Assembly (NCBI RefSeq): GCF_000821065.1
Contig: NZ_CDGG01000001.1
Span: 3,658,001-3,722,000 of the forward strand
Direction of reading: 5' to 3'
Source of the DNA: Oceanobacillus oncorhynchi
Lineage (GTDB): Bacteria > Bacillota > Bacilli > Bacillales > Amphibacillaceae
DNA length: 64,000 nucleotides
Shown: positions 1 through 64,000 of the stretch, one piece after another
Numbering within the stretch: the first letter of the stretch is position 1
Layout: each line of letters begins with the position of its first letter
Notes under the pieces: model-generated
Database searches by the model: none
Told to the model about the DNA's origin: nothing
Seen by the model: only the letters and a program-made list of their open reading frames with translations
Position numbers and translations under genes: made by a program

Positions 1-789
1 CCGCTGCCCTTTCCTTGGCTCATAGGAAGAAAAGGCTCTCGAAAGCGATCCCTGCTCTTTATAAACGGCATCTAAGTATTCTCCGAACGATATGTCTATC
101 TGCGCATCAGATTTCATCTCTTTTTCAGACATACGAAAAGCAAGACCCTGATAATGCTTTATTTGTTTATCCGGATGCTCTCGGAATGCTATTTCTTCCA
201 GGCGGTTATCCAGGATAGCCGCTAAGTCGGATTGCAGTTTTTCTTCGAGATTTTTTAGTTTAAATAACGTTTCATATGGGAGATGATCTAATTTCTCTTT
301 TAACTTCATAAATAGCTTTGCCGTTACATACGCATCTGATAAAGCACGGTGCGGATCGTCATGATGCAGCTCGAAATGCGCAGCCAGATGACTCAATTTA
401 TAACTGGATATACTCGGGAATAATATTCTCGACAGCTCCACTGTGTCCAGAACCTGATTTTTTAATTCGGGATAACCGTTCGACGTTAATTCCATATTGA
501 GAAAGCCGACATCAAAGGCGGCATTATGTGCAACAATATAACTGTCCTTTAAAATCCGGGTGATTTCTTCCGCTTCATCGCTAAATAACGGGGCGTCCTT
601 TACTTCTCCATCATGAATCCCTGTCAGATGAGAAATAAATGGAGGGATAGGCTGATTCGGATTTAATAAGGTCGTCTTTGTTTCTTTAATTTCATCATTT
701 TCAATCGCAACCATGCCTATCTCAATTATTTTTCCCGACTTTGACGGAGAATTTCCGGTCGTTTCCAGGTCAATCACAACATATCGCAA
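1..789 (-). CDS. dinG: DinG-family helicase/exonuclease, N-terminal part (cut by window edge)
   Basis: The 263 visible codons are the DEDDh 3'-5' exonuclease domain that sits in front of the helicase in Firmicute DinG. The Exo I motif DLETTG is at residues 7-12, HNAAFDVGF is near residue 94 and the PHRALSDA segment supplies the last catalytic His/Asp. The helicase part lies beyond base 1. The start is TTG at 789, because a strong GGAGGTGATC lies just upstream and no ATG fits. Known family role: nucleic-acid processing linked to repair; the Gram-positive form is reported as an exonuclease. It is downstream of birA with about 30 bp between, and panBCD, which separates the two in B. subtilis, is absent. 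Confidence 0.88.
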   Translation of the reverse strand, partial: MRYVVIDLETTGNSPSKSGKIIEIGMVAIENDEIKETKTTLLNPNQPIPPFISHLTGIHDGEVKDAPLFSDEAEEITRILKDSYIVAHNAAFDVGFLNMELTSNGYPELKNQVLDTVELSRILFPSISSYKLSHLAAHFELHHDDPHRALSDAYVTAKLFMKLKEKLDHLPYETLFKLKNLEEKLQSDLAAILDNRLEEIAFREHPDKQIKHYQGLAFRMSEKEMKSDAQIDISFGEYLDAVYKEQGSLSRAFSSYEPRKGQR

Positions 790-820
790 CAGATCACCTC
801 CAATCTAATTTTTATTTTTT

Positions 821-1801
821 CTAGCGGTCAAACCATGTGATTTCAGCAGAATAGAGCGTTACAGGACTGCCTTCCGCTGATTCCACAATCAGGGCTCCTT
901 CGTCAGTAATCCCTAAAAATCGGCCGGTCCACTCTTCATGAAATGTTTTGATTTTAATATTTTCATCTATTTTAAAGGCATGTTCTTCCCATTCCGATTT
1001 AATAGCTTTAAAACCATAGTTTAAATACATCTCATATGTATTTTCAAAATGCTTTAATATTGTCTGAACGATTTTAATCTTATCCCAGCTGTTCCCGGAC
1101 TCTCTTTTTAAGGAGGTTGCAATATCCCGAATGGAAGCATCCCAGCTCGCTTCAACCTGATTCACATTTAAGCCGATACCAATTAAAACATAATTGATTC
1201 GGTCTTGCTCTCCCTGCATTTCTGTTAAAATACCGCAGAGTTTTTTATCTCCGATCAATAAATCATTCGGCCATTTGATACCGATGGGTAATCCGGTCAG
1301 CTGATGGAGTGCTTTTCTTAAAGCAACTGCTGTTAACAGCGTCAGTTCGGAAGCTTTATTTGGTGGAATAGGCGGTCTGAGCAGGAGGGTCGCCCATAAA
1401 CCTTCTTTATCCGAAAACCAATTCTTTTTCATTCTTCCTCTGCCTGCTGTCTGTTCCTCTGCAATGATGATCGTGCCATCCGGAGCATTGTCCCGTGCTG
1501 CTTCGTGTCCAATGATTTGAGTCGACGGTGTTGCCTCTTTATGAATAATATGATGCCCCATCCATTTTGTTTCCAAACCCCAGCGGATCGTATTACTGCT
1601 GACTTTATCCGGAAACGAAACAATCCGGTAGCCCTGACTTCTTTTCGCATCAATATGATAGCCATCACTTTCCAAATCCTTCATATGCTTCCAGATTGCA
1701 TTCCGGGAAATGCCTAATTGTTCAGAGAGCGCTTGGCCAGAGATGTAGCTCATTTTATTTTCGGATAATAGTTTGATTAATCTTGAACGGGTAGATTCCA
1801 T
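821..1801 (-). CDS. birA: Biotin-protein ligase / biotin operon repressor
   Basis: 326 residues, the size of bifunctional BirA. An N-terminal helix-turn-helix (about residues 18-50, LSEQLGISRNAIWKHM) is followed by the ligase core with the biotinyl-AMP loop GRGRMKKNW at 120-128 and the KWPNDLL motif near 180, then a small C-terminal domain. Family role: it activates biotin as biotinyl-AMP, attaches it to carboxylases and represses biotin genes when no acceptor is available. Its start codon lies inside the 3' end of cca (25 bp overlap), so the two are translated from one transcript. Confidence 0.95.
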   Translation of the reverse strand: MESTRSRLIKLLSENKMSYISGQALSEQLGISRNAIWKHMKDLESDGYHIDAKRSQGYRIVSFPDKVSSNTIRWGLETKWMGHHIIHKEATPSTQIIGHEAARDNAPDGTIIIAEEQTAGRGRMKKNWFSDKEGLWATLLLRPPIPPNKASELTLLTAVALRKALHQLTGLPIGIKWPNDLLIGDKKLCGILTEMQGEQDRINYVLIGIGLNVNQVEASWDASIRDIATSLKRESGNSWDKIKIVQTILKHFENTYEMYLNYGFKAIKSEWEEHAFKIDENIKIKTFHEEWTGRFLGITDEGALIVESAEGSPVTLYSAEITWFDR

Positions 1802-2964
1802 TGTATCCAGTCCTTTATTTTCGATTTTTCATTTGCCAGCTTGGAGGTAACAATTTGATATTCTATTGCATCTAATTGCTGCTTTATCCATTTACCTTTT
1901 GGACGTTCAGGAAACCATTTCATTAAATCATATCCATTCACGCAAAGCTCTTTTTTAGATAAAATAGGAAGCTTCTTCCGGATAGAATAAAATACTTCTA
2001 TATCGATGATTTTCTTATCTGTCTGTTTTACTAAGTATATGAAAAAGTCCCACTGTTTCCTTGGCAGCTGATAGACAAACCAGGCATCTATTCCATTCTC
2101 TTTATAGCGATGATATGCATCTACAAGCGTGTTTGCTTGCTGCTTTAATTGATTGGAACATTTATAGGCCTTGGTACAGTCTGCTGCTGTGATAGACTCA
2201 CTATTTAGCTCGACAAAGGCAAAAACAGGAGCAAGCGAAGCAACAGGTTCTATTTCCTTTAACAGCAGCGGAGTGTCTTTAAAAATAGGCAGGTGGTGAT
2301 AGAGCTCTAATTCAAAAATATACTCCACTGCTTTGCTAAAATAAGCACCAGCACATAATTTTTCTAATTCAACGGTTAACCGTTCCACTGCTAATTTATC
2401 TATTAATGCTCTGCAGCTTTTCATAGCTTCTTTTGTATTAACTTCAATGGAAAACCCTAGTTGGCTGGAAAAACGCAGCGCACGGATAATGCGCAAAGCA
2501 TCCTCTTTGAACCGGTCTGCTGCATCACCTACCGTCTGGATTCGTCTGCCGGCAATGTCCTCTCTTCCTCCAAAAGGGTCTAATACCTTGCCATTGGCAT
2601 CCATGGCAATGGCATTCATGGTAAAATCTCTGCGTTTTAAGTCTTCTTTTATATCGCGGACAAAATGAACTTCATCCGGCCGGCGGTGATCTGTATAGGT
2701 CCCTTCTGTCCGGTAAGTAGTTACTTCAAAAGATTCCTGTTCATACCGGACAATCACAGTACCATGCTCGATTCCCACCGGGATGACCTTCGGGAAAATT
2801 GCTTGTATTTCCGAAGGGAAAGCTGATGATGCAATATCTACATCATGAATAGGACGGCCGATAATATAATCGCGTACACAGCCGCCGACGAAGTATGCTT
2901 CGTAATGATGCTCTTCTATGATGGAAATTATGTTTGCTGCCTTATGGAAAATAGATGGTAGCAT
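1777..2964 (-). CDS. cca: CCA tRNA nucleotidyltransferase
   Basis: 395 residues. The class II nucleotidyltransferase head carries GGCVRD at 27-32 and the metal-binding DVD at 41-43, then RRDFTMNA near 112 and the RxxR-type segment RIIRALRF that selects CTP and ATP. The enzyme adds or repairs the 3' CCA end of tRNAs. It starts 4 bp after the bshA stop and overlaps birA, so bshA-cca-birA-dinG look co-transcribed, as in related Bacillaceae. Confidence 0.95.
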   Translation of the reverse strand: MLPSIFHKAANIISIIEEHHYEAYFVGGCVRDYIIGRPIHDVDIASSAFPSEIQAIFPKVIPVGIEHGTVIVRYEQESFEVTTYRTEGTYTDHRRPDEVHFVRDIKEDLKRRDFTMNAIAMDANGKVLDPFGGREDIAGRRIQTVGDAADRFKEDALRIIRALRFSSQLGFSIEVNTKEAMKSCRALIDKLAVERLTVELEKLCAGAYFSKAVEYIFELELYHHLPIFKDTPLLLKEIEPVASLAPVFAFVELNSESITAADCTKAYKCSNQLKQQANTLVDAYHRYKENGIDAWFVYQLPRKQWDFFIYLVKQTDKKIIDIEVFYSIRKKLPILSKKELCVNGYDLMKWFPERPKGKWIKQQLDAIEYQIVTSKLANEKSKIKDWIQWNLPVQD

Positions 2965-2968
2965 GCTT

Positions 2969-4105
2969 CTAGCCTCTTTTCCCTTCTTCTAAAACCTTGT
3001 CGTATAAAGCTTCATATTGGTTAACAATCTTTGCGGATGCAAAATGATTCCGCACATGCTCGATAGCTGCTTCTGAAAATTGGTGTTGCTTCTCCGGATC
3101 TGATAAAAGCTCAATAGCGTATGATGCAGCCTGTTCGATATCTCCAAGCTCTACAATATACCCTGTTTTATCATGGGTCAATACTTCAGGAATACCGCCG
3201 ACATTGGTTCCAATCCCAGCCACGCCGCAAGCCATCGCTTCTAATAATACTAGCCCGAAGCTCTCTTTTTCAGACATAAGCAGCATTACATCTGCCATTG
3301 CCAGTATATCACTGACATTATTTTGTTTCCCCAGAAAATGTACTTCTGTTTTCAGCCCTAATTCATTAACATGCTGAACCATATCTGAATATTCCGGGCC
3401 GTCACCAATTAATAATAATTTGGAAGGAATGCTTTCATTAACTATTTTAAAGGTATCTATGATATCTTGGACCCGTTTTACCTTCCGAAAGTTCGAGATA
3501 TGAATCATAATTTTGTCAGAAGCATTTATCTGAAATTGGCTGCGCAGCTCCGCCCCTTTTTGGGGGTAGTATTCATTTTCATTAATAAAGTTATAAATTA
3601 CATCCATTTCTTTCTGGATATCCAGCATGTCTACAGTTTGTTTACGCAAGCTTTCTGAAACAACGGTAACTGCATCGGATTGTTCGATACCATGACGGAT
3701 AATAGGCTTTAACGTGTTATCTATGCCCAGTATAGTAATATCTGTTCCATGTAAGGTAGTGACAATTTTTACAGGATGCTTCGCCATATCTCTTGCTAAA
3801 ATACCGCAAATAGCATGCGGCATCGCATAATGAACATGAAGAATATCCAATTTTTCGCGGTCGATCACCTCTGCCATCTTGGCAGCTAAAGCTAAATCAT
3901 AAGGCGGATATTGAAATACAGGGTAATGACTCATCTCTACCTGATGATAATACACATTCACATACACTTTTTCTAAACGAAAGGGCATACTGGAGGTGAT
4001 AAAATGTATTTCATGACCCTTTTCCGCTAATTTCTTACCTAATTCTGTAGCGATTACTCCTGAACCGCCAATGGTTGGATAGCATGTAATTCCTATTTTC
4101 TTCAC
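2969..4105 (-). CDS. bshA: N-acetyl-alpha-D-glucosaminyl L-malate synthase
   Basis: 378-residue GT4-family retaining glycosyltransferase with the N-terminal glycine-rich GGSGVIATELG near residue 13 and the sugar-nucleotide motif ESFGLVLLEAMACG near 285. BshA joins GlcNAc from UDP-GlcNAc to L-malate, the first step of bacillithiol synthesis. In B. subtilis the deacetylase gene bshB1 lies between bshA and mgsA. Here the two are only 15 bp apart and no deacetylase gene is present, so that step must be encoded elsewhere. The presence of ypdA at 41126 fits a bacillithiol user. Confidence 0.94.
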   Translation of the reverse strand: MKKIGITCYPTIGGSGVIATELGKKLAEKGHEIHFITSSMPFRLEKVYVNVYYHQVEMSHYPVFQYPPYDLALAAKMAEVIDREKLDILHVHYAMPHAICGILARDMAKHPVKIVTTLHGTDITILGIDNTLKPIIRHGIEQSDAVTVVSESLRKQTVDMLDIQKEMDVIYNFINENEYYPQKGAELRSQFQINASDKIMIHISNFRKVKRVQDIIDTFKIVNESIPSKLLLIGDGPEYSDMVQHVNELGLKTEVHFLGKQNNVSDILAMADVMLLMSEKESFGLVLLEAMACGVAGIGTNVGGIPEVLTHDKTGYIVELGDIEQAASYAIELLSDPEKQHQFSEAAIEHVRNHFASAKIVNQYEALYDKVLEEGKRG

Positions 4106-4120
4106 AATTCCCCTTCTTTC

Positions 4121-4522
4121 TTAATCTTCCTTCACGATTTCTCTCCACTGAAAATCGCCCCGATTCAGCCCGTGCATGAAAATTTCCCCGCCGGCAATAT
4201 TGGTCGCTAAAGGAATTTGATACACATCACATAACCGCATTAACGCGCTGATATCAGGCTCATGCGGCTGGGCAGTCAACGGATCCCGAAAGAAAATAAC
4301 CATGTCCATTTTATTCTCTGCAATCATACTGCCTATCTGCTGATCGCCGCCAAGCGGACCAGATTTAAAACGATGGACCGAAAGACCTGTTGACTCCATA
4401 ATCCGGGTCCCTGTTGTTCCTGTAGCAAATAAGTGATGATTCTTTAGTACATGTGTATAAGCAGTTGTAAACTCGACCATATCTTCTTTTTTCTTATCGT
4501 GCGCAATTAATGCAACATTCAT
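4121..4522 (-). CDS. mgsA: Methylglyoxal synthase
   Basis: 133 residues, full length for the family. The phosphate-binding GTTGTRI at about 35-41 and [11 protein letters not shown] at 54-64, with the catalytic Asp at 60, are intact. The enzyme converts dihydroxyacetone phosphate to methylglyoxal and phosphate as an overflow route when phosphate is short. It lies between bshA and dapB in the same direction with gaps of 15 and 33 bp, so it is probably part of one operon. Methylglyoxal is detoxified with bacillithiol in related bacteria, which fits its proximity to bshA. Confidence 0.95.
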
Positions 4523-4555
4523 GACGGCTCCCCCTTTATTTATATCTGTTATTTC

Positions 4556-5353
4556 TTATAAAATATTTTCTAAACCATAAATAAGCTCGTCCAAATCCAT
4601 GACCTGGTGGACACATTCTTTGATGCCGTCCATAAAGGAGGCTCTGTTCATCGAATCATGCTGGATGGTTAACGTTTGTCCGGCACCGCCAAACACCACT
4701 TCCTGATGGGCTACCAGACCAGGGAGACGCATACTGTGAATACGCATGCCATCAAAATCTCCCCCGCGGACACCTTTAATGGTTTCTTCTTCATCGGCAT
4801 GACCTTGCTTTTTCGATTTTCTGGATTCCTGAATAAGCTCCGCGGTTTTCTTCGCCGTACCGGATGGCGCGTCCAATTTTTGCTCATGATGCTTTTCAAT
4901 GATTTCCACATCCGGAAAATAGGCAGCTGCCATTTTTGCAAATTTCATCATTAACACAGCTCCGATAGCAAAATTAGGCGCAATAATACACCCGGTTTGT
5001 TTTTCTTTTGTCAGCTGTTTTAACTCTTCTAACTGCTCATTTGTATATCCTGTAGTTCCTACCACTGGACGAATGCCATGATTCAAAGCTGCTTTTGTAT
5101 GTTTATAACCGACTTCAGGTATCGTTAAATCAACAAATACATCAGCCTGCTGCTCGGAAAAGCATTTTTCGATGTCTGTGTAGATTGGGGCATTAAAATC
5201 ACCTGAAAAGCCTTCTAAATCACTTAATTTCTTTCCGTCATTTTTATGGTCTAAACAAGCGGTCAATTCAAAATCAGCTGTGTCATAAATCATATGGACT
5301 GCTTCTTTTCCCATTCTTCCTCTCGGACCTGCTACGATTATTTTAATTGCCAT
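4556..5353 (-). CDS. dapB: 4-hydroxy-tetrahydrodipicolinate reductase
   Basis: 265 residues from the ATG at 5353, which has GGAGG nine bases upstream. The open frame continues 30 codons further, but without a better start. The Rossmann motif VAGPRGRMG is at the N-terminus, and the catalytic segment [15 protein letters not shown] is in the middle. It reduces hydroxy-tetrahydrodipicolinate with NAD(P)H on the lysine/diaminopimelate path; lysA lies at the far end of this window. Its start overlaps the end of the MazG-like gene by 11 bp, indicating translational coupling. Confidence 0.95.
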
Positions 5354-5705
5354 GATTATTTTCCTCCTCTTTTCTTGTCCAGCGATTTTTATCTCTTGTT
5401 TCAAATTTTTGCATCGATTTTTCGAAGGAATCCGACAAATCAAAATCCAGCGAGTTAGCTAAACAGGCCAATACAAAAAGCATATCGCCGACTTCTTCCT
5501 CCACTGTATTTTCTTTCTCTTCTGCTTTCTTTGGCTTCTCACCATGGTAATGATTAATTTCTCTTGCTAATTCTCCTGTCTCCTCAGATAATCTTGCCAT
5601 CAAAGCAAGCGGAGAGAAATATCCTTCCTTAAATTGAGATATGTATTGATCCACACGTTTTTGGACATCTTTTAATGTATGGCTGGTATTCTCCATTTCT
5701 GACAC
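5343..5705 (-). CDS. ypjD: MazG-like nucleotide pyrophosphohydrolase (YpjD type)
   Basis: 120 residues, all-alpha. The metal-binding pattern is [10 protein letters not shown] near residue 40 followed by [16 protein letters not shown] near 70, as in single-domain MazG/dUTPase-like pyrophosphatases that clear non-canonical NTPs. The physiological substrate of YpjD is not known to me. It is the first gene of the run ypjD-dapB-mgsA-bshA-cca-birA-dinG and lies divergent from the YitT gene across a 214 bp gap. Confidence 0.85.
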
Positions 5706-5791
5706 CTCTTTAAAATCAATATACTTTTTTTCTCTTCTTTCATGTTAGCTAAAAGCAAGGATTTTGACAACTAATTGGTACAGTATGCGGA

Positions 5792-5820
5792 TTGTTACTT
5801 GATTTTATATTGGCTATAAT
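5792..5820 (+). promoter_or_regulatory. Putative SigA promoter for the YitT-family gene
   Basis: -35 TTGTTA (5792-5797), a 17 bp spacer and a perfect -10 TATAAT (5815-5820), 100 bp ahead of the TTG start at 5920. The -10 lies in the first of two direct copies of ATATTGGCTATAA (5808-5820 and 5824-5836), so a second overlapping start site is possible. Confidence 0.55.
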
Positions 5821-5919
5821 AGATATTGGCTATAAACAAGCTGTAAATACTAGGAATTGCATACATAGGCACATCGTCAGCTTTACGGTTGAAACGTGAA
5901 CATAAGGAGGCATAATAAG

Positions 5920-6786
5920 TTGAAGGTTCGAGTAAAAAATATTGTATTTATTTTAATAGGAGCAGCCATCTTTTCCTTTGGACTTGTCCATTTTAATATG
6001 CAGCACAATCTAGGAGAAGGCGGTTTTACAGGTATCACCCTGCTGCTTTTCTTCTTATGGGATATCGACCCGGCAATCTCGAATATTGTCCTTAATATTC
6101 CGGTATTTTTTATTGGATGGAAAATACTAGGCAGGAATGCGTTTGTCTATACCATGGTTGGAACTTTATCCGTGTCTCTTTTTCTCTGGATTTTTCAAAT
6201 CTATCAGATTCAAATTGGATTAGAGGATGATATGACACTTGTCGCTTTATTTGCAGGTGTGTTTATCGGTATTGGATTAGGAATTATTTTCCGCTTTGGC
6301 GGGACAACCGGCGGAGTGGATATTATCGCTCGCATCATTAACAAATTCACTTCTTGGAGTATCGGAAAAGCGATGTTTGTCTTTGACTTTCTTGTGATTA
6401 TCACTTCTATTCTGACATTCCTTGAGCTGTCTGAAGGAATGTACACTCTGCTGGCTGTATTTGTTGGCGCGCGGGTGATTGATTTTATTCAGGAAGGCGC
6501 ATACGCTGCAAAAGGAGCATTTATCATCTCAAATCAAAGTGAAGAAATCGCAGAACAGATTATGGAAAAAATGGAACGGGGCGTGACAATTTTAAATGGT
6601 CAGGGGAGCTTTTCCAAAGAGAAAAGGAATGTGCTCTACTGTGTAGTCGCACGAAATGAAATTGTCCGGATGAAAAACATCATTAATCAGACAGACCCTT
6701 CTGCCTTTGTTTCGATGACAACCGTGCATGAGGTGATGGGAGAAGGTTTCACATTGGATGAGAATAAAAAGCCGTTAAATGATTAG
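5920..6786 (+). CDS. ypjC: YitT/YpjC-family membrane protein (DUF161 + DUF2179)
   Basis: About 288 residues. Five or so hydrophobic segments (residues 5-190) are followed by a soluble C-terminal domain of about 80 residues with the GVTILNGQGSFSKEKR pattern of DUF2179. The function of the family is unknown; membrane transport is often proposed. TTG at 5920 is preferred over the in-frame GTG at 5896, because AAGGAGG sits at 5904-5910, eight or nine bases before the TTG and inside the longer version. It is one of only three plus-strand genes here and ends at a strong hairpin. Confidence 0.85.
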   Translation: MKVRVKNIVFILIGAAIFSFGLVHFNMQHNLGEGGFTGITLLLFFLWDIDPAISNIVLNIPVFFIGWKILGRNAFVYTMVGTLSVSLFLWIFQIYQIQIGLEDDMTLVALFAGVFIGIGLGIIFRFGGTTGGVDIIARIINKFTSWSIGKAMFVFDFLVIITSILTFLELSEGMYTLLAVFVGARVIDFIQEGAYAAKGAFIISNQSEEIAEQIMEKMERGVTILNGQGSFSKEKRNVLYCVVARNEIVRMKNIINQTDPSAFVSMTTVHEVMGEGFTLDENKKPLND

Positions 6787-6795
6787 GCAAGATAA

Positions 6796-6828
6796 AAAGG
6801 AGCTTAGGAAATTATCCTTAGCTCCTTT
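6796..6828 (+). terminator. Intrinsic terminator after the YitT gene
   Basis: AAAGGAGCT (6796-6804) pairs with AGCTCCTTT (6820-6828). An inner AGGA/TCCT continues the stem after one T-T mismatch, with loop AATTA. Only a short T stretch follows on the plus strand. Confidence 0.7.
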
Positions 6829-6861
6829 CTCTTACATAGCTGAATGATTGGCTAATAAGAA

Positions 6862-7232
6862 ATACACTACGCTTTCCGTGGGCCCCGAGCTCATCTCCTT
6901 CAAAGAAGACCTGCTGATTGGCAAGCCTATAGGCATAGACAGAAGTAAAGTCACACTTATGCCCTGTGGGTAGAAAAAAGGAGTTCGCTTTTTTCTGCGG
7001 GGTCTTCACACTGGGATTGCGATTACTTGCCCCATCAAAACCATCGCTAGAATTTGTGTTATTTCTTTGTAAAAAAGCAAATAAAAATGTAATTCCACAT
7101 AGATGGGAGCGGATGTTGTCGACTCCTGCGGGAAAAGCAGCAGGTGAAGCCCCCGCAGAAAGTGGGCTTCTTTCGAGAAGGCTGAACGTTGCCAGCGAAA
7201 AGCGGCTTCCCGGAGCGGACATCTGCCCGGCA
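6862..7232 (-). repeat. Structured intergenic repeat, copy B
   Basis: Read on the minus strand, this segment is collinear with 27686-28180. Shared landmarks include GATGTCCGCT, GGCAACGTTCAGCC, CTTTTCCCGCAGGAGTCGAC, CCGCTCCCATCT, GTGTGAAGACCCCGCAG, GGCTTGCCAATCAGCA and GGAAAGCGTAGTGT. It fills the gap between the YitT and yugP terminators. Local inverted pairs are kept relative to the other copy with compensatory changes. The ORFs crossing it are not credible genes. Confidence 0.85.
7011..7040 (-). repeat. Short GNRA-hairpin module (copy inside repeat B)
   Basis: On the minus strand it reads GATGGGGCAAGTAATCGC followed by AATCCCAG, matching the modules at 12121, 27712, 27948, 27977 and 29521. 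Confidence 0.75.
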
Positions 7233-7293
7233 AGAATACCAATATTTTAAAGAACTAGTGATTTTTTTGGTTTTATTTATATTTATTCCTTAG

Positions 7294-7323
7294 CTAAAAA
7301 AAGATGACCCCTTTCGGATCACC
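7294..7323 (-). terminator. Intrinsic terminator of yugP
   Basis: On the minus strand GGTGATCC pairs with GGGTCATC, including two G-U wobbles, around a GAAAG loop, followed by seven U. The wobbles only work on this strand, which assigns the terminator to yugP. Confidence 0.8.
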
Positions 7324-7335
7324 TTTTTTTACATA

Positions 7336-8010
7336 TCAGTCTCTATTTGCCGCAAAGATAAGAATAAAGCGGATAAGCTCAGCAACGGCAACCAATGCTG
7401 CAGCAACATAGGTCATTGCGGCGGCATTTAATACTTTTTTTGTTTCCCGTTCTTCATTGTTACGGATAATACCCGCTGAAACCATCTGGGTCATCGCCCG
7501 ATTTGAAGCATCAAACTCAACTGGCAGTGTCACTAATTGGAAAAGCACTGCAGCTGCGAAGAAGATAATTCCAAGAAGCAGCATATTACTTGCTTGCATA
7601 AGCATACCCGCAATGATTAAGAACATAGAAATATTAGAGCCGAAGTTTGCTACTGGAACTAAAGCACTTCGAAAGCGTAAAAATGCATACTCTTCCTGAT
7701 CCTGGATCGCGTGGCCTACTTCATGTGCTGCGATAGCAGAAGAAGCCATCGATCTGCCGTTGTAATTATTTTCAGAAAGGTTTACTTGCTTTTTACGTGG
7801 ATCATAATGATCTGTTAATTCCCCTTTAACCATTCCAATCTGTACATCATGCAAACCATTATCATCTAAAATTTTCCTGGCAACGTCTGCGCCCGTCATT
7901 CCGGAAGATGTTGGTTTTTTAGAGTACTTTGTATACGTGCTTTTTACTTTTCCTGATGCAAGCATCGGTACAATCATTAATAAGACAAAATAAATCAAAT
8001 AAGCGACCAT
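7336..8010 (-). CDS. yugP: YugP-family zinc-dependent membrane metallopeptidase
   Basis: 224 residues. An N-terminal membrane anchor (2-20) is followed by the zinc protease motif AAHEVGHAIQD near 95-105 and two or three C-terminal transmembrane helices. The HEVGH motif and the preceding LTDHYDPRKK segment match YugP of B. subtilis, which is of similar length. Its substrate is unknown. It sits alone, downstream of a repeat copy on one side and with the ypjB remnant upstream. Confidence 0.88.
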   Translation of the reverse strand: MVAYLIYFVLLMIVPMLASGKVKSTYTKYSKKPTSSGMTGADVARKILDDNGLHDVQIGMVKGELTDHYDPRKKQVNLSENNYNGRSMASSAIAAHEVGHAIQDQEEYAFLRFRSALVPVANFGSNISMFLIIAGMLMQASNMLLLGIIFFAAAVLFQLVTLPVEFDASNRAMTQMVSAGIIRNNEERETKKVLNAAAMTYVAAALVAVAELIRFILIFAANRD

Positions 8011-8065
8011 TTCTTAATACCCCCATTACTGTATCATAAGGTCAATTTTAGTCAGTATCTCTATT

Positions 8066-8320
8066 TTAGTCAACTGATTTGTCGTTTTTGCGGACCGGCT
8101 TATTCCCTGCATTTTCCCCTTTGTATTTTTTCCAACTTACATAAGATAATGTAACAATAATGCAACCGCCTACAATTATGACACCTAAAATAAACGGAGA
8201 CGGCGCTAAGCTGTTATAGTAAATGTTTCCTGATGGAATAGAGGCAGCATGAACATCGTTTGCATGGTAAAACATCCCTATGAATCCGATTGTCATCACA
8301 CGAAGCAGTTTCTCTGCCAT
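8066..8320 (-). CDS. ypjB: Short YpjB-like sporulation-family protein
   Basis: 84 residues from the ATG at 8320 (AGAGGTGATC upstream; an in-frame GTG at 8329 lies inside that ribosome binding site). It has a signal-peptide-like N-terminus (residues 1-25) and one C-terminal transmembrane helix ending in SYVSWKKYKGE. That tail resembles the end of YpjB, and the position next to ypjA fits, but YpjB of B. subtilis is about 260 residues. The long middle region is absent, so this is a much reduced member or a remnant. Identity rests on synteny and the tail only. Confidence 0.55.
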   Translation of the reverse strand: MAEKLLRVMTIGFIGMFYHANDVHAASIPSGNIYYNSLAPSPFILGVIIVGGCIIVTLSYVSWKKYKGENAGNKPVRKNDKSVD

Positions 8321-8491
8321 AGAGATCACCTCTGATCTTTTGATGTATATTCTAAGTTTATGATGAGAGGCGACTTGGTATGACGGTCAGGTTTTTCTGA
8401 TTAGTAAGAATAGATGAAATAGTAACATAAATACTTTGGAAATAGCTATATCTTGCCCGAAATTCTGAGGGCTCTAACTTCAGGAAGCTTC

Positions 8492-9076
8492 TTATATATG
8501 CCGTTGTTTCTTGTGAACCGTCAGGTAATAAGCAAGCAGAACAGACACCACGCTTAACCAAAATGTAAAATAACCAATTTCATTCATATACTCTGTTAAA
8601 TCGGAATAAATAGGCATTTGGCCAAAGACATAATCAATAATATCATTATGTAACACAACAATCCCGGCAAGTGTTAAATGCCGCAGCTTTATTTTGTAAT
8701 ACGGTGCATAAAGCAATCCTTGAATAGCCATTCCTAAATGGGATGCAATCAGCATGTAGCCTGCTTCGCCAATATTTCCACCAGTTGCCACGGTTAATAA
8801 ATTCATAACGACGGCCCAGACGCCGTATTTAAATAAAGAAACAATTGCTAATGCCTCGATGTAGGGTATGTTTTTCCCAAAAATAAAAAACAACAGGAAA
8901 ATCGTAAAGAACAGACTGGCTGTCGGACTGTCCGGGACAAACGGAATAAATATCGGCGGAGTTATTTCTAATTGTGATCCATACCAGTAATAACCATAGA
9001 TGGTCCCCAGGAAATTTATCATGAAAAGCAGGATCAAAAATTTTTTATCTAATAATATGTATGACAGCATTTTCAA
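8492..9076 (-). CDS. ypjA: YpjA-family membrane protein (DUF1405)
   Basis: 194 residues with five or six hydrophobic helices and conserved-looking HNDIIDY and YGYYWYG segments. It is assigned to DUF1405 by sequence and by its place next to qcrC. Function is unknown. The start appears to be TTG at 9076, with GGGAG eight bases upstream; the ATG at 9070 is the alternative. A hairpin separates it from the qcr operon. Confidence 0.8.
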   Translation of the reverse strand: MKMLSYILLDKKFLILLFMINFLGTIYGYYWYGSQLEITPPIFIPFVPDSPTASLFFTIFLLFFIFGKNIPYIEALAIVSLFKYGVWAVVMNLLTVATGGNIGEAGYMLIASHLGMAIQGLLYAPYYKIKLRHLTLAGIVVLHNDIIDYVFGQMPIYSDLTEYMNEIGYFTFWLSVVSVLLAYYLTVHKKQRHI

Positions 9077-9111
9077 TTCAATTTCTCCCTTCTGTCATTA
9101 TCATCAATAGA

Positions 9112-9148
9112 GAAAGCACCTTTGCCTTATTGTGGACAAAGGTGCTTC
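9112..9148 (-). terminator. Hairpin at the end of the qcr operon
   Basis: On the minus strand AAGCACCTTTG pairs with CAAAGGTGCTT (11 bp) around a 12-base loop. The downstream U tract is poor, so it may attenuate rather than fully stop transcription into ypjA. Confidence 0.55.
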
Positions 9149-9158
9149 TGACTATTCT

Positions 9159-9938
9159 TTATTCTGCTGCTGCTTCATTGGTTTCAATGATAAAATCTGC
9201 TAATTGTTCCAGTTCTTCATCCGTTCCTTGGAACTGATCGGCAGGCATGGAACCAATACCATTGACAGCAATATCCATAATTTCTTCTTTGGTGTGCTCA
9301 TTTCCTCCGACTAACGCAGGACCTGCTCCACCTTCCAATTCTCCGCCATGACAGCTTAGACAGCTTGTTTCATACGCTGCAAATCCAGGGTGACTCTCAT
9401 CAACAATAGATTCGCCTGGAGGAATTGGTTTGTTTTGCTCGGCACGCTCTTCCCAGTCAACTGGTGCTGCAGAAGTATACGTTAACCAAATAACGGACGC
9501 TAGTCCTAAAAGCATCATCCCAACAGCAATTGGACGGTGACGCGGACGGCGCCCAGGACCGTTGTCCAAGAATGGAGCAAGGAATAGCGCTCCAAACCCA
9601 ATTCCCGGAATAACAAGAATTCCAAGAATAATCCAATTACCACTTGCAAATTGATACTTTAATAATTCATACAAGAATAAGAAATACCAGTCTGGCAGCG
9701 GGATATATGCTGCATCTGTCGGATCAGCCATTCCTTCAAGCGGAGATGGGTGTGCCAACACCAAGCATAAAAACCCTACAAGGAAAACTGCTCCGGCCAA
9801 CCATTCTTTTAATAAAAAGTTGGGCCAAAAAGCTTCTGTTCTACCAGGATACTCGGAATAATCTTTTGGTACTTTTGATGTTCTTTCCGCTGTGATCCGA
9901 GAATCACCAACGAATTTCATACCTTTACCCTTATGCAT
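9159..9938 (-). CDS. qcrC: Menaquinol:cytochrome c reductase, cytochrome b/c subunit
   Basis: 259 residues. The N-terminal half resembles subunit IV of b6f complexes with three or four transmembrane helices. The C-terminal part is an extracytoplasmic cytochrome c domain with the heme-binding CLSCH motif near residue 199 and a later Met ligand (GSMPADQF). It receives electrons from the Rieske/cytochrome b core. It is the last gene of qcrABC, 15 bp after qcrB. Confidence 0.95.
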   Translation of the reverse strand: MHKGKGMKFVGDSRITAERTSKVPKDYSEYPGRTEAFWPNFLLKEWLAGAVFLVGFLCLVLAHPSPLEGMADPTDAAYIPLPDWYFLFLYELLKYQFASGNWIILGILVIPGIGFGALFLAPFLDNGPGRRPRHRPIAVGMMLLGLASVIWLTYTSAAPVDWEERAEQNKPIPPGESIVDESHPGFAAYETSCLSCHGGELEGGAGPALVGGNEHTKEEIMDIAVNGIGSMPADQFQGTDEELEQLADFIIETNEAAAE

Positions 9939-9953
9939 TGGTTGCCCTCCTTT

Positions 9954-10628
9954 TTATAGTGGTCCGGAAATACCTTGTCTACGGATTAAGATAAAGTGAA
10001 TTGCTAATAATGCAAACAATGCTCCCGGTAAAAAGAAGACATGGATTGCAAAGAAACGTGTCAGGGTTTGTGCACCAACAATGGTAGCATCCCCAGCTAG
10101 AAGCGTTTTAAGAGCTTCTCCAATAAATGGTACTTGTTCCGCGATTTCTAGTCCCACTTGAGTCGCAAAGTACGCTTTGTTGTCCCAAGGAAGCAGGTAG
10201 CCTGTAAAGCCTAGTCCCAGAATAACAAAGAAGATAAGAACTCCTACCATCCAGTTAAGCTCACGAGGTTTTTTATATGCCCCTTGGAAAAATACCCGTA
10301 AAGTATGTAATAATAGCATTACGACAACGACACTAGCGCCCCAGTGATGCATACCGCGGACAATTTGAGCATGTGCTACTTCTGTCTGCAGGTAGTAAAC
10401 AGATTGCCATGCGTTTTCAATATCCGGCACATAATACATTGTTAAAAACATACCGGAAAGAATTTGGATTACTACTACAAAGAATGTTAATCCGCCAAAA
10501 CAGTATACAAATGCGGAAAAGTGATGCGCTGGATTAACGTGCTCTGGAACCTCGTGATCGGCAATATCTCGCCATATTGGCGTAATATCAATGCGATCAT
10601 CGATCCAATCATAAATCTTCTGTAACAT
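9954..10628 (-). CDS. qcrB: Menaquinol:cytochrome c reductase, cytochrome b subunit
   Basis: 224 residues with four transmembrane helices and paired histidines for two b hemes (HHWGASVVV with LLHTLRV, and FFAIHVFFLPG with AIHFILIRR). This is the b6-type cytochrome core where menaquinol is oxidised. It lies 6 bp from qcrA and 15 bp from qcrC, so translation is probably coupled. Confidence 0.95.
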   Translation of the reverse strand: MLQKIYDWIDDRIDITPIWRDIADHEVPEHVNPAHHFSAFVYCFGGLTFFVVVIQILSGMFLTMYYVPDIENAWQSVYYLQTEVAHAQIVRGMHHWGASVVVVMLLLHTLRVFFQGAYKKPRELNWMVGVLIFFVILGLGFTGYLLPWDNKAYFATQVGLEIAEQVPFIGEALKTLLAGDATIVGAQTLTRFFAIHVFFLPGALFALLAIHFILIRRQGISGPL

Positions 10629-10634
10629 TGTTTA

Positions 10635-11147
10635 TTACGCCTCCTCATGTGGTCTAATATTACCTAGGAACAGCATGCCATCCCTTTCTTCCTGTTCATA
10701 AACATCAAGCGGTTGCAATGGCGGTGTTCCAGGAACATTCACCCCATTCTTGTAATAACGGCCATTGTGGCAAGGACAGAAGTACTCCTCTGGATAGTCG
10801 TCATTTCCTTCCCAAGAAACAAAACAACCTAAATGTTTACAAACTGGGGAAAAGGCAACAATTTCGTCATCATCATTTCGATATACCCAGGCTGTTTGAT
10901 TTACTTCTGATTCATACCAGCCATCTACCTGATCGACAGTCCAATCGACACGCTGTGGATCAGAAGTGATTTCAGAAACTTCTAGTCCAACATTTGCAAA
11001 ATCTCCGCCTTCACCGGACTTCAATACAGGATCGATTGCCATCCGAACAGGTGATATCAGCAAACCGGCAGCCATAAAGCCCCCTACGCCTGTAAGCGTA
11101 TAATTTAAAAATTGTCTGCGGGATATATCGCGTTTTTCATCACTCAT
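10635..11147 (-). CDS. qcrA: Menaquinol:cytochrome c reductase, Rieske iron-sulfur subunit
   Basis: 170 residues. A twin-arginine-like SRRQFL at residues 9-14 precedes a membrane anchor. The soluble domain has both 2Fe-2S boxes, CKHLGC and CPCHNGRY. It passes electrons from menaquinol to cytochrome c on the outer face of the membrane. First gene of the operon, with its own SigA-like promoter. Confidence 0.96.
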   Translation of the reverse strand: MSDEKRDISRRQFLNYTLTGVGGFMAAGLLISPVRMAIDPVLKSGEGGDFANVGLEVSEITSDPQRVDWTVDQVDGWYESEVNQTAWVYRNDDDEIVAFSPVCKHLGCFVSWEGNDDYPEEYFCPCHNGRYYKNGVNVPGTPPLQPLDVYEQEERDGMLFLGNIRPHEEA

Positions 11148-11219
11148 GGTTTTCCCCCCTCTGTGTTCAAATAGTCACGGACATTTTTAAGATAAAATCA
11201 GATTACTAGGACACTAATA

Positions 11220-11248
11220 ATGATAGCGTAAACTATTGGTTCGGTCAA
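11220..11248 (-). promoter_or_regulatory. Putative SigA promoter of qcrABC
   Basis: On the minus strand, -35 TTGACC (11248-11243), 17 bp spacer, -10 TATCAT (11225-11220), about 70 bp before the qcrA start. Confidence 0.6.
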
Positions 11249-11295
11249 TATATATCCTAGGTTAACTGTAAATGTTTTGATAATTTTGTTTTACT

Positions 11296-11754
11296 CTACC
11301 AAAAGGACTTGACTAATTCTGCTGTTTGCATAGTCTGGTCTCTTATCATGTCTTTTATTGCAGCTGGTTCGGCATCTTTTAAAGGAATAGTTGGAAGCCA
11401 AATAAATTCTCCTTCTAAATCATTGGCTATTTTTCGCCAAGACGGATCAAAGCTGATATAGAGCACCTGTTTAAAAGGCTGTTCGTTAAAATGAGCTGTC
11501 CACTGATTTAATCGCTCTGCCTCTTCGGACCTCTCTGCCGAGTTGATGTATGTATAAGTCGGAGTAAGCATAATTCTGCCCATTAATTCTTTCTCCAGCT
11601 CTCTGGCAAAAAGCGTTAAAATCTCATACTGATCTGCATTTTTAGCAGTAGCATCTAAAGCACCAATTTGAAAAGGTGCTAACGGTACAATCACTGTATC
11701 AATATACTCCTTCGCTTGTTCATATTTCTGCAAATCAACCCTTGTCCATTTCAT
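11296..11754 (-). CDS. ypiF: YpiF-family protein (DUF2487)
   Basis: 152 residues from the ATG at 11754, which follows GGGAGG at good spacing; the frame is open 18 codons further without a better start. No membrane segment or catalytic motif that I recognise. It is assigned to YpiF by the opening KWTRVDLQKY and by position between the qcr operon and ypiB. Function is unknown. Confidence 0.75.
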   Translation of the reverse strand: MKWTRVDLQKYEQAKEYIDTVIVPLAPFQIGALDATAKNADQYEILTLFARELEKELMGRIMLTPTYTYINSAERSEEAERLNQWTAHFNEQPFKQVLYISFDPSWRKIANDLEGEFIWLPTIPLKDAEPAAIKDMIRDQTMQTAELVKSFW

Positions 11755-12240
11755 AAACAATCCTCCCTTCCAAAATACTTGCCTATATTGTAACAATTTT
11801 TCACACATATAGGAAAGGATAAATTGTCAGCAAATACAACTGATAGACAGACAGGCCCAGGCCATGACAAACACGGTCTCTTTTTCGCGATTCCAAGCTT
11901 ATTTGCCAATCTTTCTTATTCTATCCATGATGAATAATATTTAATCTATTTGTTACAAATTCAATTTTCACACCTAAGAATAAGCATATATATCTTGCTA
12001 TTCCCGGATGAATATGTTCTCCATTACATGCTTACTTTTTGATTAAATATCCGGCCTTTTTGGAATTGGTGATGGTCCATAGCTCCTGCAACCAACCACT
12101 CCGCTTTCCGACGTACAAATGTTTTCGATGGGACGAGTAATCGCAGCCCCAGGACGTCGGAAAGCAAAACGGAACGCCGTAACTCCTGTTTCTATGGAAA
12201 TGAAGTTACTTTTTAATGTATGAAACTTGAGTTACGAAAA
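11755..12240. other. Intergenic stretch of about 490 bp with one hairpin module
   Basis: No credible ORF on either strand. The only clear structure is the inverted element at 12103-12165, flanked by GC-richer sequence resembling edges of the large repeats (CCACTCCGC, ACTCCTG). The rest is AT-rich and unremarkable. Confidence 0.6.
12103..12165 (+). repeat. Short GNRA-hairpin module between perfect 12 bp inverted arms
   Basis: GCTTTCCGACGT (12103-12114) and ACGTCGGAAAGC (12154-12165) are exact inverted copies enclosing the module GATGGGACGAGTAATCGC plus AGCCCCAGG (core 12121-12153). Confidence 0.8.
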
Positions 12241-12274
12241 AAAACAACCCATAAAAATATAGGTTGCTTTTAAA
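12240..12274 (-). terminator. Intrinsic terminator of ypiB
   Basis: On the minus strand AAGCAACC pairs with GGTTGTTT around an AU-rich loop, followed by a long U run. Confidence 0.7.
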
Positions 12275-12311
12275 CATTATCATTTGATTTATACGTTTTT
12301 AAGCTTGCTCT

Positions 12312-12860
12312 TTATGATTTATTCAGCAGTTTCTCTAACTCTTTTGTCAGCTCTAAAAATTTCGTATGATTTCCCGAATCTAAAGCCTCATCAATCGCTT
12401 CCCGCAAACGTTCCTGTTTTTGATTAATCAGGAGCTGATCCAATAATTCAGATGTGGTCTGTTTGTCATCTTTTGTTAAATAGTAATCATCCGGCAAGAA
12501 TGGGTTTTCTTCTAATACAGCAGCATAATAAGCGCTTTGGTTTGCCTGATGAAAATTTAATTGGATAAATAACGCTTCCTGTTTGTTTAACCGGATGTCA
12601 TGAAAAGTTTTCTCTGCGTCCGTTGTTACCAGATGATTTTTGTAAAATCGAAATGGTATTTTCTCTGAACAGCGACTGGAAATCATTACGCCTCTAGGAC
12701 AATACTTTACATCTCTAACAAAATGCACATGTTCTAAAATATCCATATGGTTTACTAAGTAATTAAGTATCCATACACTTTCCCGTTTTTTTAAGCGGTA
12801 ATGGTTTAAAAACCACTGGATGAAGTCCTTCTTATCTTTTGCAGTTACAGATGATAGCAT
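12312..12860 (-). CDS. ypiB: YpiB family protein (UPF0302)
   Basis: 182 residues from the ATG at 12860, preceded by GAGGGGAG. A longer reading to 12902 has no good site. Hallmarks are WFLNHYRLKKRESVWILNYL near the N-terminus, HFVRDVKYCPRG and DIRLNKQEALFIQLNF. The charged C-terminus (DEALDSGN...) resembles the IDEAL domain. Function is unknown. It starts 42 bp after ypiA and ends at a terminator, so ypiA-ypiB form a unit. Confidence 0.85.
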   Translation of the reverse strand: MLSSVTAKDKKDFIQWFLNHYRLKKRESVWILNYLVNHMDILEHVHFVRDVKYCPRGVMISSRCSEKIPFRFYKNHLVTTDAEKTFHDIRLNKQEALFIQLNFHQANQSAYYAAVLEENPFLPDDYYLTKDDKQTTSELLDQLLINQKQERLREAIDEALDSGNHTKFLELTKELEKLLNKS

Positions 12861-12902
12861 TCCGCTCTCCCCTCTCTCCTCTCTAAAAGCTAGACATGTC
12901 AC

Positions 12903-14162
12903 CTACAATAAATCTTGTTCCAAGCGTTCCACATGCTCACGCACATCTTCATCAATAGGCTGCTGGCCGAGATATGCTTTCAGGACTGGAATGGCTTCTT
13001 GCAGTCTTCCTTCCTCGGTCAGGAAATAGCCATACTCTTTTAAAAAGTCGCTGTCATGCTGTAAACTAGTATATGCTTCCTGATAGCTATTTAATGCATC
13101 ACCAAACGATTCTATTTCAACATAAGCTTTGGCCAGTTCCCAATCATAGAGTGCATCCTCTGCACCAGAGTTTTTAATACTTTGGATTAATTCAACAATC
13201 TCATCAAATGCTTCTCTTGCTTTAAGCAGTTCAATCAAAAATAAGACAGCTTCCTTATAATCCGGCTCTAAAGCGATAGCCTGCCTGACATACTCTTCAC
13301 TTTCCGCATTTCTCCCTAATTGGTGAGCAATATCTCCAGCCAGGAAATAGAGTTCTTTTTGATAGGAGTCTCTTTCCAAACCTTGTTCCGCAACTTTATA
13401 AGCTTCTTCCAGCGTCCCTTGTTCCTTATATACATTGGCAAGCTGGGTATACGCCGCATAATAGTCTTGATCGATTTCCAACACATGCTCCCAAGCTTTT
13501 ATAGCGATGTCATTACGATCAGCCTGATGGGCGGTGATTCCATATTTAAATAAATTATCCGGTTCCGGGTCTTCCTCTTCTTTGTAAAATTCAAGTGCTT
13601 TCTCATATTCACCAGCAGCAGCATATGCTTCTCCAAGCCGGTCTTCTATAGCAACATTCCCTATTTCTTTTGCTTTCGCATAGACGCGCTCATAGTAGTT
13701 GATAGCCTTTAGGTATTCGCCGATAGAAAAGAATAATTCTCCGAGCGCAAAGTCAATAACGCTCTCTTGAGGGTCGATATGCTTTGCTTCCAACAGCTTT
13801 TGCTCCGAAACTTCAAATAATCCCTGAGCCTGATATAAATCCGCAAGCTGGATCAACGCCTGAACATATCCTTCATCTTCTTCCGGAATTTCATTTAATA
13901 TCGTAATCGCCAGCTCATCTTCTTCGGATTCAATAAAAATATCAGATAAGGTAAGCTTCAGCGACGTTTCTTCAGGATATTTTTCAATCAATTGTTCGAG
14001 GATGGTTCTAGATTCAATTAGAAATCCCCACTGCAGGTATAGTTCAGCTATTTGAAACAGAGAATCATCATCTGCGTTTTTTTGGTAATCACTTAATAAT
14101 GCTAACGCCTTTTCTGTTTCATTTTTTTCAGCCAGTTCGATTGCTTGTTGAATGGTGTTCAT
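12903..14162 (-). CDS. ypiA: Tetratricopeptide repeat protein (YpiA)
   Basis: 419 residues made almost wholly of tandem TPR helices (for example ALGELFFSIGEYLKAINYYERV), about ten units, with strongly acidic composition and no signal peptide. It is probably a cytoplasmic scaffold; partners are unknown. Its start is 113 bp after the aroA stop, with the aro terminator between, so it is transcribed separately from the aromatic operon. Confidence 0.85.
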   Translation of the reverse strand: MNTIQQAIELAEKNETEKALALLSDYQKNADDDSLFQIAELYLQWGFLIESRTILEQLIEKYPEETSLKLTLSDIFIESEEDELAITILNEIPEEDEGYVQALIQLADLYQAQGLFEVSEQKLLEAKHIDPQESVIDFALGELFFSIGEYLKAINYYERVYAKAKEIGNVAIEDRLGEAYAAAGEYEKALEFYKEEEDPEPDNLFKYGITAHQADRNDIAIKAWEHVLEIDQDYYAAYTQLANVYKEQGTLEEAYKVAEQGLERDSYQKELYFLAGDIAHQLGRNAESEEYVRQAIALEPDYKEAVLFLIELLKAREAFDEIVELIQSIKNSGAEDALYDWELAKAYVEIESFGDALNSYQEAYTSLQHDSDFLKEYGYFLTEEGRLQEAIPVLKAYLGQQPIDEDVREHVERLEQDLL

Positions 14163-14211
14163 TTAAAAGAACCCCTCTCTTTTTGTGTTTCTTTTGCTTC
14201 CAATTTATCAT

Positions 14212-14252
14212 ACAAAAAAGATAGCTACAGTTCAAATAACTAGAACTGTAGC
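14212..14252 (-). terminator. Terminator of the aro operon
   Basis: GCTACAGTTC / GAACTGTAGC (14224-14233 and 14243-14252), a perfect 10 bp stem, followed on the minus strand by TATC and six U. Confidence 0.85.
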
Positions 14253-14275
14253 CAGAATTTAAATATACGAAAATG

Positions 14276-15565
14276 TTATTGCAAAATTGCTTCCAGGTCA
14301 TCAAAAAATGTCGGATACGATATATTGATACTGTCTTTTTCATCCATTTTTACCGGGCTTTCTGATACGAGCGCTGCGATAACACCCATCATGGCAATCC
14401 GGTGATCCATATAGGAGGAAATGGTGCCGCCTGTTAGACGGGTTGGTCCTTCAATAATCATTCCGTCCTCGGTCGGTGTGATATTTGCTCCCAGTGTTGT
14501 TAAATTTTGACACACTGCTTCAATGCGGTCTGTTTCTTTTACCTTCAGTTCTTCGGCGTCCTTGATTACCGTTTTTCCTTCTGCCTGTGTTGCCAGCAAG
14601 GCAAGTATTGGAATTTCATCAATCAGGCGGGGGATGACTTCCCCTTCTACTGTCGTCCCTTTTAAGGCAGTATATTTAATGGTTAAATCACCAATTTTTT
14701 CACCGCCTGTAGTGCGCTCATTAGAAACAGTAATAGCTGCCCCCATTTGCTTGACTACATCTAAAATGCCCGTCCGGGACGCATTTAAACCGACGTTCTT
14801 TAACGTAACTGTACTTCCGGGCACAATTGCTCCGGCAGCTAAAAAGAAAGCAGCTGAGGAAATGTCGCCGGGGACTTCCACGTCACAAGCTGTCAGCTTC
14901 CCTTTGTTTGTAACGACAATTCCTTCTTTCTTCTGCTTTAAATCAGCACCAAAGGCTTGAAGCATAACTTCTGTATGGTTTCTTGTTTCAGTGTCTTCTT
15001 GTACGACAGTTTCTCCTTCTGCAACCAAGCCTGCCAATAAAACAGCTGATTTTACTTGAGCGCTTTTCACCGGAAGGCGGTAGGTAATTCCTTTTAAGGC
15101 GCCTCCATGAACGGTAATCGGGAGATATTTTCCATCTTCCTGCCCATGAATTGCAGCACCCATTTCTCTTAATGGCGTAACCACACGATCCATCGGACGC
15201 TTTGTAAGAGAAGCATCCCCAAAAATCTTCGTTTCAAATGGCAGTCCAGATAATAGACCCAGCATTAATCTGGTCGTGGTCCCTGAATTACCAAAATCGA
15301 ATGCTCCAGCAGGCTTTTTTAATCCTTCTAACCCATTCCCATGAACGAGTACGGAGCTTCCTTCTTTTTCAATCTGTACTCCCATCTCCCGAAAAGCATC
15401 AATCGTTCTGTGACAATCCTCCCCGTCAAGGAAATTTGATATTTTTGTAATTCCATGTGAAATACTCCCGAAAATAATAGAACGATGTGATATCGACTTA
15501 TCTCCAGGAACGATAACTTCACCTTCTAATCTTGGTGAGGTGTATTCAAATTGAACATGCGACAA
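14276..15565 (-). CDS. aroA: 3-phosphoshikimate 1-carboxyvinyltransferase (EPSP synthase)
   Basis: 429 residues, full length. PGDKSISHRS near residue 20 binds shikimate-3-phosphate. NSGTTTRLM near 93 and KRPMDRV are also intact, as are the C-terminal KETDRIEA and DHRIAM segments. It transfers the enolpyruvyl group of PEP to shikimate-3-phosphate. It is the last gene of aroC-aroB-aroH-hisC-tyrA-aroA, 19 bp after tyrA, and ends just before the operon terminator. B. subtilis calls this gene aroE. Confidence 0.95.
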   Translation of the reverse strand: MSHVQFEYTSPRLEGEVIVPGDKSISHRSIIFGSISHGITKISNFLDGEDCHRTIDAFREMGVQIEKEGSSVLVHGNGLEGLKKPAGAFDFGNSGTTTRLMLGLLSGLPFETKIFGDASLTKRPMDRVVTPLREMGAAIHGQEDGKYLPITVHGGALKGITYRLPVKSAQVKSAVLLAGLVAEGETVVQEDTETRNHTEVMLQAFGADLKQKKEGIVVTNKGKLTACDVEVPGDISSAAFFLAAGAIVPGSTVTLKNVGLNASRTGILDVVKQMGAAITVSNERTTGGEKIGDLTIKYTALKGTTVEGEVIPRLIDEIPILALLATQAEGKTVIKDAEELKVKETDRIEAVCQNLTTLGANITPTEDGMIIEGPTRLTGGTISSYMDHRIAMMGVIAALVSESPVKMDEKDSINISYPTFFDDLEAILQ

Positions 15566-15584
15566 TACGTTCTCCTCCTTGCCG

Positions 15585-16688
15585 TTAAGATTGGATCATC
15601 GTTTCAAATCCACGTTGTTTTAATATCTTCTGACCGGCTTCTTGCGCTTCTTTTGTGTAAAAGCTCAAGCGCAGTGCACCAGTAATTCCTTCCCGTACTT
15701 CAAGGATTTCAATGTTTTTAATACTTAATGATGCATTTGCCAGAATAAGCGCCACTTCAGCTATGGCACCCGGCTGGTCTGCAATATCAACGATAACATC
15801 GTAGAACGCCGGAATTGCACCGCGTCCGCCTTCATTTAATCCATCACGGTAATTTTTGGCGCTGTCTAAATACGTAATAACCTCTTCTTTTTCATTATCT
15901 TCAATCAGCTTTTTCAGCTGCTCCATTTCAACAATCCAATCATCCAGCATGGCAGACATTTTCGATTGATTGTGATAAAAAATATCCTGCCACATCACCG
16001 GGTTACTGGAGGCAATCCGGGTAATATCCCGAAATCCGCCTGCTGCAAGCTTCGGAAGGTAGGAGTGTTTTTTCTCCCATTTTCTCGCCTGATGGACAAG
16101 TGATGATGCTATAAGATGCGGAAAGTGAGAAATAACTCCTGTCATTTCGTCATGTTCATCAGATTGCAATACAACAAAGTTGCTTTTGGTTGCAGATAAA
16201 ACGTCTCTTAATGTATCTACATTCTCCTCAGTTGCATTATCAAGAGGGGATAAAACATAAATGGCATTCTCAAATAAATGTTCCTTCGCCGCTTCAATCC
16301 CTTTCTTATGGGAGCCCGCCATTGGATGCCCGCCGATAAAACGGATGGCTTTATTGCTTAAACCATTTGCAGCAATAAGTACAGAACCTTTTACAGACGC
16401 TGTATCAGAGACAATCACATCTTTTTCGAAAGGAATGTCATCCAGTCTGGAAACAAGCTGAATCGTCTCTGAAATAGGTGCAGAAATAATAATAATATCC
16501 GCCTTTAATGCAGCTTCTTCAAAAGTGGTAAAAGCTTCATCAATGATACCATGATTCGAAGCAAAATGGAGTGTATTTTCGTTTACATCAAAACCGATTA
16601 TGTAATGTTCGGACTCTTTTCTAATCGCTTTAGCAATGGACCCGCCTATGAGGCCGAGTCCAGCTATCAATACCTGCTGCTTTTTCAT
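15585..16688 (-). CDS. tyrA: Prephenate dehydrogenase with C-terminal ACT domain
   Basis: 367 residues. The NAD-binding fold has GLGLIGGSIA at 10-19, followed by the catalytic HPMAGSHKKG region near 140. From about residue 295 an ACT-like domain (DIADQPGAIAEVALILANASL) probably mediates tyrosine feedback. It oxidatively decarboxylates prephenate to 4-hydroxyphenylpyruvate, which HisC, encoded 13 bp upstream, can transaminate. Confidence 0.95.
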   Translation of the reverse strand: MKKQQVLIAGLGLIGGSIAKAIRKESEHYIIGFDVNENTLHFASNHGIIDEAFTTFEEAALKADIIIISAPISETIQLVSRLDDIPFEKDVIVSDTASVKGSVLIAANGLSNKAIRFIGGHPMAGSHKKGIEAAKEHLFENAIYVLSPLDNATEENVDTLRDVLSATKSNFVVLQSDEHDEMTGVISHFPHLIASSLVHQARKWEKKHSYLPKLAAGGFRDITRIASSNPVMWQDIFYHNQSKMSAMLDDWIVEMEQLKKLIEDNEKEEVITYLDSAKNYRDGLNEGGRGAIPAFYDVIVDIADQPGAIAEVALILANASLSIKNIEILEVREGITGALRLSFYTKEAQEAGQKILKQRGFETMIQS

Positions 16689-16701
16689 ACATTCACCTTA
16701 C

Positions 16702-17796
16702 CTAATTTAATTGTTCTTGATAATCTCTTAGTACGTTCTCCAATACCTTCATATCCTCTTCTTTTCCAATCGTAACACGAATGGTATTTGGAATACCTAA
16801 TAATTCTCCAGGTCGGACAATAAAACCATGCTTGATTAAATAATCAAAAGCATCCATTCCGCTTTCCGGTGTTTTCACAAGTAAGAAATTCGCTTCTGAT
16901 TCATAATAATCCCAGCCGATGGAAGTTAAAAAGGATTGAAATTGCTTTAATACTTTTTTATTTTTCTGATACGTATGCTGAATAAAATCCTGGTCTGAAA
17001 AGGCAATAACAGCAGCCTGCTGTGCTGCAGACGTTGTATTAAACGGACCACGGACTTTATCTAAGGTTTCCACAATCAATGGATCGGCGATTCCATAGCC
17101 AATACGCAGTCCTGCCAGTCCATAAGCTTTTGAAAATGTACGTAAAACAATCAGGTTTGGATATTTATCCAACAGTTTCAGAGCATTTAAATCCTTCTCA
17201 GGCTGCAAAAATTCAACATATGCCTCATCTAAAGCAATAAGTACATCTGAAGGGCATTTATTTAAAAAGTCCTCCAGCTCTTCTTTGGAAAGCGCAGTGC
17301 CTGTTGGATTGTTCGGTGTACAAATCCAGATAATTTTTGTATTATCCTGAACCGAGTCAAGCATCTTATCAAGCGGATGACTTCCATCCTCATTTACAGG
17401 ATGCTCTATGATTTCTGCACCTTCGATTAAAGCATAATGCTTATATTGCGGGAATGTCGGTGTTGCCATAATAACCTGATCCCCTACAGTAAGATAAGAA
17501 CGGCAAAGCATCTGAATAATTTCCTCCGAACCGCTTCCGAAAATAAGCGATTCCGGTCTTACATTTAATTTTTCGCTGATCAGATAGCGGAGTTCAGATG
17601 TATAGCCGTCCGGATAGATATTAAATACAGGCTCATTTATCTGGAAGACTTCCTTCACTTTATCTGAAAATCCATAAGGATTCTCATTAGAAGCCAATTT
17701 AACGATATAATCAAGACCGAATTCTTCTTGAATATCCTTTGTCTGCTTCCCTTGTTTATATGGACTAAGCTGTTTTAATACTTCTTTGCTTCTCAT
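16702..17796 (-). CDS. hisC: Histidinol-phosphate / aromatic aminotransferase
   Basis: 364-residue fold type I PLP aminotransferase. LASNENPYG near residue 36, the PLP lysine in RTFSKAYGLAGLRIGY near 222 and NEANFLL-type tail segment are present. In B. subtilis HisC in this operon serves both histidine and aromatic amino acid synthesis. It follows aroH after 3 bp; trpEDCFBA, which separates aroH from hisC in B. subtilis, is missing here. Confidence 0.94.
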   Translation of the reverse strand: MRSKEVLKQLSPYKQGKQTKDIQEEFGLDYIVKLASNENPYGFSDKVKEVFQINEPVFNIYPDGYTSELRYLISEKLNVRPESLIFGSGSEEIIQMLCRSYLTVGDQVIMATPTFPQYKHYALIEGAEIIEHPVNEDGSHPLDKMLDSVQDNTKIIWICTPNNPTGTALSKEELEDFLNKCPSDVLIALDEAYVEFLQPEKDLNALKLLDKYPNLIVLRTFSKAYGLAGLRIGYGIADPLIVETLDKVRGPFNTTSAAQQAAVIAFSDQDFIQHTYQKNKKVLKQFQSFLTSIGWDYYESEANFLLVKTPESGMDAFDYLIKHGFIVRPGELLGIPNTIRVTIGKEEDMKVLENVLRDYQEQLN

Positions 17797-17799
17797 TAC

Positions 17800-18174
17800 T
17801 TAACTATCCTTTCTTTCTAAAAGATCCGGACGCAGCTTTACAGCCTCTCTTTGAAATGTATGCTCAACCTCTTTTTGCTGTTTATCGGTATTGACAATCA
17901 TCATAATTCGAATACATTTGGGCAGGCTGCCGGGGACATCGATTTCCTGCATACACATAACTGGGACATATTTCCATCCCTCAATGTCACGTAAGGCTTT
18001 CGCAGGGAATGCTGCGTTCACGTCCTTTGTCACTGAAATAAAAGCATGGGAAACGTCCTCTGCCTGAATATTATTTTTCTCTGCCATTTCCTGAACCAGT
18101 GCCCTGGTATGTTCAATAATTTCATTTGCTTCGTTATTTTCTACGGTTGTAGCACCGCGCACGCCTCTTGTCAT
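17800..18174 (-). CDS. aroH: Chorismate mutase, AroH class
   Basis: 124 residues, the monofunctional alpha/beta-barrel type. RGVRGATTV at the N-terminus, AFISVTKDVNAAFPAKA and CMQEIDVPG carry the active-site Arg and Glu seen in the B. subtilis enzyme. It rearranges chorismate to prephenate. Its start overlaps the aroB stop by 4 bp (ATGA). Confidence 0.96.
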   Translation of the reverse strand: MTRGVRGATTVENNEANEIIEHTRALVQEMAEKNNIQAEDVSHAFISVTKDVNAAFPAKALRDIEGWKYVPVMCMQEIDVPGSLPKCIRIMMIVNTDKQQKEVEHTFQREAVKLRPDLLERKDS

Positions 18175-19247
18175 AGCTTGTTCATCCTCTCTATATATGT
18201 TCTGATATAAGCCTCCACAGAGGAATCATGTAAGTTTGCGACAGTCGGCTCGCCCACTTGGTTCAGTAATACCATCTGAATATGTCCGGAAACGGACTTT
18301 TTATCTGCCTTCATGCTTTTGACGAGCTCGGCGATACGCTTTTCTTCTATGTCGATAACAGGATATTCATTTATTTTCATCCAATGGTGCAGTTCATGAA
18401 AAGGGAGCTCTTCCCCTGACATATCCTCGCTTACATGAAGCGCAAATAGCATTCCATTCGCAACGGCCTCTCCATGAGTTACCGTTCCATACCCCAATCT
18501 AGCTTCTAACGCATGTCCCAATGTATGACCGAGGTTTAAATATTTCCGGACACCAGATTCTCTTTCATCATCTTCTACGATAGCTGCTTTTACTTTTATA
18601 CCAGCCTCTAAATGATTTTCCAGCTGCGCAGTGGTAACCTGCTGTAAAGACAGCGACAATAATTCTTCTGTCAGATGAATATCAGAAATAAATCCTTCTT
18701 TTAAAATTTCAGCATAGCCACTCCGAATTTCACGGTATGGTAAAGATGCCAGTGTTTCTGTGTCATATAAAACAGCTGCCGGAGGATAGAAACAGCCAAT
18801 CAGATTTTTACCGGATTCATGATTGATAGCTACTTTGCCGCCCACACTGCTGTCATGTGCTAAAATAGTCGTCGGCATTTGAATATAATCGATTCCACGC
18901 ATAAAGGTTGCAGCAACAAATCCGCCTAAATCACCTATAACACCGCCGCCCAAAGCAATGATGAGCGATTTACGATCTAAACCGCTCTCGATTGCCTTTG
19001 TCTGCAATTTGTAATATTGATCCATGTTTTTAGAAGCTTCCCCGGCTGGAACAATGTAAGAATAAACGTGTTGTCCCTCCAGGCTGCTTACAACATCCTG
19101 TAAATATTTATCAGCTATTTTATCGTCTGTTATCACCAAAATAGAGCTGTATTCCTTCTTTAACCACTTCTTTACGTGAAACCGTAATCCAGCTTCCATC
19201 ACAATAGGATAGCTACGCTGGCTGGACTGGATTGTTAATTGTTTCAT
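18171..19247 (-). CDS. aroB: 3-dehydroquinate synthase
   Basis: 358 residues. The NAD-binding GGGVIGDLGGFVAATFMRG near 105 and the zinc ligands in GHTLGHALE and HGEAVANGM are intact. It converts DAHP to 3-dehydroquinate. It abuts aroC with no gap and overlaps aroH by 4 bp, typical of a tightly coupled operon. Confidence 0.96.
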   Translation of the reverse strand: MKQLTIQSSQRSYPIVMEAGLRFHVKKWLKKEYSSILVITDDKIADKYLQDVVSSLEGQHVYSYIVPAGEASKNMDQYYKLQTKAIESGLDRKSLIIALGGGVIGDLGGFVAATFMRGIDYIQMPTTILAHDSSVGGKVAINHESGKNLIGCFYPPAAVLYDTETLASLPYREIRSGYAEILKEGFISDIHLTEELLSLSLQQVTTAQLENHLEAGIKVKAAIVEDDERESGVRKYLNLGHTLGHALEARLGYGTVTHGEAVANGMLFALHVSEDMSGEELPFHELHHWMKINEYPVIDIEEKRIAELVKSMKADKKSVSGHIQMVLLNQVGEPTVANLHDSSVEAYIRTYIERMNKL

Positions 19248-20417
19248 TTAGAAGCACCTGATTTCTTCTCTGTACTGATCAATTGCCTGTTTTAATTGCG
19301 GGAATCGGTCACTTGAAAATTGTTCTGTGACGGCTTTTGCAATTTCAAACGCGACAACATGCTCCATCACCACAGAAGCTGCCGGTACTGCACAAGCATC
19401 GGACCTTTCCACTGTTGCTTTAAATGGTTCTTTGGATTCAATATCCACACTTTGTAATGGGCGCTTCATCAATGTAGGTATAGGCTTCATTACCCCGCGA
19501 ACAATGATTGGCATCCCTGTACTCATTCCGCCTTCCAAACCGCCAAGACGATTCGTTGTCCGATGATATCCATCTTCTTCATTCCATGCGATTTCATCAT
19601 GTACTTCGCTGCCGTTTAAGCGGGCTGCTTCAAAACCGATTCCAAATTCCACACCTTTAAAAGCATTAATGCTGACAACACTCGCTGCAATTTTGCTATC
19701 CAGCTTTCGATCATAATGCACATAAGAACCGATTCCGGCAGGCAGGCCCTCTACATAAACCTCACAGATACCGCCGATAGAGTCGCCAACTTTTTTCGCT
19801 TCATCTATTGCATCCATCATTGGCTGTTCCACATTAGAATCTAATACCATTACAGGAGAATCCCCAGAAATTTCAGCGCGTTCTTTCGCTGTTAAATCAT
19901 TTTTTTCTTCTGCCCGAATCCCTGCGATTTCTTTCACATATCCAGTAACATAGATACCCAATTGCTCTAAAAGTGATTTTGCCACTGCACCTGCAGCAAC
20001 TCGAGCGCCCGTTTCTCTTGCAGAAGAGCGTTCTAATACATTACGCATATCACGATGCCCATATTTCAGACCGCCATTTAAATCTGCATGTCCCGGACGA
20101 GGTTTTGTTACGACTCTGCGCAGTTTGGCTCCGTCCTCCAGCGGATCTGCTCCCATAATATCTGTCCAATGCTTAAAATCATCATTATGTATCACCAGTG
20201 ACACAGGAGATCCCAATGTATATCCGTGACGTACTCCGCTTGTAATATCTACCGTATCTTTTTCAATTTGCATTCTCTTGCCTCTGCCATGCCCGCCTTG
20301 TCTTCTGCGCAGGCTCTCATTAATATCTTCTGCCTTTAATTCCATCTGTGAAGGCAGGCCCTCGATAATTGTCGTTAATTGTTTTCCATGTGATTCTCCA
20401 GCTGTTAAGTAGCGCAC
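19248..20417 (-). CDS. aroC: Chorismate synthase
   Basis: 389 residues, FMN-dependent family. GESHG at 8-12, [13 protein letters not shown] near 38-50 and the [18 protein letters not shown] signature near 135 are present. It makes chorismate from EPSP. The start is GTG at 20417 with AAGGAG eight bases upstream. It is the first gene of the aromatic operon; the 188 bp ahead of it is AT-rich and should hold the promoter, but I cannot pick one convincingly. Called aroF in B. subtilis. Confidence 0.95.
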
Positions 20418-20605
20418 TACACATTCTCCTTTATCTTTATAAAGCTATTAAAATAAGATACGTATAAACGTTGTTATTATCCATACATTTTGCAATATGA
20501 ACATGTCATATTTTTTAGATAATATCGAATATACTTTACCCATTTAAATAGTTGAAAGTTTTCTAATTACTATACCATATAAAAGCCCGTTTCGGGTAGT
20601 ATAAA

Positions 20606-21379
20606 TTATTGTTTCCGATAAAAAAAGCTGTCTTCTAAATAAAAACCAAACTGTTCTGCATTAAATATCTGTTCTGTACTGCCGACGAATAAGCAGCCTC
20701 CTTTCGTTAATGCTTTATTAAAATGATGGAATATATTATTTTTTGCTTCATCGGTAAAATAAATCAATACATTTCGACAGACGATAAGATCTACATCTCT
20801 AGGGTAAGTATCTTCTAATAGATTATGGCGTTCAAAACGAATATGCTTTCTTAAAGACGGATCAACTTGAAAAATGGTCCCCTGTGATGTAAAATACTTT
20901 TTCTTCAGAGCAGCCGGGAGTTCTTTTAAAGAACGCTCTTGATAGTTTCCTTGTTTTGCTGCGCTTAAAACAGCCTGATCAAAATCTGTAGCACGAATCT
21001 GGTAACGTAAACCCGGAAAGTATTCTTCCAGCATCATTGCGAGACTATATGGCTCTTCCCCAGTAGAACAGGCAGCGCTCCAAATCGTAATTTTTCTTTT
21101 ATTTTTTGTTAATTCTGGAATAATCTTTTTTTGCAGAACATCCCATCGATTTGGATTCCGGTAAAATTCCGATACGTTTATAGTTAATTTCTCTGTGAAT
21201 TCTTCCAATAACTTGGTATCCTTTTGACAGGCTGAAAAATAATCTATGTAGCTTCTAAAACCATGTTTATCTCTTAAAGTCGTGATTCTTCGTTTCATCT
21301 GCGCTTCTTTATATAAGCTCAAATTCAGTTTAAGTGATTGATGCACCTTCTGCTTCATTAAATCATAATCATCTTTCAT
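20606..21379 (-). CDS. cheR: Chemotaxis protein methyltransferase CheR
   Basis: 257 residues. An N-terminal helical receptor-binding part precedes a SAM-dependent methyltransferase fold with IWSAACSTGEEPYSLAMML near 100 and DLIVCRNVLIYF near 195. It methylates glutamates on chemoreceptors using SAM. It lies between ndk and the aro operon, as in B. subtilis, away from other chemotaxis genes; its presence implies a motile organism. A small CCCG/CGGG hairpin (20585-20597) follows. Confidence 0.94.
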   Translation of the reverse strand: MKDDYDLMKQKVHQSLKLNLSLYKEAQMKRRITTLRDKHGFRSYIDYFSACQKDTKLLEEFTEKLTINVSEFYRNPNRWDVLQKKIIPELTKNKRKITIWSAACSTGEEPYSLAMMLEEYFPGLRYQIRATDFDQAVLSAAKQGNYQERSLKELPAALKKKYFTSQGTIFQVDPSLRKHIRFERHNLLEDTYPRDVDLIVCRNVLIYFTDEAKNNIFHHFNKALTKGGCLFVGSTEQIFNAEQFGFYLEDSFFYRKQ

Positions 21380-21405
21380 TCGTTAACCTCCTCTGCTTGT
21401 ACGCA

Positions 21406-21434
21406 AAAACCCCCGTATATTTAACGGAGGTTTC
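21406..21434 (-). terminator. Intrinsic terminator of ndk
   Basis: On the minus strand ACCTCCGT pairs with ACGGGGGT (one U-G wobble), followed by UUUUU. Confidence 0.75.
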
Positions 21435-21449
21435 GACAACGCTTTCAGT

Positions 21450-21896
21450 TTAATAAATCCACGCATCCTGTTGTTTGTTATAAGAATTCAATTCCTTCTC
21501 GTCAAAAAAGAGGTCAATCTCTCTTGAAGCGCTTTCTAAAGAGTCCGAACCATGAATGATATTCTTGCCAACATTAATGCCGTAGTCGCCCCGGATTGTT
21601 CCCGGGAGTGCTTCTGATGGATTCGTTTTCCCCATCATGGTACGAGCAGAAGCAACGACATTTTCGCCTTCCCATACCATGGCAAAAACTGGTCCGGAAG
21701 TAATGAAATCAACCAGTTCCCCAAAGAATGGGCGCTCCTTATGCTCGCCATAATGTGTTTCAGCTAAATCTGTAGATATTGTCATTAATTTAGCTCCGGC
21801 TAATTTAAACCCCTTTTGTTCAAATCGTGCAACAATATCTCCAATTAAGTTACGCTGCACACCATCTGGTTTTACCATTAAAAAAGTTCTTTCCAT
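21450..21896 (-). CDS. ndk: Nucleoside diphosphate kinase
   Basis: 148 residues from the ATG at 21896 ([12 protein letters not shown]); a GTG nine bases upstream belongs to the ribosome binding site. The catalytic His is in NIIHGSDS near 115. It moves the gamma phosphate between nucleotides via phosphohistidine. Located between hepT and cheR with its own terminator. Confidence 0.96.
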
Positions 21897-21992
21897 TAAA
21901 ATCACCCTGCCCCTATGTAATTATAATAAATGAAAAATGTAGCCTCTAAAATAGTAACAAATTATCAGACAAATAACAATATCTTTATTTAA

Positions 21993-22964
21993 TCAGGAAC
22001 GCCTTTTTCCAATAAAAGTAGCAATATCTTGTAAACTTTTCTTTGCCCTGGACGATTTCAGGCCATCTAAAGATTTCAACGCTTTTTGCAGATAAAGGTC
22101 GCTGACTGCATAACTTCTTTGAATAGCATCTGTATTTTTTAAGCAGGCAATCAGCTTCTGCATTGTTTTTTCATCAATGTCCTGATTGCTGTTGATCAAT
22201 GTCACCAATTGATTTCTTAATTCCTGATCCTCCATTGCATATAGAACAGGGAGCGTGATATTACCCTGTAATAAATCATTTCCTGCCGGTTTCCCAAGTT
22301 CTTTTGCAGTAGATGTAAAATCTAGGATATCGTCAATAATTTGATAAGACATGCCGACATTATAGCCGTAACGATACATTTTATTTGCATCCTGTTCACT
22401 TAACCCGCCGACGAGCGCACCCAGTTTGCAGCTGCACGCTATCAGTAATGCCGTTTTCCGTTTTATCCGGCGCAGATAGTCCCGAAAATTTTGATTCCAT
22501 TGGTATTTAAATTGAATTTGTTCAATTTCCCCAATGGATACTTCAACAAGTGTTTTGGATAATAAAGTATGTATTCTCGGATCATCTATTTTTGTTATTT
22601 CTTCCAGAGCTCTTGCAAGAATGAAATCGCCTGTGTACATTGCAATCCGGTTTCCATATTGAGAAGCAGTTGTCGGTTTCCCGCGACGCAGCTCAGCTTC
22701 ATCAATCACGTCATCATGAACAAGCGTTGCCATATGAATAAGCTCTAGCGTTACAGCAACTTTTTGTATTTTTTCAAAGTCATAATCCCCTATTTGACAT
22801 GAAAGCAAAACAAAAACAGGACGAATGCGTTTCCCTCCTGCTTTCAATAATGCTGTAGAAGCGTCTCGAAGTACGGGATGTTCAGCCTGAATGCTCTTCT
22901 GTAATGTTTTTTCAATAGTGTCCATATCTTTTGTTAAAAATCCATAAATCTTTGGTAGTCTCAT
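21993..22964 (-). CDS. hepT: Heptaprenyl diphosphate synthase, catalytic component II
   Basis: 323 residues from the ATG at 22964 (AAGGTGA upstream). Polyprenyl synthetase fold: GGKRIRPVF near 45, first Asp-rich motif DDVID near 83 and second DDILDF near 210. With HepS it elongates FPP to the heptaprenyl chain of menaquinone-7. It lies 39 bp after menG. The three genes hepS-menG-hepT supply the quinone used by the qcr complex in this window. Confidence 0.94.
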   Translation of the reverse strand: MRLPKIYGFLTKDMDTIEKTLQKSIQAEHPVLRDASTALLKAGGKRIRPVFVLLSCQIGDYDFEKIQKVAVTLELIHMATLVHDDVIDEAELRRGKPTTASQYGNRIAMYTGDFILARALEEITKIDDPRIHTLLSKTLVEVSIGEIEQIQFKYQWNQNFRDYLRRIKRKTALLIACSCKLGALVGGLSEQDANKMYRYGYNVGMSYQIIDDILDFTSTAKELGKPAGNDLLQGNITLPVLYAMEDQELRNQLVTLINSNQDIDEKTMQKLIACLKNTDAIQRSYAVSDLYLQKALKSLDGLKSSRAKKSLQDIATFIGKRRS

Positions 22965-23003
22965 GTACGTCACCTTATTTTACTAGTAAATTCATTCTTT
23001 ATT

Positions 23004-23711
23004 TTAAGATTTATGCCCCATATGCATCGCAGCACCGCCACCGGCATACATTTTGACATCGACATGCTTGAAGCCTGCATCAAAGAACATTTGCTTCAAT
23101 TTGTCCTTCCCTGGAAAATCCTTTGCGGATTCCTGCAGCCAGGAATATTCTTGATAGCTTTTCGCAAATACTTTTCCAAAAAGCGGCATAATAAAACGGA
23201 AATAAAAATAATATAACTGCCTATAGCCAATCAGTGTAGGCTGAGAGGTTTCCAGACAAACCACCATTCCTCCCGGTTTAACCACCCGGTACATTTCTTT
23301 TAAAACCGCCATATAGTCAGGAACATTTCGTAAGCCAAAGCCAATTGTTACGTAATCAAACTGATTGTCATCAAAAGGAAGCTCCATCGCATTGCCATGC
23401 ATCCATTCAATCTCATCCAGCTGTTCCTGCTTTCCTTTTTCTCTGGCAATAGACAGCATGTTCTCACTGAAATCAATCCCTATGACCTTTCCTTCAGCTC
23501 CGACAGCTTTCGCTAAGGAAATAGCCCAGTCTCCTGTACCACAGCATACGTCCAATGCACTGTCTCCCGGCGATACGTGCATTCGTTTCATAACATCTTT
23601 ACGCCATAGCGTATGCTGTTTAAACGAAATTACCGAGTTCATGGAATCGTAGTTTTCATATATTTTCTCAAAGACGTGATGGACACGTTCTTCCTTGGAT
23701 GAAAAACCCAT
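23004..23711 (-). CDS. menG: Demethylmenaquinone methyltransferase
   Basis: 235 residues of the UbiE/MenG class I SAM methyltransferase family. SAM motif [10 protein letters not shown] near 50, GIDFSENML near 78 and [10 protein letters not shown] near 125. It performs the final C-methylation of demethylmenaquinone. It is sandwiched between hepS (18 bp) and hepT (39 bp). Confidence 0.95.
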
Positions 23712-23729
23712 AATTCATTACACTTCCTT

Positions 23730-24497
23730 TTAAAGTCTTGACGTTCTTATTTCTTTCGTTTCCCGGGAATAAATAAATTGCTCCATAAATAAACTAGAGC
23801 TGGATAATTCCGAAACATCACGGTAAACAGCTTTTTCAAAATCCCGAATCAATTTCCCGTCAATCAGCGGAATCGAAGTTGCTTTATTATTACGTGCTTC
23901 CCACTCTTTGCGCAGTAAAGTATATCCGTTATCTGCTTCTTCTGTATCTAAACGGCGATACATCAGCCAGTTTTGAATAATCGATTCTAATTCAGGATCA
24001 TGCAGATATTTAGCAACATGTACCAGCACGGATGCATTTAATTTCATTTTGATATTTAACCAGGTTTCAAGCGGTAATTGTTCTTCATAGTATAAAGTAA
24101 CTTTTAGTTCATTTATTTCACGAATCGCATTCGCGAGTATCTGGATAAACTGAATTTCCCCCGCTTCTGCAAGCAATAAATAATACAGTCCGCTATAATA
24201 ATCTCCTGAGAGGACCTGAAGCTGCTTCTCAATCATTTCATTTTCTGTATCAGCATGTTGTTTGACCGGAACAAAATCATGTGTATCCAGGGCGATTTGA
24301 ACAAGCATGGTTGAAATAATATACTTTTCACGCTGCAAAGGAGTTAATGATTTATGTTGTTCAACAAGAAATAGCAATAAATTCCACTTTTCTTCATCGA
24401 TCACTGGATAACGTATATGCTTATGAATGTAAGAATCATATAATTTATTTTCCAGTATTTTTCTATAACCTCTATCTGTTGTAATAAATGTAGTCAA
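23730..24497 (-). CDS. hepS: Heptaprenyl diphosphate synthase, component I
   Basis: About 255 residues, all-helical (HEPPP_synt_1 family), non-catalytic partner that sets chain length with HepT. Weak sequence motifs; identity rests on position before menG-hepT and on segments such as IRYPVIDEEKWNLLLFL. The start is uncertain: the ribosome binding site GGGTGAT favours TTG at 24497 or GTG at 24500 over 24506. Confidence 0.85.
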   Translation of the reverse strand: MTTFITTDRGYRKILENKLYDSYIHKHIRYPVIDEEKWNLLLFLVEQHKSLTPLQREKYIISTMLVQIALDTHDFVPVKQHADTENEMIEKQLQVLSGDYYSGLYYLLLAEAGEIQFIQILANAIREINELKVTLYYEEQLPLETWLNIKMKLNASVLVHVAKYLHDPELESIIQNWLMYRRLDTEEADNGYTLLRKEWEARNNKATSIPLIDGKLIRDFEKAVYRDVSELSSSSLFMEQFIYSRETKEIRTSRL

Positions 24498-24894
24498 CAC
24501 TATCACCCGGACCCTTTCAGCCTTTCTTTGCTCTAGCTATTATAGCACATTTTAAATGTTATAAAAACGAAAGAACTTATTCTATTATAGGCTTGGTCTT
24601 AGAAAACCTCGCATTCGCTTGTTTTTCAGCGAATCCACAGCCTTCCTTATCCTGTCCTATCGTGCAAAAAAATAAAAACCCCTATTCCAACTGCTTCTGT
24701 CAGAGAAACAATATCCAGAATATTTTTCGGCATCGAAACATCGCCGCTGCTCACAGAAATGAACAAGTCTTTATCTCACATGGACTGGAAAACAAATAAC
24801 CTTCCAGCTGTTTCCTAACTTTCTTCAGGTGGAGTTGTTTTTGAGCGAGGCTATGGATCACTTCGTAAAATACTAATAAGGGGATGTTATTATA
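24498..24894. other. Gap between mtrB and hepS with a possible coding relic
   Basis: No intact gene. On the minus strand, short frames separated by stops (24640-24830) read like interrupted protein, for example SGDVSMPKNILDIVSLTEA and HLKKVRKQLEGYLFSS in another frame. A CTGGAA/TTCCAG hairpin lies at 24783-24808. I do not recognise the source. Confidence 0.35.
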
Positions 24895-25116
24895 TTAATT
24901 TTCTATTTCGCCATGACTTGTTTGAATAAGTGCTTTACCGCGAACTTTAATAGCAGAAGTATGTTCTGTGAATTGAGCAATCATAATTTCGCCTTGGTCC
25001 AGTTTTTCAGAATGATGGAATTTTGTATTGCTTCCACGCGTCAGGCCAATAACATGAACACCGTCTTCTAATGCTTTAATAACGAAATAATCTGCTTTTG
25101 CGTTCTGATCATTCAT
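24895..25116 (-). CDS. mtrB: Tryptophan RNA-binding attenuation protein (TRAP)
   Basis: 73 residues, essentially the full TRAP length. The tryptophan loop [12 protein letters not shown] is near 24-35, and the RNA-contacting basic residues lie in KVRGKALI near 56-63. The 11-mer ring binds spaced GAG/UAG triplets in trp leader RNA when tryptophan is bound. In B. subtilis mtrA (folE) stands directly upstream. Here hbs is the next gene upstream and no mtrA is present; the trp operon is also not in this window. Confidence 0.95.
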
Positions 25117-25221
25117 ACATTACTCCTCCTTAAATGGAATTCTTTATGTAAAATAAATCTATTTAAATAACATCTTTGCTTTAATAGGCTGTTCAGCCCC
25201 TTGATGCTTTTCTCATGCAGA

Positions 25222-25260
25222 AATAAGGAAAGGGACACGTTTATCAACGTATCCCTCCCT
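25222..25260 (-). terminator. Intrinsic terminator of hbs
   Basis: On the minus strand GGGATACGT pairs with ACGTGTCCC around TGATAA, extended by AAGG/CCTT on the outside. Confidence 0.75.
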
Positions 25261-25291
25261 TTTGTACACTCCTGTCCGGATATGTAAAATA

Positions 25292-25564
25292 TTATTTTAC
25301 ACTATCCTTAAGAGCTTTACCTGGTTTGAAAGCAGGAACTTTGCTTGCAGGAATTTCGATTTCTTCTCCTGTTTGTGGATTGCGTCCTTTACGTGCAGAA
25401 CGTTCACGAACTTCAAAGTTACCAAAACCGATTAGTTGTACTTTTTCACCATTCTTCAGTGAATCCATGACTGCATCAAATACTGCATCCACAGCTTTTG
25501 TTGCATCCTTTTTTGAAAGATCGCTCTTCTCAGCCACAGCATTTACTAAATCTGTTTTATTCAT
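25292..25564 (-). CDS. hbs: HU-family DNA-binding protein HBsu
   Basis: 90 residues from the ATG at 25564 (GGAGGTGA, five-base spacing), typical HU length. [11 protein letters not shown] opens the protein, and the DNA-binding arm region [15 protein letters not shown] with FKPGK is complete. It is a major nucleoid protein that bends DNA. Monocistronic, with its own promoter and terminator. Confidence 0.96.
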
Positions 25565-25670
25565 GACATTCACCTCCTCCCAGGATGTTCTTTAGACAAA
25601 TAGGCTAGTTAGTCTGCCTATCCCATGGTCTGTTTCATCAAAGTCACCCTAATATGTGATGACAAGGCTT

Positions 25671-25699
25671 ATAATAAACGAGTTTGGAATAAAATTCAA
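25671..25699 (-). promoter_or_regulatory. Putative SigA promoter of hbs
   Basis: On the minus strand TTGAAT (25699-25694), 17 bp spacer, TATTAT (25676-25671), leaving a leader of roughly 100 nt. Confidence 0.55.
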
Positions 25700-25871
25700 C
25701 AAAAACTATCGATTTCTCTAGAATTTATTGAGATTTTACATAAAAATTCCTTTTTCTTAAGAGAAACAGGCTAAACTCTTATGCAACAAGCATTGTCACC
25801 TTTCCATAAATCTATACGGTGTTTTGCAGATTTTTTAGCCGTTCTGACAAAAAAATTATAAAAAAAATAAA
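25700..25871. other. AT-rich spacer between hbs promoter and spoIVA terminator
   Basis: I see no ORF, repeat or fold in this stretch. Confidence 0.5.
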
Positions 25872-25889
25872 CAGCTATCAATTTAGCTG
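25855..25889 (-). terminator. Intrinsic terminator of spoIVA
   Basis: CAGCTA/TAGCTG (25872-25877 and 25884-25889) with loop AATTGA on the minus strand, then a U-rich tail of about 12 bases. Confidence 0.75.
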
Positions 25890-25908
25890 CTTATCGAGAA
25901 GTGTTTTT

Positions 25909-27387
25909 TTATAAAATAATAGCGATTAAACCGCCTGACCCTTCGTTAATAATTCTCTCTAGGGTATCTTTTAATTTATATCTTGCATTCTCCGGCATTA
26001 ACGAGATTTTAGCTTGAATACCTTCTCTGACAATCGAACTGAGCGATCTGCCAAAAATATCTGATTCCCAGATAGACAGCGGATCTTCTTCAAAATCCTG
26101 CATCAGATAACGGACCAGCTCTTCACTTTGTTTTTCGGTTCCGATAATAGGAGAGAATTCAGATTCTACTTCGACCCGAATCATATGAATAGACGGGGCA
26201 ACAGCTTTCAGACGGACACCGAACCTGGAGCCCTGACGGATGATTTCCGGTTCATCCAGCTGCATATCCTCTAAACTGGGAGCAGCAATACCATAGCCGG
26301 TTTGTTTTACCATTTGCAGAGCACCTGAAACTTGATCATACTCTCTTTTCGCATAGGCAAAATCCTGCATTAGCTCTAATAAATGGTCTTTACCTCGAAT
26401 CTCCTCCCCGACAATCTCCTTCAGAACATGGTCATATAACTGATCAGGGGCATGCAAGTCGATTTCGGCAATACCCTCGCCCATCTCCATCCCTGCTAAA
26501 TTGGCACCTTCAATATGTTCATAATCTCTGAAATGGCCAACGATATGGTCGACATCACGCAAGCGTTTTATATCCTTTACGGTATCTTGAATGGCCTCCT
26601 GATAATTTTGACGAAGCCAGTGATCTTCTTTTAAAACCATTACCCAGCTAGGCAGGTTTACATTTACCTCAAGTACCGGAAATTCGAATAATGCTTCACG
26701 CAGTACACTATAGACATCATGTTCTGTCATTGTTTCTACGCTCATCGCTAATACCGGAATATCATGCTGCTCCGTCAGCTCTTCCCGAAGCAAAGTTGTT
26801 TTTTGACTGTGCGGTTCTGTAGAATTGATTACCATAATAAATGGCTTGCCAACCTCTTTTAACTCTTCAATCACTCTTGTCTCAGCTTCAATATAGTCTT
26901 CTCTATCTATTTCACCGATAGTACCGTCTGTTGTCACGACAACGCCAATGGTAGAATGCTCCTGAATTACTTTACGGGTTCCTATTTCTGCTGCATCATG
27001 AAACGGGATAGGGTCCTCGTACCACGGTGTATGAATCATACGCGGGCCATTTTCGTCCTCAAACCCTTTCGCCCCTTCTACAGCGTATCCAACACAATCA
27101 ACAAGACGGACATTTACATCTAATCCATCTTCCACATTTACTTGAACAGCCTGATTCGGAACAAACTTTGGTTCTGTTGTCATAATGGTTTTTCCTGCTG
27201 CGCTCTGCGGTAATTCATCATGTGCTCTTGCTCTTTCACTTTCACTTTCAATATTAGGAAGTACAACCAACTCCATGAATTTCTTAATAAAGGTGGACTT
27301 TCCCGTACGGACTGCTCCGACGATTCCAAGATATATGTCGCCATTTGTACGTTTCGATATATCCTTAAAAATATCTGTTTTTTCCAA
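25909..27387 (-). CDS. spoIVA: Stage IV sporulation protein A, spore coat ATPase
   Basis: 492 residues, the same as B. subtilis SpoIVA, when started at the TTG at 27387, which has GGGAGGGGATC just upstream. An upstream ATG frame adds 13 unsupported residues. Walker A GAVRTGKST is near residue 22, and the C-terminus ends in GGLIAIIL, the hydrophobic tail that SpoVM recruits. It polymerises with ATP on the forespore surface as the coat basement layer. Flanked upstream by a large repeat and a SigE-like promoter. Confidence 0.97.
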   Translation of the reverse strand: MEKTDIFKDISKRTNGDIYLGIVGAVRTGKSTFIKKFMELVVLPNIESESERARAHDELPQSAAGKTIMTTEPKFVPNQAVQVNVEDGLDVNVRLVDCVGYAVEGAKGFEDENGPRMIHTPWYEDPIPFHDAAEIGTRKVIQEHSTIGVVVTTDGTIGEIDREDYIEAETRVIEELKEVGKPFIMVINSTEPHSQKTTLLREELTEQHDIPVLAMSVETMTEHDVYSVLREALFEFPVLEVNVNLPSWVMVLKEDHWLRQNYQEAIQDTVKDIKRLRDVDHIVGHFRDYEHIEGANLAGMEMGEGIAEIDLHAPDQLYDHVLKEIVGEEIRGKDHLLELMQDFAYAKREYDQVSGALQMVKQTGYGIAAPSLEDMQLDEPEIIRQGSRFGVRLKAVAPSIHMIRVEVESEFSPIIGTEKQSEELVRYLMQDFEEDPLSIWESDIFGRSLSSIVREGIQAKISLMPENARYKLKDTLERIINEGSGGLIAIIL

Positions 27388-27447
27388 AAGATCCCCTCCC
27401 GATCTCCGTACTTTGATATACATCACCCGTAATAGTTGGACACTAAC

Positions 27448-27478
27448 AGTCTATGACGTTGTCCTATTAGATTATGAC
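27448..27478 (-). promoter_or_regulatory. Putative SigE promoter of spoIVA
   Basis: On the minus strand GTCATAAT (from 27478/27477) and CATAGACT (27455-27448) are 14-15 bp apart, close to the SigE pattern ATA/CATACAMT. It lies 60 bp before the TTG start, in line with mother-cell expression known for this gene. Confidence 0.5.
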
Positions 27479-27711
27479 TAAGTTTTACACATTTTTATCA
27501 CACGTCCATCAGACGTCATATTTGACTTTAAAAGGTCCTCTAAGCAAGCTACAAATAAAACACAGGTGTTTATAAACAAACTTTATATCTCATGTATATG
27601 CAGCATGAATCTATTTATTCTGTTTTGTTTGAAGACGACAAAGAAAACCAAGAATATTGGTTGGTCTTTAAATCACCGGTGTCCTCGCCGAAGCGATGTC
27701 CGCTGCGACGG

Positions 27712-27744
27712 TTTTCGATGGGGCGAGTAATCGCAGTCCCAGGA
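27712..27744 (+). repeat. Short GNRA-hairpin module (A1)
   Basis: GATGGGGCGAGTAATCGC plus AGTCCCAGG. It lies between GCGAC (27705-27709) and GTCGC (27746-27750), at a place where repeat copy B has no module. Confidence 0.8.
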
Positions 27745-27947
27745 AGTCGCTTTTCGCGGGCAACGTTCAGCCTCCTCGGAAGAAAACCGCTTCCTGCGGG
27801 GTCTTCACCTGTTGCTTTTCCCGCAGGAGTCGACTTCCCTCCGCTCCCATCTTTGAAGAAATATGTTTTATTTGCTTTCTTTCAAAGAAATGAAGCTGAT
27901 TCTAGCGGTGGAAAAACACGGAGACTCCTATGGGAAAGCGCAATGGT

Positions 27948-27970
27948 CTTCGGTGGGGCAAGTAATCGCA
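27948..27970 (+). repeat. Short GNRA-hairpin module, degenerate (A2)
   Basis: TTCGGTGGGGCAAGTAATCGCA without the closing CCCAG arm. Confidence 0.6.
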
Positions 27971-27976
27971 AAAGCT

Positions 27977-28006
27977 CTTCGATGGGACGAGTAATCGCAG
28001 TCCCAG
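27977..28006 (+). repeat. Short GNRA-hairpin module (A3)
   Basis: TTCGATGGGACGAGTAATCGC plus AGTCCCAG. TGGGAC and GTCCCA pair perfectly here. This copy aligns with the single module of repeat copy B. Confidence 0.8.
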
Positions 28007-28205
28007 TCCCAGTGTGAAGACCCCGCAGAAAAAAAGTGAACTTCTTTTTTTCTACCCGCGGGGCATAAGTGCGACTATGCTTCTGTCTGCGCCTGACGGC
28101 TTGCCAATCAGCAAGTTTTCTTTAAAGGAAGCTGAGCGCAAGCCCATGGAAAGCGTAGTGTTTTTCCGGAGCGGCTATTTTTATAAACATTCTTATTCTT
28201 CAAAA

Positions 28206-28245
28206 AAAGCCATACAGTTCAATTATTGAAACTGCATGGCTTTTC
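28206..28245 (-). terminator. Intrinsic terminator of yphF
   Basis: On the minus strand AAGCCATGCAGTTTC pairs with GAACTGTATGGCTT (one wobble), followed by a run of U. Confidence 0.85.
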
Positions 28246-28248
28246 TAT

Positions 28249-28968
28249 TTAGTCTTCTTCCATAAATACGGCTTGTCCATCTTCTACGGTATAAGGCAGG
28301 GAATATGCTGGAACAAACGGATAATTATCCACTAAAAGATAACGGATATCATCGCCCTCTTCATAGCCATGATTATCCTCTTCCAGCGCCTGATTCAAAT
28401 CATAAGAATAATCAATATATAATTTGCCGTCTAAATCCATCACAATCGGCAAATCAGCCTGCGAATAAGGACTTTTCGCAGTCGGCGGTTCACTTAATCC
28501 GAGCTTTTCATAATCCACCGTATATATTTGATCTGTGATCTGCTGTCCGTAAGCTGGATATGTGTGCTCTTGCCTGTAAACGTCTAATCGTACATTGACG
28601 CTTCGCAATTGCTCCGTGGTTTGTAAATCAATAAGGCGGACTTGCAAATCGTCTTCCGGGTCAATAATCGTATACTGATAGACGCCGCCCTCTTCAAAAG
28701 AGTTTCCAGGCAGTTCAGACAAATAACCTTTCTCCAGCATCTGCTTAAAATCAATCAAATACTTTTCAAAGATATGTGTGTCGCTGTCTTTCGTCTGAAT
28801 CGGCACTAAACCATCTTCCTCTTCTCTATAGGTTTCAACTGCCTGCTGGACAACAGCTAACTGTTCTTCATTCGGAATCTGATTTTCCGACCGCTCGCTT
28901 TGAGGATACATACAGCCGCTTAAAAGCAAGAACATAAAGGGTATCGTCAATAAATATGTATATTTCAT
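28249..28968 (-). CDS. yphF: YphF-like lipoprotein
   Basis: About 239 residues from the ATG at 28968. A lipoprotein signal (TYLLTIPFMFLLLSGC) puts the lipidated Cys near residue 18, so the protein sits on the outer face of the membrane. The mature part is acidic with no catalytic motif I recognise. Named by its place between spoIVA and yphE-gpsA. An ATG one codon upstream (28971) is equally in frame but too close to AAGGAG. Confidence 0.75.
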   Translation of the reverse strand: MKYTYLLTIPFMFLLLSGCMYPQSERSENQIPNEEQLAVVQQAVETYREEEDGLVPIQTKDSDTHIFEKYLIDFKQMLEKGYLSELPGNSFEEGGVYQYTIIDPEDDLQVRLIDLQTTEQLRSVNVRLDVYRQEHTYPAYGQQITDQIYTVDYEKLGLSEPPTAKSPYSQADLPIVMDLDGKLYIDYSYDLNQALEEDNHGYEEGDDIRYLLVDNYPFVPAYSLPYTVEDGQAVFMEED

Positions 28969-28984
28969 CATGAAACTCCTTTTC

Positions 28985-29182
28985 CTATCTTGTTGGTCCA
29001 CTAAATGTAACATATAAAATAATCAAAGCACCGCTGACGAGACTTATATAAGCTAAAAATGTAATAATACTGCCAAACCAGCCTCGCAGCTTTGTTCTGC
29101 TCCAGACGATCAAGCCTGTAGCTAAGATTAATAAAAACATCCCGACAAAGGATATATACATCATTAACATGGATACTGACAA
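28985..29182 (-). CDS. yphE: YphE-like small membrane protein
   Basis: About 65 residues with two transmembrane helices separated by WSRTKLRGW. TTG at 29182 is preferred because AGAGGTGA lies five bases before it; the upstream ATG at 29206 has no site. It precedes yphF by 16 bp and is probably co-transcribed. Function is unknown. Confidence 0.65.
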   Translation of the reverse strand: MSVSMLMMYISFVGMFLLILATGLIVWSRTKLRGWFGSIITFLAYISLVSGALIILYVTFSGPTR

Positions 29183-29471
29183 AGCGTTCACCTCTATTTC
29201 AATCAAAATACATTTTACCAGATGCTATTATAACATAACTTCTGGGCGATGTACTCTAAGATAACTGACGAAACATTGAACATTTTAAACGCTTTCTTTC
29301 GCATTCAGTTGAAATTGTCTTTTCTTCATATAAAAACCTGCGGCAAAGGGGGTATCTTCACCACAGGTTGACTAAATAATATCCTCAGCAACTCTATTCC
29401 TTGAATGCTGGTGCGATTTATCTTATGCAGTATTTTGAAAATCTGTATACTCAACTGCCTATAAAGTGAAA

Positions 29472-29511
29472 CTTTATTCAGCGGAGATTTTTTTATCCCC
29501 GCTGAATAAAG
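29472..29511. repeat. 13 bp perfect inverted repeat
   Basis: CTTTATTCAGCGG (29472-29484) and CCGCTGAATAAAG (29499-29511) enclose a T-rich loop. It could act as a terminator in either direction, but no gene ends directly beside it. Confidence 0.75.
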
Positions 29512-29512
29512 A

Positions 29513-29572
29513 ACAAAGGCTGGGACCGCGGTTACTCGCCCCATCGTAAAATGTTATCTTGGGCGCCTTTGT
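29513..29572 (-). repeat. Short GNRA-hairpin module between 8 bp inverted arms
   Basis: ACAAAGGC (29513-29520) and GCCTTTGT (29565-29572) flank a module that reads on the minus strand GATGGGGCGAGTAACCGC plus GGTCCCA. Confidence 0.75.
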
Positions 29573-29698
29573 AGCATACATCCTGCAGACCCGATGTATC
29601 AGGCCGCTACTGGCTGCCACTATTCCCGCATAGAATTTTCGAGTTCTCTCATTTTCGTGACACGGGAATTGCACAGCCAGTTATACTGTGATAAAAAC

Positions 29699-29959
29699 CT
29701 ATTTCTTAAATAAATTATTTAACGAATTGACATCCCCAGGCATTTTATTTTTGACAATGGATTGTACAATTTTGTCTTCTTTTTCTTTTGAAAGGGGTTT
29801 ACCTGCCATCTGTGAAAGCTGTTTCACAAGATTTCGAACGGTTTTTTCATCCGAAAAATTTGCATGCTTTACCGAATCAGCTACTTTATAGACTTCCTCA
29901 GGACGAATGTTTGTGTTCTTTTGTATCTTATCAAACATACCTTTTTGAAAATTATTCAC
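29699..29959 (-). CDS. spoVIF: Stage VI sporulation protein F-type protein
   Basis: 86 residues from the GTG at 29959, with GGAGG seven bases upstream; the longer frame lacks a site. The core NFSDEKTVRNLVKQLSQMAGKP and SKEKEDKIVQSIV is the SpoVIF/YjcC pattern, linked in B. subtilis to late coat assembly. It lies 57 bp downstream of gpsA, a different location from yjcC, so paralogy is possible. The symbol is given by family resemblance only. Confidence 0.7.
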   Translation of the reverse strand: MNNFQKGMFDKIQKNTNIRPEEVYKVADSVKHANFSDEKTVRNLVKQLSQMAGKPLSKEKEDKIVQSIVKNKMPGDVNSLNNLFKK

Positions 29960-30016
29960 ATGATTTCCTCCTTGCAGTTCATTCGTCACAGTATATGCAA
30001 GAAGGAAAGTTATGTG

Positions 30017-31057
30017 TTACTTATCCGAATAACGTTCTTTTAAAAGATTGCTTATATCATCCATTTCCTGACGCTTATTCCGGCTCATTAATTCGTCTAC
30101 AACGTCCTTTGGTTTTTTATCCTCAAAAAGCACTTGGAAGATTCCTTGGGTAATCGGCATCTCAACACCCTGCTCTTCCGCAAATTGGTGTGCTGCCTGC
30201 ACTGTCCGGACACCTTCTACCACCATGCCCATTTCTTCTAAAACCTGGTCGAGATTCATCCCCTTACCTAACAGGTTTCCAGCTCTCCAGTTTCTGCTGT
30301 GGACACTTGTACAGGTAACAATCAAATCTCCTACACCTGACAGACCAAGGAAGCTTAATGGATTAGCTCCCAAGGATGTACCAAGGCGGGCAATTTCGGC
30401 TAAACCGCGTGTAATCAAAGCTGCTTTTGCATTATCTCCATAGCCGAGACCATCTGAAATACCGGCTCCTAATGCAATAATATTTTTGAGAGCTCCTCCG
30501 ACTTCGATCCCCAAAATATCATCGCTTGTATAAACACGTAAATTTTCACTGTTGAATAAATCTTGCGCTTGACGGGCCCTGTCCAGATTGACTGCTGATA
30601 CAGATACTGTCGTCGGATGACGCAATGCCACCTCTTCTGCATGACTCGGTCCGGATAACACCACAATGTTCTCATAAGGGAAATCAGGAATCTCCTCCGA
30701 AATCATTTCAGATACACGTTTCAACGAACCGGGCTCAATCCCTTTTGTCGCATGGATAATCTGTGTGCTTGAATGAATATCATCTTTTAACTGCTGACAA
30801 ACCTCACGAATTGCTTTTGTCGGAACAACGATAACAACTGCATCTGCATCTTTTACAGCTTCCTTCATGTCATGAAATGCAGTTATAGCGTCGGGAATAT
30901 CAACGTCCAGGTATTTGTTATTCCGGCGAGTTTGGTTGATTTCGTCTACATGCTCCTGTCGATGTGCCCACAATCGCACCTCATGCCCATTATCAGCTAA
31001 AACTATTGCAAGTGCTGTTCCCCAGCTGCCTGCTCCAAGTACTGCAACCTTACGCAT
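30017..31057 (-). CDS. gpsA: Glycerol-3-phosphate dehydrogenase [NAD(P)+]
   Basis: 346 residues. The NAD-binding GAGSWGTALA is at 8-17, the catalytic Lys is in EVGGALKNIIALGAG near 190 and GLSGVGDLIVTC is near 245. It reduces dihydroxyacetone phosphate to sn-glycerol-3-phosphate for phospholipids. It follows der after 14 bp. Confidence 0.96.
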   Translation of the reverse strand: MRKVAVLGAGSWGTALAIVLADNGHEVRLWAHRQEHVDEINQTRRNNKYLDVDIPDAITAFHDMKEAVKDADAVVIVVPTKAIREVCQQLKDDIHSSTQIIHATKGIEPGSLKRVSEMISEEIPDFPYENIVVLSGPSHAEEVALRHPTTVSVSAVNLDRARQAQDLFNSENLRVYTSDDILGIEVGGALKNIIALGAGISDGLGYGDNAKAALITRGLAEIARLGTSLGANPLSFLGLSGVGDLIVTCTSVHSRNWRAGNLLGKGMNLDQVLEEMGMVVEGVRTVQAAHQFAEEQGVEMPITQGIFQVLFEDKKPKDVVDELMSRNKRQEMDDISNLLKERYSDK

Positions 31058-31071
31058 CGTATCTCTCCCCT

Positions 31072-32382
31072 TTACTGTCTCCGCCGTGCAAATATTTTTA
31101 TCGGAGTTCCTGCAAAATCAAAAGCATCTCTAATTTTATTCTCTAAAAATCGTTCATAAGAAAAATGCATGAGTTCCGGGTCATTCACAAACACGACAAA
31201 GCTAGGCGGTTTCACAGCTACCTGTGTCGCATATAACACTTTCAGCCTTCTCCCCTTCAATGTTGGCGTCGGATTCATTGCAATGGCATCCATAATCACG
31301 TCATTGAGAACATTTGTCTGAACACGCTTCGAATGATTTTCGCTTGCTAATTGAACCATTGGAATCAGCGTATGAAGCCGTTTTTTTGTTTTTGCAGACA
31401 AAAATACAATTGGTGCATAATCTAAATACTGAAAATGCGCCCGGATTTTTGTTTCAAAATCCTTCATTGCTTTTTCGTCACTGTCCACCGTATCCCACTT
31501 GTTTACAACGATAACAATTGCCCGGCCTGCCTCGTGTGCATAACCCGCAATCTTCTTATCCTGCTCTCTGATGCCCGTTTCTGCGTCAATTAATACCAAG
31601 ACCACGTCTGAGCGTTCAATCGCCCGCAGCGCCCTTAAAACGCTGTATTTCTCTGTACTTTCATAAACCTTACCGCGTTTACGCATTCCAGCTGTATCAA
31701 TAATCACAAAATCTTGGTCATCTTTACGTAATTTCGTATCGATAGCATCTCTGGTTGTGCCTTCTATTTCACTTACAATCACGCGATTTTCATTTAATAA
31801 AGCATTTACCAGGGAGGACTTTCCTACATTTGGTCGGCCGATTAAACTAAAGTAAATCGTATCGTCCTCTTTTTCTGTTTCCTCATTTTCCGGAAAGTGA
31901 GCCACTACTTCATCCAGCATATCTCCCAGCCCGAGACCATGTGTTCCGGAAATAGGAAACGGCTGTCCAAATCCCAAGGCATAAAACTCATACACCATTT
32001 CACGCATTTCGGGGTTGTCCATCTTGTTCACGGCTAAAACAACCGGCTTATTGGATTTGAATAAAAGCTTTGCAACCTCTTCATCGGCTGCAGTAATACC
32101 TTCTCTGCCGTTAAGCATAAAAATAATAACATCTGCTTCATCAATGGCAATTTCAGCCTGCTGTCTCATTTGATTTAATAATGGCTCATCGACCATTTCA
32201 ATACCGCCAGTATCTATTATGTTAAATGTTTGATTTAACCATTCTGCTTCCGAATAAATACGATCGCGGGTTACACCAGGTGTATCTTCCACGATAGAAA
32301 TTCTTTCTCCAACTAATCGATTAAATATCGTTGATTTACCAACATTTGGTCTACCAACAATTGCTACTACAGATTTCCTCAC
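31072..32382 (-). CDS. der: Ribosome-associated GTPase Der (EngA)
   Basis: 436 residues with two tandem GTPase domains, each with GRPNVGKS (about residues 9 and 182), DTGG/DTAG and NKMD/NKWD, then a C-terminal KH-like domain. It acts in 50S subunit maturation. Start is GTG at 32382. der-gpsA form a pair, as in many Bacilli. Confidence 0.97.
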
Positions 32383-32559
32383 GTAAGGAACATCCTCTCT
32401 TTTTTCAAAATTCCTTCTAAAATATCAGCAGGTTATACGACCCAGTAATACACAATCTCACTGCATCTCAGTCTTTATTCTAGCAAAAGTAGGAAAGTTC
32501 CACAACGAAATATATTAACGCTTGTTCAAAATGATTTTATTTAAAGCAGCCTCTTACTT

Positions 32560-32745
32560 TTAGTGTTTTACAATAATATAGACCTCATCACTCAAACGAT
32601 GTGCAATGCCGTCCATAATCGCTTCCAGATTGGTTGAAAATAACTGAAGCTCCTCATTCGAGGCACAGATAAAGATAGGAGCTCCTCCTCCAACTTGCTC
32701 TTCTTTAGTAGTGATGACAGCTAAAATCGCTTTTTCGACAATCAT
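32560..32745 (-). CDS. Small partner protein of YIEGIA
   Basis: 61 residues, soluble, ending KH. It begins exactly where the YIEGIA gene stops, indicating coupled translation. I recall a family annotated as a capping subunit for YIEGIA in this position, but I cannot confirm it. Segments GGGAPIFICASNEEL and LEAIMDGIAHRL stand out. Between it and der (32383-32559) I see nothing. Confidence 0.65.
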   Translation of the reverse strand: MIVEKAILAVITTKEEQVGGGAPIFICASNEELQLFSTNLEAIMDGIAHRLSDEVYIIVKH

Positions 32746-33642
32746 TTACTTTTTACCCCCTTTTAAAAATGTAGCTTCTGAAGGCATTTTAATCGCATTT
32801 TCTAATACAGGAACCGAGCCGATTACTTTTTTAGCCAGATCTGCATCCCGGACAAGCGGTAAAATAAAAACACCCAGCCTACCGTCATCAAGATCACGTT
32901 TTATCAAAGGGGCTAAAGCAGGGGTTCCCGAATCTTTATAAATTCCTAAAGTAGCAGAAACATCATGTAATATGGCCTGCCGCTGACCCAGGTTGCTGAT
33001 CGTAGTGATAACATTTATATTTTTTGGTGTGAGGATAAACCCCATTCCATATTTTAAAATCTCTTCCTGTCTTTCTTCTATCCCGATATTCATAATATAA
33101 ATATTATCAACATACAAGCCGGCCCCGTCAAAGGAGATATCTGATTCTTCGATTTCGACAATGTCTCTTAACGAAGACCCGCTCATAAAGCTAAGCGCTG
33201 CAACGATGGTTAATACACCAACAACGGTGGAAGGAAACCACCCCCAATTTATATAAGCAAACGTTGTTAAAAAGGCTGCAAACATAACAAGATAATTTCT
33301 TCCTTCAAAAGAAATAGCAATTCCTTCAATGTACGTGCTGCCTCTGGAGACCAGTTCGAATTGATCCAATTCTGTTAACGTATTTCGCTCCATATTCCGG
33401 ACATCTCTAAATTGAGTTGCGGCTACCGTTAAGAAGGTTACAGCAGTAAATTCCATTTCCAATAAAGCAGGAATAGCCAATGCACCAAGTGACGCAGCTA
33501 TAAATCCTAATGATAAGTGAATAATCCGGCCATGCAGATAGGTAGGATACTGCCTATAATCACTACGTAATGTGATTAATCTGGCCAGTGTCCCTGCAAC
33601 CACTCCAAATAAAATTGCTTGTGCGTAATATTCAATTTCCAT
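32746..33642 (-). CDS. yphB: YIEGIA-domain membrane protein (YphB type)
   Basis: 298 residues from the ATG at 33642 (AAGAGGTGG upstream). Several N-terminal hydrophobic helices (about 8-150) include the diagnostic STYIEGIAISFEGRNYLVM. The soluble C-terminal part has GMGFILTPKNINVITTISNLG. The family occurs in spore formers, with little known function. It forms a two-gene unit with the small ORF at 32560-32745. Confidence 0.78.
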   Translation of the reverse strand: MEIEYYAQAILFGVVAGTLARLITLRSDYRQYPTYLHGRIIHLSLGFIAASLGALAIPALLEMEFTAVTFLTVAATQFRDVRNMERNTLTELDQFELVSRGSTYIEGIAISFEGRNYLVMFAAFLTTFAYINWGWFPSTVVGVLTIVAALSFMSGSSLRDIVEIEESDISFDGAGLYVDNIYIMNIGIEERQEEILKYGMGFILTPKNINVITTISNLGQRQAILHDVSATLGIYKDSGTPALAPLIKRDLDDGRLGVFILPLVRDADLAKKVIGSVPVLENAIKMPSEATFLKGGKK

Positions 33643-33726
33643 ACAAACCACCTCTTTTTCTTATGTGTTAGTATGGCTATTTTTTAAACGGATTATTTAT
33701 AAATTTACCCGGTCTTATTGCCTGAA

Positions 33727-33756
33727 AAAAACTGTTCATCGATAGGCACAGTTTTT
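33727..33756 (-). terminator. Second hairpin downstream of the S1 protein gene
   Basis: AAAAACTGT/ACAGTTTTT with outer TTGCC/GGCAA arms; on the minus strand it ends in a T run. It lies in tandem with the stronger hairpin at 33794-33837. Confidence 0.55.
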
Positions 33757-33793
33757 GGGCAACAAAAAAGCATAAACGTCTTTTACTGCATAA

Positions 33794-33837
33794 AAAAAGA
33801 AGATTGTCCCTTGATACTTCGAGACAATCTTCTTTTT
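33794..33837 (-). terminator. Intrinsic terminator of the S1 protein gene
   Basis: AAAAAGAAGATTGTC pairs exactly with GACAATCTTCTTTTT, with A and T runs on both sides. Confidence 0.9.
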
Positions 33838-33853
33838 CTAATAATCATTGTTA

Positions 33854-34987
33854 TTATTTTTTGTATTTATCTAATTTATTTCCAATCACATCACCAAGCT
33901 GAAAGCCGGGCTGATCATCGGATTTTTCATATTGCTTGTATTCTTTTTCTTCTTGTTCCTGCTCCAATTCTTTGATGCTTAAAGAAATGCGCTGTTCTTC
34001 TTCATTCACATCTAATACCTTCACTGTAACAGGCTGTCCAATTTCAAGGACTTCCTGTGGTGTGCCGATATGACGGTTGGCAATTTGAGAAATATGAACA
34101 AGGCCTTCAACACCAGGCAATAGTTCAACAAATGCTCCAAAGCTGACCAGTCTCTTGACAACACCTTCTGCAGTGGAACCAGGTTTAATTTTTTCACTTA
34201 CTTCTGCCCAAGGTCCAGGGAGCGTATTTTTATGAGATAAAGAGATACGTTCACTGTCTAAATCGACAGAAATAACTTCTACTTTGATTTTATCTCCTTC
34301 AGAAACAACATCTGAAGCTTTTTCAACATGCTCATGCGCTAATTGGGAGATATGGACAAGCCCATCAACTCCTCCTAAATCAACAAATACACCAAAATTG
34401 GTAATACGTTGTACGACACCCTCAATTACATCACCAGGGTTTAATGATTGCAGAACTTTTTCTTTTCTGTCTTTTTCTTCTTCCTCTACAATCGCACGAT
34501 GGGATAAGATCACCCGGTTTTGGGTCCGGTCCATATCCGTGATTTTCACTTTTAACGTACGATCTAAATAATCACTGAAATCTTCCACGTAATAGGTTTC
34601 AACTAAAGAGGCAGGAATAAAGCCGCGTACTCCTACATCCACAACTAGTCCGCCTTTAACAACTTCCTTCACTGTTGTCTCAAAAGTCTCACCCTGTTCA
34701 TATTTTCTTTCAAGCTCTTCCCAGGATTGTTCTGCATCTACAGCTTTTTTTGATAATACAACTTCATCATCATCGATTTTCTTTACTTTTAAAGTGACTT
34801 CTTCCCCTTCAGCTAACACATCAGTTGTAGACTCTACATGGAGCGTGGAAAGTTCGCTTATCGGTAAAATACCTTCTGTTTTATATCCGATATCAACAAG
34901 AACTTGTTTTTCTTCTAATTTTACAACTGTTCCCGTCACTGTAGCACCAACTTCTAATGCTTGAAGGTCTTTATTTTCTTCACTCAT
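33854..34987 (-). CDS. rpsA: 30S ribosomal protein S1 homolog (YpfD type)
   Basis: 377 residues with four S1 RNA-binding repeats (starting near 16, 103, 190 and 275; for example GVVQRITNFGVFVDLGGVDGLVHIS), fewer than the six of E. coli S1 and like B. subtilis YpfD. It probably binds mRNA or assists translation. A charged EQEQEEKEYKQYEKS tail follows. Downstream of cmk and plsC in a common Bacilli arrangement. Confidence 0.92.
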   Translation of the reverse strand: MSEENKDLQALEVGATVTGTVVKLEEKQVLVDIGYKTEGILPISELSTLHVESTTDVLAEGEEVTLKVKKIDDDEVVLSKKAVDAEQSWEELERKYEQGETFETTVKEVVKGGLVVDVGVRGFIPASLVETYYVEDFSDYLDRTLKVKITDMDRTQNRVILSHRAIVEEEEKDRKEKVLQSLNPGDVIEGVVQRITNFGVFVDLGGVDGLVHISQLAHEHVEKASDVVSEGDKIKVEVISVDLDSERISLSHKNTLPGPWAEVSEKIKPGSTAEGVVKRLVSFGAFVELLPGVEGLVHISQIANRHIGTPQEVLEIGQPVTVKVLDVNEEEQRISLSIKELEQEQEEKEYKQYEKSDDQPGFQLGDVIGNKLDKYKK

Positions 34988-35101
34988 ATCCTTAGCCTCC
35001 TAGTTACAGTTCGCCTATTCACACATTCGAATAGAAAAAGATTATTCATATGTTCTACCTATAACTTCTAATAATTAGTTTTATTTGTCAAGTAAAGTCA
35101 A

Positions 35102-35682
35102 TTAATTTTTATGAATTTCGTATAAATTTCTGATTTCTTCCATAATTCCCTCTGACATTTCTTTTGCAGAAGATTTATTTTTTCGAAAAGCTTCTGCATC
35201 CATTGGTTTTCCATAAACAACCTTCGTCCGACGAAATAATTTATAATCACTCATAATGACACAGGGAACGACTTCCGTTGTGATCGGAGTGCAAAAAAGC
35301 CGACTCCAGGCAATGCGTTTCCCGGTTTGCCATCCTTACTTCTTGTCCCCTCCGGAAACAAGCCGAGCGTTCCTCCCTCTTCTAAAATTTTCAGGCCGCC
35401 TCTTAAAGCATTCCGGTCAGCCAGGCCCCGATTGACCGGAAAAGCGTGGACCCTTTTTAAGATACCACCTAAGATTTTTCCGCTGAAAAGCTCTTCCTTT
35501 GCCATAAAATGGATTGTTCTAGATGCTGTCATTCCTACCACAGGCGGGTCAAGGTTAGAAGTATGATTGGAACAAATAATGACTGGTCCTTTTTTCGGTA
35601 TATGCTGTCTGCCAGTCACTTTAACTCGAAATAACGGATAAAAAAGAATACTTATTAAAAATTTACCCAAATAATACAGCAT
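35102..35682 (-). pseudogene. plsC: 1-acyl-sn-glycerol-3-phosphate acyltransferase, frameshifted
   Basis: From the ATG at 35682, the frame carries SNHTSNLDPPV (HX4D) and FPEGTRSKDG, then leaves register near FFALRS and stops at 35251. In the adjacent frame the rest of the protein continues intact (EVVPCVIMSDYKLF, KVVYGKPMDAEAF) to a TAA at 35102-35104. A single missing base at 35276-35290 explains it; repaired, the protein would be 193 residues, normal for PlsC. Either a real mutation or a sequencing error. GGAGGCGGGCCTCC directly before the ATG puts the ribosome binding site in a 5 bp hairpin. Confidence 0.85.
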
Positions 35683-35819
35683 GGAGGCCCGCCTCCGGTT
35701 TTTAAACTTTTGCATGGAACAGGGGAAGGTTATTCCCCCATTCACATACAATTAACAACGAAGGTATTCGTTAACAAGCTTACCCTTCAGAGTCCAAGGT
35801 ATTCCAAAAAAGCAACACG

Positions 35820-36506
35820 TTAGCGAATGCCAAGTTTTTCAATGAATGGCTGGCATATCTCGAGAATTTTATTTGTCACATCATCAATGGATAAGGAAGT
35901 AGTATCCAATTCAACCGCATCTTCCGCTTTGACCAGCGGGGATGCCTCACGGGTAGAGTCGAGTTCATCCCGCTTTTCTATTTCTTTTTCCAGTGTATGT
36001 AAATCAGCGGGGATGCCTTTTTGCCTGTTTTCCTCGAAGCGGCGCTTGGCTCGTTCTGTTACAGAAGCGATAAGAAATATTTTCACATCCGCATCCGGCA
36101 AAACATGCGATCCTATATCGCGTCCGTCCATGACAACACTATTATCCTGTGCAAGCTCTTGCTGAGCAGCCACCATTTTTTTTCGAACCAATGGATGCTT
36201 CGCAATAACCGAAACGGACGCTGTAACATCCGGATAGCGTACTGCCTCCGTGACATCCTTCTCATTGATAAATACACGCTGTCCTTCTTTATCCTGTGCA
36301 AGCCTGATATCAATCTTATTTAAAATTTCCATGACCGCTTTTTCATCTTCCAGATCAATATTCTCCTGCAGGGTCTGATAAGTAAGCGCCCTATACATCG
36401 CTCCAGTATCCACATAAATAATACCCAGCTTTTTTGCAATCTGTTTAGCAACCGTACTCTTTCCAGCTGCTGCCGGACCGTCAATTGCAATTGAAATAAG
36501 CTCCAT
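35820..36506 (-). CDS. cmk: Cytidylate kinase
   Basis: 228 residues from the ATG at 36506 (AGGAG eight bases upstream). P-loop IDGPAAAGKST is near residue 8, GAMYRA near 37 and the DGRDIGSHVLPDADVKIF segment near 103. It phosphorylates CMP and dCMP. First gene of cmk-plsC-rpsA. The ypfA-ypfB genes that precede it in B. subtilis are absent. Confidence 0.96.
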   Translation of the reverse strand: MELISIAIDGPAAAGKSTVAKQIAKKLGIIYVDTGAMYRALTYQTLQENIDLEDEKAVMEILNKIDIRLAQDKEGQRVFINEKDVTEAVRYPDVTASVSVIAKHPLVRKKMVAAQQELAQDNSVVMDGRDIGSHVLPDADVKIFLIASVTERAKRRFEENRQKGIPADLHTLEKEIEKRDELDSTREASPLVKAEDAVELDTTSLSIDDVTNKILEICQPFIEKLGIR

Positions 36507-36703
36507 TCTCTTCACTCCTGCCATTAAAAAGCCTGACAATTGCCAAGCGAGTTCTACACTACTCTATCATAACATATTCCCAATTTATTAAACAGTCGAG
36601 AACACCTGCAATTTTTCTTGAACATTTCTATATCTCTGCTTTCAGGATTCTAAAGTCAGACGCTCCATAAGACTTCTTATTTGTAAGAATAACAAAGAAA
36701 ATT

Positions 36704-36738
36704 GCCTTCGAAAATGTATAAAATAAATTCTCGAAGGC
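36704..36738 (-). terminator. Terminator of sleB-ypeB
   Basis: GCCTTCGA/TCGAAGGC extended by GAAT/ATTT on the minus strand, with tail AATTTTCTTTG. Confidence 0.75.
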
Positions 36739-36762
36739 GGTTACTATTAAGAATGTTTTTAC

Positions 36763-38106
36763 TTATATTACAGAATTGTAATTAATTTCCGCATCTGTCA
36801 TTTTCTCAATTTTTTCTTCTTCCCCTGTTTCAGCATTAATAAATATGCGATACGTCGCGTCATCTCTGGTTCCTAAAAATTCATAGGTGAGAATCTCTTC
36901 ACCCTGATTATCATCAATAATCGCTAGATGGTTTTCTTGAATTTTCACACCCTGATTTACTGCATCACGTGCTTCTTCTTCTGAAATAGCCGGTTCTGGT
37001 ATATCCCGTTCTGTATGATTTTTAAAGTAATTATTTGCCGTCAGACCGGTAATATCTCCATTATCTAAAGCTACCTTCACCTCGACAGCATCCGAAAAAA
37101 CTCGAACTCCATCATCTTCATAGACAAAAGAATATATACCGACTTGATCATATTCACTGCTCTGGAAAAGCTCCATTTCATCAAATCCCAGCTCTGAAAG
37201 GTAATCCTTTGCTATTTCAAACCCTTCATTCAAGCTTAATTGCTTGCCGCCTATTTCTCTTGAAACTAATAAGTTAAGCGGATGGCCGCCCTGCACAGTT
37301 AAATCTGCGTAGCCTCTTTCCCCATTTTCATCATAGGAGACACTATACATTGGCGTTAATGCCCCGTCCCCAGATTTTGTAACCGTCCAATCGGTTCCGT
37401 CTTCTTTGCCAAAAAGCTTTTCGGCTTCCTTCATGGCTTCTTCTTCTGAAAGATCGTGACCTGCTATATTTTTATAAGAATGTTCTTCCGTTTCTGTACT
37501 GGTTGTACTGTTTTCAGGCGTTTCCTCCGTAGTGGTATCAAAAGTTTCTTCTACCGCTTGGAAGCTATTGACCATATCATTATCTTTTTCGTCATTTGTA
37601 TTTAATAATGCTTGTTCTACGTCCATCCATTTCGAACCATCACTTAAGGAGTGATGCTGCGCTTCTCTGAGTTCATCCCGTATTTCTCCAGATTGTTGAT
37701 AGAATTCTTCCAGCTGCGCTGTTTCTTCCTCTGTTAATGGGTCGTTATCCAAGTCACGAACAGCCGTCTGATAAGTGAAATCTCCTAACTCTGAGAGAAA
37801 TTGCTCTGTTTTATGAATTGGCAACAATCCCATTGGCAAGTGCCCGGTATTGGCATGTGCATTGGAACTGATTCGCCAAATATCGACAAACTGCGGTGAT
37901 AATTTATCTGGCGAATTCATTGCCAGTGAGGTCCCAATCTGGTCGTTTAACACATCCATATTGTAGGTGAGTTCATGGAAGGATCTCTGATATTCATTTT
38001 CTGCTTGAACGTATAAATCATTTTTTTGTTTATTTGTCTGGTAGCCCCAAATGGAAACAGAAATAAGGGCTACGGTTAACAATGTAATGGTAATCCAACG
38101 ATACAT
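36763..38106 (-). CDS. ypeB: Germination protein YpeB
   Basis: 447 residues. N-terminal membrane anchor (5-22), a helical domain, an acidic Thr/Ser/Glu-rich linker (about 180-205) and three PepSY-like repeats (for example LSEEEAMKEAEKLFG and ISEEEARDAVNQG). It is needed in spores for SleB stability and localisation. It follows sleB after 16 bp. Confidence 0.94.
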   Translation of the reverse strand: MYRWITITLLTVALISVSIWGYQTNKQKNDLYVQAENEYQRSFHELTYNMDVLNDQIGTSLAMNSPDKLSPQFVDIWRISSNAHANTGHLPMGLLPIHKTEQFLSELGDFTYQTAVRDLDNDPLTEEETAQLEEFYQQSGEIRDELREAQHHSLSDGSKWMDVEQALLNTNDEKDNDMVNSFQAVEETFDTTTEETPENSTTSTETEEHSYKNIAGHDLSEEEAMKEAEKLFGKEDGTDWTVTKSGDGALTPMYSVSYDENGERGYADLTVQGGHPLNLLVSREIGGKQLSLNEGFEIAKDYLSELGFDEMELFQSSEYDQVGIYSFVYEDDGVRVFSDAVEVKVALDNGDITGLTANNYFKNHTERDIPEPAISEEEARDAVNQGVKIQENHLAIIDDNQGEEILTYEFLGTRDDATYRIFINAETGEEEKIEKMTDAEINYNSVI

Positions 38107-38122
38107 TTCATTTCACACCTTT

Positions 38123-38902
38123 CTAACTGCAGAATATATGTTTTCCAATTGTCTTAATCTGTGGTCTGGTCCAAATCCATCCTGAAGTTGCGGTATCTGG
38201 ATTGAAATAATAGAGTGCATTACCAGAGGGGTCCCAGCCATTAATCGCATCCAGCACTGCTTCTCGGGCCTGATCATTCGGCTCCAGCCATATCTGCCCA
38301 TCCGCCACTGCTGTAAATGCTCTCGGTTCAAAGATAACTCCGGATACTGTATCAGGAAACAGCTCACTGTTTACCCGATTGAGGATAACTGCTGCAACTG
38401 CCACTTGGCCTTCATAAGGCTCTCCCCTTGCTTCTCCATATACTGCGTTTGCCATTAGCTGGATATCATTATTAGAATATCCTTGCGGGACATTTACCGA
38501 GCTGGTAGGGGTACTTTCTTCTCCTCCATTATTCCCTCCGGATGGAGCAGAGCCAGTCCCATACATTTCTTGCTTCACCTTCTCTTTATCGAATTCTGTC
38601 GCCTGCGTCAGCTTATCCTTTGCTGCCTGCCCGGCCAGCCCATCGATTTCCATTCCAAATTCATATTGAAAATTTCTTAAAGCCCAGTAAGTTCCCCAGC
38701 CAAAAACACCGTCTATTTTGCCATTATAAAAACCGATATGTTTTAATCTGGCTTGTAATTCAATAACGTCATCTCCAACTGCTCCTTGTTGAATCACTTG
38801 ATCACTAAATGCACTTGTCTGTTCTGGTTTTGCAAAAATAAATGCAGATAGAAATATAAAAAGGGTAAAGCTAAAAATCATAGGCTTGCGATGTCTTTTC
38901 AT
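38123..38902 (-). CDS. sleB: Spore cortex-lytic enzyme SleB
   Basis: 259 residues: signal peptide (1-32), peptidoglycan-binding domain (about 38-95, GDDVIELQARLKHIGFYNGKIDG), a Gly/Ser linker, and the hydrolase_2 catalytic domain (LMANAVYGEARGEPYEGQ) ending GKHIFCS. A lytic transglycosylase acting on muramic-lactam cortex at germination. Somewhat shorter than the B. subtilis protein, mainly in the linker. Confidence 0.95.
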   Translation of the reverse strand: MKRHRKPMIFSFTLFIFLSAFIFAKPEQTSAFSDQVIQQGAVGDDVIELQARLKHIGFYNGKIDGVFGWGTYWALRNFQYEFGMEIDGLAGQAAKDKLTQATEFDKEKVKQEMYGTGSAPSGGNNGGEESTPTSSVNVPQGYSNNDIQLMANAVYGEARGEPYEGQVAVAAVILNRVNSELFPDTVSGVIFEPRAFTAVADGQIWLEPNDQAREAVLDAINGWDPSGNALYYFNPDTATSGWIWTRPQIKTIGKHIFCS

Positions 38903-39279
38903 ATTGATGCCTCCATTTTCTTCCTATAAACCTTTCTTTTCATACCAGCTGCTTCTAATATTTAAAGGGATAGCCGGCAAAAGATTGGCAAATGAGAAAT
39001 TTTCTCACGGAGAACCGCCCGTAAAACTCCTGCCTCGAAATAGAGAGTGAAAATATATTTATTGAGGTTGGAGATAACAGGCGCTAACTCCCTGAACCAC
39101 TCAACTAACATCCAGCAGATAATCTTAAGCTGAATGAAGTTTCGTTTTATCTACGTCTATTTTTTGTGCAATTCCTCTTTTTATTCATAAACAATGAAAA
39201 TCGAATTAATTGCTTTCTCGCGGATACATTTTCTGTCCTGTTTCATGCCGGTTTTAATCGTCTTTTTGCCACAAAAAAA
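38903..39279. other. Gap between sleB and prsW
   Basis: About 375 bp. The part next to sleB should hold its forespore promoter, but I cannot pick a convincing SigG site. I see no ORF or repeat. Confidence 0.5.
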
Positions 39280-39304
39280 GCTGACGAACAACTATTTCGT
39301 CAGC
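39274..39304 (-). terminator. Intrinsic terminator of prsW
   Basis: GCTGACGAA/TTCGTCAGC (39280-39288, 39296-39304) followed on the minus strand by seven U. Confidence 0.88.
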
Positions 39305-39307
39305 TTC

Positions 39308-39985
39308 TTATCTATTACTTTTATACATTTTGTCTGGGAGGAAACGGATATCATACATTCTGGCATGCTTTAAACGATAAATCGCAAAAAACCATACACC
39401 AGCTAAAAATATCGACAGGATAATAATAAATTGATTTAATCCGAGTAATATGTAGTTATATATTCCATGCAGCAGAAATGGAAGTACAAAGGCAATCGTC
39501 AAGTATTTGTGTTTGTTTTTTGGTTTCATTTTTGCTTTTCCTAAATAATATCCCATAATAATTCCAAACAGAGCGTGTGAAGAAACAGGATACAGTGCAC
39601 GCATCCATGCAAATTCAACTCCATTTGATAATAAATAAAATACATTTTCCAAGGAAGCAAATCCTAAACTGATTGCACTGGCATACACAATTCCATCGTA
39701 ATGGTTATCAAATTCATCATGCTGATAAATTAAGAACATGAACATAAACCATTTGAAGAACTCTTCCAGAAACGCACTAAATAGAAAAGCTTCTGCAACA
39801 ATCGGGATATTGTCCAGCTCCGCATGAATACCATACTGAATAAACATAATCGGCAACACAATCAATGCGCCGGCGATAAACATACGTACTATCAGCCAAA
39901 GCGGCTCTGTGATACGGTCACGCAAATAAATAAACGTCATAAAAGCTACAGCAGGGGCTATACCAGCAGATAGAGCAGCTATCAT
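39308..39985 (-). CDS. prsW: Intramembrane protease PrsW
   Basis: 225 residues, seven or eight hydrophobic helices, with the active-site glutamates in FLEEFFKWF near 70 and later conserved SHALFGIIMG and LLHGIYNYI histidine segments. In B. subtilis it makes the first cut of anti-sigma factor RsiW. The rsiW-sigW pair is not in this window. Confidence 0.93.
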   Translation of the reverse strand: MIAALSAGIAPAVAFMTFIYLRDRITEPLWLIVRMFIAGALIVLPIMFIQYGIHAELDNIPIVAEAFLFSAFLEEFFKWFMFMFLIYQHDEFDNHYDGIVYASAISLGFASLENVFYLLSNGVEFAWMRALYPVSSHALFGIIMGYYLGKAKMKPKNKHKYLTIAFVLPFLLHGIYNYILLGLNQFIIILSIFLAGVWFFAIYRLKHARMYDIRFLPDKMYKSNR

Positions 39986-40019
39986 TGATTCTTACTCCTC
40001 TTCTTTAGTCGGTAAACAA

Positions 40020-40985
40020 TTATATATCAAATAAATGTTCCAGTTCCGCGTTACTTGCCATTCCCACAAGAAGTTTAATTCTTGCTTTTTTACTATCATA
40101 ATCTCTTCCCAAAAGTACTCCATTCTCCATAAGATCATAGGTACTTCCTTCATAATCATAGGTAGGATAAACTTCTCCTTCCACAGCAGAGGTCGTAATT
40201 ACTACTTTTATCCCTTTTCGGATACATTCTTTAATCGCAGGCATCATAGCCTGAGATACTTGTCCTCTGCCGACACCTTCCAGAACCAGTCCATCTACTT
40301 TATTGTCTATCGCTGCTTGGATATATTTTCCGTCAGTTTCCATATATACTTTAATAATATCTACCGTCGGGAGCTCTTTTTTTAACTCTAAATGCTCCCG
40401 GTACGTCGGCTTTTGGAATACTCGAACCGTGTTGTTATCAATAATTCCTAAATAGCCGTAGCCAAAAGCATTAAAACCTTGGATATTCGAAGCATGCTCT
40501 TTTCGGACATAACGGGAATGGAAAATACGCTCATTGAATACAACCGTCACACCGACATCCTTTAAATCTTCACTGCAGGCTGCCAAAATTGCATTTTTAA
40601 TATTTATAAAGGAATCTGTCCCCACCTCTTTAGGTGAACGCTGCGATCCGGTGTATACAATTGGAATATGGTAGTTTGAAATAAGGTGCATAAAATAAGA
40701 AGCTTCTTCCAGTGTATCTGTTCCCTGTGTGATTACAATCCCGTCGAAAGCTTCTTCATTTAAGTACTCGTCTAACTTTTCTTTGATTTTTATTAAATCA
40801 GAAAAGTTTAAATGCATACTAGCTTTTTGAAAGAAAGAATCCACCTTCACCTGAATATCGGAGGGAACATCACATTTTTCAATAATATCTTCTCCAGTTA
40901 ATACACCAGAAGCCAGTTTACCGCTCTCCTCGTTTTTATCACTTGCAATGGTGCCTCCTGTTGCAATCATCAACACTTTTTTCAT
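40020..40985 (-). CDS. ansA: L-asparaginase, type I
   Basis: 321 residues. The first threonine motif ATGGTIAS is at 7-14, the second TQGTDTLEEA near 84 and the lysine/acid triad partner is in the YTGSQRSP region. No signal peptide, so it is cytoplasmic and converts asparagine to aspartate and ammonia. It lies 34 bp before prsW and is probably co-transcribed. Confidence 0.92.
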   Translation of the reverse strand: MKKVLMIATGGTIASDKNEESGKLASGVLTGEDIIEKCDVPSDIQVKVDSFFQKASMHLNFSDLIKIKEKLDEYLNEEAFDGIVITQGTDTLEEASYFMHLISNYHIPIVYTGSQRSPKEVGTDSFINIKNAILAACSEDLKDVGVTVVFNERIFHSRYVRKEHASNIQGFNAFGYGYLGIIDNNTVRVFQKPTYREHLELKKELPTVDIIKVYMETDGKYIQAAIDNKVDGLVLEGVGRGQVSQAMMPAIKECIRKGIKVVITTSAVEGEVYPTYDYEGSTYDLMENGVLLGRDYDSKKARIKLLVGMASNAELEHLFDI

Positions 40986-41125
40986 GTTATTACCTTCTTT
41001 ATTGGTTAGTTATCTGCATCATCTATTAGTATATCACAATAATTTTTACTGAAATAAAGTTCAAGCTGCATGCGGCAGCGAGAGGAAGAACAGGCCTCCC
41101 GCTTTATCTGTTCCAAAGCATGTCA

Positions 41126-42100
41126 TTATCTGGAGCAGATAGATGCAGCAATTTGCTCTCCATGGAAACGTCCATTTTCAATAAATACTTTGTTATTATC
41201 ATATCCTGCAGCTACTACGCCGGCAATATATAAATTTTTCACATTTGTTTCCATCGTGTTCTCATCATGAACAGGCTTGCCATTCTCCAGATTAATCTCC
41301 ACACCAGCTTGCTTTAACAAGCTATAATCCGGACGATAGCCTGTCATAGCAAAGACAAAGTCATTCTCGATCGTTACTTCCTGCCCCTCTTTTTCATAAG
41401 TTAAATGCGTATCGGTTATTTCTGTTACAGATGCGCCGAAAACCATATCCACTTTCCCATTTCTGGCAAGTGATTCAAACTCTGGCAAAATCCATGGCTT
41501 AATACTTTCCGAATAGATATCTCCACGATAAATGACGGTGACATCTGCCCCGGCTTTATGCAGTTCCAGCGTTGCATCTACAGAAGAGTTTTTACCGCCG
41601 ATAACAGCAACTTTTTGATTAAAAAATTCATGTGCCTCTTTAAAATAATGGGTTACTTTAGGCAATGATTCTCCTGGGACATCTAAGTAGTTAGGCTGGT
41701 TATAATATCCAGTAGCCATAATTACTTTTTCCGCACGATATTCATTCTCACTTCCATTATTTTTAACAGTTTTTAAGCAAAAATGCTCTTCATCTTTTTC
41801 AATAGACACTAATGTTTCAAACGCATTTATACGCAGTTCATTTCGTTCGGCAACTTCCCGATAATAGACCATTGCCTGATTGCGCACCGGCTTTTTATTT
41901 TCAGAGATAAATGGGACACCGCCAATTTCTAAACGGTCACTTGAGCTAAAAAACGTTTGGTGAGTCGGGAAGTTGCTGATTGTCTGAACAACATTTCCTT
42001 TTTCAATTAATAAAGGGTTTTCGCCTTTTTGCTGAAGCTCTAAAGCACACGCCATTCCGCATGGTCCAGCTCCAATAATAATAATTTTTTCGTCTAGCAT
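41126..42100 (-). CDS. ypdA: YpdA-family bacillithiol disulfide reductase
   Basis: 324 residues of a thioredoxin-reductase-like flavoprotein. FAD-binding GAGPCGMACALEL is near 8-20 and the NADPH-binding GGKNSSVDATLEL near 165. The CxxC of thioredoxin reductase is missing; Cys12 in the FAD motif is the residue implicated in YpdA chemistry. It fits with bshA at 2969. Confidence 0.92.
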   Translation of the reverse strand: MLDEKIIIIGAGPCGMACALELQQKGENPLLIEKGNVVQTISNFPTHQTFFSSSDRLEIGGVPFISENKKPVRNQAMVYYREVAERNELRINAFETLVSIEKDEEHFCLKTVKNNGSENEYRAEKVIMATGYYNQPNYLDVPGESLPKVTHYFKEAHEFFNQKVAVIGGKNSSVDATLELHKAGADVTVIYRGDIYSESIKPWILPEFESLARNGKVDMVFGASVTEITDTHLTYEKEGQEVTIENDFVFAMTGYRPDYSLLKQAGVEINLENGKPVHDENTMETNVKNLYIAGVVAAGYDNNKVFIENGRFHGEQIAASICSR

Positions 42101-42264
42101 TTCTTATCCTTCCTTCATCCATCACTTAGAAAAACGATTCATCCGCTATTAATCAGAGAACCAATCGCTGATTTATTCTATATTATCACGTAAAAATTTT
42201 TCATTTACTATCGTACAACGAAGCAGACTGCATCGCAATACAAAAGCTTTTCTTCTACACAAAT

Positions 42265-42293
42265 AAAAAACTCTTATCATGGAAGAGTTTTTT
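42265..42293 (-). terminator. Terminator of the glutamate dehydrogenase gene
   Basis: AAAAAACTCTT pairs exactly with AAGAGTTTTTT; A/T runs on both strands make it potentially bidirectional. Confidence 0.88.
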
Positions 42294-42310
42294 ATTTATT
42301 TCCTTATGAA

Positions 42311-43594
42311 TTAAACCCAGCCTCTAAAACGGGAAGCTTCAGCCATTTTCCTTACACCTATCATATAAGCTGCCAGCCGCATATCAATTTTTCTTGTTTT
42401 TGCCATATGATATATATTGTTAAAAGAATTAATCATGATTTCATGTAATCGTCTGTCGATTTCTTCCTCTGTCCAGTAAAAGCCCTGGTTATTCTGTACC
42501 CATTCAAAGTAGGATACTGTAACTCCCCCGGCTGATGCCAGAACATCCGGAACGATAAGGACATCCCTGTCGGTAAGGATCTTCGTTGCTTCCATTGTCG
42601 TCGGGCCATTGGCTGCTTCTACAATAATTGAGGCTTTAATATTATGTGCATTATCTCTTGTAATTTGGTTTTGTACCGCTGCCGGAACAATAATATCACA
42701 GTCCAGCTCAAATAATTCTTTGTTTGTAATCGTTTTATCAAATAGTTTAGTTACGGTTCCAAAACTGTCACGGCGATCCAGCAGATAATCAATATCTAAA
42801 CCATTCGGGTCATGTAATGCCCCATAAGCATCTGAGATTGCGACAACTTTTGCTCCGGCATCATGCAGAAATTTTGATAGAAAGCTTCCTGCGTTCCCAA
42901 ATCCCTGAATAACGACCCGGGCTCCCTTGATATCGATGCCTTTCTTTTTCGCCGCTTCATTTAAAGCAATCGTTACCCCTTTAGCTGTTGCCGATTCTCT
43001 GCCGTGAGACCCGCCGAGAACAATTGGTTTTCCGGTAATAAAACCAGGATTATTCAATTTATCGATTTTACTATATTCATCCATCATCCATGCCATGATT
43101 TGTGAATTTGTAAATACATCTGGAGCCGGAATATCTTTTGTCGGACCGACAATCTGACTTACCGCCCGAACATACCCGCGGCTTAAAGCTTCCAGTTCTC
43201 TAAAAGACATTTCCCTCGGGTCACAAATGATACCGCCTTTTGCTCCGCCATAAGGCAAATCTACAATCCCGGCTTTTAAACTCATCCATATCGAAAGTGC
43301 TTTCACTTCTGTTTCCGTAACATCCGGATGGAAACGAATGCCGCCTTTTGTCGGACCAATCGCATCATTATGCTGAGCTCTATAACCGGTAAAGACTTTC
43401 ACCTTACCATCGTCCATACGGACTGGAATACGAACAGTAAGCATACGCAAAGGTTCTTTTAATAAATCAAAAACTTCTTCAGGGTAACCAAGTTTATTTA
43501 ATGCGGTTTCCACAATAGATAACGTTGAATTTAACACATCCGTATTTTCTTGTTTTTTAGCTTGGGAAGCATCTCCTGCTTTATCGCCTGCCAT
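42311..43594 (-). CDS. gudB: NAD-specific glutamate dehydrogenase
   Basis: 427 residues. The catalytic lysine lies in PYGGAKGGI near 120, and the nucleotide-binding GFGNAGSF near 228. It interconverts glutamate and 2-oxoglutarate. The three-residue duplication that inactivates gudB in laboratory B. subtilis is absent (EVKALSIWMS runs through normally), so the enzyme should be active. Named gudB by position next to ypdA and mecB. Confidence 0.93.
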   Translation of the reverse strand: MAGDKAGDASQAKKQENTDVLNSTLSIVETALNKLGYPEEVFDLLKEPLRMLTVRIPVRMDDGKVKVFTGYRAQHNDAIGPTKGGIRFHPDVTETEVKALSIWMSLKAGIVDLPYGGAKGGIICDPREMSFRELEALSRGYVRAVSQIVGPTKDIPAPDVFTNSQIMAWMMDEYSKIDKLNNPGFITGKPIVLGGSHGRESATAKGVTIALNEAAKKKGIDIKGARVVIQGFGNAGSFLSKFLHDAGAKVVAISDAYGALHDPNGLDIDYLLDRRDSFGTVTKLFDKTITNKELFELDCDIIVPAAVQNQITRDNAHNIKASIIVEAANGPTTMEATKILTDRDVLIVPDVLASAGGVTVSYFEWVQNNQGFYWTEEEIDRRLHEIMINSFNNIYHMAKTRKIDMRLAAYMIGVRKMAEASRFRGWV

Positions 43595-43746
43595 TAATAT
43601 TTACCCCCTACCATTATATCAATGTTTTACTCACTCATGGTTTAGTATACACTTTCATACAAAATATGCAATGAAAGAGGTGACCGGCTGGATGAGAAGT
43701 TTTTAATCAAACAAGGGGCTTTCTGCTTCCCCATTTGTCCATCCTT

Positions 43747-44334
43747 TTAGGAAGCAAAATAATGATTGATTTTAGCTATTGCGTCGCTTTCAAAAATAAT
43801 CTTGCCGTATTCCTGTAAACGATGGGAAGTTAAGATACTTGGATGAGCAAATTCTGACATCAGTCCTATAATATTTTCCTTATGCCGGGCTGTTTGCACA
43901 TAAGGATCCAGCATCATAAAATAACGGTTCTCCATAAAATACACATTCGATTCTTTGATATGCATATTCGGTAAATAACCGGCCACAGCAATTACATCTT
44001 CAAAGTCATCAAATGAAAATATAAGCTCTTTGCTTTCATCAAGTGTCACTTTCATTTCAATATATTCATCATCTATTTCAATATCGGCATCGTCGTATTG
44101 ATGGGTAACAAAAATATGCATTCCCTGAGCTTGCATGAGATGCACCTGTACAAGTAACATTCCTTCAAACTCCATTCCCAGTTCACTGCTTGCTTCGTAC
44201 ATCATATCACTAAACAGCGTACGAACATTAGATGCATCATGCCACAAGTCCTCACGGGTAAATCCTCTTTCTATTAGATCATCGAACGTGAGAAAAATTT
44301 TAAACTGGTCTGTTGAAATTCGTTCGATCCGCAT
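43747..44334 (-). CDS. mecB: MecA-family adaptor protein (MecB/YpbH)
   Basis: 195 residues. The N-terminal MRIERISTDQFKIFLTFDDL substrate-binding part, a central acidic linker and the C-terminal ClpC-binding domain (SFDDFEDVIAVAGYL) match the family. Adaptors of this type deliver substrates to ClpCP. YpbH rather than MecA is chosen by its place beside gudB. The 268 bp to the next gene is AT-rich with no feature I can support. Confidence 0.9.
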   Translation of the reverse strand: MRIERISTDQFKIFLTFDDLIERGFTREDLWHDASNVRTLFSDMMYEASSELGMEFEGMLLVQVHLMQAQGMHIFVTHQYDDADIEIDDEYIEMKVTLDESKELIFSFDDFEDVIAVAGYLPNMHIKESNVYFMENRYFMMLDPYVQTARHKENIIGLMSEFAHPSILTSHRLQEYGKIIFESDAIAKINHYFAS

Positions 44335-44602
44335 ACTGCATCCCCCTTATCTTCTTCACTTTTGCAACAAGTATTTATATTAATATATGCACTATTTTCA
44401 AATGATGAACATAACCTGCTTGTATCGTTTTGAAAATGGGTTATAAATGAGCATAGCGTTTATTTATTATATAAACCTGTTTATCACAGAGATAAGCAAA
44501 AACTTCTGGTGAATGAAGTTTCATTATATATATTCTTCCTATGCTTGTACATTTATTATAACATTTTATGTGATTATTGAATGATATGATGCTTGTCTTA
44601 AT

Positions 44603-44881
44603 TTAAGTAAACCAAAGAAAGACACCGGCAAGTGCCAGAAGAACCACAACCATGAAAATAAAACGCAGTAATGGAAGATTCAGTTTCCAGCGCATTTTAT
44701 GGTTGCCTTTATGTACTTCATTTCTTGGAGGAAGATTCAATATATCTATTTCAACAGATGCCTGTTCCAATTGTTCTTCCTCATCTGAGCCTGCTTGTCT
44801 GGTTTCTTCCGGTTTATGTTCTGTTATATCTTGAATAGCTTGTCTTAATGCTTCTGCCTGATCATTTTGTTTGGAACTCAA
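44603..44881 (-). CDS. ypbE: YpbE-like membrane protein lacking the LysM domain
   Basis: About 92 residues: an acidic N-terminus, the segment ILNLPPRNEVHKGNHKMRW and a single transmembrane helix at the very C-terminus. The LPPR...HK stretch and the position beside ypbD resemble YpbE, which continues into an extracellular LysM domain. Nothing like LysM follows the stop in any frame. Start uncertain: TTG at 44881 fits GAGGTGAT best; ATG at 44887 overlaps it. Confidence 0.55.
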   Translation of the reverse strand: MSSKQNDQAEALRQAIQDITEHKPEETRQAGSDEEEQLEQASVEIDILNLPPRNEVHKGNHKMRWKLNLPLLRFIFMVVVLLALAGVFLWFT

Positions 44882-44891
44882 TGCCATCACC

Positions 44892-45458
44892 TCATTTGTT
44901 TAACCGTATAACTAAACCAAGTAGAAAGTCAATAAAAAAATGCATGACAATAGGTACAATTAAATTAGCTGTATGTTCATAAACCCAGCCGATATAAAAA
45001 CTTAAGGCTAATACAGCGGAAAATAGAACAGGCTTCTTAATATATCGTATGTGAACAGCAGCAAAAAGAATACTTGCAAATACATACCCAAAAGCTGTCT
45101 GGACAACACCTCTAAATAGAAGTTCCTCGCAAATGGCCACCGTCAGCGTGAATATAAAAATAAAACCAATCGGCTGATTTTTAAATATAAGTTCATTGAT
45201 TCCGCCATCATCCCACCACTTTTTTGGCATTGTATACACGATAGCAATTTCAATTAAAACAATTATAACAGCAGATAAAAAACCAAAGATGAAAATTTCT
45301 TTTGTATCCCATTTGAAAAGGTGCATCCAATCGAAAAAGGAATCAAAAAGGAAAAAACTCATAATTATCGCTATCAGGAATAATAAACCTTGTGAAAAAA
45401 ATAATTGAATCCTTCGCTCTTTGACGGACATTTGCTTTAACAGGTCATATTGTTTCAT
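44892..45458 (-). CDS. ypbD: CPBP-family intramembrane metalloprotease (YpbD)
   Basis: 188 residues, five or six transmembrane helices. ABI/CAAX-type motifs EELLFRGVVQTAFG near 110, AAVHIRY near 137 and the late H in MHFFIDFLLG. Family members are Rce1-like proteases; this one's substrate is unknown. One base separates it from recQ. Confidence 0.9.
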   Translation of the reverse strand: MKQYDLLKQMSVKERRIQLFFSQGLLFLIAIIMSFFLFDSFFDWMHLFKWDTKEIFIFGFLSAVIIVLIEIAIVYTMPKKWWDDGGINELIFKNQPIGFIFIFTLTVAICEELLFRGVVQTAFGYVFASILFAAVHIRYIKKPVLFSAVLALSFYIGWVYEHTANLIVPIVMHFFIDFLLGLVIRLNK

Positions 45459-45459
45459 C

Positions 45460-46998
45460 TTATACCTCTTCCAAATGTAAAATTCGCTGAAGTTTTTTAC
45501 GCCAGTTCACAGGATAAGAGGCTTCTGCAGTTTTGAAAGACGATGAAGGCATCCACTTACTCCAATCAAATCCGCAATTGCTGCAGCATTGATCAGACGG
45601 CTTCTCAAATCCATTTTGAAAAGGATGGTAAAGTGTTTTCCGCAAACAATTCTTTGTCTGGATCCATTGATACAATTCATTGAGCTTCTTGTTTTTATAT
45701 AATTGTCTTTTCTCCAGATAGTTCATGACACTAACTCTAACCTGCTTCCACTTCTCTTCATCTATCAACCATTCATTATCGCGAAGGAGCCCATGCTTTT
45801 GGAGCTGTCTTTGAATAAAACGTGCTGCTCCTTCGTTGATATCCAAAAGCATATGCAGCTGTTCTGGAGACGGTAAATCCATATGCTGACGCTGAAGGGC
45901 AACAATCGTCGAAACCAGATGGTCTATATTCTCTATCGCCGGCAGTTCATTTTTCACCATGTTCGCCGACAGACGAAAATCACCTTTCTGATAAAGAATC
46001 ATACCGACACTGGATTTTCCATCTCTCCCAGCTCTGCCTACCTCTTGAATATATGACTCTATCTGAAGTGGAAGATGGTAGTGGATGACCAGCCGTATAT
46101 CCGGTTTATTAATTCCCATTCCAAATGCGCTTGTACAGCAGATGATATCAATATGATTGCTCATAAATTGCTGTTGGACCCGCAGGCGCTCTGCTGCTTC
46201 CATTCCTCCGTGATAATAGGCAATATTTCGTTCCGGATGCTTGGCGGCCAGAGACAAAGCAACCTCCTCTGCAGCCTGTCTGCTTGTAAAATAGATTAAT
46301 GTGGGAACAGCATACGATGCAATAATTTCTGTAATGCGCTCTAATTTTTCTTGATCATTTTCTGCTTCCTCTACACAAAAAGCAATATTTTTCCGATCCA
46401 TTGGATAGATATGCTTTTTCATATCTGGTTTATGCAGGCTCTGGATAATGTCTCTTTGCACGTCTGGAGTTGCTGTAGCACTCAGCGCTAATACCCGCGG
46501 ATGATTTAATGCTGCTATTGCTTCATGCAGCCGCTGATAATCTGGCCGAAACTCGTGTCCCCATTGTGAGATACAATGCGCTTCATCGACGACAAACAAT
46601 TTAACAGGCAGCTGTTTCAAATAATTTAAATGTGCACTTTTTTGCAGCCACTCCGGCGAAACATAGATAAGCCGGTAAGCATCTAAATTTTTTAATATTC
46701 TCTGCTGTTCTTGAAAAGGTAAAAAACTGTTTAAAGCAATTACTTCTTTAAAGGAAGCCGCTTTTAATTCCTTTACTTGGTCGACCATTAAAGAAATAAG
46801 CGGTGATACAACAAGGGTGATGCCATCTAACAGCTTTGCAGGCAGCTGATAGCAGATAGATTTACCAGAGCCGGTGGGCAATACGCCGAGGACATCCTCT
46901 CCACGCAGGACATCAGAAATGATTTCTTTCTGTCCCTGACGAAAGAAATCATAATTAAAATGTTGATGTAATGCTTCTTCTAAGTGAATGATTCTCAC
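45460..46998 (-). CDS. recQ: ATP-dependent DNA helicase RecQ
   Basis: 512 residues, the short RecQS form without HRDC domain. Walker A GVLPTGSGKS near 41, DEAH near 138, FTSRQAAEE, QEVGRAGRDG near 313 and a zinc-binding tail with CLRKTLY and CCSNCG. It unwinds DNA in recombination and repair. Start 3 bp after ypbB. Confidence 0.94.
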   Translation of the reverse strand: MRIIHLEEALHQHFNYDFFRQGQKEIISDVLRGEDVLGVLPTGSGKSICYQLPAKLLDGITLVVSPLISLMVDQVKELKAASFKEVIALNSFLPFQEQQRILKNLDAYRLIYVSPEWLQKSAHLNYLKQLPVKLFVVDEAHCISQWGHEFRPDYQRLHEAIAALNHPRVLALSATATPDVQRDIIQSLHKPDMKKHIYPMDRKNIAFCVEEAENDQEKLERITEIIASYAVPTLIYFTSRQAAEEVALSLAAKHPERNIAYYHGGMEAAERLRVQQQFMSNHIDIICCTSAFGMGINKPDIRLVIHYHLPLQIESYIQEVGRAGRDGKSSVGMILYQKGDFRLSANMVKNELPAIENIDHLVSTIVALQRQHMDLPSPEQLHMLLDINEGAARFIQRQLQKHGLLRDNEWLIDEEKWKQVRVSVMNYLEKRQLYKNKKLNELYQWIQTKNCLRKTLYHPFQNGFEKPSDQCCSNCGFDWSKWMPSSSFKTAEASYPVNWRKKLQRILHLEEV

Positions 46999-47001
46999 CC
47001 C

Positions 47002-48039
47002 CTATTTATTATATAAGACCAGTGCCAAGCGAATTTGGAAGTAGCTGATATCCGGATGAACATTATTTTTAATTTCTTTTAAACGATAGGTTTGCTTTTT
47101 ATGTACAACTTCTTTAATTTCTTCGTAAATCGTTGAATCTAAGTAATCAAAAAAAGGAAACGCTTCTTCATGCATGGCAATCTCCACAAAATGATCCTGT
47201 ATCGTATTTGCTTTTAACCGGCGAATTTGAATGATTTCCTCAAAAGTATGCTGTTTTTTCAATAACCGGCGTGTAAATTGTGCTGTTTGGCTTAAAGGTG
47301 TATCCGCAGTACCCAAGTCTTTAGCGAAAAGCTTAAGCATTGAATATTCTTCGCCATACTCCTGTACGTATAATAAATGATAAAACACCTTCTGCAAGGT
47401 TAAATAACAATCTGGAATAGACTGCTGATAATCCTGGGAAAGCTGCTGCAAACTGCTTCCATAAGAAGAAAAACTCGTCAGACGGTCAACAAACATCGAG
47501 GCTTCTAAATCAGACACCATCGATAAGGCATGTTCTAATTCCTTATACAGCTGCTGAAGCAATACCATGGAACGATGCTTATATTGTTTATAAAAGCCTT
47601 TTACAAATTGTTCGATTTCGTGATTATCTGTAATAGGAATGAATCGATATTCGTTCTTAGCAATGTTTGTAAAGGTCTGAATGAAAAGCAGAAACCGCTG
47701 CTTGAAGGACTCAATCATGTTTTTGTAAGTCGAACCATAAAATCCAGCAAGCGTTGTTTTATTGGCTGTAAGCCACTCCTGTCCTTTTTTTGTTATTTGC
47801 AGCCTCTGCTCGTCATCCGCCAGCAAATAATTCCTCTCCAGTAATTGTTGCAGCTGTTGATAATAGTCTGTTTTCGTTAAATCAGGATAAATGCCGTAGT
47901 AGTCAGCAATATGATAAAATCTGGCATCCTGTATAGTCTGAATGGCTTTTTTCCCGATTAAAAGATTGTAAACACTGGAGGTTGTACGCTCTTGATTTAT
48001 TTTTTGGAAACATTCAATAAGAATCCCTTGAAAAAGCAT
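47002..48039 (-). CDS. ypbB: YpbB-family protein (helix-turn-helix type)
   Basis: About 345 residues, mainly helical, without membrane segments. The C-terminus (KQTYRLKEIKNNVHPDISYFQIR) looks like the winged-helix module of the YpbB family, and the gene precedes recQ as in B. subtilis, suggesting a joint DNA role. The start at 48039 has GGTGGTG five bases upstream; an ATG at 48057 has no site. Confidence 0.8.
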   Translation of the reverse strand: MLFQGILIECFQKINQERTTSSVYNLLIGKKAIQTIQDARFYHIADYYGIYPDLTKTDYYQQLQQLLERNYLLADDEQRLQITKKGQEWLTANKTTLAGFYGSTYKNMIESFKQRFLLFIQTFTNIAKNEYRFIPITDNHEIEQFVKGFYKQYKHRSMVLLQQLYKELEHALSMVSDLEASMFVDRLTSFSSYGSSLQQLSQDYQQSIPDCYLTLQKVFYHLLYVQEYGEEYSMLKLFAKDLGTADTPLSQTAQFTRRLLKKQHTFEEIIQIRRLKANTIQDHFVEIAMHEEAFPFFDYLDSTIYEEIKEVVHKKQTYRLKEIKNNVHPDISYFQIRLALVLYNK

Positions 48040-48079
48040 CCTGACACCACCATTCATACAAAAGCATTCTCTTAAAAAG

Positions 48080-48814
48080 TTATAATACAGACTCTTTCAT
48101 CCAATTGATTAATAAACCCTCTTGATACAAATCTCCAGGATAATCCATTTTCTCTATCCTGTCATTTTCATAAAGGTATTGTAATAATTCATTCATTGCA
48201 CCCATATATTCCTGATACAGAAATTCATAACTGATGGTTTCCTTAGGCATGATATTATCCGCACAGACTTTGGGATTCGTATAATTCACATAGGTTCGGC
48301 ACGGCAGCGGGCGTACTTCATAGACCATACAAGCATTCGTTTTCAAGTTCAAAAATGGGCATGGGAGCTGCTCTTTTTTGTATTTGTATTTTGCATCTGG
48401 ATCAGAAATGATATCGATGCCACTTAGCTGCTCTACTTTTTCTTCATAAACTTGATAATAATCGCTAAGATGATTTTCAATAAAATGCTTTCGATCTGCA
48501 GGCATTTTAGAAATAGCATCTTTGATCAGCATAGCTTCCATCTTATTTGTAATAATTGGAAAGTAGCAGCAAAAAGCACAGCCCATCTGACATGTTGGCA
48601 TAAGATCAGCTGTCGATTCCATATCACTGATTTCTTCACTTACCGCCTGAAGCAGCTGAGCGAATGCTTGAGCAATTTTATCATCCGCTGACACATCTTC
48701 TTTAACCAGGATGCCATCGACGATTTCATCAAATCGTTCCTGGTTTATTTCATATTTTGCATTTATCTCCTCGCATTTGAGCAGAATTTCTTCATAGGTT
48801 AAAAATATAGACAT
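48080..48814 (-). CDS. YkgJ-family cysteine-cluster protein
   Basis: 244 residues from the ATG at 48814 (AGGAG eight bases upstream). Cysteines in CQMGCAFCCYF near 83 and CPFL, NACMVYEVRPLPCRTY near 155-175 match the zinc/iron-chelating YkgJ pattern. Function is unknown. It occupies the place where fer faces ypbB in B. subtilis, but it is no ferredoxin. Confidence 0.75.
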   Translation of the reverse strand: MSIFLTYEEILLKCEEINAKYEINQERFDEIVDGILVKEDVSADDKIAQAFAQLLQAVSEEISDMESTADLMPTCQMGCAFCCYFPIITNKMEAMLIKDAISKMPADRKHFIENHLSDYYQVYEEKVEQLSGIDIISDPDAKYKYKKEQLPCPFLNLKTNACMVYEVRPLPCRTYVNYTNPKVCADNIMPKETISYEFLYQEYMGAMNELLQYLYENDRIEKMDYPGDLYQEGLLINWMKESVL

Positions 48815-49092
48815 TTGTTTGACTCCTGTTTTTATATCATAAAAATTCATTTGATTTCATAGAAAAGTATATCACGAATGGATGGATGTTTATATATGCA
48901 GGATGATAAATGATATTTCTTTCAAGCGGATTTTCACCTCTGCTGAATGAGACTACTTTAACTAAGTTTGTCAGATTAATGCCACCGTTGGCGAAAACAA
49001 TACGCTTTCCATGTTTTCCCCAGCCAGATAGTTTCACTTACATTCTTTCTTGATATTGGAGCCTTGCAGTCAGCTGCACTTCGATAAAATGC

Positions 49093-49272
49093 GTGTCTGG
49101 AAAGGATAAGAAAAAAGCGTATGTTTTCATTGCTTTAATAGCAATGGGCTTTTTCTACTCCTTCACTAATTTACTTCAAACTTCCATTTTCTTCGCAATA
49201 GCCAGCTTAGCGACATGTATTTTCTTTATTATTGTTCTATCTGTCTGGTACAGGAAAAGAAATAAACAATAA
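49093..49272 (+). CDS. Small two-helix membrane protein
   Basis: 59 codons from GTG: a lysine-rich head (SGKDKKKAY), two hydrophobic helices and a basic tail WYRKRNKQ, running into a convergent terminator. The topology resembles DUF5325-type proteins, but similarity is only by eye. No good ribosome binding site is visible at the GTG, which weakens the call. The preceding 280 bp holds nothing else I can support. Confidence 0.45.
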   Translation: MSGKDKKKAYVFIALIAMGFFYSFTNLLQTSIFFAIASLATCIFFIIVLSVWYRKRNKQ

Positions 49273-49315
49273 AACGACCGAAAAGGCTGCCGTTTAGCAG
49301 TTTTTCGATCGTTTA
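49273..49315. terminator. Convergent terminator
   Basis: CTGC/GCAG closed by CGAAAA/TTTTCG and AAACGA/TCGTTT arms; A and T runs at both ends serve the plus-strand ORF and the minus-strand ECF gene. Confidence 0.75.
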
Positions 49316-49319
49316 CCGG

Positions 49320-49829
49320 TTAATCCTTTATTCGAAATCTATTTTTGGCATATCTTTGAAATAATGCATGAAGCAATGGATATAAAAGAGTGATAAACAC
49401 TGCATTACCAATTGCATGTGCTGTGTCAAAAGGAAGTCCTGCCAAATAATATGGCCAAAAATATCCTGTTACCTGATACGTGGTTAAAGAAATAATAAAT
49501 CCGTAAAAATAACCGCTGACCACAGAAAAAATAATTATAAAAATAAATGGTACTCTTTTCCAAGTGATTCCCATGATACCTGCGATTATGCCAATGACAC
49601 ACCATGAAATAATTTGCCAGACAGTCCAGATTCCCATTCCAAGCAGCATATTAGAAAGAAATACTACTAATATTCCTAATATAACAGCTGACATTGGTCC
49701 AAGGAAAATACCTGTTAAAATAATAATTGCGGTAACAGGCTGAACATTAGGGATAAATTGAAACGCATATCTGCCTACAACAGCCAGTGTTGCAAGGAGT
49801 GCAAGTAATGTCAGCTTGTATGTGTTCAT
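49320..49829 (-). CDS. ECF-type transporter S component
   Basis: 169 residues, six hydrophobic helices (VQPVTAIIILTGIFLGPMSA is typical of S components). It binds a vitamin-like substrate and works with a shared energising EcfAAT module, not in this window. It starts 3 bp after the DUF4430 lipoprotein. The pairing suggests cobalamin or a related compound (CbrT-like), an inference only; ribU occupies a nearby position in B. subtilis. Confidence 0.8.
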   Translation of the reverse strand: MNTYKLTLLALLATLAVVGRYAFQFIPNVQPVTAIIILTGIFLGPMSAVILGILVVFLSNMLLGMGIWTVWQIISWCVIGIIAGIMGITWKRVPFIFIIIFSVVSGYFYGFIISLTTYQVTGYFWPYYLAGLPFDTAHAIGNAVFITLLYPLLHALFQRYAKNRFRIKD

Positions 49830-49832
49830 TTC

Positions 49833-50270
49833 TTATTCCATCGATTGTAAATCAAAGATAATTTCTTCGCCGCCATTCAATTCATATTCTCCAGCGCCGA
49901 CTTCTGCAGCTTCACCATCTACAAAATACATCCAATATTTTCCTTCATCTGCATCATCTGATACACGTTCAATAGAAGTAATAAAGCCGCTGTCTTCCTC
50001 TACATAGAAAGTATCCTTCATCACATCCAAAAGAATATCTCCTTCTTCTACTTGTACGACCTCTTCTGATACATTCTCGTTTCCTTCATCAATCGTTATC
50101 GTTATACGTACTTCATCTTCGGCAAGTTCCTGAGCTTCTCCGCTTGACTCATTGGTGCTTACCGAAGTATTAGAGCTTTCATTTTCTTCAGCTCCCTCAT
50201 CATTACCACATGCCGCAAGAAAAACGAAGGATAACAGCATAATACTTAAAAACTTCAGCCACTTATTCAT
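49833..50270 (-). CDS. DUF4430-domain lipoprotein
   Basis: 145 residues. Lipoprotein signal with SFVFLAACGN (Cys near 21), a Ser/Glu/Asn-rich linker (23-52) and a DUF4430 domain (IDEGNENVSEEVVQVEEGD ... YWMYFVDGEAAEVG). DUF4430 is a beta-grasp-like fold related to the C-terminal part of transcobalamin/intrinsic factor proteins. Probably an outer-face ligand-binding partner of the ECF S component, with which it is translationally coupled. Confidence 0.82.
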   Translation of the reverse strand: MNKWLKFLSIMLLSFVFLAACGNDEGAEENESSNTSVSTNESSGEAQELAEDEVRITITIDEGNENVSEEVVQVEEGDILLDVMKDTFYVEEDSGFITSIERVSDDADEGKYWMYFVDGEAAEVGAGEYELNGGEEIIFDLQSME

Positions 50271-50280
50271 TTCTTATCTC

Positions 50281-50430
50281 CCCCCTATAGCCAGCTCCAT
50301 CTTATTCGTAAAGAAAGTCTGACCGGCTGTGAACCTATATCAGTACCCTGTCCGCTGCCGTTTCTTTATTTTAATATATAGAGCTGGAGAAAGAGAAGGC
50401 ATGCCAACTGAGGCGACCTTCCCGTCTCTC
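50281..50430 (-). promoter_or_regulatory. Folded 5' leader of the DUF4430/ECF operon
   Basis: On the minus strand: a hairpin GAGAGACGGGAAGG with CCTTCTCTTTCTC (50430-50387, several G-U pairs). Then CCAGCTC (50387-50381) pairs with GAGCTGG (50297-50291) next to the ribosome binding site. Inside it AAAGAAA..TTTCTTT (50367-50361 with 50316-50310, read as TTTCTTT/AAAGAAA on plus) and CGGC/GCCG. The 5' hairpin may also terminate resE. Confidence 0.5.
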
Positions 50431-50475
50431 AATAGATATTTAAATATACCGTTATATTATCATATCTTTCCTTTT

Positions 50476-52230
50476 TTAGGAATGTTTCATAGGTATTTCA
50501 AAACTAAAAGTTGTGCCAATATCCAGTCTGCTTCTCACTTGAATTTTCCCTTGGTGGGCTTCAATAATATTTTTGGCAATAGAAAGTCCCAGGCCAGTTC
50601 CCTGTTTCTCTTTCTTTACTCTTGATTTATCCGCTTTATAAAAACGTTCAAAAACAAATGGCAGATCCTCCTCCGGAATGCCGCTGCCGTTGTCTTCTAC
50701 CTCCACATGAAGGAAATCGGAATTACTAAGCGCATGTACTTCTACCTTTCCGCCTTTTTCCGAATGACGAATGGCATTATCAATTAAATTGGTCAATACT
50801 TGTTCGATACGATCCGCGTCCATCTCCCCGATTTGTTCATGCATATCTAACGTTAAGGTGAGCTCCACTTCGTTATCCTGGGCGATACCTTGAAATTTAT
50901 GAACAATACGCTCTACAAAGGCCTGAACAGCAACAGAATCAACATGGAGCTGGATTTGCCCTGCTTCCATCCGTGCTAAATCAAGTAATTCATTAACTAG
51001 TCTGCCCATCCGGAGCGATTCCTCATAAATAATTTTAGCCAGCTCATTCTTGTCTTCTTTTGTTTCGGCAATATCATCAACGATGGCTTCACTATACCCT
51101 TGAAGCATGGAAATAGGCGTACGTAATTCATGTGACACATTTGCGATAAAGTCCTTGCGCAATTTATCAAGGCGGCGCTCTTCTGTCATATCACGGATAA
51201 CAGCAACACAGCCGCGGACATGAGATTCATCATATAAAGGAGTGACGAGCATCACATAGTTCCTTCCTTGTAGAACAGACTCCTTTAAAACCGCTCTTTC
51301 TTCAGCTATCACTTCATTAAGCGCATCCTTGAGTTTTGTCGGAAGCTGTCTCTCTTTATGTTCTCCCTGTTTATGCTCATAATTCCAATTATCTAAATAC
51401 GCTTCCGCAGGCGGGTTGATGACAACAATTTCACCATCTCTGTTCAATGTAAAGACACCATCGGCCATGGAGCTTACAATACTTGATAATTGCTCTTTCT
51501 CCTGCCTCAAAGCTTGAATATGATAATTAAGCTGGCTTCCCATCCGGTTAAATTCAATCGCTAGATCACCGATCTCGTCCCGTGTCAGCACAGGTACTTT
51601 CGTGTTGAACTCCCCGCGGGTCAAATTATAAGCTGCCTCCCGCATTTTAATTAATGGTGCTGTAACCCGGGATGATAAGAATACGGCAAAAAAAGTTGTT
51701 AAGAGAATAGCAATTCCGCCGCTCAATAAAATCAGCTTGGTTGTCTGATCTCTTGTTTCGTTAATCATATCCAATGATTTAAATACAAATACTGCCCCGC
51801 CGTCCTCTAGAGGAGAGCCTACCGAAATAACCTCATTTTCGTCCACGACTAATCCTTGTGAACTCTGTGATGCCACCTGGCTGGTCAAGTTTTGTGCTTC
51901 TGCATCGTTTATTATCCACGATTCATTAATAAAATCCAAATCCGTATCCTCAGTGCCCGAAATCCACTGTTCCTCATCAGCATAATAAATGACAACACGG
52001 CTGGAAGGATCTCTCAGCATTTCTGTTGCATCCTCAATAAATTCCGTATCATAATCTGAATCTACCAACGAAGAAATTTTCTCAGACATTTGTGACATAT
52101 CATTTTCAGCTTCTTGTATATGATAATTTTCAAAGAACTGCATTAAAAAAAACATCAATACACATAACACAAAGGATACTAATAATAAAATCGTTAATGA
52201 TAATTTTCCGACAACGCTTTTCCAAAACAT
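50476..52230 (-). CDS. resE: Sensor histidine kinase ResE
   Basis: 584 residues: two transmembrane helices (about 10-30 and 165-188) around an extracytoplasmic sensor, HAMP (190-245), PAS (255-355), HisKA with phospho-His in NVSHELRTPISML near 367, and HATPase_c (DNAIRHSEKGG, DNGSGIPEED, GTGLGLSIAK). It senses redox/nitric-oxide-related signals and phosphorylates ResD. The start overlaps the resD stop by one base. Confidence 0.95.
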   Translation of the reverse strand: MFWKSVVGKLSLTILLLVSFVLCVLMFFLMQFFENYHIQEAENDMSQMSEKISSLVDSDYDTEFIEDATEMLRDPSSRVVIYYADEEQWISGTEDTDLDFINESWIINDAEAQNLTSQVASQSSQGLVVDENEVISVGSPLEDGGAVFVFKSLDMINETRDQTTKLILLSGGIAILLTTFFAVFLSSRVTAPLIKMREAAYNLTRGEFNTKVPVLTRDEIGDLAIEFNRMGSQLNYHIQALRQEKEQLSSIVSSMADGVFTLNRDGEIVVINPPAEAYLDNWNYEHKQGEHKERQLPTKLKDALNEVIAEERAVLKESVLQGRNYVMLVTPLYDESHVRGCVAVIRDMTEERRLDKLRKDFIANVSHELRTPISMLQGYSEAIVDDIAETKEDKNELAKIIYEESLRMGRLVNELLDLARMEAGQIQLHVDSVAVQAFVERIVHKFQGIAQDNEVELTLTLDMHEQIGEMDADRIEQVLTNLIDNAIRHSEKGGKVEVHALSNSDFLHVEVEDNGSGIPEEDLPFVFERFYKADKSRVKKEKQGTGLGLSIAKNIIEAHQGKIQVRSRLDIGTTFSFEIPMKHS

Positions 52231-52946
52231 CAGTCTTGTTCAACCTCAAATTTATAGCCGATTCCCCACACTGTCACAATCATCTTCGCAGCTTCGGAAG
52301 AAACAGAATTTAGTTTTTCGCGTAGACGCTTCACATGTGTATCGACTGTACGAAGATCGCCGAAGAACTCATATTGCCATACTTCTTTTAATAATTGCTC
52401 CCGATTAAATACTTTATCCGGAGAGTTTGCCAGAAAACAAAGCAGCTCATATTCCTTTGGTGTTAAGCTGACTTCCTGATTATCTGCTGTAACCCGGTGT
52501 CCATCATGGTCAATAGTCAAGTGTGGAAACACTAATAGATTTTTGGCAGTCGTATCGGATTGCTGATAATTCAAGTTAGAAACTCTGCGCAGAATCGCTT
52601 TCACCCGTAATACTGCTTCTCTCGGGCTGAACGGCTTCACAATATAATCATCTGCACCTACTTCAAATCCCTGCACACGATTCGATTCTTCTCCGCGAGC
52701 TGTCAGCATAATAACTGGTGTATCCTTTTCTTTTTTCAGCTCCTCACATACTTGGATGCCATCCATTTCCGGCATCATAATATCTAAAATAATAGCGCTG
52801 TAATTATTTTGCAGAGCCATTTCCAAGGCAGTCTTCCCATCTGCCGCTTCATCTATTTCAAAGTCCTCTTTTTCTAAGTACATTTTTATTAAACGTCGAA
52901 TTCTTTCTTCATCATCTACCACTAATAATTTCTGTGCTTCACTCAT
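52230..52946 (-). CDS. resD: Response regulator ResD
   Basis: 238 residues, OmpR family. Receiver with DDEE near 11, phospho-acceptor Asp in ILDIMMPEMDG near 55, MLTARGEE and the KPFSPRE lysine; winged helix from about 140 (LTPKEYELLCFL, VDTHVKRLREKL). Activates anaerobic and respiratory genes including res and qcr-type targets in B. subtilis. Confidence 0.96.
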   Translation of the reverse strand: MSEAQKLLVVDDEERIRRLIKMYLEKEDFEIDEAADGKTALEMALQNNYSAIILDIMMPEMDGIQVCEELKKEKDTPVIMLTARGEESNRVQGFEVGADDYIVKPFSPREAVLRVKAILRRVSNLNYQQSDTTAKNLLVFPHLTIDHDGHRVTADNQEVSLTPKEYELLCFLANSPDKVFNREQLLKEVWQYEFFGDLRTVDTHVKRLREKLNSVSSEAAKMIVTVWGIGYKFEVEQD

Positions 52947-53060
52947 TTATATTTCACTCCTCATATCAACTCTAATTAGCATTATAAACGAACCCGTTTG
53001 AAAAGTTAAGGAATTAAGAGCATTCCTCTCTGTTATGACGCCTATTAAATTTATGTCCAT

Positions 53061-53105
53061 AGAAAAAAGAATTGCTACCAGCTCTGTGATAACAATTCTC
53101 TTTTC
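53061..53105 (-). terminator. Terminator between resC and resD
   Basis: GAATTGTT pairs with AGCAATTC on the minus strand (one wobble) with A and U runs outside, in the 196 bp resC-resD gap. It suggests resDE have their own promoter. Confidence 0.75.
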
Positions 53106-53142
53106 TATCGCACACCCTTCCTGCATCCTTCTGCAACTTACA

Positions 53143-54333
53143 TTATGCGTAAGAGTGCAGACTGGCAAGGACCAGGTTTACGACAATCAGATTGAACATA
53201 ATAATGGCAAAACCAACAACCGCAAGCCAGCCTGATTTTTCCCCATGCCAGCCTCTGGATAGCCGCAAATGCAGGAATGCTGCATAAAAAAGCCAGGTAA
53301 TTAATGCCCATACTTCTTTTGGATCCCAGCCCCAGAACCTTCCCCAGGCAATCTGGGCCCAAATCGCCGCGAATATCAAACCGCCTAAAGTAAAGACAGG
53401 GAAACCGATTGCCACTGAACGATACATAATTTCATCCAGCATATCCGGTTTGACCCCTTTCAGAAGAGGCTGCAGTCTTTTCCCGATTCGTTTGCGGGAA
53501 ATTAAAAAGGCAATTCCATAAATAATACTTCCTCCAAAGAATGACCAAATCACCGTATTAAATTTTCTGCCTGCATCATCACCATGCATCCAGCCAGGCA
53601 CTTCAAACCACGGACTCATAACATTTTCCGATAATAACGTGCTGTCCTGAGGGGCTGCAATAGGCGGAAGATGATATTCCGCAACGGTTTGCTGTCCGTT
53701 CCCTTCCACTTCAAAGGTTGCTTGATACGAAACAGCATTAAATATGCTTGTCATGACAATAAATCCAACAAATAAAAAGATACCATAAATAACTAGTTCC
53801 AGCATGGTATTACGCAGTGTTGCTCTGGTTTGGTCAATCTGCCGAATTAAATACATTAATCCGGCAACAAAGCTGATAAATAAAATGCCCTGTGCCAAAG
53901 ATACTGTCGAAACATGAATTGGGAGCCAATAACTTTGTAAAGACGCTACCAATGGCGCCACATCTGACGAGAACATACTTGCATATGCAATAATAATCGT
54001 AGCCAAAGGTAAAGCAAATACCCCTAAAAACGCTGTTTTATAGTAGATGTAAATAATAATAAATGCTAAAATCATCGACATCCCTAAAAAGGTTGTAAAC
54101 TCAAAAAGGTTACTCACCGGCGCATGACCAGTCATCACCCATCTTGCTATAAAGTATACGAGCTGCGAAGCGAAACCAATTATTGTAATAACTAAACCGA
54201 TAGTCCCTGCTTTTGTTTTCTGATGACGCTCGTTTTTATTTTGACGAATTGCTCCTCCAAAAAAGAAGGTGGCAACCAAATATAAAAGAAAAGCAATAAG
54301 CAGGGCGGTACTGCTAACACTGTATATACCCAT
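53143..54333 (-). CDS. resC: Cytochrome c biogenesis protein ResC (CcsA type)
   Basis: 396 residues, about eight transmembrane helices. The heme-handling WGWDPKEVWAL motif is near 320, with conserved histidines in LPIHVSTVSL and FLHLRLSRGW. With ResB it forms the system II heme export and ligation complex that matures the c-type QcrC. It lies 36 bp after resB. Confidence 0.95.
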   Translation of the reverse strand: MGIYSVSSTALLIAFLLYLVATFFFGGAIRQNKNERHQKTKAGTIGLVITIIGFASQLVYFIARWVMTGHAPVSNLFEFTTFLGMSMILAFIIIYIYYKTAFLGVFALPLATIIIAYASMFSSDVAPLVASLQSYWLPIHVSTVSLAQGILFISFVAGLMYLIRQIDQTRATLRNTMLELVIYGIFLFVGFIVMTSIFNAVSYQATFEVEGNGQQTVAEYHLPPIAAPQDSTLLSENVMSPWFEVPGWMHGDDAGRKFNTVIWSFFGGSIIYGIAFLISRKRIGKRLQPLLKGVKPDMLDEIMYRSVAIGFPVFTLGGLIFAAIWAQIAWGRFWGWDPKEVWALITWLFYAAFLHLRLSRGWHGEKSGWLAVVGFAIIMFNLIVVNLVLASLHSYA

Positions 54334-54369
54334 TCATTTACCTCCAATCCTTTCTCAACCATTTCATTT

Positions 54370-56013
54370 TTACTCATCTAACTCCTGCTGGTCTTTCACC
54401 ATAGTGACATTCGTACCTTCTACTGCTTTTTCAATATCACGTTTGAGTCCGAACCAGTTTTTGTTTGTATGAGCTGCGAGAAGCAGTGTATTGTCCTTTT
54501 GTTTATTAATCCAAATACGCCGGTGCTGCCAGTACATTCCCTGAATAACCCCAATCATAAAGATCATAGCACCAATTAAAAAGAAAGGAAGCGTCCGATC
54601 GGAACTAACTGTAATACCGCTGACATCCCTGAATTCCACACCGTCAATTGCTACTTTGTATTGGTTCTCTCCTGTAGCATCTACATTCATGCCAATTCCA
54701 AGAAAGCTGACCTCTCCTTCTTCTGAATCAGGAGGATACACAGTCACTACAAATGCCGGATTTCTGGGATAGTCTGTTTCTGAAGCCGGTGTTCCTTCTT
54801 CCGTCATAATATAATCTGGATAATAATTCGTTAACTCTACCTGGAAACCGCTGTCTAATTCATACACCCGGTCTGGATTAGTTAAGTCAATCGTGAAAGA
54901 GCCTAGAGATTCTTGCGTTTCATCATCTTCTTCATGAATATAAAAAGTCATATTTTCAAATTCATTTAACTGATAACCTTGTTGATATAAGGTGTATCCA
55001 TCAAATTTTGCCGGATTATTCATTTGGATTGAGTAATCAAGAATTGGCTCCAGCTCCGGTTCAGCACCAACGATATCCGCATTCGTTGCTTCATAAATAA
55101 CAACATCGGTCTGGAAATTCGTTGCAATTTCATCATCAACAGATCCCTCTTGAAAACCGTCTTCTCCTTCTCCATTGTGTGTTTCCACAATAAAGTCTTT
55201 ATTCTCTATGTAATACTGGTTATCTGTGCCGGGAATAACTCTCTGCTCCCCTTCACGAAGCCACATATAATCTTCAGAGAACATGATAGGTGTCGTACGC
55301 AAAATAGCTGCAATTAATACAATAATTAAACCAATATGATTTACGTAAGGACCCCATCTTGAAAACCGGCCTTTCTCAGCTAATATATGGCCATCTTTTT
55401 CTGTTATTTTATATCTGGAATTCTTTAAACTCTTTACCAGCTTGTCTACATCCGCATCAGCTGCATTAGCTGATTCACTGTATAATCGCTGTCTGGATAA
55501 AAACTTCTTGTGTTTTTTAGGCTTCTGATGTTTTAATGCCCGGTATAGCGGAACAAAACGGTCTAAGCTGGCTATGACCAGCGAAATACCTATTAACGCG
55601 ATTAAAGTGATAAACCACCAAGAACTGTACATATGATGGAATCCTAACTGATAATACATCAACCCTAAAATACCATACGTTTCTTCATAAAAAATGGCAG
55701 GGTCTCTTGATACAGCATCCTGCGGGATAAATTGTTCCTGCGGATAAATCGTACCCATAATCGAGGCAATTAACGCTAAAACAATCAGCCATACCCCTAC
55801 TTTTACAGAAGAGAAAAAACTCCAAATCTTATCAATGATTGATTTCTGATATGTTTGTGAACGGCGGGCACTGCCATCATATCGCATATTCAACAGTTTT
55901 TTATCATCATTTCCGTCGATATGCTGATTTCCCTCTACCGGTTTTCCGCACGCTTCACATAATACGGTACCTTCAGGATTCATGTGGCCGCATTCACATT
56001 TTATTTTATTCAT
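54370..56013 (-). CDS. resB: Cytochrome c biogenesis protein ResB (Ccs1 type)
   Basis: 547 residues. An N-terminal zinc-ribbon-like CECGHMNPEGTVLCEACGKP (5-24) precedes four transmembrane helices and a large extracytoplasmic domain (about 250-480). The conserved WGPYVNHIGLIIVL is near 215. Partner of ResC in heme delivery. The zinc ribbon is seen in several Bacillaceae relatives. Confidence 0.93.
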   Translation of the reverse strand: MNKIKCECGHMNPEGTVLCEACGKPVEGNQHIDGNDDKKLLNMRYDGSARRSQTYQKSIIDKIWSFFSSVKVGVWLIVLALIASIMGTIYPQEQFIPQDAVSRDPAIFYEETYGILGLMYYQLGFHHMYSSWWFITLIALIGISLVIASLDRFVPLYRALKHQKPKKHKKFLSRQRLYSESANAADADVDKLVKSLKNSRYKITEKDGHILAEKGRFSRWGPYVNHIGLIIVLIAAILRTTPIMFSEDYMWLREGEQRVIPGTDNQYYIENKDFIVETHNGEGEDGFQEGSVDDEIATNFQTDVVIYEATNADIVGAEPELEPILDYSIQMNNPAKFDGYTLYQQGYQLNEFENMTFYIHEEDDETQESLGSFTIDLTNPDRVYELDSGFQVELTNYYPDYIMTEEGTPASETDYPRNPAFVVTVYPPDSEEGEVSFLGIGMNVDATGENQYKVAIDGVEFRDVSGITVSSDRTLPFFLIGAMIFMIGVIQGMYWQHRRIWINKQKDNTLLLAAHTNKNWFGLKRDIEKAVEGTNVTMVKDQQELDE

Positions 56014-56038
56014 TGTCTGCCCCCATTCTCATGGATTA

Positions 56039-56617
56039 TCATGATGCATCCGGTGTGATTGCGTCTAAATGCCCCTCTAATCTTTCTAATGTCAAAGCTC
56101 CTTGGACAACCTCATTTATCGTACCATCCGGATTAATGAAGAAGGTTGTCGGCATCGGCCTGATTCGATACAAGTCTCTGACATCCGAATTTGTATCATG
56201 CGGAATAGCGAAAGTCAACCCATAATCTTCAATAAAATTATCAATAACTAATTCGGTTCCATCTAGACTGACTGCTACAATTTCAACGCCTTTTTCCTTG
56301 TATTTCGGATATAATTCCTGCATATACGGCATTTCGTCTTTACACGGTCCGCACCATGTTGCCCAAAAGTTTAGCATAACCCCTTTGCCTTCGAAATCGC
56401 TGAGCTGTGTAACATCTTCATCAACTGCGTCATTTACTTGAGTCAATTGAAAATCAGGAGCAGCGTCGCCTGCACGGTATATCTCATCCTCGTCCTTTGA
56501 ATTTGAAAATAGTGCAAATATGACTGCGCCAACCAACACAACTAATATAGAAGAACGAAAAATGAAGCGATTTCGTTTCTTTTTTTGTTTTTGAATATCT
56601 CTTTCTTCCCTGCTCAT
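56039..56617 (-). CDS. resA: Thiol-disulfide oxidoreductase ResA
   Basis: 192 residues: basic N-terminus, membrane anchor (20-40), thioredoxin fold with FWATWCGPCKDEMPYM near 90. It reduces the heme-binding cysteines of apocytochrome c outside the membrane. B. subtilis ResA has CEPC in its active site; here it is CGPC, so the Glu that tunes specificity is replaced. It starts the resABC run, 66 bp after rluB. Confidence 0.93.
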   Translation of the reverse strand: MSREERDIQKQKKKRNRFIFRSSILVVLVGAVIFALFSNSKDEDEIYRAGDAAPDFQLTQVNDAVDEDVTQLSDFEGKGVMLNFWATWCGPCKDEMPYMQELYPKYKEKGVEIVAVSLDGTELVIDNFIEDYGLTFAIPHDTNSDVRDLYRIRPMPTTFFINPDGTINEVVQGALTLERLEGHLDAITPDAS

Positions 56618-56683
56618 AGTTTTCCGTCCCCCTTTCCCAACTCATTATAACATTGACTAAAGCGTTTAAATTTGAATATTATC

Positions 56684-57418
56684 TTACAATTTTGTGGACA
56701 TATTCCGAAGCTGATTGACTTCTTTCGGCGTGAGTGCTCTATATTCACCGGCATTTAATCCGTGCAGTGTCAAAAAGCTATATTGCTCACGCTTCAGTTT
56801 CATTACTGGAAAGTCAATCGCTTCCAGCATTCTTCGCACCTGTCTGTTTTTGCCCTCATGCAGCGTCAATTCAATAATGGAAGTTTTCTTTTCTTTGTCA
56901 TTGGAAAGCATATGAACATCGACGGCTTTTAATTTCTCTCCATCAGATACAACACCCTTCCGTAATTTTAACAATTCCTTTTTATGAGGAATACCTTTGA
57001 TTTTTGCTACATACACTTTATTAATCTCTTTACTTGGGTGCATCAGCTGATTAGCGAATTCCCCATCATTCGTTAACAGTAATATTCCTGATGTATCATA
57101 GTCCAGCCGGCCAACCGGAAAAATGCGTTCTTCGACTTCCGGAAGAAAATCGGTAACTACTTTTCTATTTTTATCATCTTTCACGCTGGAGATGACCCCT
57201 CTAGGCTTATACAGCAAATAATATACAAATTCCTCTTTTTCTAGCGGAACCCCATCTACCTCTACTTTATCCTGGGAGGTTACCTTTACCCCCATCTCTG
57301 TAACGATTTGATCATTTACTTTTACTTTTCCATCAAGAATCAATTGCTCAGCCTTTCTTCTGGATGTCACTCCGCTTTGAGCAATAACCTTTTGTAATCT
57401 TTCTTCATGCTTTGACAT
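56684..57418 (-). CDS. rluB: Ribosomal large subunit pseudouridine synthase B
   Basis: 244 residues: S4 RNA-binding domain (2-62) and RsuA-type synthase domain with catalytic Asp in VGRLDYDTSGILLLTNDG near 105 and EGKNRQVRRM near 200. It modifies 23S rRNA near position 2605 by homology. Located between spmB and resA as in B. subtilis. Confidence 0.94.
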   Translation of the reverse strand: MSKHEERLQKVIAQSGVTSRRKAEQLILDGKVKVNDQIVTEMGVKVTSQDKVEVDGVPLEKEEFVYYLLYKPRGVISSVKDDKNRKVVTDFLPEVEERIFPVGRLDYDTSGILLLTNDGEFANQLMHPSKEINKVYVAKIKGIPHKKELLKLRKGVVSDGEKLKAVDVHMLSNDKEKKTSIIELTLHEGKNRQVRRMLEAIDFPVMKLKREQYSFLTLHGLNAGEYRALTPKEVNQLRNMSTKL

Positions 57419-57556
57419 ATAAATCTCCTATCTTTTTCTTTTATTTTCCCCAAAATGGATAACATACTGTAACTGATATCCGAGCTCCAATCCATGTATC
57501 GCTTTCTTATATTATACTATTTTCACTTGTTATACCTAATAATCTGCTGTTTTCAC

Positions 57557-57616
57557 AAAAATAAGAAAGCCTATGATAAAGATATTTTTTCACATATCTT
57601 CATCATAGCCTTATTT
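57557..57616 (-). terminator. Long hairpin after spmB
   Basis: AAAATAAG/CTTATTTT, TATGAT/ATCATA and AAGATAT/ATATCTT form one interrupted stem of over 20 pairs. It lies 57 bp past the spmB stop. Confidence 0.75.
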
Positions 57617-57672
57617 TATCTGTTGGGAAAGTATAATTTTAGGGAAAAGGTATTTCCACTTCAGCTGATTAT

Positions 57673-58206
57673 TTACCCAAACATCATTGTAACAAGAAAT
57701 ACAGCTGCAAGTATAGCAATTAAATCAGCTAATAATCCTGCCTGCAGTGCATAACGAATTTTTTTAATACCGATTGCACCGAAATAGATGGTAAGTACAT
57801 ATAAGGTAGTATCCGTGCTTCCCTGCATAACCGAAGCAATTGTCCCGATAAAAGAATCCGGCCCGTAGGTGGCAATGATTTCAGTTGTCATCCCTAACGC
57901 TGCAGTTCCGGAGATTGGGCGGATGAGTGCAAGGGGTAAAACTTCTGCTGGAAAACCAATAAAGGCTAGCAGAGGAGATAATATATCTACAAACGCATCT
58001 AACGCCCCGGAGCTGCGCAATATCGAAATAGCAGTAATCATTCCTACTAAAAAAGGGAGTAAAGAAACAGCTGTTTTTACGCCTTCCTTTCCTCCTTCCA
58101 CAAACAAATCATATGCCGGTAATCTCTTCATGCTTGCCGCGATCATAATGAACAAAATAAAACAAGGAATCATCCAAATACTAATTACACTGATAAACCC
58201 CATCAT
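57673..58206 (-). CDS. spmB: Spore maturation protein B
   Basis: About 177 residues, five hydrophobic helices, nucleoside-recognition (Gate) domain. Segments AFIGFPAEVLPLALIRPISG and GSTDTTLYVLTIYFG are typical. With SpmA it contributes to spore core dehydration. The ATG at 58206 follows GGAGG and overlaps the spmA stop as ATGA; the ATG at 58203 is the alternative. Confidence 0.93.
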   Translation of the reverse strand: MMGFISVISIWMIPCFILFIMIAASMKRLPAYDLFVEGGKEGVKTAVSLLPFLVGMITAISILRSSGALDAFVDILSPLLAFIGFPAEVLPLALIRPISGTAALGMTTEIIATYGPDSFIGTIASVMQGSTDTTLYVLTIYFGAIGIKKIRYALQAGLLADLIAILAAVFLVTMMFG

Positions 58207-58799
58207 GATTTCCTCCACGTACTCTTATAATAAAAAAACCGATCAATAATCAGTCCGGCAATGGTACCAATACAGGTAACCAATAACGTCACTCCGACAA
58301 TTTCAGTAGGAGAAGCAGATTCGTATTGCATCCTGATACCGATAACCGTTGTGGGGATTAGTGTCAGTCCGGTGGTGTTTAAAATAAGGAAAGTTATCAT
58401 TGAACGAGATGCTGTTTCTGAATGCTTATTTAGTTTTTTCATTTCCTCCATTGCTTTAATTCCTAAAGGGGTAGCAGCGTTGCCCAGCCCAAACATATTT
58501 GCAGTTAAATTAGATAAAATATAGCCCAACGCCGGATGATCCTTAGGTATTTCCGGGAATATTTTCGAAATAAGCGGACGAAAAATTTTGGCAAGTCCCC
58601 GTAAAATACCCGCTTCTTCCGCAATGCGCATCATGCCCAGCCAAAATACCAGGATACTAATCAATCCTATAGCCAACGTAACCGCCTGTGCGGCACTTTC
58701 AAAAATAGCTTCATTCACCGCTTCCATATTGCCTGAAAACATTGCATAAATAATTCCAATGGCAGCCATGCAGATCCAAATCCAATTAATCATTTGCAT
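58203..58799 (-). CDS. spmA: Spore maturation protein A
   Basis: 198 residues, about five hydrophobic helices, nucleoside-recognition domain with NMFGLGNAATPLGIKAMEEM and FLILNTTGLTLIPTT. It overlaps dacB by 14 bp and spmB by 4 bp, so the dacB-spmA-spmB unit is intact. This set in B. subtilis is a mother-cell operon controlling cortex structure and core water. Confidence 0.94.
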   Translation of the reverse strand: MQMINWIWICMAAIGIIYAMFSGNMEAVNEAIFESAAQAVTLAIGLISILVFWLGMMRIAEEAGILRGLAKIFRPLISKIFPEIPKDHPALGYILSNLTANMFGLGNAATPLGIKAMEEMKKLNKHSETASRSMITFLILNTTGLTLIPTTVIGIRMQYESASPTEIVGVTLLVTCIGTIAGLIIDRFFYYKSTWRKS

Positions 58800-59811
58800 C
58801 CCACCTTATTATCGAATGAAATACATGCATTACCTCACTCAACAAATCTTCCTCATGATGCACGTGATGCGCATTACTTGTCTGAAGCACCGGCCGGTTT
58901 TGTTCGAGATAAACATCCTTTGCCCAGTCATCATGCCTATTTTTATAAAGCGGTACCTGGACAGTATCTTTTGTTGTCTCCCTATTTGTTATCGTTTCCC
59001 CGTTCATATCGATTTCTTTCATTTCAAACTGGTCAAATCCCCATTCAAACATCGAAATATGATCCTGCCAGTCGTTTGGAGCATCCAGTGTTACTGCAAT
59101 TAACTCCATTCCATCCTTCTCCGCAGTGGTAATAAGCGTCCGGCCTGTCTGCTTGGTGTACCCTGTTTTCCCTCCAGTACAATATTCATAAAAATAGGTC
59201 AGCAGCTTGTTTTTATTTTGCCAGTGGTACGTCCTGTTCTCCGATAAATAACTGGTTTCCCCGCTTATCTCTTGAAAAATTGGATTTTCCATTGCATATT
59301 GCATGAGAATCGCCATATCATGAGCGCTTGAATAATGTGTATCAGAATCTAACCCATGTGGATTATCAAAGTGTGTATTCTCCATCCCCAGCCATTTAGC
59401 CTTTTCATTCATTAAATAGACGAATCCTTCTTCACTTCCGCCAACATGCTCCGCAATTGCTACAGCAGCGTCATTACCTGAACGGAGCATCAGTCCATAC
59501 ACTAAATCTGTCAGCTTCATCTTTTCGCCCTGCTCTAGATAAATTGATGAGCCTTCTGTATAAATGGCATTTCTGGAAACCGTCGCCTGTTCATTCATTT
59601 TTCCAGACTCCACAGCAATAATTGCAGTCATTATTTTAGTAATGCTTGCTATTGAAGCTGGTTCCTCTGCATTTTTTTCAAATAAAACTCTGCCTGAGGA
59701 CTGTTCAATTAAAATAGCATGCTGTGCGGATACATTTACCGCAGCATGTCCATGAATTGGGAATGATAAAAAACTAATGATAATGACAATTATCCATATA
59801 AACAAACGCAT
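58786..59811 (-). CDS. dacB: D-alanyl-D-alanine carboxypeptidase DacB (spore cortex)
   Basis: 341 residues: signal peptide (1-24), catalytic SITKIM (SxxK) near 54, SGNDAAVAI (SxN) near 110 and KTGYT (KTG) near 215. It trims peptide cross-links in the cortex. B. subtilis DacB is about 40 residues longer at the C-terminus. A possible SigE-like site (ACATATA / CATGTTAT) upstream on the minus strand is too degenerate to list separately. Confidence 0.92.
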   Translation of the reverse strand: MRLFIWIIVIIISFLSFPIHGHAAVNVSAQHAILIEQSSGRVLFEKNAEEPASIASITKIMTAIIAVESGKMNEQATVSRNAIYTEGSSIYLEQGEKMKLTDLVYGLMLRSGNDAAVAIAEHVGGSEEGFVYLMNEKAKWLGMENTHFDNPHGLDSDTHYSSAHDMAILMQYAMENPIFQEISGETSYLSENRTYHWQNKNKLLTYFYEYCTGGKTGYTKQTGRTLITTAEKDGMELIAVTLDAPNDWQDHISMFEWGFDQFEMKEIDMNGETITNRETTKDTVQVPLYKNRHDDWAKDVYLEQNRPVLQTSNAHHVHHEEDLLSEVMHVFHSIIRWDAND

Positions 59812-59936
59812 CAGCTTGGCTCCTCCTCATTAAACACTGCATTATTTCTAACTCCTTGTCTGCCAGCCAGTCATAACATGCTTCTTGTTTATTTATATGT
59901 GAGGAACAAGCTATTATGTATATTGGGGAAAGAAAA

Positions 59937-59975
59937 AACCTTACAGATAAGCGGGAATCACTTATCTGTAAGGTT
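59937..59975 (-). terminator. Intrinsic terminator of scpAB
   Basis: AACCTTACAGATAAG pairs exactly with CTTATCTGTAAGGTT; six U follow on the minus strand. Confidence 0.9.
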
Positions 59976-59982
59976 TTGTTAT

Positions 59983-60558
59983 TTACTCGTTCGGAAACTG
60001 GTCGAAAAATAAATCAACATCGGATGCATCCGCTTCAGAGTCTAAGGAGGTTTCTAATTCCGGTAACTCTTCAAGCGTAGACAAACCAAAAAAGGTGAGA
60101 AATTCCTTTGTTGTTCTAAAAAGAGTCGGGCGGCCGACTGTTTCTTTTCTTCCACATTCCTCTACTAACATCCGGGATACTAAGGTTTGCAAAGGTCTTT
60201 CACTGCGGACACCCCGTATCTCATCGATTTCTGTCCGTGTGATCGGCTGCTGATAAGCAATGATTGCCAATGTTTCTAACGCAGCCTGAGACATCCTGCT
60301 TGGCTTGGGCTGAATAACCCATTTCTTAAAATATTCACTGTGATCCGGTTTGGTTGTTAAGCTGAGCATCCCATTAGCATTGAGAATCATCAGCCCCCGA
60401 TTCTGTTCTTTATAATCTGTTTGAAGCTCATCTACAATTTGACGAACCTCATCTAAGGAAACATCAAGGACATTGCTCAGCTCGCTCACGGTTATTCCTT
60501 CATCACCGCCGGCAAATAACAGGCCTTCCGCAACCCCTTTTAAATAATCTAATTCCAC
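59983..60558 (-). CDS. scpB: Segregation and condensation protein B
   Basis: 191 residues, two winged-helix domains (LLFAGGDEGITVSELSNVL and AYQQPITRTEIDEIRG) and an acidic tail. It forms the SMC-ScpAB condensin with the kleisin ScpA. Overlaps scpA by 10 bp. Confidence 0.95.
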   Translation of the reverse strand: MELDYLKGVAEGLLFAGGDEGITVSELSNVLDVSLDEVRQIVDELQTDYKEQNRGLMILNANGMLSLTTKPDHSEYFKKWVIQPKPSRMSQAALETLAIIAYQQPITRTEIDEIRGVRSERPLQTLVSRMLVEECGRKETVGRPTLFRTTKEFLTFFGLSTLEELPELETSLDSEADASDVDLFFDQFPNE

Positions 60559-61304
60559 GATGACTCCTCCATGCTATAAACATATAATTCTTCAAAATGA
60601 TTTTCTTGGATTGCATATACTTCTCTTTTTTTCATTAATTCCAAAACAGCTACAAAAGTGGATACGATATATGATTTCGTAGGAACAGGAAATAAAGCAT
60701 AGAATGCAATGCCATTTTTACTGCTTTTAACCTGCTGCAGTACTTCATCCATCCGTTTTTCTATCGGTATTTCCGTTCGTTCGATAACGGTATCTTGCGG
60801 CTCTTTCCATTGATTTCGCTGCATCATTTTTTTCAAAGCGCCAATCATATCAAAAACAGAAGCATTCCCTGCATTCACATTTTCAGGCAGAACATCTTTA
60901 AAATCAAAAACAACTGGCGAGCGCGTATAGACCTGCTGCTCTTTCGCCTCTTTTTCTTTTAATGCTTCCGCAGCTTCTTTATATTTTCGATATTCAATTA
61001 AACGCTGCATCAGTTCTTCACGGGGATCCTCCATATATGCTTCATCCATCTCTTCCTCTTCGAATTCCTGCTTGGGAAGAAGCATCTGGCTTTTGATTGC
61101 CAGCAAGGTAGAAGCCATTACCAGATATTCGCTGGCAATATTTAATTCCAAATGCTGCATCGTATGAATATAATCCATATACTGTTGTGTAATCTGAGCA
61201 ACCGGAATGTCATAAATATCGATTTCATAGTGATTTATTAAATGAAGCAATAAATCTAATGGCCCTTCAAATTTTTCTAATTTAACTTCATATCCTTGAA
61301 TCAT
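60549..61304 (-). CDS. scpA: Segregation and condensation protein A (kleisin)
   Basis: 251 residues from the ATG at 61304, identical in length to B. subtilis ScpA. N-terminal KLEKFEGPLDLLLHLI contacts the SMC neck; middle is charged (KEKEAKEQQ); C-terminal winged helix. Bridges SMC heads in the condensin complex. AGAGG lies ten bases before the start. Confidence 0.95.
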   Translation of the reverse strand: MIQGYEVKLEKFEGPLDLLLHLINHYEIDIYDIPVAQITQQYMDYIHTMQHLELNIASEYLVMASTLLAIKSQMLLPKQEFEEEEMDEAYMEDPREELMQRLIEYRKYKEAAEALKEKEAKEQQVYTRSPVVFDFKDVLPENVNAGNASVFDMIGALKKMMQRNQWKEPQDTVIERTEIPIEKRMDEVLQQVKSSKNGIAFYALFPVPTKSYIVSTFVAVLELMKKREVYAIQENHFEELYVYSMEESSWN

Positions 61305-61471
61305 CGCTGTAATTCCTCTCAAGCTGACCAAAACAATCCATCATTTACTTTAAAAAGTAATAATTTAATTGCAAAAGCCCATACACTATTTGCTCAGCTT
61401 ACATAAGTTATAACGTAATATAAATGTTAGCACAAAACATTTATGGATTGAACTAAAAAGGAGGAAATAAA

Positions 61472-61564
61472 ATGAGTGGTTATTCTGGTGGTTACGCAGG
61501 TGGATTTGCTTTAATCGTTGTACTATTTATTTTATTAGTAATTGTAGGAGCAGCTTGGTACTAA
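61472..61564 (+). CDS. YjcZ-family small sporulation protein
   Basis: 30 residues: a Gly/Tyr-rich head (MSGYSGGYAGG) and one hydrophobic helix ending GAAWY. AAAAAGGAGG lies ten bases before the ATG. The pattern is that of YjcZ/SscA-type spore peptides found in many copies in Bacillaceae. It lies alone on the plus strand, convergent with ribT, sharing a terminator. Divergent from scpA across 167 bp. Confidence 0.85.
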   Translation: MSGYSGGYAGGFALIVVLFILLVIVGAAWY

Positions 61565-61596
61565 AATACTTGAAATAAATAGACTTTGCAACGAAT

Positions 61597-61627
61597 GAAA
61601 AGCCAACCCGTATCAGGGTTGGCTTTT
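61597..61627. terminator. Shared terminator of the YjcZ gene and ribT
   Basis: AAAAGCCAACCC / GGGTTGGCTTTT, perfect 12 bp stem. On the minus strand its first arm encodes the last codons of ribT. Confidence 0.9.
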
Positions 61628-61981
61628 ATCATCATCTTTTGCTTTCTCGTAAAAGGCTTTTACACTTTCAGAGGGCACAATCTCGTATTTATTTGAATAA
61701 ATACGATGAATCTCAGCAATCATTCGTGAACCGATTCCATGATCCCGATGAGATGGATTCACGGTAAGGTGGTTAATAACCAATTGATTGTCATCCACGA
61801 TTTGTACGCCGATTGCTCCGAGGACATCATCGCCTTCTTTCCACAAATGTAAATGCAAATCTTCATTTTCTTCATATTCACGAATCGTTTCTTGCAATTT
61901 TTTTACATCTTTTTCCTCAGGCATAAATGATAATAAGCCCATAGCAATTTTTTCTAAGTTTCTTTTAAAGCGAATTAACAT
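61613..61981 (-). CDS. ribT: RibT-type GNAT acetyltransferase
   Basis: 122 residues. MLIRFKRNLEKIAMGLLSFM and INHLTVNPSHRDHGIGSRM (acetyl-CoA loop) match RibT. In B. subtilis it is the last gene of ribDEAHT. Here the other riboflavin genes are absent and ppiB is next, so this ribT is orphaned. Its biochemical role is unsettled. Confidence 0.88.
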   Translation of the reverse strand: MLIRFKRNLEKIAMGLLSFMPEEKDVKKLQETIREYEENEDLHLHLWKEGDDVLGAIGVQIVDDNQLVINHLTVNPSHRDHGIGSRMIAEIHRIYSNKYEIVPSESVKAFYEKAKDDDKSQP

Positions 61982-62132
61982 AATTACCCCTCATTAAATT
62001 TCTTGTATGGTAATCCTTTTAAATTTTAATCAGTATTTACTCTGAAAGTATAACGCATTTCCAATATAATGAAAAGCACCATTTTAAAATTTAAGTAAAA
62101 AAAACGATAACGATGAAGCGAGAAATATAATG

Positions 62133-62564
62133 TTATCCTTCGACACGAATCTCTTTCATTACATCTCCGTTAGACATTGCTTTTGCTAGCTCAACACCGG
62201 AGGTCACTTTTCCAAAAACTGTGTGAACGCCATTTAAATGCGGCTGCGGCTCATGAACAATGAAAAATTGAGAGCTTCCTGTATCTTTTCCGGCATGCGC
62301 CATAGATAAAGAGCCTTCCTCGTGTTTATGCGGATTCCCTTCTGTTTCACATTTGATTGTATATCCCGCAGAACCTGTACCATTACCGACTGGACAGCCG
62401 CCCTGGCTGACAAAACCGGGGATTACGCGATGAAAAGTCAATCCATCATAAAATTTTTCATTCGCTAATTTTTCAAAGTTAGCTACAGTTCCCGGCGCTT
62501 CATTTGGATACAATTCAAATTCAATTTTATTTCCATTTTCCATTTCGATATAACCTTTTTTCAT
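62133..62564 (-). CDS. ppiB: Peptidyl-prolyl cis-trans isomerase B (cyclophilin)
   Basis: 143 residues. The cyclophilin motifs [13 protein letters not shown] near 44, GSSQFFIV near 95 and [10 protein letters not shown] near 115 are intact. Cytoplasmic, no signal peptide. Single gene between lysA and ribT; the 151 bp before ribT has no clear terminator. Confidence 0.95.
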
Positions 62565-62618
62565 TTCAGCAAATCTCCTTCTAAAAACAATTATACTTTA
62601 TTTTACCACTTATTCCGT

Positions 62619-63944
62619 TCAAGTAAAGCTCTTTATCCCATCATAAGACAGATCATTTTTAACAATATCTTGATATGTTTCTCTCTTGACGACAAGGTGA
62701 TCCTGCCCTTCTTCAATAAACACAACAGCAGGTTTGGTCAAACGATTGTAATGGCTTGCCATCGAGTAATTATACGCTCCTGTCGAGAATACAGCCAGGA
62801 TATCCTTATCTTCAATACGCGGCACTGGAAGGTCCCAAATCAGCATATCGCCAGATTCACAGCACTTCCCTGCAATAGAAACTTCTTTTTCCGGACTGGC
62901 TTCCGGACGATTTGCAATCACCGCATCATATTTTGATTGGTATAGTGCAGGGCGAATATTATCTGTCATCCCGCCATCAATGGAATAATATTCTCTCACA
63001 CCAGGAATTTTTTTGTTAGATCCGATTGTATATAACGTAATTCCTGCATCGCCTACAATGGAGCGGCCGGGCTCAATCCAAATCTCTGGAAATTTCATCT
63101 TATATTTATCGCAATTTTCTTCCACGCTGTCAATCATATCTTTCACATATTCCGCCAGCGGAAGCGGCTGGTCATCTTCGGTATAACGAATGCCGAATCC
63201 TCCACCTAAATTTAACACATCCGCTTCAAATTTGTATTTCTGCTTCCAATCTTCCAGCTTAGCAAAAAGGATAGCCGTTGCTGCTCGAAAACCATTTGTT
63301 TCAAATATTTGTGAACCAATATGACAGTGAAGGCCTTTCAGATGGATTCTCGGATGTCCCAACACCTTCTTAAGAGCAGCTTCTGCCTGTCCATTTTGCA
63401 GGTCGAACCCAAATTTAGAGTCTTCATTCCCTGTCATAATGTATTTATGCGTCTTTGATTCCACACCAGGGGTTACCCGGAATAACACATCCATCGTTTT
63501 CTCCTGTTTGATAAGCTCTTGGTCCAACAGTGCAATATCATGAAAATTATCAATCACGATACAGCCGATGTCATGCTCCACAGCCATCGCGATTTCCTTT
63601 TCATTCTTATTATTTCCATGCATATGAATTCTTTCAGCAGGAAACTCTGCTTGAAGTGCTGTATATAATTCACCTTCAGAAATCACGTCTAGACATAGTC
63701 CTTCCTGTTTGGCAACCTGTAGCATCGCAATAGTTGAAAAGGCCTTGCTCGCATAAGCAACCCTTCCGGTAATTCCAGCATCACGAAATGCTTGTACAAA
63801 AGCTCTGGCATGCTTTCGGATCATTTCTACATCGTAGACATATAAAGGTGTTCCATATTTTTCTGCTAATTCGATGGTGTCCACACCACCAATTTCTAAA
63901 TGTCCCTTTGTATTGACGGTAAAGGGGTGTGCATCAAGTATCAT
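62619..63944 (-). CDS. lysA: Diaminopimelate decarboxylase
   Basis: 441 residues, fold type III PLP enzyme. PLP lysine in AYASKAFST near 67, HIGSQIFE near 205, NLGGGFGIRY near 245, EPGRSIVGDAG near 290 and CESGDML near 361. It converts meso-DAP to lysine, the last step of the path that includes dapB at 4556. GGGGG lies about eight bases before the ATG. The last 56 bp of the window is AT-rich spacer. Confidence 0.96.
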   Translation of the reverse strand: MILDAHPFTVNTKGHLEIGGVDTIELAEKYGTPLYVYDVEMIRKHARAFVQAFRDAGITGRVAYASKAFSTIAMLQVAKQEGLCLDVISEGELYTALQAEFPAERIHMHGNNKNEKEIAMAVEHDIGCIVIDNFHDIALLDQELIKQEKTMDVLFRVTPGVESKTHKYIMTGNEDSKFGFDLQNGQAEAALKKVLGHPRIHLKGLHCHIGSQIFETNGFRAATAILFAKLEDWKQKYKFEADVLNLGGGFGIRYTEDDQPLPLAEYVKDMIDSVEENCDKYKMKFPEIWIEPGRSIVGDAGITLYTIGSNKKIPGVREYYSIDGGMTDNIRPALYQSKYDAVIANRPEASPEKEVSIAGKCCESGDMLIWDLPVPRIEDKDILAVFSTGAYNYSMASHYNRLTKPAVVFIEEGQDHLVVKRETYQDIVKNDLSYDGIKSFT

Positions 63945-64000
63945 TCTTTTTCCCCCATTGTTTAAATAATTAAATACTTTATCACAAGACAGTAAATAAT

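Follow-up and report, generated by a model that had tools for sequence, protein, structure and literature searches.

A palindromic, modular repeat family of Oceanobacillus oncorhynchi whose commonest end type often lies beside transcription terminators

The window analysed here, 64,000 nucleotides of contig NZ_CDGG01000001.1 of Oceanobacillus oncorhynchi (positions 3,658,001 to 3,722,000), holds two copies of a large palindromic repeat in opposite orientations, named A and B below (Table 1). Copy A is a neighbour of spoIVA, and the terminator hairpin on its other side is the target of A and lies outside the element. The inverted repeat next to the right end of B is likely the terminator of a YitT-family gene (5896-6786, + strand). 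According to the original prediction A and B are collinear and differ in ways that preserve base pairing, and both statements are borne out. Indeed, A 27739-28166 (+) aligns with B 7213-6859 (-) at 87.2% identity over 352 gap-free columns (70% with gaps counted, in the genome search), and the local alignment score of 279 compares with a maximum of 32 among 200 shuffles of B. The stem read as GGAAG/CTTCC at 27778-27794 in A is GAAAG/CTTTC at 7176-7156 in B, the A7/T7 stem of A has its A6/T6 counterpart at 6996-6972 in B, and TGCGGG/CCCGCA is present in both alike. When folded with short flanks, A is far better than its shuffles on either strand (z of -5.2 and -5.9); the folding of B is weaker (z of -2.3, with 3 of 100 shuffles folding equally well). 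The homologous pair is thus real, but the element exceeds the span first given to it and the family extends far beyond two copies.

Table 1. Coordinates, in the window, of copies A and B, their parts and their neighbours
Feature	Position	Strand	Basis or remark
Copy A, whole type I element, about 560 bp	27641..28200	+	Left end at genome position 3685641 (window 27641); right-end motif CATTCTTATTCTT at 28188-28200
Type I left end of A, imperfect subterminal inverted repeat (by eye)	27641..27705	+	Score 78 against the type I left-end consensus
Order-wide palindromic core in A, GGAAGTCGCTTTTCGCGGG...CCCGCAGGAGTCGACTTCCCTCCGCTCCCATC	27742..27851	+	Homologous to the cores of alignment A1; coordinates from sequence
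A7/T7 hairpin module of A	28027..28053	+	A-versus-B alignment
Type I right end of A, towards the terminator	28168..28200	+	Right-end alignment
Intrinsic terminator hairpin of gene 28249-29013 (-)	28204..28245	-	dG -22.1; 3 nt from the right end of A
Copy B, type I element, right end decayed	~6832..~7279	-	Left end ~7279 by alignment; right boundary by eye, approximate
Inverted repeat beside the right end of B, weak T-tract	6798..6826	+	By eye
spoIVA, neighbour of A	25909..27426	-	Pfam SpoIVA domains; upstream site served the empty-site comparison

About 60 loci of the family were found in the 4.6-Mb genome. With A as query, 94 matches were obtained, which we grouped into 40 loci (the first look at the genome with A had given 180 candidates, 40 of them scored), and the use of other copies and of end motifs as queries added 22 places. 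Altogether 62 places were fetched, a few of which carry just an end. The whole-genome search that the original prediction had called for therefore yielded many further copies, and its statement that such segments recur in Bacillaceae proved right, the core being present in many genera of that family. Matches were found in 51 of the 58 genomes searched and in 25 of 31 genera, and a strict two-motif pattern occurred in 43 of 398 genomes of the class (20 of 145 genera), with at most 70 occurrences per genome; both genome counts include our own. The reversed control pattern gave no match in any of the entries listed. Neobacillus, Rossellomorea, Alkalihalobacillus, Lentibacillus and Oceanobacillus are core carriers among the matches listed, and O. 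sojae has a type I left end (L138). Plasmids matched in three records with A as query and in ten with a Bacillus copy; phages gave no match to the family, and viral contigs none to the single core pattern tried. We found no description of this family in the open-licence papers searched: one of four exact core strings was without match and the others occurred only in papers with unrelated titles, and the available portions of PMC1590033 and PMC10969869 hold nothing on it.

Placed side by side, the copies appear as a palindromic rod built of interchangeable modules, namely a core of about 125 bp found order-wide, an A/T hairpin, a hairpin module that some copies (L013, L016, L023 and L045) carry more than once, and small TGGGAC...GTCCCA repeats. 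The core is flanked by at least four kinds of ends, to which the inner modules are common. Type I, to which A, B and most copies belong, has a left end starting with TAAGAAAAACCAAGAATACC and a right end finishing with ACTTTCTTATTCTT; type II has CTATATAAATTGAA inverted repeats, type III has 22-bp ends containing CACCAAAATCTATGG, and type IV, a single copy (L022), has ACTCAACTTTCGCAC inverted repeats. The 12 measured copies span 337-639 bp. Since some type I copies are hardly more than their ends (about 85-170 bp, by eye), the core resembles a passenger carried by the ends. In Neobacillus massiliamazoniensis the core lies between other, TGTCCCA-like inverted repeats (L098, L099, L107 and L155), which suggests a further end type. 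Two composite arrangements were also seen: at L037:2893-3600 two type I left ends stand in tandem, the second starting right after the right end of the first element, and at L190:2940-3005 one end is chimeric, with a type II-like end sequence coming after a type III terminal repeat (by eye).

Type III bears signs of transposition. Its 22-bp inverted repeats are ISL3-like, and an 8-bp target duplication borders all five complete copies (four exact, one with one mismatch), among which both orientations are represented. The host has six ISL3 copies whose ends begin with GG(C/T)TCT; L175, the single copy tested, is bordered by an exact 8-bp duplication. Because ends and duplication resemble those of the host ISL3, an ISL3-like enzyme is the likely mover of type III, whose copies have the features of ISL3-derived MITEs, ISL3-like inverted repeats and an 8-bp duplication as in the host ISL3. 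The host ISL3 copies themselves were rejected as its parent, their ends being alike in kind but different in repeat sequence. For three plasmid ISL3 elements the end test used recovered no ends, so that they speak neither for nor against parentage. In other Bacillaceae, GGCT-starting inverted repeats with an 8-bp duplication enclose the core in 12 of the 107 loci that could be tested and in none of the 274 displaced controls, and the elements so delimited in other genera measure 183-272 bp; the remaining 95 loci may have decayed ends, ends of other types or ends beyond the windows used. Next to the ISL3 copy of L175 we also noticed imperfect internal repeats (L175:110-520) that apparently encode an Ala/Glu/Gln-rich stretch.

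The right end of type I is often found at terminators. A hairpin with a dG of -10 kcal/mol or lower lies at most 12 nt from 21 of 32 type I right ends, and in these strong cases it is 0-9 nt away from the element; the same measure gave 0 of 46 type I left ends (p=2e-11) and 1 of 32 ends of types II and III, some of the type II ends being chance matches. The other 11 right ends have no strong hairpin. This cut-off was picked after the list had been seen, and the contrast is softer at -6 kcal/mol (27 of 32 right ends versus 10 of 46 left ends). Most of the tails that separate hairpin and element are rich in T. The hairpins belong to the target, since they vary by locus and occur at sites devoid of the element. 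It could be argued that repeats merely survive between genes, where terminators abound, and the longest ORF of the 1.5-kb right flank does read towards the element in 11 of the 12 loci examined; however, this explanation is very improbable in view of the counts for left ends and for type II and III ends, of the closeness of the hairpins in the 21 strong cases and of their presence at the empty sites inspected. At L014:3390-3674, a type I element stops right before a ribosome-binding site and start codon, where no strong terminator is found. The gene downstream presumably encodes a fabZ-like protein, and the element might influence its expression.

The comparison of empty sites proposed in the original prediction brought out presence/absence differences between species. 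Empty sites were sought for 8 of the 12 measured loci in six relatives, and both flanks were recovered for five (L010, L021, L026, L033 and L228). Precise junctions could be read at L021 and, at the L228 locus, in an ends-only copy, the other loci being too diverged. The L021 site is empty in three relatives (two of them identical there), where the left flank joins the terminator tail and no bases are duplicated. At the L228 locus, genome G025 has the ends-only copy of about 110 bp and genome G019 has none; here TTCTTA terminates the target and the element alike. The target duplication expected of a classical MITE was thus absent at the two type I loci with precise empty sites. The spoIVA site was compared in 30 loci (our own and 29 relatives) out of 57 matching genomes, our own included: the full element is present in our own genome only, a decayed piece remains in one of the 29 relatives, the other 28 show no match to A at E 1e-3, and the terminator hairpin occupies the same place in the relatives inspected. 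The two ends of type I show only a weak TAAGAA-like similarity to each other (by eye). Like classical MITEs, A and B are short and without a transposase gene, the ORFs that overlap them (141 and 134 aa) matching no Pfam family; but since type I has neither the clear terminal inverted repeats that type III possesses nor a duplication at empty sites, A and B are not classical MITEs.

How type I moves is a separate question. Movement as single-stranded DNA in the manner of IS200/IS605, with a Y1 HUH transposase acting in trans and insertion 3′ of a T-rich target in the terminator tail, would fit the missing duplication at the two precise loci, the subterminal hairpin of the left end (by eye), the shared TTCTTA and the orientation of the copies: 40 of 44 assignable type I left ends are oriented against the leading strand (42 of 46 if two left ends in the GC-skew gap are included). 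Strands were assigned by GC skew of the fetched stretches, which switches between 3.19 and 3.66 Mb; the switch was set at 3.40 Mb in one analysis and at 3.43 Mb in another. In L034 and (by eye) in B, however, where replication and terminator conflict, the element goes with the terminator, and the base preceding the insertion varies. Moreover, the Y1 transposase matches of the genome are few and damaged: there are three, two short and partial and one longer, with a stop in two of the three, and type I end matches around them are at chance level only, so that these genes are unsupported as the parent of type I. We regard an IS200/IS605-like movement as rather doubtful.

Group IIC introns, which home to terminator hairpins, offer another origin, type I being their relic or parasite. 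The target is identical, just after intrinsic terminators, as for B.h.I1 of B. halodurans in the portion of the report available (PMC3240598). On the other hand, Rfam gave no group II match at gathering score in the window, nor one among four weak hits over A, and the type I ends do not resemble group II intron ends. Such an origin is quite unlikely: the target is the same, but type I is no group IIC intron.

The covariation for which the family was first singled out was examined in an alignment (A1) of 56 of the 62 non-redundant cores filtered from 117, from which L015, L038, L049, L103, L148 and L151 were left out, their 5′ side being apparently truncated or foreign. As the retrieval pattern fixed CCGCAGGAGTC, CCGCTCC and ATC, the invariance of these columns proves nothing. 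Double changes were found in 10 of the 25 predicted pairs, and the outer helix has one pair that is GC in 27 cores and AU in 25 and another that is UA in 22 and CG in 21. The covariation is therefore strong, and the stems do not vary independently.

Is this the mark of a structured RNA with a function, which transposons have scattered and selection for base pairing maintains? Besides the covariation itself, loop and helix sequences are conserved across genera. If an RNA of one strand were under selection, G-U should be tolerated more than A-C, and a crude count over the 56 cores does favour G-U (115 versus 81, p=0.018). But this count includes invariant mismatched columns; in the variable cells only, G-U stands at 11 versus 18 for A-C (p=0.26, small numbers, no positive control), and the copies of our own genome give 168 versus 135 (p=0.07). 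The stems thus covary without strand-specific G-U tolerance. Furthermore, both strands of A fold well, the minus strand of A1 folds at lower energy, the complete type III copies lie in both orientations, and Rfam returned nothing at gathering score in the window. Of the four weak Rfam hits at A, three overlap the neighbouring terminator and one, within the element, is to a human lncRNA model, and we took them as chance or terminator matches. We consider a selected RNA unlikely.

The copies themselves point to another source of complementarity. In 5 of the 54 copies scanned (L026, L033, L034, L223 and L226), a segment of one arm is the reverse complement of the other arm, the rewritten segment being an inverted form of the right-arm motif located in the other arm; perfect inverted-repeat arms reach 20 bp in L223 and 16 bp in L226. 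Over 29 pattern matches in the fetched loci, the lengths of the A-run and the T-run are correlated (r=0.53), and in 17 they are equal; at least one of the matches is perhaps outside an element. The available part of one study argues that template switching during replication can create compensatory changes in RNA stems (PMC8794818). Because G-U is not in excess, both strands fold and the arms are rewritten in some copies, the covariation is no strong argument for an RNA. Real as the paired changes are, they are probably better explained by arm copying, and selection on a DNA hairpin is possible as well. Arm copying does not account for the strong conservation of the unpaired motif TTCCGCTCC and of the helix CTTTCCGCGGG/CCCGCAGG, although the search pattern is itself responsible for part of it.

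The original prediction, a mobile or selected structured RNA or DNA, possibly a miniature element, therefore holds in one part only. Mobility is upheld by the number of loci, by the type III repeats and duplications and by the type I empty sites; selection on an RNA is not, given the counts in the variable cells and the arm copying observed. In our opinion A and B are very probably two copies of a mobile DNA element that is palindromic, modular and non-autonomous, and whose arms are probably kept complementary largely by template switching. Enzymes encoded elsewhere would act in trans on the element ends: an ISL3-like transposase on type III and, on type I, some enzyme with a preference for DNA that is single-stranded or in hairpin form immediately 3′ of a terminator. 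Template switching in replication would copy one arm from the other and so keep the complementarity, and the DNA hairpin would perhaps aid mobility and thereby also preserve the arms. Insertion after terminators spares genes. Our searches found no autonomous type I element or matching transposase.

A bolder reading, which we put forward as speculative and doubtful, is that type I represents a novel sort of DNA element, which homes to terminators by recognising them as DNA hairpins and inserts without duplication, that the core is a portable module moving between unrelated transposon ends across Bacillales, and that its covariation was written by replication. The family provides a large natural data set of RNA-like covariation that was probably made by DNA template switching, and hence a caution for RNA discovery by covariation. 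It also offers a test case of how a short DNA element locates transcription terminators, and annotators could use it to clear spurious ORFs from Bacillaceae genomes.

Among known systems, ISL3-type MITEs resemble type III only, in being short and non-coding, with mostly GG-starting inverted repeats and 8-bp A/T-rich duplications; A and B, as type I copies, differ by the lack of clear inverted repeats and of a duplication at the empty sites seen. REP and other IS200/IS605-derived elements are palindromic, cause no duplication and have no long inverted repeats, and type I shares all three traits, but no cognate Y1 transposase was found for it. Like group IIC introns such as B.h.I1, type I sits directly after intrinsic terminator hairpins (PMC3240598 and PMC7923331, in the portions available), and B.h.I1 is described there as recognising ssDNA structures that correspond to these hairpins (PMC3240598); type I differs as a palindromic non-coding rod in which no group II RNA domains were found. 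Bhal-1 of B. halodurans, 36 copies of a 74-bp stem-loop repeat, is likewise a stem-loop family of a Bacillaceae genome, compared here by its description in part of the source (PMC2267715), and is a published candidate for identity with the core.

The nearest architectural parallel is the BOX family of pneumococcus and Streptococcus suis. According to the part of the source available (PMC3049150), BOX elements consist of inner modules, variable in number, enclosed by end modules, form hairpins and open reading frames, and in S. suis place identical inner modules between two different end pairs. In our family, too, inner modules in variable number are common to different end modules (types I-IV). 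The likeness noted is one of architecture, and our family differs from BOX in that one end type lies at terminators, another has ISL3-like ends with 8-bp duplications, and the copies are spread over many genera.
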